This document shows, piece by piece, positions 1 to 35,718 of a stretch of 35,718 bases of DNA. Numbering within the stretch: position 1 is the first letter of the stretch; every line of letters begins with the position of its first letter. Source of the DNA: Ectocarpus siliculosus (lineage: Eukaryota > Sar > Phaeophyceae > Ectocarpales > Ectocarpaceae); contig FN649736.1 in NCBI GenBank assembly GCA_000310025.1, positions 4,819,487 through 4,855,204 on the forward strand, read 5' to 3'. Below the pieces are notes generated by a model. It saw only the letters and a list, made by a program, of their open reading frames with translations, made no database searches and had not been told where the DNA came from. A program made the translations under genes and the position numbers.

Positions 1-167
1 GTTGAGATCGGGTGCGTTGGTTGGGGTTGGCTTGGTCGGTCTACCGGTCGGTCGATCGGGCGGCTTTGCCGCCCATTTCGTTCGCGCCGCCGTCGCTCCG
101 TCGATCGTCGCCGTCGGTCGCCCTTGTAACAAAATTATAGTATTCAAATTTCGACATGGTCTCTCAC

Positions 168-239
168 CGCTGAGCTGGTTGTGGGACAGATCGAGCCACG
201 TTAGCTTGTTGAGAGCGCCGAGCTGAGCGGGGATCGCAC
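168..239 (-). CDS. Single leucine-rich-repeat exon cassette (72 nt) of a ROCO-type LRR gene
   Basis: Read on the minus strand this is one complete exon of exactly 72 nt. It has an AG acceptor at 241-240 and a GTGAGA donor starting at 167. It opens in phase 1 (G|GT), closes in phase 1, and encodes one 24-residue plant-type LRR including LTWLDLSHNQLS, with AIPAQLG at the start. Seventy-two-nucleotide symmetric exons that each encode one LRR are the known building block of LRR-ROCO genes in Ectocarpus, where they are thought to be shuffled. No second cassette was found on either strand between 1 and 3050. It lies opposite in direction to the Roc domain that starts near 3054. It is probably an LRR exon of another ROCO gene running leftward out of the window, or a stranded cassette. 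Confidence 0.8.
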
Positions 240-1830
240 CTGCGTAGATATCGCAGGAGTTGCGGTACGGTGTTTTCGATTCTAGAATATCCGTGCCGCC
301 TACGAAGTGGGTGCGTTGTTGGTACATGTAAGTGGAGGAGTCTGTTCTAGAACATACGATCGTGCGTGGGCCATCACATACGCTCGTTGTTGCGGAGGAT
401 ACATCTCTGTCGTTCGCCCAGGGCTTGGGAACGTGTGTGCAAGTAGCACAACAGCAGTTGTATTTTGTAAGTGTGAAATTTTCGCGTAGCAGGGATCACA
501 CATTTGTTTCTAGCACATGTGTAACGGGACACTCTCTAAAACAAGGGCAGGGCATTCGTTAGGAAAGGTCAACACAAAGAATGTGATAACCCCCGCTCCG
601 TTCCGCTATGTGACATGAACGAAATGCCGCTCCATTCCGTGAAACTCCTTGAAATATATGAAGATTGTAACGATCACCTTAACTAACAGTGTGGGCGAAA
701 CATGGGGTTCGAGGGGTTGGAGGAAACGAAATAGCACAAACAGCAGCATTCTGTGGTTGGTCAGGCCCAGTCGGCGTGCTGGCACTACAATACAGTTGTT
801 GTGATAGGGGCTACATGTGGCTGGGGCCGCCCCAGGCGAATATATTGGCACCGACCCACAAACACACACCACATCCTGCTCGGATAAAGACTCATGAGCC
901 ATGAAGCCATGAATACACACTTTACCGGGTACCCGGTTCTGACCAAACCGGGTGACAACCCTAGCCATGAATACACACTTTAAGCACCTAATCGCGAAAG
1001 GACGAAGTGTCACTATGTATACATCCCGATATGAACCACTATCCGCAACCAACCCAGCATTGCAAAGGCAGTTTTTTTTTTTTTGCGGCGATCCAGCGTG
1101 AAAGCTGTTTGAATGTTGCGCATCTGTCAAGTATCTTGAACTCTACTGGGATGTATGATTAAGTATGATATTCGTATTCAGGAACTAGTCTAACAGGTTG
1201 CATGGCTTAGCCTCCACGAGTCGCAGTACGTAGTGTCTCCTCTTGGTGATGTGATGGTAGAAAAGTTGGCAATTGGTGCTCGCACACATCCCCGTGGGGG
1301 GGGGGGGGACTCATAGTCGTGCATGCCACCTCCCATCCCAACAAAAAAAGCCGGGACGGAACATTCCAGGTTCTCACCGGACCGGGCTCTCACATCACCA
1401 AGCGCGAAACTCCGTGAGGTATTCGGCGAGTCGCATGAAGGGTGCGCTGCATCCTGCTAAGGGCGTTCGGGGTGTCTTGTGCTTACTTCCTTGCGTACGG
1501 ATGAAAGCTGCGTATGACTTCGTATATTTTCTTGTGCTTTCACTCCCAAAAACAGTTGTAAGCATTGTGTATCTACGAGGGCAGTTGACCAATTTTAACA
1601 CAACGTGGTGCGATCATCCCCCTTGCGCGGAGTGAGGGTTCTCGACCCCGCACAACATAATCTACTCGACCACCATTCATGGTTACCGCAAAAAAAAAAA
1701 GGCAAAAAAAAAGAAGCGGTAACCTGGTTGCCGAGCTCACGAAGTGATTGGCTTGTTTTGCAACACCGCTTGCAACGCGACGAAAACCCAACGCCGATGG
1801 CAAACACCGGGGGGCAGGTACCCCATAGGT
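240..1830. other. Gene-poor stretch left of the SINE
   Basis: No coding exon is recognised on either strand. The longest open frame here (minus, 606-1130) has no family resemblance and no good splice frame. The stretch holds an A-run at about 1072-1084, a G-run at 1297-1308 and one copy of a dispersed repeat at about 1295-1408, listed separately. Confidence 0.5.
1295..1408. repeat. Dispersed repeat family B, copy 1
   Basis: This begins with a G-run followed by ctcatagtcgtgcatgcc. It continues through gccgggacgga, ggttctcaccggacc and ctctcacatcaccaagcgcg. Much of it recurs at 21716-21822 in the same direction and, reverse-complemented, at 32930-33051. A shorter related piece lies at 31316-31376. 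A poly-G or poly-C tract marks the same end in each copy. Confidence 0.6.
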
Positions 1831-2140
1831 CGCCCCGGTGGTCTAGTTGGTATCCTCGAAAACTTCTCGAGGTCAGGCCAGGGGTTCGAATCCTGGCGTA
1901 AGCGGGCTTTTCTTGCAAAATGAGTTTTTCTCTCGCTTCCGCTCCTGGCCTAGTAGATACCGTTAGTTCGTGCTGTACACAGAGGGAAGAGAGTGCTGAA
2001 CTCTTCTCGCATTAAAAATGGAAGGCAACGTACCGCAGGAGAGGAGGGTAGAGAGGGGCTCTTCTGTGTGACCACGGGTTGGAGTAAAACGGCACTAGTG
2101 TTGTGAGCGCTGATTTGAAGTGAAGACAAAAAAAAAAAAA
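1831..2140 (+). mobile_element. tRNA-derived SINE, copy 1
   Basis: The head carries RNA polymerase III internal promoter boxes: A box TGGTCTAGTTGG at 1839-1850 and a perfect B box GGTTCGAATCC at 1883-1893. A non-tRNA body of about 230 nt follows, ending in GAAGAC plus a 13-nt A-run. The same unit occurs at about 17122-17420 in the same orientation with few differences. The anticodon-arm region (ctcga...tcgag) lacks the normal loop, so this is not a working tRNA gene. The head looks closest to tRNA-Glu or tRNA-Asp. A possible imperfect target duplication (ccccataggt before, cccatgaggt after) is only suggestive. An SINE-type retroposon is the best reading. Confidence 0.75.
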
Positions 2141-3053
2141 TCCCATGAGGTGAAAAATTATAAAAGTTGCGGGTGAAAGCAAAATATAGCTGAAAAAGTT
2201 CTCGTGAATACCAAACTTCGACGTTAGCACCGTTGACGAGGAATGGACCCTTCTCGCGGTGAAGATAAAATTCAGCACGTACCGCAGGACGAAGGTGGGG
2301 TACGAAAAAATATGTAAAGGAGAAAAATGCCCTGGTGTTTACCCCCTCCTGTGTAACCCTGGATGGTTGTCGTTGTACGAAAAATACGCTGAAAAGTGTA
2401 GTACTCTACATATACTGAAAAGTGTAGTACACGTCTCATCACGAAAAATGGAGGGACTGTCGCCATAATAAAAAGGACGAAAACATACACGCACAACGGC
2501 ATTTAGAGGTGTTTTGTGTTTTCAACCGCACTTAGACTGACGTATTTCCATTGGTGAGCCGGTTAGCGCGGTCGATGCTAATAATAAAACAAAAAACACA
2601 CACACACACACAACTTTTTTTTCGATCCCGACGACGTGGCACATTCACATGTTCTCCTGGCTCCAACTTCGATGGGCTTTCTTAGCTTGAAAGAAACAAA
2701 GCCGAAGTGACTAAGGGTACTGCCACGCTGATCGCGTTTCATTTTGGTGTGGTAGTGCCCTCAGCACAGCAGTTCGCATTGTGCTGGTTGAAAGAGGCAC
2801 CGAACACATTCTAAATCGCCCCGACGGCTGGTCACAGCTGTTCTCCACAAAGGCTGCACATGTGCTTTTTCAAGACCTACTTTTCAACACAAACCTGCTG
2901 CGTCCAACAACCGCGGTCCTGACAGGGTTCAGCATGCAGAAGGGCGCAACTGTACCACAGCTTCCTTCAGCTCCCGGTAGAGTTGATTTTGCAATGTTTC
3001 AATTAACACCACACGTCAACTCACTCACATTTTGGCCCTTTGTATTCGTCAGT
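2141..3053. other. Region upstream of the Roc exon, no LRR exons found
   Basis: LRR cassettes would be expected here for a ROCO gene, but none is visible on the plus strand. The stretch contains a duplicated gctgaaaagtgtagtac motif (2389-2433), a copy of dispersed repeat A at 2521-2580, and a short CA microsatellite near 2597-2612. The plus-strand frame at 2781-3062 resembles nothing known. Confidence 0.45.
2521..2580. repeat. Dispersed repeat family A, copy 1
   Basis: The core is ttcaaccgcac(t/c)-agactgac followed by cattggt-agccggttagcg and an A/CA-rich tail. Related copies lie at 8812-8856 and 9030-9100, and a partial copy sharing the gttagcgcggt-gatgct end lies at 27266-27315. The family is unidentified. 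Confidence 0.55.
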
Positions 3054-6000
3054 GTTTCCTAGATTGGTGGCGGAAGAACTTGCGGCTAGAAACGTGACCG
3101 TCACCACCAAAGACAACCCTTGGAAGGAGCCACCAGCGGAGGTGATGGAGAGGGGCATGGCCCATGCGGCTGTTTTTCTCAGGGACTTGGATGACTACGG
3201 CAGGGCATGGTGCAACCGCCTGAAGGTTGTGTTGGTTGGATTGGGCGAGGCAGGGAAGACCAGTATTGCCACACGACTCGAAGACCGACTCGCATCTAGC
3301 TGTCCGAAACCCGAGGAGCGCACCGTAGGCGTGGAGATACGGGACATGAAGCTAGGACCTGGCCCAACCAACGAAGGAAGCGGGCCGAATGTCGAGCTAG
3401 ACGTCAGCCTCTGGGATTTTGCTGGGCAGAGAGCGTACTACGACACGCACCAGGTGGGAGGGACGATGCATCCTACATAGAATCCAGCAGCGATCCTACC
3501 ATCGCTACGAAACACGTGAACGAGTGTATGGAGGAAGTATTTCGTTTGGTAACATGTTTGACTCTCGCTGTTGGCGACCTCTCTTTTCTTCGAGGCACAC
3601 GCTATGACATGCGCTACGTACGGACACCTAATTACGACCGTTCCCCGGATGTCCCGCGGTTTCCCAGATGTTCCTTACACCAGGCGCTCTCTTCGTTCTG
3701 GTTGTGGATATGTTCACGTATGCGGAGGGGCATTCACGGGAGGATGCGCTCGAACAGTGGCTTGATATCCTGCAGGCCAGAGTCCCGGGTTCCGTTGTGC
3801 TGCTCGTGGGAACGCACACCGACTTATTTGAAGACAATGCAGCCGAGTGCACCGAGCGAACGGATAGCTTCAAGAAAGGTCGGTCGTGCGGGCGAACTGT
3901 TGCAATGTAGTTCCAGTGATGGCAAGCGTCTAGTTCGTATCTCGTGACTGTACCTCAACAATTTGTTGGGTGCGATCGCGGATGCTGCTGCTCATACCTC
4001 GGTCGGGTCGGTTGGGTGAAGAATTGCAGTGAACGGCAACCTTGTTCAATACATGATTGCGTCGCGCAGCGAAGGAAGAGGCGCGGAGTGATGGGGGCTA
4101 CAACAGACCCTGCGTAGGACACCTGCAGGGCACATTGAGCCGAAATATATAGTTGGAGGTTCAATTTTTCGGGTGTTGAGAGTTGGGGCTCCACGATGTC
4201 CGCGGCTAAGTCGAGCGTATGACACCCTAGGATTTTACGCCTTTCCAACAGCTGGTGGCCCAGTAGTTTTCGTTGGTCGATTCTGTTACACACGTGCAAG
4301 CACCACCGCACAGAAATCTTGCCGCTGAACTGTGTCCGAGCACTCGGTTTCCATGCTCAATGCAGATTTTGTTCTACGTCGTCCAACAGCACCCATCTGT
4401 CGCCGTGGCCAACAGATGTGGAAGACGTCATGACGCGCATGCGCTGCCAATGTGACTCAGCCAAGGACCGTACGGAAACAGAACTGGGAAAGGGACACCC
4501 GGACTTGGAAGGTAACCCCCGCTACCAACCCCTCCGCGTGGTGCTGGAGGAAGACTTGCTTGCCCTGGATCTTACTTCCTCGGACGGACAAGATATTGAC
4601 CTGCTTCAGCACCGTTTAGAGCACCTTGCCTACAACGGGTACGACGGCTACTCATTCCCATCCGTGGGGAGCGTCGTACCGGAACCTTATTTGCCAGCCA
4701 TCGCAACGCTCGAAGCTGTTCGTAGGGGCGCGGATTTACGTGGTTCGGACAGGACACGTGAAGCGGTGGCGCAAAGGCTTCGGGAGGGGGACCCCAAGAA
4801 ACGTCGAAGCTTCGTCAGATTCTCGGAGGTCCTGTTTATTTTTGCGGAACTCCAAGAGGAATCCCTTTTCTCGATTTTGAAAATGAAAACATTTCGCCTA
4901 TTAGATGATGAACCACGGCGTATATTCCTCGCCGCTATCAAGTCACACGAGGCTCACGGCGCGATTCTTCTGACTGGGGTTGACGGGGGTGGCGGTTCGC
5001 AAGAGAAACATAATACGGGCATTGGTGCTTCGGCATCAGCAGCGGACCTCATCATCCACGTGAACCCGTCCCGGTTTGCTGATCTGGTCCGCCGCGTGGT
5101 GGACGTTCGGTTGGTAGACCCGCAGCAGCAGGCAAAGGTGGTAGAAGCGATGGAGGCATGCCCGTCAGTAAGGCCGATGCTATTGACACTCACAGACCAG
5201 CACAAGAGGTTTGTCAAGGCGGGAGAGGTGAGCAGAGACTACCTCAAGTTTCTGTGGCTTCGAGATATGGAGTTGGGCCAGGCAAGCCTAGAGGCACCGC
5301 CTCTGGAGATGAGCGAAGCAGACGTCGACGTGATGGTGGGTAGCTTGCTTGACGTCCGCTTCATGTATCGAGTGCGAGATGGTGACCACGCCTTCGTGCC
5401 GGACCGTTACGTTGTAGCAAGCTGTCTCCCGAACAAAGCTGGTCCAGACGTGGATCCAAGGGAGATTTTAGAACTGAAGACGGGAAGTGCGATATATTCG
5501 CAGAAGCTGAAGCTTGTTGGGGCACATTCTGTGCCCCCGGGGCTGGTGCCTCGGTTGCTGGCGTGGTGTGGGCGCGGGGAGGGGCGTATCAAGGCGTGCT
5601 GGAAACGAGGCGTGTGTTTTGCGTTCAAGAACCACTTGGTATTGCTGTACGAGGTTCGGGCAACTGATGGAACATCGTGGATTGAGTGCCACGCGAGGGG
5701 AAATGTGTTCGACGAGAGTGCGAGGACGGCTCTAAAAGACATCGGCGACCAGGTTGACGAGCTGATCAACGACCGCAAGTACGGATTCCCCGGCCTGGGC
5801 CTCATCCGTAGTGGAGAGTCGGAGGAGACACTAGTCTCTTCGGATGGTGACCACAAGGCTTTGGTGGAGCGTATCGTGAACGTCCTGAGGGATCAGATGA
5901 ACGTCAAGTTCATGATGGATAGAAGCATGAGGCAGGACGTGGCCTTAATACGGTGAGCACTCATGTAGTATGTACGGTTCGAATGCATATTGTTCGTACC

Positions 6001-7596
6001 ACCAATGCGCAACGGTAGGGGCCACGTATTCGAAAACGCGCGGCGAAATGTTGCCCGCACAACACCCCACCTACACTCCAGCTACTTGTACATCGTCCCG
6101 TGATACCCAACGCTCGGAGGTTGGAGGTAGAAGTTCAAGTAGTGGATGGGAATCCTCGATGTAACGCCAGGGCCCTACTGTTTCGTTGGAACGCTCAGGT
6201 GGCCGATCCCCCGCCTGGTGTGCGTGCTCCCCGCCCCCGAGAGCGGGGCTAAGCCACTTGAGGAGAAAGACAGGTCATTCGAGGAGTGGTCGGCCACCCT
6301 GCGGAACTGGTGCCTCGGCGGCAAGAGAAAGGGGAAGGGGGTTGCGACTTGACAGCTGCGGCTGTTCTTCCTCTGTCCGTACGACAGGAGCCTCGCCGAG
6401 TGCGGCCCCGGAGGGCAAGGCTACGAGGTGCGTTGGCCAACGATGCAGTGCACGGCACGTTGAGATAAGCTCGCCTGTTGGAAATTTCTATTAGTTCAAC
6501 CGTGTTCCCTTCTTGCCGTCGTATCAGAGACTCACACGGCTGGTTACTCATCATCGGTGGCCTGCTGGGCAGCTGTAAGGTCGAACGCGCGCGTGGTTTC
6601 CATTGCCGCACCTACCCCGGTAAACAGTTCATGTCAATTTGAATAACGCAGCTGGTGCTCACACCCTCTTGATCACTGACCAGGTGACGGAATTGCTGAA
6701 ATGGGCGAAGAAAGCGAAGCCGTTTGCGAAGGTAGGTCTGGCCCTCGCCTCGATCGTGTTCAAGGTGTGCACTGGCCTTGCCATTCCTGAGGCGGACTTC
6801 GAGGCAACCCTTGGGACAAAAGCCGGCGGTGCCTTGTCCACGGTCGTCGAGGATTCACTGAACTCGGGCGGCGAGTCTGTGGCGAGCATCGCCGGGGAGA
6901 GACTGGACGGCGGTAGGGCGGAGGAGCTGCTCCAGGGTGCCGGAGCGCACAGATACGGGGCACAACAGGTGAAGCAATTGTTTGGCGTTGCCGATTCGTT
7001 GCCTTGGAGACTGTTGGAAGTGGAAATGGTCTCAAAAAACGTAGAAGAATAATTTCTGACTGAACTTCCTCTGGTGTGATATCTGCTGGTCTTGTGCGTG
7101 CGTACATCCCAATAATTGCAACGTAACGCCCAGCGTACGTGAGACAACGTCGTACACCACTCCGTAGGTCTTTCTTGTGGGTGAACGTGGTGGCATCCTG
7201 CAAGCACGCGAACGTCGACATGCTTGCTTTTCTTGCCGTGCGTGACCCTGGTGAGCCTAAGAAGCCTTAGGCATGCCATGTCACGCCGGGGTTCGATCCC
7301 AAACCCTTGGACGGTGGTGCCCACCGTTCCACAGACGACCACGGTCTATCCTCTTCGTCCGCCCTCCCAACCAACGTATTCGGTACCCTCCTATCTAGGG
7401 ATGGCCTTCTCCTGTGCAAGGTTTCACCTACGACACACTCAAGGAGGTTATCAGGAGTTTCGAGGTGGATGGAATGCGGGGCAGGTCTCCCTTCCCGAGC
7501 TTCGACGTCAAGATGCATCTCGTGGACAGGGGTGGGCGAGGAGCAGAGTGGGCGTGGGTAAGGACCAAGAACATTGACCAGTTCGTGAGTGCGTGA
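3054..7596 (+). CDS. ROCO-family GTPase (Roc-COR), LRR array missing, in-frame TGA; probable pseudogene
   Basis: Exons fit at about 3054-3453, 3668-3878, 4416-5952, 6199-6427, 6684-6968 and 7399-7596, with matching phases 0, 1, 2, 0 and 0. Exon 1 holds an LRR-cap-like piece (DNPWKEPPAEVMERG), then the Roc P-loop GLGEAGKTS and the G3 motif DFAGQ. Exon 2 holds the G4-like GTHTD. Exon 3 is the COR domain of about 510 residues, with PSVGSVVPEPYL near its start. Exons 4-6 form the C-terminal region of this family (PRLVCVLPAPE, LRLFFLCPYDRS, GFTYDTLKEV, AWVRTKN). Roc binds GTP and COR dimerises; in brown algae these proteins are LRR receptor-like candidates. Two faults are visible: a TGA at 6350-6352 in frame between conserved blocks of exon 4, and no LRR exons upstream. 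The exon 1 start and the exon 5 end are uncertain. Family call sure; functionality doubtful. Confidence 0.85.
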
Positions 7597-9753
7597 GCCA
7601 AGCTTGAGGCCGAGGTGCCGTTGTGTCCTTTTCCTTCTTCCTTAAGAAGGGCGCGAATCGAGATCGATGGTGGTTCTCCGACCCTCGTGAATTCGGGCGG
7701 GTGTTCGTGTGGTGGCGATTGTCGATTGGTGCTCATGCATGAATGTATCGCCGTATATTCCACGTCTTTCAAAGGCGGTGTTCTTAGAGAACAAGGCCTT
7801 CTGTATGGGAATGAGATGTCCCTGGGACGAACGATGGATTTGCCCATCGGGGAATGAATCGGGGCAGGACGAGGTCGACATCCAGGTCTACAAGATTTGA
7901 CCATGCGCGCGTTATTCCGTTGTCATGTTGCCTTCATGGTTGTTTGGATGAGGAGAAGCGAGAGATTGTGCTCGTTTGGAGATACAACCCCGGCCTTGTA
8001 GAGTAGCCATCAACTCTTTTAGGAAAAACTCGTTGCTGGGGAATCAGAGTGTTAGGTTTGGTTCCCTGTATATGCTTGGGTCTACTATTATTTTTCTTGT
8101 CCTTGCATAACCGTGTTTCCCTGTGTGAGCACGTGCTAATATTTAGCAGTTAGGAGTATCGTTTATCTTTCTTCCAGGAACGTTCCATTTAGTTTCCGCG
8201 TGGCCGCTGATAGGCTAGCATTCCGATTTTTCGGGCTCTCACAGAGCAGTATTCCGATATTTCGTGCGCTGAGAAGCCATCCATTCCTATTCACTTCAAT
8301 TTAGACTGGATTCTTTCCGGCGCTTATTCCGTAGGATACACGACGTCCCTCGCTCTGTCTCTGGCTCAGTCTCTGTCTCTCCCCCTCTCTGTCAACTCAC
8401 ACACATTGTAATCTCCCCTGCACGCAGACCGATATATATTCTGATCTTTTCAGTCAGATTGAACTATCTGTCTGTAGACTATGTATGCATTTTTTCATTT
8501 TTTCCCGCCGAAGTGGGTAAAGGCAGGCGTGCTTTTAACATCCACATCGACCGGCAAGAGGTGCAATTACTTTGAGAGCATGCATACATACCACGTAGTC
8601 GATAAGGTGGTGTAGTACCTGGATGTATATGTGGTCTTTAAGGATCACGCATCACGCTGCGGGCGAGAGTGTAGTACAGTAGAGGTCCCTGTTTCGTGCC
8701 GGTTGCCTGATCAGTGCCAGACCGGCACTATTGAGGGCTATCCACTGTGGCGCCGGTTCGGGCACCACTGACCCCAAATTAGTGCCGACTTACGCACGCA
8801 CGCACACAGCTTTCAACCGCACTGAGACTGACGTCTTTTCATTGGTCAGCCAGCCGGCACACACGAAGGGATGACGATGAAGCACGAAACAAACGCGTAG
8901 TAACAATCGTAAACGTGCAGTCCTCTGTTGTTGCTACGGTATCTGTCTTCAATCCGGAGAGTAGCAAAGACTTCCCCATGACGCTCCCCCACAGGGTCCC
9001 CAGACGTGGCCTTAGAAGTATTTCGTGTTTTCAACCGCACTGAGACTGACATCTTTTCATTGGTCAGCCGGTTAGCGATGCTATTAAGAAAACACACACA
9101 AAGCAACATAGAAGACAGACGCCATAGAGAGAAGAGGGTACACGTGCTGCTGCAGACCCGAGCAGCTCTACGCAGAGGCGCACCATGCCAAGTGCGGATG
9201 GTGAACTGTGCCACGTACAGGACAGAATTTCTTCTGGGGTTGGCTTCATCTAGAGCAGCACCAATGGCTCTTGGAATACTCTCGCGCTAATGTCTAAGAG
9301 GTGTGTCCTTCCCTAACCCTCTCCCTCCAACTCCTTCGAACTTGTGGCTTACGACATCTCCTGTTCTCCTCGGGTCAGTTTAGCGAGCGAAATACTTCTT
9401 TCGGAACAACAACCGTTCCGATTTTATGCCACTCACACCTCACACGGGCAAATTATTTTCCCCAAGGCCTTCTCGTCAGTTGGACCAGTACGGATATTCG
9501 AAGGTACTGAGAAGAAACCGGTTGTTAATGACAACAGCATGCAAGAAACACTCAAAACACTACATCTCGGCGTCGCTCTACTTCAAGGCCAAGAAATACC
9601 AGCCCCCGCACCGCTAGCCTGTTTCTTATCCGCTGAGCCCCCGGAGTTATTACTTCACAGGGAAGGCTATTCGAAACAAACCATCGGCACCGTCTTGGGG
9701 TCGTCACGATCCACAAACATAGCCTCAACGTCTGTCATCTTCTCACCCGCTCC
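7597..9753. other. Convergent intergenic region between the ROCO and proteasome genes
   Basis: No exon is recognised. The left part should hold the ROCO 3' flank and the right part the 3' flank of the minus-strand proteasome gene. It contains a pyrimidine-rich tract (8345-8395), an inverted repeat gtgccggt/accggcac near 8696-8730, an acgc microsatellite near 8791-8806, and two copies of repeat family A (8812-8856 and 9030-9100). Confidence 0.5.
8812..9100. repeat. Dispersed repeat family A, copies 2 and 3
   Basis: Two direct copies about 218 nt apart begin ttcaaccgcactgagactgac and run through ttttcattggtcagcc (8812-8856 and 9030-9100). The second keeps the ggttagcgatgctatt plus A/CA-rich tail also seen in copy 1 at 2521-2580. 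No coding capacity or terminal structure is clear. Confidence 0.55.
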
Positions 9754-12700
9754 CTATCTCGACCCCCCCTCCTCCAGCAACACCGCCCCGTCACCCCCGA
9801 TAGATCCCAAGAACCTCTTCGACCACGCCCCTCCCCTATGGCTCCACCCCGCTCTCGCCGATCTAGCCTCCCCCCCTCCCTCCGCTGTAAACTCTGATTC
9901 TGGTGGCTCTGTTGCCACTGCTTCAGCAGCAGCAGGTACGTCGTCATCACCAGCCACGCGGCGCAACACCAAGACGTCGCAATATTTGGCTCCCCCTGCG
10001 AGGGCTGCCCTTACGGCGGCCTCCGCCGTCCCTCGCCAATCCAGAGCACCGAGGTCCGGGACCGCTTCAAGCCTGCCCAAGGCCTATGTAGAGCATCAGC
10101 ATCGTTTGCGGGAGGCGAGAGAAAGGAAGAGCGAGGTTGACGGGTGGAACGAACGTAGAGCGACCCTGGAAACATACAATCGAGGACCGCGTCTTTCTGT
10201 CCTTGCTTCTTCTGTGACACGCACTACTGAAGCGAAAGCATCTCTGGCATGCGGCCCGCCCGGCGAAAGACATCCAATCCTCCTGCACTTTTTCCCATCT
10301 CCAACGGAAGCCGTGACCACAACAACTAGCCGGATAGCCGTCCCACATTCATCGTCAGCGAATAGGTTCACCGAGAACGTATCAGTTGCAATACGTCCAC
10401 TCCTGCAGCAATTCCTGCGAACACAAACACATACCACCGATACTCCTGGTGCAACCTGCTTATCGTACTCTCCTGGTGCCAACAAGTGTCGCAGTGTCAG
10501 TTGGATCTTGTTATTTACCGTAATCTCTTTCACCTTGTCCGAAGCCTTCCCTACCGCGGAAGCGGTCCACTCCGCGTATGCCCCCGACGGCTCCGACCGG
10601 AAGACGCTGGGGAGCAGCGTGTCCTCGTCGAATCCGGCGACAAGGCAAGCGACGCCGTAGGGACGCGCGCCGCCGGTGCGGGTGTAGCGGTGCTGCAGCT
10701 CTCCTGGCATGGCAGCCGCGGTAGCAGCAGCAGCAGCAGCAGTAGTCGCAGCAGCAACAGCAGCAGTAGAGCAAGCAGCAGCAGTAGAAGAAGCAGTAGC
10801 AGTAGCAGCAGCGACAGCAGTAGCAGCAGAAGGAGGAGGAGTTAATCGACGACCAACGCAGGCGAACCCTAATACGTGGGAGTTTATAAATAATAAATAA
10901 TGTTCTGTGAGTGCTTGCTGCGGCGAAGGAGCTACGTGGATGTGACGACCGCGCCCCTGTTGTCCTCCTGACGAAAAACAGGATGGACAGGATCATCTTT
11001 GGGGTTGTTGTTAGCGAGGAAACCGGTCAAAAAACGCTCAGCCTGTTGGTGTGCTCTAGCAACCGAATCAAACCCTTAGCAATGCGCTTGGGTTCTTGTT
11101 GCCAAGAGGAGTGCTTATGGTCACGCATATGGGTCGACCTCGTATGTACACCAGCAATCAGAATATTTTTTGATTGCGGGTGTACATACGAGGTCGATTC
11201 GTGAGCGTGACCATATGCGCTCGTCTTGGCAAAAAAAAAACGAAGCACAGTGCGGCACAACAACATACACCAGAGACACAAAATATGTAGTCGTGTCGGA
11301 GCAGCAGCGCCTACATCCGTGGAAGACACACCCATGCGCGAGCAGCAGCACCGAGACTTTCGAGACACGTTAGATACAACCAGAAGGGAAACTACGTAAA
11401 AGCAACCTCCCCTAATGTAACCACGGAAATATCGACCGCGTCAAGTGGTTGCTCAGTACGGTACTGGCTAGAGAGATCGGAACGGTTTTTAATGTGAAGA
11501 CAGCAACAACAACGACTACTGCTGCTGTTGCCGTGCAGAAATACTAAAAGAGTAAGTGGCTGGTCAAGATAGATATGTCATAGCTGCTCACCGACATATC
11601 TGGCGATGTACCCAACGCTCGGAGCGGCTCCCATGCTGTACCGGTAGCTCTGACACTCCAGCCTTATCTTGGACGCCAAGACGCGACCGTCCGCCGAAAT
11701 GCCCGCGAACGCGAGGTAGACTCCTTCATCGATCTTCGCAAGGCGGCGGGTAAAAAAGAACAGACGGTGCGAGTAAGTCAGCAACAACATCAACAAGTTT
11801 CCTCCATACTAATTCAGCGGAAGTCGACGCCCCGGAGACTAACTCCAAGTCCTGGACAGCAGTGTTCCGTCAAAAGATTTGGGGGCGGGGGGGAGGGGGG
11901 GGGATGTCGCCGACTTGACCGAGTGGAGAGGGTCATCACTAAAGAAGAGCTGCTGTTGTGAAGGGGGTGGGGGACAGTCGTCCAAAATAGAACGCTGCGA
12001 GCAGTCCCAATGAGGGAGGTAATTGCGGGGGTGCTGGGATGTACCAATAACAACGGGCCAGGTGCAGTTCAAAGCACCATATCACACGAGAGCGCACTCC
12101 GACCGCGTACATCACCAACCCCCCCTTCAAAATCCTGCCCCTGGTCATGTACGCATACAAGCATACGCATGGTTTTCACATACCTCACACAGCTTGCGAT
12201 CCTGGTTGTTAGCGCTGTCCACGATACCCACCCCGACCCCTGGATCACGCACACCTCCTTCGTGATGTTTGCGTCTATTCCGTCGCCTGCTGTAGACATG
12301 GTCATCGCCCGCTCTTGCCGTGTCTCCGGCGGCGCCGGCGCCGGCGTCGGTGATGGCTGAGGTCGCAACCGTTGTCTCGGATGCTCGTGACGGTGTTGCA
12401 TCCGGGTCTGTGATATCGCCGTCGGCTGCGGGGCGCTCGAGGCACATTGCGATGGCGTCGCGGCCGTTGCACGCGGCAACCCCAAGGCTTCCTTGCTTCA
12501 CCGCTTCTTCCGCGTAGGACACCTGAGAGACCAAGATGGAAGACAAATACGGAGGAACAAAGAGTGCAGTCAGCGCGACGAGAACGGATGCCAAGTCAAA
12601 ACGCCTCATTACAACGATGGAACATGTTTGTAACGGTTGCTGCATCAAACTTTGTTGTCGTGTAGTTGCTCCATGTTCAGGTGAAGACCACAGCGGGAAC

Positions 12701-13386
12701 ACAACGACAGCGCTGAGGGTTTGAGAGGTGAACACAGGCCATGCGCGAACACACCGACTGCTGTGATGCCAACCCCATGTGGACCTACATACATACTGAG
12801 GGTCAAATGCCGCGCGCTTGAATAAGCCGTGCTCGCTTGTGTGCTACACACGCGTAGTGAATTCCTGCCGTACACGATGTTCTGCACGAAGTACACGGAT
12901 GTCAAACACATGGATGCACCATCCCAAACCAAGTAAATCCAAAACGCCTCGCGCTTGAAGAAGCCACTCCACACCCCACGCATGCCGCTGCCGCTGCCGT
13001 ACGCCTCGACATTTGCACAAAAATTTGAATTTTGCACACACTTTGTTACCCAACGTCGGATTCACCGCAATAGGCGTGTGGGAATAAAGCGCTTGCCACC
13101 AGACGTCGGCAACTGCACATACTTATCTTTGGCACACGGTTATCTAAACAATAGCACTCCCGCCGTCACGGGCGGCGGTGCAACAGCAGCAGTCTACAGC
13201 AGTACCGTGGTCGATTGTCGATGCTACAGGCTACAGGCAATGAAGTCCTACACGTAATTGCGCCGCATATCATACCTGCATCAGTTTGCCATCGGGGGAG
13301 AACACTGTGATGGCACGGTCGTAGACGGCAGCCATACAAGGCCGAGCCGCCAGAATCACCGCCAGGACCGCTATGGGAGCTCGCAT
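9754..13386 (-). CDS. Divergent 20S proteasome alpha4-type subunit with N-terminal hydrophobic extension and insert
   Basis: Five minus-strand exons fit: 13386-13276, 12522-12184, 11733-11592, 10703-10519 and 10083-9754. Their phases agree (0, 0, 1, 0) and give about 368 residues against roughly 250 for alpha4/PSMA7. Signatures in order are YDRAITVFSPDGKLMQ, YAEEAVKQGSLGV, RKLCEIDEGVYLAFAG, LECQSYRYS, IARYVGELQHRYTRTGG, RPYGVACLVAGFD, EPSGAYAEW, and a terminal AAVRAALAGGAK block. The YDR gate motif and the lysine (RKL) equivalent to archaeal alpha Lys66, which receives regulator tails, are kept. The usual VEYA is VSYA. An Ala/Asp/Arg-rich insert of about 70 residues follows CLERP. Seventeen residues (MRAPIAVLAVILAARPC) precede an internal Met at 13335 that would give a normal-length N-terminus; TAG lies in frame 18 nt upstream of the first ATG. 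Role: outer ring of the 20S core; this looks like a paralogue. Confidence 0.85.
10704..11591 (-). other. Intron 3 of the proteasome gene, with CAG-type triplet tract
   Basis: The end next to the acceptor (plus-strand 10721-10840) is an imperfect run of gcagcagcag/gtagcagcag triplets. On the minus strand this reads as a pyrimidine-rich TGCTGC tract just before the ATGCCAG acceptor, so the triplet run may serve as the polypyrimidine tract. The plus-strand Ser/Ala-rich frames across it are shadows. The intron also contains the long hairpin at 11099-11232. Confidence 0.6.
11099..11232. repeat. Long intronic hairpin: 62-nt inverted arms, 10-nt loop
   Basis: The arm at 11099-11160 (ttgccaag...cagcaatca) is the reverse complement of 11171-11232 (tgattgcggg...cttggcaa), with about nine mismatches in 62. 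The loop at 11161-11170 is gaatattttt. It lies wholly inside intron 3 of the proteasome-like gene. It could be a fold-back (MITE-like) element or an intronic small-RNA precursor. No flanking target duplication is evident. Confidence 0.75.
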
Positions 13387-14500
13387 GATCCTGTCAGCAG
13401 GCTAGATCTGTCCACAGCGCTGCATGGCTGCTGGGCATGACTTCGTTACGGGGGCGACGGTGAATGATGGAGAGATAGGGGGTCCGCGAAACTACGACAG
13501 ACGAAACATGTGTCAGCGTGTCTGCGACACTCGAACAACGCAGACACGGTAGAAAGAAAGAGGGGACCGAGAGAGTGACCAAAAAGCTGGCAGTAGGGAG
13601 AGAGTTGTGCCATCGGAGTGTTCGCACGGAGGTTGCTCAATGTTGGCGAATTCTTGAGCGAAAACCGCCGAAAGGGCCGAAGGTACAGCAGTGAGAGGCG
13701 GGACGGTCGGCTCCGCCGAAGCAATCGTCAGTGCGCGCAATGGGGATGCAGCAAGGGTCCATCGTTCGATGTCGCGGGAATCAAGAAGCGAGGATTCTGC
13801 AGCGTTCACCTCCACGAACAAATGTGCACACATCAAGATTTGCAGCACCAATGTCAATGCTGCGGTTGGATCCAAGAAGACAGAGTTCTGTCGCGAACAC
13901 AAAACGCGAAAACGCGTTGGGAGTGGGTAAAGCACGCACAGTCGCGGTGCTTCAGCGGCCCCACGGACACCTCCGACTTACCATGAACACAATCTCAAGT
14001 CGACGATATCAACAGAAAGGAACACATGGAACCCTCCAGTGGAGTGACGTGCATAGATGAGCAGTTGCATGTGTGATAGATATCGGGGTAACTCCACCCC
14101 GTGGGCTGTAGTAGTGTATAATTTTGCGTTTGGCTCTTGTAGAAGATTCTCCTCTCTTTTCTCTTATGCTCTACACCTCTGTTCTCTGTGCCAACCTCCC
14201 CACATGCGTAAACTACGTACCAAGGAACTCTAAAGCAAGACCAAGTAACTCTAAAGCAAGGATCTGCCATTGCACTGCCCAAGCTGCGGAGCCGCGTCTG
14301 CTTCTCCGCAACCAAAACCGCGTTTTTGACCTCTGTCCCACCACGGCACCAACTATGCACGCCCGACCTTCTCCTTCCGATGCAGCCGCTCGGTCTCGTG
14401 TCATACAGAACCTCTTGGCCTATGCATACCAAAAAACATTTTGAGGGAACGATATTTCCCCATCCAAAAAACATGCTCGAAATCAGAAACGTGAAGGCGT
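13387..14500. other. Spacer between D27-like 3' end and proteasome 5' end
   Basis: Both neighbours are on the minus strand, so this holds the 3' flank of the D27-like gene and the promoter of the proteasome gene. A minus-strand frame at 13513-13935 is open but resembles nothing and is not needed by either model. A short tandem duplication of actctaaagcaag occurs at about 14228-14260. No promoter element can be named with confidence. Confidence 0.45.
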
Positions 14501-17500
14501 TTAGCTACTGTCGTCCTCGTCGATATCGATTTGATGGCACCGTGCGACTGCCGGCTGGTTCGGCTGCCTCAGCGCTCCTCGTGACGGGCATTGCTCGAAA
14601 CACGCCACCCGAAACGCCTCGTCCATGTCCCTCGCCAACGGAGTCTTGTTGAACGAAAACTGGCACATACGGAAGGACAACGACGGGTACCACAAGCTCA
14701 ACGACGGCATTGGAAACCACTGGGTCAGCGCCCAGGTGGGGTGCCCGCCGGCTATATGTAGTCATGGGGGTGAGCTGTAGTAACATGGGTATAGACATGA
14801 AAGCCACTTCGACCAACAAACCCAAAATAGATGACTTTGCTGCTACGTATGCCATAGGGTATCAAAAACCAGTAAACTTAAGGTCGGGTCGAGGTCCAAC
14901 CTCGAGTGTTGGTCTATCAAGTGACGATACTATTTGAATCGCGTTCCATTGCTGTCAGAAACAGCACGGGAGTGGAGTGTGACGCAAAGATAACCTGTGG
15001 CATATCGCGAAACACAATACACCCGCGCTTGAATAGTCTCGCATACGAAGAATTCCGTCACATGAGACCATGCCGTTTACAGCCTACCCTAAACTTGCGC
15101 CTAACGACGGCACGTTCAAGACCTCGCTCGTGTAAGCCGCGTCCTTGCTGCCGATTATAAAAGAGATAACGTCACGGCTACGCTTTCGTACCTGGCAACT
15201 GAAATCCTCGTAATTCGGCGTCATCTCCAGTGCCAATCCCATGTCCTTGGCGAAGAACTCCTCCGTCGGCACCTACAATACGTGGACAGAAAAATGACAA
15301 AGCAGGTTCAAGAACAAAATATATACTAGTAAGTGAAACAACTATTTAATTCCATCGCAAGAAAACAAGACGCGCGGTTCTGAAACGAAGCACTCCCAGC
15401 GTGCCGAATTGGCGCGGGGAAGCTGAACAGGAGAACGCAGCAAGTGCACACACACTATTTAGCTGAATGAGAGAAGCGCAAACACACACACACACACATA
15501 TTCATGCGCACACCGGCTACGTGGCTCTGTGGCGCTGGGACACAATGCCAGAAGGAACTTCGCGTTGCACTGCCGACCCGAACGCGCTACTGGAGGCTGA
15601 GAACAAGGGATAAAATTACGACAGAGAGAATAGGTGAATCCGCCCCCCCTTAGATATTCTACAGTTCACGACTCTTCTCCTTGCCTTGCATGTGTTCATG
15701 CAGACCGACGCGCACCCCGCAGCTTCCAGAAACCTGCACCGCTCCACAAGCAGGCCGTGTCCGACACCCACAGTCCCGTCATCGATCTGCCGCAGCAGAA
15801 GGAGCAAAAAACGCGCATCGACGGTGCTTCACAATGTATTACAGAGACAGCATAAACACCCGATCCATTGTGCCGTAGAATAAGCCCGTACAGTGGACCG
15901 AATTTCGTATTCCAGGCAAGTTGTTTCGCCGAGAAAATATATTGCCACGGCGCTTAGGCGTGACGAAATAACACTACAACCTAAAGGACAGGGCGGGACT
16001 CAAGTGTTGTCGGCTTTCCGCGCTCTCTCGCCAAGTATGACCCATAGACACGGCAATTGGGCTCTTTGCTGATTACTGCTGTAGTTACGAGATCGCCTTA
16101 CCTCGATATCGTTGAGCTTCGATGGCCCCATGAGCCACTGAGACGCGACGAGGGTCACCCAGGCGTTCAAGCGCGAAGAGAAGGCCGGGAACGGCTTCGA
16201 GAACATCACCGCGAAGCTTGCCGGCAGCCAAGAAGGGAAGAGGGACTTCAATACTCGCCTGCAGCAGAGTAAATGGAAAGGAGATTCGTGGGAAGGAAAA
16301 GGAAATTCGTGGAAGGGTTGCTAAAAAAGAAGCGTGGAAGCTGGGCAAGGAGGAGACAATCATGGCCAAACCTCTAACTCCTCCAGTACGTGCACAATAC
16401 TCGCTGATACTGGGCTACCGGGCGCGCTCCGTCGAACGCTTCCTCGGCACTGATATGTATGCCATCGACAAACAAATACAGGGGGGGGGTGCTCAATAAC
16501 GGCGGTATGTTCCCGGCGCATCGACCCGCGCTATTCAGAGGGACCGTGCTATTCAATGCACATAATGACTTGGTGATTCAGCCTGTGCCCAGCAATTTCA
16601 CAAGCGCTATATAGGGCCACCGGCGCCAATCACCCGGTGATATTGACGCCCTCCCACCCTGTACCTGGATGCTTCCTGCGTCTTCCGCTTCGAAGGGAAC
16701 TTCTCGTTCAACACCTTGATCATGTCCATCAGGCCGTCGTAGCCAGGCTCGAAGGCATCGCCATCCCCCCCGACCTCTTCCGCCAGCTTTGACCGAAACA
16801 GTCCCAGCAGTATCCGATCCAACGGTCGCGTGTCGTCGTAGGTGGGCGTCGCGTCTGTAGGCCCTGCGCGACCTCGGATTACCTATGCATAATGCGCAGA
16901 GTGAGAGAGAGTTGTAGAGGCTGTCCGTGGGGTGAAGCTGCTTCGTATCTACGAACGACTCGCTTGACAAAAGAGGTGTATTGAAGAAAGCCAAACACAT
17001 CCAAGAACCGAAACCCATGAAGAATCGAAAGACATTCCGGCAAAATCCTTGCAACAACGAAGATTGTCGGTCAGGGGTTCGGAAGTCACACGCCTGGAAA
17101 CACGTACGCCGGAGTCCCTAATGGCTCTACCTAGTTGGTATCCTCGAAACCTTCTAGAGGTCAGGCCAGGGGTTCGAATCCTGGCGTAAGCGAGCTTTTC
17201 TTGCAAAGTAAATTTGTCTCTCGCTTCCGCTCCTGGCCTAGGGGATAGCGCTAGTTCGTGTGTACATAGAGGGAAGAGAGTGCTGAACTCTTCTCGCATT
17301 AAAAATCGAAGGCAACGTACCGCAGGAGAGGGGGGTAGAGAGGGGCCCTTCTGTGTGACCACGGGTTGGAGTAAAACGGCACTAGTGCTGTGAGCGCTGA
17401 TTTGAAGTGAAGACAAAAAATTGCACACATGCAGGTGTGAGCATCCAGCTTGACGAGGATGGTGGCAGGTAGACACGGTTGCATGCTTCTCTTTGGAGGA

Positions 17501-18774
17501 AGTTTTGAAGAAGGCAGTTCCACCTTCGCGGTTCGCGATGGCTGACCGCGCGCGGAAAGTAAAGGGGAAAAATGATTGTCTTGCATAGGTAGGTAAACAT
17601 ATCGATAACCTGCACCTCCCCGCCCTCGGCTGCTGCTTCCTTAGTCCCCCGTGCCATGATCGCAGGAGGGTTTTTCTCCCTGCCCACGATAACCGTCTGC
17701 TGCTTCTTGGCCACTTGCTGGAGGAAAGACCCCGGTTCAAACACGTGGCTGAGAAGCACCAACGGCGGGGAGGTGCCGGTTGTTTCGTTTAGGCAGAAGA
17801 GGGAAACAGAGAAAGTGCAGGGGGTACCAAGTTGGAGGAGGTATTTCTGCAAGAAGGGAGAAGGCCGTGTTCGGCTTCCACGTGAGTGAGTTGTTTGGCG
17901 CTCTGCGGTGGGATTCCCGCACCTGATGCCCCCCTCAGCCGCTGGCCGCTGCTGCGTGCTGTGTGTGCATCAACTACACACTTCTACCGGTGCTTGTGAG
18001 TCGATCGGAGTCTTATAGGGCGAGATCCAGGAGGTGAGGGGTAAGCCAGGCTATCTACAGTACCCCACCATTGGGGTGGCAGCTGTATCTACCCCACCGG
18101 CCGTGGCTGCACCAAAACTGTGCCGGCTTCACGGCGGGTCCCATGATGGCCCCCTGCACCGCAGAAACACACTCGTAGATGTCCTGTGTGGATTAGAGTC
18201 TCTCGGAGGGCGAGGTACAGCTGGTGGGGTAAACAAAGCTTGTTTTTCCCACCGGTGGGAAAAATATGCCCACCGGTGGGGCGGATAAGAAATTACCCCG
18301 CCGGTGGGATAAATAGTCTCGTCGAAAGAATAAGTAGTCTATGTTTTTTTATTGTGTGTATGCATACTTTTACCTCATGTAGCAAAGAGATGCATGTAGA
18401 CTCGTCTTATTCCAGAACATGAAACCTGGTACAGCAGTACATTACATGTACATGCATGTGTTTGCGTACAAGCACATACTATTGTTATAACCGAGCGTAT
18501 CATGATGGGCAAACAGATGCCACCACACCGTCACCTTCAGTGGAGGTTTTGCTGCGTCGGCAGGCTCGATACCGGCACCTCCGACAGGGTCCAAAGCAGT
18601 GCTGCCCCCGATCGTGGACGAAGACCGGGCTCGACATCGCGTGCTACATCGATGAGGCGGCGCAATCCACGCTGATTTCGATGTTGATGTTGATGTTGGG
18701 ATGTAGGCGGTGACGTTCGGTACCAGCAGCACAGCGCGGACGAACGCGAGAACTGCAATAACTCCTGACCTCAT
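14501..18774 (-). CDS. DWARF27-like (DUF4033) carotenoid isomerase-family protein, plastid leader
   Basis: Eight minus-strand exons fit with consistent phases: 18774-18535, 18183-18113, 17748-17610, 16882-16665, 16258-16102, 15786-15685, 15272-15192 and 14659-14501, about 388 residues. D27-family signatures in order are PLDRILLGLFRSKLAEEVG, GYDGLMDMIK, SLFPSWLPASFAV, LLVERCRFLEAAGCASVC, NTCK-VPTEEFF, GLALEMTPNYEDFSCQFSF and VACFEQCPSRG. The N-terminus (MRSGVIAVLAFVRAVLLV..NVTA then YIPTSTSTSKS) reads as a signal peptide, a likely cleavage before Tyr, and a Ser/Thr/Arg-rich transit-like stretch, as in heterokont plastid proteins. D27 of plants isomerises all-trans-beta-carotene at C9 in plastids; D27-like members act on carotenoids too, but the substrate here is unknown. 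The intron between NTCK and VPTEEFF uses a GC donor. Exons 2 and 3 rest on phase and composition only. Confidence 0.85.
17122..17420 (+). mobile_element. tRNA-derived SINE, copy 2
   Basis: This matches the copy at 1831-2140 from ctagttggtatcctcgaa to the terminal GAAGACAAAAAA. The B box GGTTCGAATCC at 17171-17181 is identical, while the A box start is altered (ctctacctagttgg). It lies in the third intron of the D27-like gene, antisense to that gene. The A tail is only 6 nt, against 13 in copy 1. Confidence 0.75.
18063..18308. repeat. Cluster of CCCACC/GGTGGG palindromes around D27-like exon 2
   Basis: Perfect 12-nt palindromes CCCACCGGTGGG occur at 18248-18259 and 18269-18280. Variants lie at 18063-18079 (ccccaccattggggtgg) and 18296-18308 (ccccgccggtggg), with half-sites at about 18090 (taccccaccgg) and 18223 (ggtggggtaa). 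They flank exon 2 (18113-18183) on both sides within introns 1 and 2. They may be protein-binding sites or remnants of a small repeat. Confidence 0.65.
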
Positions 18775-20173
18775 TCTCGCTCCGGCCCGTCGGTATATGG
18801 GACTGTTGCCTGTGCTGGCCAAGCAGAGTGCCACAGCAAGAAGAGAGTCGGCGATTTGCGGTGTCTGCAATGATACAGGGTACACCGAAAAAACGTTCTT
18901 GTACGTTGAGCCCCCGCCTCCTTTCGTCACTTTCGTGCTTGTGTTTGCGTCAAGCTTGCGTCATCTCAGAGCTCCGCCACCGACTGGTACACAGACACAG
19001 ACACCTTTGTGTGTGGCGCTCTTCTTTCTGCGCCTTCCGGCTCGAAAAGAAGACGACAGGGAGGATTGTTGCTTGACCTTTGGGAAGCGAGAAGTATCCT
19101 CTTGTTCAGGTGTGTTCGGAAACGACTCGAGACATCGGGGGCTGTCATAAATATCTGCTTGCTGTACATTCCTTACGTGTTTTCAACTTGCATACAGCTC
19201 CTGACATCATTTTAGCTTGAAGAGTACATGTGGCTGTGGCGCTGTACTCTGTGTATTGGGGTGTGTGGCGATGGTGTTCAAGGGGGTCTGCTATTTGACG
19301 CTAACCGTGTTCTGTAGAGGTTAGTACGTTGAGAACAACAAGATGCGCCGCATTTGGTTGTTCAAGGCTCGTTGTACAACAAAGGTGGCGCCCCTCGCCG
19401 CGCCTTCTGCACACCCAAATTGGCGGTGGTGGCGGGGGGAAGCCTAGCTTCGGTTGTGCTGCCCATGTGAATTTTCACACCTATGTGGGGGGAGGTTTTT
19501 CTCTTGTTCTATGCATGAGAACTCGGTGTCGTCACGATCGGACAAACAGCGCCAGGCAGTGTCTCTTCGAAATTCATCTCGCCGGTGTCTGTACTAATGA
19601 CGAACCCGTTGGGCGCCCCACCCCAGTCCACAGGTTTCGTATGCCGCCGTCCTAGGTAGTTGCTGATGCGAATAGGTGGCATACTTGAAGAACAAACTGC
19701 TTTGCTCTTCACCGCTCCCGGCGGTGGTCTCTGACCTCGGGGCGAACGCGGCAACAGTTACAGCAGTGTTATGGACGAGGCCTCACTTCCGCCTGGAGAC
19801 GCAGCACTACTGCTGTAGTTGATCACGTTATTACAGTAGTTGTAACGGTGCTCTGGGTATAACTGACGCTCGGGCTGTAAGCCGTTTGAGAGTCGCTCCA
19901 GCAGGAAAGTGAGTTGACAGCGCAGCACGTTGGTGATACCTTGGACAAAATGTCCGTTAGAAGTTGGCCTGTGAATGGGGCATGGCCTTCTGGATGCCGA
20001 GACAGTTTCAAGATACAGTCAGACCCCTGAACAGCGTGCAATTAGACCCCACCCCCAACCGCGGCTTGCCTGTCCCCACGTCTGCAGCACCCAGCATATC
20101 AACACCTCGACAAGGCGAGAACACCCGCGCACTGCAGTGAGCTGACGGGGCGTTTTGGCGAGGGGGCAGAAGT
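18775..20173. promoter_or_regulatory. Divergent spacer between D27-like and Pex13 genes
   Basis: D27-like starts leftward at 18774 and Pex13 starts rightward at 20174, so both promoters should lie in this 1.4 kb. No exon is recognised; the plus-strand frames at 18710-19150 and 19329-19655 have no family resemblance. A small inverted repeat (ctactgctgtagttg / acagtagttg) lies near 19808-19842. No TATA or initiator element is convincing. Confidence 0.4.
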
Positions 20174-23100
20174 ATGGCCCCCCAACCAAGGGCGGCGCAA
20201 GTGTCCCCACCCAAGCCTTGGGACCAACAACGACAACAACAACAACCACCGGGCGGGGCGCTGGGCCCCCCTTCCTCAGCGGCAGGGCCCACTACCCTCG
20301 CAAGTGGGGCAGGAGGAGGGGAGCGGTACGCCCGACCATTGTCGTCCGTGAGTGGGCAGCCACAGCAGTTGGGACAGCAGCGCGGGGGGTTGCCGGTAAG
20401 GACGGCGGGATCAGCACCTGCTGTCGCTGCAGGCAGCGGCGTTGCCGCGGGGGGCATTAGAAGGCTCAGCTCTGTCGGCGGGCGCGCGGCGACTGCCGGC
20501 GGAAACGCAGCAAGTGTCGCTTCGAGAGGGGCTCCCGGAGGGGAAGGCGCCGCTGCTGTTGCCTCGACGGCGCAGCAAGATGTGGGGGCAGCAACAGCAA
20601 CAGCAGCAGGTGCGACCGCAGCGAACGGCGGCTTGGCCAACGGTACGTCGACTGCTCCTGTTGTTGGGCAGCAGCAACAACAGCAAGCGGGATACGGGAC
20701 ATACGGAGGCGTGCAGAGCGGTTATGGGTCCACGGCGGGGAGTTACGGGCCGGCGAATCGATACGGAACTGCGGGCGCGTACGGAGGCGCCGGCGGTTAT
20801 GGGAGCTCCTACGGGAGCTCCTACGGGGCTGGAGGGTATGGAGGGTATGGAGGGTATGGAGGGTGAGTGCAGGAGGAAGCCGACCATCGTTGCGGTAACC
20901 GGGCCGTTGGTGACCCAATCGTTTCGGTTAGAGCACGATGCCCAGGGTGCTGAGTGGAGGTCGACGGCCACTACGTGTTGAGAGACCGCACACTCCCATG
21001 CTTGCATCGGGAGGTACAGATGCCATGCTCTCTGTTGCCTTCGGCATTTTAGGACCAGCTCAAGGTCAGTACAAGCGGCATGTGGCAATCTGAGTGTCTT
21101 TGAGTGCTCCGAGACTGGCTGGCTACGTTGCGGCTCGCGAGGCACAATCGCAAATGTCGCCGCTCTCTCGCCGTCAGCCTTTCGAGCGAGACGACTATGG
21201 TGGACAACGTCGGCGGGATGCGTTTGGTGTTTAACCGCGCCTTCCCTGTATGTTCATGGGTAACAGTTTTGTTTTATGAGAGTTTTTCTTCGTGCCGCTC
21301 TCTCGGCCAATCACATCGCATCGTCGTTCTCCACCTTCGTCTTTACCATCCTCACCCAACCCTTTCTCCTTTCCGTTGTTACTGCCTGAAAACAAACCAG
21401 ATACGGTGGCGGCTACGGCGGCGGAATGTCCTCGATGTACGGCGGGGGGTACGGCTCCTACGGCGGAGGGATGTACGGTGCAAGCCGATATGGGACGGGC
21501 GGGATGGGGATGGGCATGGGCATGGGCGGTATGGACCAGCAGTACTCATGGCTGCACAGCATCCAGCACTTCAGTTCGTCCTTGGGTTACCTGACAGAGG
21601 TGGGGGTCTTGTTTGTTTCGTTCTTCTCCGGATCCATTATTGATGGTAGTGCGGCAGGAGTGGTTTTCCCGAAATTTTGGGAGGACATGTAGGCCAACGC
21701 ACCGCATTCCTGTATGGGGGGTTTCTCATAGCCGTGCATGCCGCTGTCGTTGAGACCATTGACCTCGCACCCCTACGAAGCCAGGATGGAACACGCCGGG
21801 TTCTTACCGGACCAGGCTATTGGGGGGGGTTAACGCCCAGGCCCGACAGATGGGACCCTGCTCGACGTTGCTCACTGCACTGGTGGTGGTTTGTTTGGTT
21901 GCCATTGGACGACGCCCCCGGCGCCTTTTATGACTGACCCGTGCCTTTCATCGTCTGAACCATTGTGCGTGCGCGGCTGTTCCATTTTCTGCTACGTGTG
22001 TGTGTGTCGGCATTTTCAGATGCTAGGGATGAACACCCAGGCGATCGGCTTCGTTTTCGGTGAGTCGCTTCCCCCGCCTCACGCATATCATATGCTGCTG
22101 TATATCAGATCCCCGCAGTACATTGTAAGCTCCCGCGGGGAGGGTGGGAGAAGTTCGCCTCGGAGAGCCGAGTTTCAAAGCTCGATTGCTCGACCGGAGA
22201 AGAAGTTCCGTTGTCGGAAACGACGACATTCGAAAATATCTCTTATAGAGGTTTCCGAATAGGTGTCGTTTGGCGTTGGCCCCTTCTCGTTTCTGGAGCA
22301 ATAGAGCTTTGAATATGGGTCCAAAGGGTTGTGGTTCGTGGGTTGTGGAGAAGTGGAGCTTTGAAATTCGGTCCAACGGGGTACGATGTACACCGTTACA
22401 GATGGTCGGCGTGCGTTTGTTTTTGCGCACCGTTAGACTAAGAGTCCGTCCGAGTGCGTTGACACCTGGTCGTAGGAAAAGTCGAAGTATTTACCGAGAA
22501 GGTTTTCTAGAGATGTTTGTGGAAGGTAACATCATGCCCGTATGCAGTTGGTACCTCGAGCCGAAAAAGATTGAAGCATGGAAAACTTTTCTTACCCGCA
22601 CCGAAAACGCACAGGTAAGGATAAGCCAGCTCTGTTGCCACCTTTTTGTGGTGTTTTCATATGTGCCCCGTGTGTGACTTGATGGTCGCTGACTCTCCCG
22701 TCAAATTTGTTGTTGACCGCTCGTGGCCGAATTCTTTCCTAGCGAACTTGATGGGCTTCCTCGAACACATCGGCAACAGCCTGACGTCGATACAGCCGTG
22801 GCGAGAGTTCCCGCCCGGCCACCCGAGACACGGTAAGGAAGGGGTAGCCTTGTTACAGTCGATCGAAGACAGAGCGGTTCTAGAGAGCCATGTAGACTAC
22901 GCGCAACGACCGTTTGTCAACGACGTAACATCACAAGGAAGGGCAACCCTTCCGAGATCATTTTTGAGAGGGAATGTGTTGACATTTTTTTTTTCATGAA
23001 ATCCTGGACAGACCGACACTCCTGTTTTCTTTTGTGGATGCTTGGATCCTTGGTTACATGCTGTGTTTGGGCTTCGCCGCTCTAGGTTGGTGTCCGCCCG

Positions 23101-24220
23101 TGTTTTTAGATTGGTCTTCTTGGCAGCTGGTCGCTACGCTCACCCTCCAACCGACAGTGTCTTTAAGTACCAGTATAGTAGTATTTGTTTACGCCGTGTT
23201 GGAGGGCGCCTACGCACGCCCTGTTTACACCGATTACGACATCATATGCGCATCCTCAGTAAGTTGCAAAAGTCCCCTGAATCGAAAACAAATGCCCCAC
23301 AATTTCTCAGGAGAACCGCCGCCGACGCCAGAGGAAGAGCGGCGACGCTTGAGTCGGCTGAGAGTGCTGCGGTTCGCGCTTACCCTCGTCGTTGCTTACG
23401 CTGTGAGTGGCAGAACTTTTCGCTATATTGCGGGGTTGGATTGCGATATGCATAGATGTCCATCATTGTTGCTAAACTTTGCAGTCACTACATGTGGTTC
23501 GTTTTCCGCAGTTGGTGTTCTGTTGGGGGCTTAGGGGGGGGGCATGGTGCATCCAGCGTGGGGTTTCTGTGTGGTATTTGCGTGGTGCTCTTGAAGCAGG
23601 ACGCACTCTGCCGGAACCGGGTCGCAGCAACCCACCTTCATGGTGCCTCGACCCTGCCTGACATGCACAGGTTGTCGTCGGAACTAGCGAAACCGCAGTG
23701 CCGTTTTGTGCCAGCTGCGCCCACGTGCTTCCCTAGATCGGCCTTGTAGATGTAGGCAGAACACACCAAATTTGAAAGCAAAAACACACACCCTCCTTCT
23801 TGCCTTCCGTCCTTGCCGACGTGGTATCCTTGCAATATGCTTATTTCAGTACCCACCGGCCCGATATCCACCACCCTTACCCCCCTTGCATATCGTACGT
23901 GCGCTCTACTCTAACAGGGTTTCCGGGTATCTCGCGCATTACACCGACTCATCTCTGGGCGACATCGACCAAGACCAGCGATCGCGCAAGCATCCTTGGA
24001 AGACATTTACAGCTTACAGCAGCGGGGGGGCGTAGGCGGTGGAAACGGACGAGCGAATGCGGCGGCTGGGGCGGCAGATAGAATGGGTAGACGTCAACAG
24101 AGGGGGAGGGTGGGGTGGGGGGGTGGGGGGTCCGCTGTTTCCGGGGCGGGAGCTGGAGGCGGGGGCTTTGGAGGTAGCGGGGAGGGGTTCGATGGGACGG
24201 ATCCTTGGAGCGGGTTTTGA
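20174..24220 (+). CDS. PEX13: Peroxin 13 (peroxisomal docking-complex membrane protein), no SH3 domain
   Basis: Six exons fit in phase: 20174-20862, 21401-21599, 22020-22059, 22743-22832, 23311-23402 and 23918-24220, about 470 residues. The start is chosen because it gives an N-terminal PPKPWDQ motif typical of Pex13. Then come a Gln/Ala/Gly-rich stretch and Gly/Tyr-rich repeats (SSYGSSYG, GGYGGYGGYGG, and MGMGMGMGGM on exon 2). The conserved core follows: SWLHSIQHFSSSLGYLTE, MLGMNTQAIGFVF and FLEHIGNSL, then a membrane segment RVLRFALTLVVAYA joined to GFRVSRALHRLISGR. The C-terminus is a Gly-rich tail ending GTDPWSGF. Pex13 sits in the peroxisomal membrane and with Pex14 admits cargo-loaded Pex5. 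Like plant homologues, and unlike animal and fungal ones, this protein shows no SH3 domain. Exon 3 is only 40 nt. Confidence comes from the N-terminal motif, the composition and the membrane core. Confidence 0.82.
21716..21822. repeat. Dispersed repeat family B, copy 2
   Basis: Located in Pex13 intron 2, this runs from a G-run through ctcatagccgtgcatgcc, gagaccattgacctcgca, ggatggaacacgccgggttcttaccggacc to a second G-run. It shares most of its length with copies at 1295-1408 and, inverted, 32930-33051. Confidence 0.6.
22171..22313. repeat. Imperfect fold-back repeat in Pex13 intron 3
   Basis: The outer arms ttcaaagctcgattgctc (22174-22191) and gagcaatagagctttgaa (22296-22313) are reverse complements with one mismatch. 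The inner arms around 22218-22232 and 22257-22271 (aaacgacgacattcg / cgaataggtgtcgttt) also pair. A third partial copy of the right arm (ggagctttgaaattcggtcc) follows at about 22354-22373. Confidence 0.6.
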
Positions 24221-25867
24221 TGTTTGTTGACGGTTCGCTGTGTGTTCGTGAAGGGAGTGAAGACAGAGACGAGAGTGTATTCAAGTTTCGATCTTCGGAG
24301 ACGTTGTTGCATTGTTGCATTAGATGACTACTTGTAAGTCCTTTGTTTGGATGTGGTGTGTGGTTCGCTGTCGGGCGAGTGATGATAGTTGTGGTAACTG
24401 TCTTATGTTGTCAGTGTGCCGCTATTTTCTGCCGTGTACCATGATCAATACCGTGGACCTGTTTTAGCGATTGCTTAATCGAGTTTCTGGGCGAGATATG
24501 TGTCCGAGCGCTGAATGACGCACCGAGTGCCGGTAGAAGCTGTAACAGTTGTAGGGTACACGTGACTCAAGGGAAAGAAAGGCACGTACAACAAGCACCC
24601 GGATGAAAGTCCTATCCGTCTCCCCCCAAAGTCGAAGTTCGGGTGCATGAGAGAGCTTGCTCGGCGAGAGCTTTCAGTGACGATGTGCTCGGCTGACATC
24701 GGATTGCGCATCCCTCGTTTTCGTACCTTCGGGTAGTGTGCTTCCGCAGGTGCCGCTGCGCCACCGAATCCTGGCGTCCTCTATCGTGGTTTGTGGTGTT
24801 CAGTCTTGTCTACCCCCATCATCTTCGTCCCGTCCATCACGTCCGCAAGACTGTGGTTATATCTCCAAGGGGTAGTCTTTCTGTGTGTTCTTGTATTTTG
24901 CCTGAGGCTGCAGCATGTACCCAAACCGTATTGCTGCCTCCTGAAAAGTGTCATGTTCGGGCCGCACACCCCACTGCTCTCAGTGTACTTGCGAAAGGAC
25001 GCTGCTCCGTCTGTTGCACGTTGCGACCTTCGGCCTCCAGCCAGAGATGCTCTCGTTCAAACGCTTTGGACACCCACGCGTGTCATGGACATTTGAGTTC
25101 TCGCTCTCAATGGACCCGACGCGAGCAATGCAGCGTTTCTTTACAGGTTGTTTCCACTTTTTCGCCTCTTTGTCATGTTGCGACCAACTTACAGTATCAT
25201 CTCTGAGGATTGTTTTGGCGACCATTTATGGCCTGACCTGCATCCAAGTGCTCTCTGATCAGGAAGTGACGACACGGACAGGCACAACAAAACACAATAG
25301 AAAAATGACTTGACCAGGATACGTTGCGATCTTTAGGGAAAACCAGCAGCACACGATAAACCTACATGATGACTACATGTAGATTATGCTGCCAAAGAGT
25401 ACGGTCCATAGCTCAGACTCGAAAACTGGGCGAAACGCACACATGGCGAGGAATCCTAACAAGACACCTCGTACCCCCGAAGTGTGGTACAGCAAACAGT
25501 GCATCGTGTGCATGTCGTTGTGTCACTGAGACACTGAGACACTCCCCGAGACTGACTTTCAGGTTCTAGCGAAACGACACGCGAACCTTCACCCGGGGCA
25601 ATCGGCCATAAGGAATGTCCAGAGAGAGCGCACCATTGTCAGCAGCACAGCAGCGCAGAGGCAGACCTGCTGTCCCTCTCTCCATCACGTTACCCACCAA
25701 CTCGATCTGCAGTTCCAAGCCTGCCTTCTCCCCCCTCTCTCGAAAGGTAGGCGTTATCGTTGGCACAGCTTGCTTGTGGTGGGCTTCCTTCTGGCAGCAA
25801 ACTGACCAGCACCCGCTCGGAGCTTGGTAGAAAGGACCCGAGACCGTGCTGCTGCGAACGGGGTAAC
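24221..25867. other. Spacer between Pex13 and the NDR-type kinase
   Basis: This holds the Pex13 3' flank and the kinase 5' flank. No exon is securely recognised. The open frames at 24736-25206 and 24948-25313 (plus) resemble nothing known. A minus-strand frame ending at 25566 has coding-like composition and is listed separately. Confidence 0.4.
25566..25738 (-). CDS. Unrecognised candidate terminal exon (minus strand)
   Basis: A minus-strand open stretch ends at a TAG (25568-25566). It reads GLELQIELVGNVMERG, then RCCAADNGALSLDIPYG and ends VKVRVSFR. The residue mix looks coding rather than random, and no other strong gene competes for the same bases. No family is recognised, no upstream partner exon was found, and it lies just upstream of kinase exon 1 on the other strand. 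It may equally be chance or the 5' leader of the kinase. Low confidence. Confidence 0.15.

Positions 25868-35718
<9,851 letters not shown>

Follow-up and report, generated by a model that had tools for sequence, protein, structure and literature searches.

A divergent proteasome alpha4 subunit with a secretory leader, probably from a second 20S core of a brown alga

Sequence analysis confirms that the gene at 13386-9754 (minus strand) of the window, by which we mean the whole 35,718-nucleotide stretch of DNA analysed here, encodes a divergent 20S proteasome alpha4 subunit (alpha4') that carries a secretory leader in frame and a loop insert of 77 residues. We consider it probable that alpha4' belongs to a second 20S proteasome of the brown alga, as the alpha4 subunit of a compartment-specific core in the periplastid compartment (PPC) that would be fed by Cdc48. 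Two distinct 20S cores would be kept in one brown-algal genome, and the parts list makes testable how a proteasome assembles after its subunits have crossed one or two membranes unfolded, how an ERAD-like import machine is separated from degradation, and whether a eukaryotic core without a cap can be fed by Cdc48 alone.

Structure and identity of alpha4'

The five-exon model of alpha4' was built by hand. Its introns are all GT-AG and its exons form a single open frame of 368 codons with no stop. A spliced aligner agreed with the hand model on exons 3 and 4 and on the outer edges of exon 2; it did not reproduce the start of exon 5, for which it chose other positions. The features are as follows.

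9754..13386, minus strand: whole coding span of alpha4', five exons, 368 amino acids
13276..13386, minus strand: exon 1, the leader plus YDRAITVFSPDGKLMQ (gene model)
13330..13386, minus strand: signal-peptide-like leader, residues 1-19, MRAPIAVLAVILAARPCMA (sequence; shuffles 0/40 and 0/1000)
13333..13335, minus strand: inner in-frame ATG, an alternative cytosolic start, T at -3 and G at +4 (sequence)
13315..13323, minus strand: YDR gate motif, residues 22-24, Tyr8-Asp9-Arg10 in T. acidophilum numbering (alignment)
12184..12522, minus strand: exon 2, with VSYAEEAVKQGS..., the insert and the pocket lysine (gene model; the aligner puts an intron inside)
12202..12432, minus strand: low-complexity insert, residues 68-144, lying just ahead of the pocket lysine and containing the basic cluster SRRRNRRKHH (alignment, coding score)
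12193..12195, minus strand: pocket lysine K147, equivalent to T. acidophilum K66 (alignment)
11592..11733, minus strand: exon 3 (hand model and spliced aligner)
10519..10703, minus strand: exon 4 (hand model and spliced aligner)
9754..10083, minus strand: exon 5, with an extended C-terminal tail of about 67 residues ending in GGSR (start placed by hand)

The product contains the Pfam domains Proteasome_A_N (6e-11) and Proteasome (1e-26), both above their curated cut-offs. A PDB search returned PSMA7/alpha4 as the closest solved chain (E = 7.5e-43), and trees place alpha4' with alpha4 rather than with other alpha subunits (support 99/97). The initial annotation had described a spliced alpha4 paralogue and advised looking for a second, canonical alpha4. 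Both points hold, since the canonical gene lies on contig C2 (locus L001) of the same genome and is 92% identical to human alpha4 over 26 N-terminal residues. The two algal copies are 36% identical. With canonical alpha4 (PSMA7/PRE6 and the alga's own copy) alpha4' shares YDR, Pro17, Tyr26, the pocket lysine and its class in the tree, whereas the leader, VSYA, the 77-residue insert and a longer C-terminal tail set it apart. The gate motif and regulator-pocket lysine noted in the initial annotation are indeed kept, as is its substitution of VSYA for VEYA, which alters Glu25. The retained residues comprise Tyr8, Asp9, Pro17 and Tyr26 (T. acidophilum numbering), which we take to be the open-gate cluster of alpha subunits, together with pocket Lys66. 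The C-terminus (GGSR) bears no xDEL signal.

The insert, put at about 70 residues in the initial annotation, has 77, compared to about a dozen residues in human alpha4. Its coding score exceeds that of 99.9% of 3618 overlapping open intron windows from the same genome, and stands at only the 9th percentile of exon windows. In both runs the spliced aligner bridged the insert by an in-frame intron, at 12369-12202 (donor GTTGCG) or 12399-12202 (GC donor), because an intron costs the aligner less than a long insertion. The donor GTTGCG scores 0.8, under all GT donors (lowest 1.7) of 76 training introns that were themselves picked by an aligner rewarding strong donors; six GC donors score lower. 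We keep the insert as probable, while the check for an intron in exon 2 went partly against it, in that the aligner prefers an intron, albeit with weak donors. A retained intron was judged unlikely as the source of the insert on account of the weak donors and the coding-like composition, and we likewise regard an intron within this part of exon 2 as unlikely. The insert lies beside the regulator pocket, presumably on the outer face; it may tune docking at the pocket or may be tolerated low-complexity drift.

That the first ATG opens a secretory-like leader, as the initial annotation suggested, is well supported: the best hydrophobic 10-mer has a KD value of 3.22, equalled in 0/1000 dinucleotide shuffles, and a separate test gave 0/40. 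The length originally proposed (17 residues) should be revised, the leader probably comprising 19 residues, up to ..CMA. Cleavage there would leave a chain starting AVYDRA..., close to the N-terminus of canonical alpha4. At -3 and +4 the first ATG shows A and C, and the inner ATG T and G. The inner Met, from which a cytosolic form was also envisaged, has the better +4 position and the poorer -3 position, and that form may still be made. Four short upstream ATGs precede both starts.

A second set of 20S core genes

The 189 Mb genome was searched and the proteasome matches were followed up; 26 further gene loci, in 32 pieces, were examined with the spliced aligner, one of them an HslV gene that was left unmodelled. 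The canonical set comprises alpha1, 2, 3, 4, 6 and 7 and beta1-7 (13/14 classes), the single beta7 being assigned here. A second, divergent set comprises alpha1'-alpha7' and beta1'-beta6', also 13/14 classes with the window gene included. Neither a canonical alpha5 nor a beta7' was found among the genome-wide proteasome matches. This duplication of nearly the whole 20S core had been overlooked in the initial annotation. As to relatives on viral contigs, 25 pattern matches yielded 0 confirmed cases.

In the automatic models of alpha1', alpha6', alpha7' and beta7 small exons have been stitched in, and we do not rely on the models there; the same applies to the N-terminal ends of beta1', beta5', beta6 and others. 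The alpha6' gene was modelled over two exons only, two profiles and three intron costs giving no consistent model past exon 2. Across six alpha classes, two of them with untrusted models, the identity between second copy and canonical partner is 29-41%. In trees built without red algal sequences, 12/13 second-set proteins join their own class with bootstrap values of 93-100; alpha6' forms a very long branch and its class is unsettled. Both copies are present in twelve classes, 11 of which are placeable. In seven of these 11 the second copy falls outside the human and own canonical sequences, a placement strongly supported in alpha2, beta2 and beta5 only; alpha7, beta3 and beta4 are unsettled and beta6 shows the reverse placement. 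These positions bear on a possible red-algal descent of the second set and speak against recent duplication, though long branches could mimic them.

As regards activity, Thr1, Asp17 and Lys33 are intact in beta1', beta2' and beta5', and Gly-1 is retained in beta2' and beta5' and is Ala in beta1'. The pocket lysine is retained in alpha2', alpha3', alpha4' and alpha5' and lost in alpha6'.

Leaders across the two sets

A contiguous hydrophobic leader, encoded in the same exon as the core so that no splice need be assumed, occurs in 8/13 second-set genes.

alpha2': MHYVANAMFLIAF..
alpha3': MARRRKLPHAAIVSVLSAAACLLSAALGA..
alpha4' (window gene): MRAPIAVLAVILAARPCMA
alpha6': MLLLLLEIVCVLCAASTVGA..
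alpha7': MRVWLLLQLRLLLLCYNQHVAEG..
beta1': MHPFLWQPQRGMLSAFAAAALALLVAAAGLVDA
beta2': MSWCLLITLLLGAPFLS..
beta3': (..)MLVATVALRGGVLA

In the other five (alpha1', alpha5', beta4', beta5' and beta6') a leader is obtained only via one assumed splice to an upstream exon. Compared with 40 shuffles, these spliced leaders are supported for alpha1' (0/40) and beta4' (1/40), weak for alpha5' (3/40) and chance-like for beta5' (6/40) and beta6' (11/40). This test takes the best of the contiguous and spliced candidates and covered all genes except alpha6' and canonical beta1, beta5 and beta7; the values for alpha2' (9/40) and alpha7' (8/40) are high because the contiguous leaders of these two genes scored below other, spliced candidates; beta2' gave 2/40. 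Canonical alpha1, 2, 3 and 6 start within the core exon, 4-6 residues before the core, and lack a leader.

A combined shuffle test, using a crude home-made score devised after the first leaders had been seen, gave p = 3e-10 for the second set (13 genes, the alpha5' value resting on a Met that is not leader-like) and 7e-8 for 11 genes without the window gene and alpha5'. The canonical set gave p = 0.68 for 10/13 genes, beta1, beta5 and beta7 being left out as their core motif was not found in one frame. A simple count of genes over a leader threshold (6/13 second-set versus 1/10 canonical) was not significant (p = 0.077). The one canonical gene over the threshold is beta3, whose core probably starts just after a splice. 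The targeting idea of the initial annotation is strongly supported because most sister second-set subunits also bear leaders, and less by alpha4' itself. The leaders of alpha3', alpha4', alpha6', alpha7', beta1' and beta3' almost directly abut the mature core, and the likely +1 residues are non-aromatic (Leu for alpha3' by score).

The beta1' leader (..AAAGLVDA) ends exactly before the catalytic Thr1, with Gly-1 replaced by Ala. Under the (-3,-1) rule, signal peptidase should accept VDA as a site; an earlier cut is also possible. The leader seems to replace the propeptide, and cleavage after VDA would expose Thr1 directly. Together with the leaders that end at native alpha N-termini, this raises the possibility, which we put forward tentatively, that signal peptidase matures the second 20S core and that, in the ER, this enzyme takes the place of autolysis in unmasking the beta1' active site. 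The propeptide could then be dispensed with, since the N-acetylation that proteasome propeptides guard against is cytosolic and absent from the ER, and subunits would arrive ready to fold and assemble behind a membrane. With its leader, beta1' suggests a route to an N-terminal-threonine protease without a propeptide. No title or abstract opening among the literature matches described a signal peptidase exposing a proteasomal threonine.

The periplastid compartment and alternative readings

The genome search found no second set of 19S ATPases: the Rpt OB-fold family comprises six loci, five above the cut-off and a weak one below it, no excess over the six of one canonical cap, although an absent Rpt match does not prove the absence of a second cap. 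UMP1 has one locus only. Cdc48_N has three loci, of which one passes the cut-off and two fall short of it; spliced models identify all three as Cdc48. One protein ends in DDVDDLYG (HbYX kept) and one in DEDEDLFG (HbYX lost); the tail of the third, VCP-like gene was not reached. The LYG-tailed Cdc48 has a long candidate bipartite leader, via an assumed splice. The LFG-tailed protein showed no leader candidate and the VCP-like one weak spurious candidates only. Section 16 of PMC5070193 gives two symbiont Cdc48 variants as the usual state in heterokonts; in most species of this kind HbYX is retained in one variant and lost from the other.

In the proposed pathway, the leader would take the alpha4' chain into the ER, where signal peptidase would cut after ..CMA to leave an almost canonical alpha4 N-terminus. 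The SELMA route would next carry the protein across the periplastid membrane to the PPC, where it would fill position 4 of the alpha ring and help to form a cap-less 20S core. Substrates would probably be passed on by the extra Cdc48 with the HbYX tail (..DDLYG), which could dock in those alpha pockets where the lysine is kept (alpha2', alpha3', alpha4' and alpha5').

Passages of PMC5070193 (section 16) and PMC5756292 describe host-encoded 20S subunits in the PPC of plastid-bearing heterokonts. The former, citing Moog 2011, Stork 2012 and Lau 2016, reports a 20S core only, imported by signal peptide, and the latter reports such 20S proteasomes without a cap in diatoms. An alpha subunit outside the cytosol or nucleus, which the initial annotation held to be new, is on these reports already known. 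We infer the PPC rather than the ER lumen as the destination on two grounds: homologues of heterokonts have been reported in that compartment, and a transit peptide may be dispensable for crossing the periplastid membrane, as the authors suggest in a passage of PMC3017844. A non-aromatic +1 residue is needed for the PPC rather than the stroma according to part of PMC12136025, which also advises caution over PPC assignments; the likely +1 residues of the second set fit the PPC over the stroma, although most of the leaders have little or no transit stretch. Also weighing against the PPC reading are the search result without a beta7', the loss of the pocket lysine in alpha6', the single UMP1 locus, the want of sequon depletion and the LFG-tailed Cdc48 with no leader candidate.

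The principal rival would have the second 20S work in the ER lumen, or be secreted or vacuolar. This is possible because an obvious transit-peptide-like stretch is missing from most contiguous leaders, and a chain with a signal peptide but no transit peptide goes no further than the secretory system; the leaders almost directly preceding the mature core agree with it, and the LYG-tailed Cdc48 by contrast has its long bipartite candidate. We nevertheless think it unlikely in view of the heterokont reports and of the suggested dispensability of the transit peptide. Moreover, no xDEL was seen on the second-set C-termini examined (several of these ends being untrusted), nor is there a sign of sequon avoidance, with 2 sequons versus 3.7 expected (P = 0.26; 10/13 proteins). 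Sequon depletion, which ER transit would lead one to expect, was discarded as a sign of such transit, since the canonical proteins are the more depleted (3 versus 8.3 expected, P = 0.029; 9/13 proteins).

If the inner ATG at 13335 were the true start, alpha4' would be a cytosolic or nuclear subunit of an alternative 26S, like testis PSMA8, and the RRRNRRKHH cluster could serve as a nuclear signal. MAAVYDR... does resemble the N-terminus of an ordinary alpha subunit, alpha4' retains the pocket lysine and the inner ATG has its G at +4. The -3 position nonetheless favours the first ATG, leaders occur on most sister subunits too, and no second Rpt set was found, all of which makes this reading highly improbable. 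That alpha4' is a decaying duplicate without function might be argued from its low-complexity insert and tail and from the long branches, but is scarcely credible for a gene with GT-AG introns and one open frame over 368 codons, in a set that keeps the catalytic residues of beta1', beta2' and beta5' and retains 13 classes together.

The preferred PPC core resembles that of heterokonts, as described in the passages cited above, in having host-nuclear second core subunits with signal peptides beside a canonical set, no second 19S cap found, and two extra Cdc48 proteins, one keeping HbYX. It differs in belonging to a brown alga, with genes for 13/14 classes found, and in that several brown-algal leaders lack a transit-peptide-like stretch and the beta1' leader abuts Thr1. 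PSMA8 is not known to carry a secretory leader. Like alpha4', PSMA8/alpha4s of the spermatoproteasome (PMC6726247, PMC6662770) is an alpha4 paralogue that alters the core, but as a single-subunit swap in an ordinary proteasome, whereas in the brown alga nearly the whole core is duplicated. The cryptophyte nucleomorph proteasome is likewise a second proteasome in a former red-algal cytosol (PMC5070193, section 16). According to the same source it is nucleomorph-encoded in both its parts, whereas the brown-algal core is encoded by the host nucleus, its subunits mostly bear leaders, and the search showed no second cap. No title among the top-ranked literature matches concerned a second-set proteasome of brown algae, many subscription papers lying outside the search. 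Apparently new, as far as we are aware, are the near-complete brown-algal set, the leaders ending at the mature N-terminus, and the beta1' leader abutting Thr1 with Ala-1.

Large EsV-1-7 families are linked with brown algae. The genome gave 150 scored EsV-1-7 repeats out of 880 candidates and 87 matches to the LHC/FCP family, counts that fit a photosynthetic brown alga.

Gene counts for beta7 and alpha5

The searched genome (G000) yielded no second beta7, leaving a single locus for this subunit:
C6:2617500-2625500, (-), sole beta7 locus found (L028)

Upstream of the beta7 core lies an in-frame hydrophobic stretch containing Met residues. Judged from sequence, this one gene might serve both 20S cores via alternative starts, or the hydrophobic stretch could instead be intron read-through. 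Canonical alpha5 was not found in G000, where the divergent alpha5' (L009) is the only alpha5 found; the canonical gene may be located in a gap or in a stretch outside the sequence that could be searched.

Composition and key residues of the two sets

With untrusted models included, lysine is halved in second-set proteins compared with 12 canonical proteins (3.3% versus 6.4%) and arginine is higher (8.1% versus 4.6%); GC3 is lower (0.725 versus 0.796) but GC at codon positions 1 and 2 is higher than in the canonical set (0.574 versus 0.488). The low-lysine, high-arginine composition possibly reflects avoidance of ubiquitylation, or possibly an effect of base composition. Individual residues also stand out in one subunit of each set:
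C11:3666931, (-), beta1' (L019), leader adjoining the catalytic Thr1
C111:47953, canonical alpha2 (L005), FSRTGK motif

The signal-peptide-like leader of beta1' ends directly at Thr1, with Ala in place of Gly-1. In canonical alpha2, the FSRTGK motif places Arg at the position expected to be Pro17 of the open-gate cluster.

Extra Cdc48 genes, and two features of the window

Two Cdc48 genes were found beyond the ordinary copy:
L034/L036/L039, C-terminal tail DDLYG
L035/L037, C-terminal tail DEDLFG

The DDLYG-tailed form has a candidate bipartite leader, reached through an assumed splice. The window itself contains:
11093-11238, inverted repeat in intron 3 of the alpha4' gene
3007-5956, (+), reading frames that carry a P-loop like that of Roc GTPases

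The repeat, whose 71-nt arms are 83% complementary and separated by a 4-nt spacer, looks like a small foldback element. The P-loop reads GLGEAGKTS and, by eye, the frames suggest a putative ROCO-type gene.
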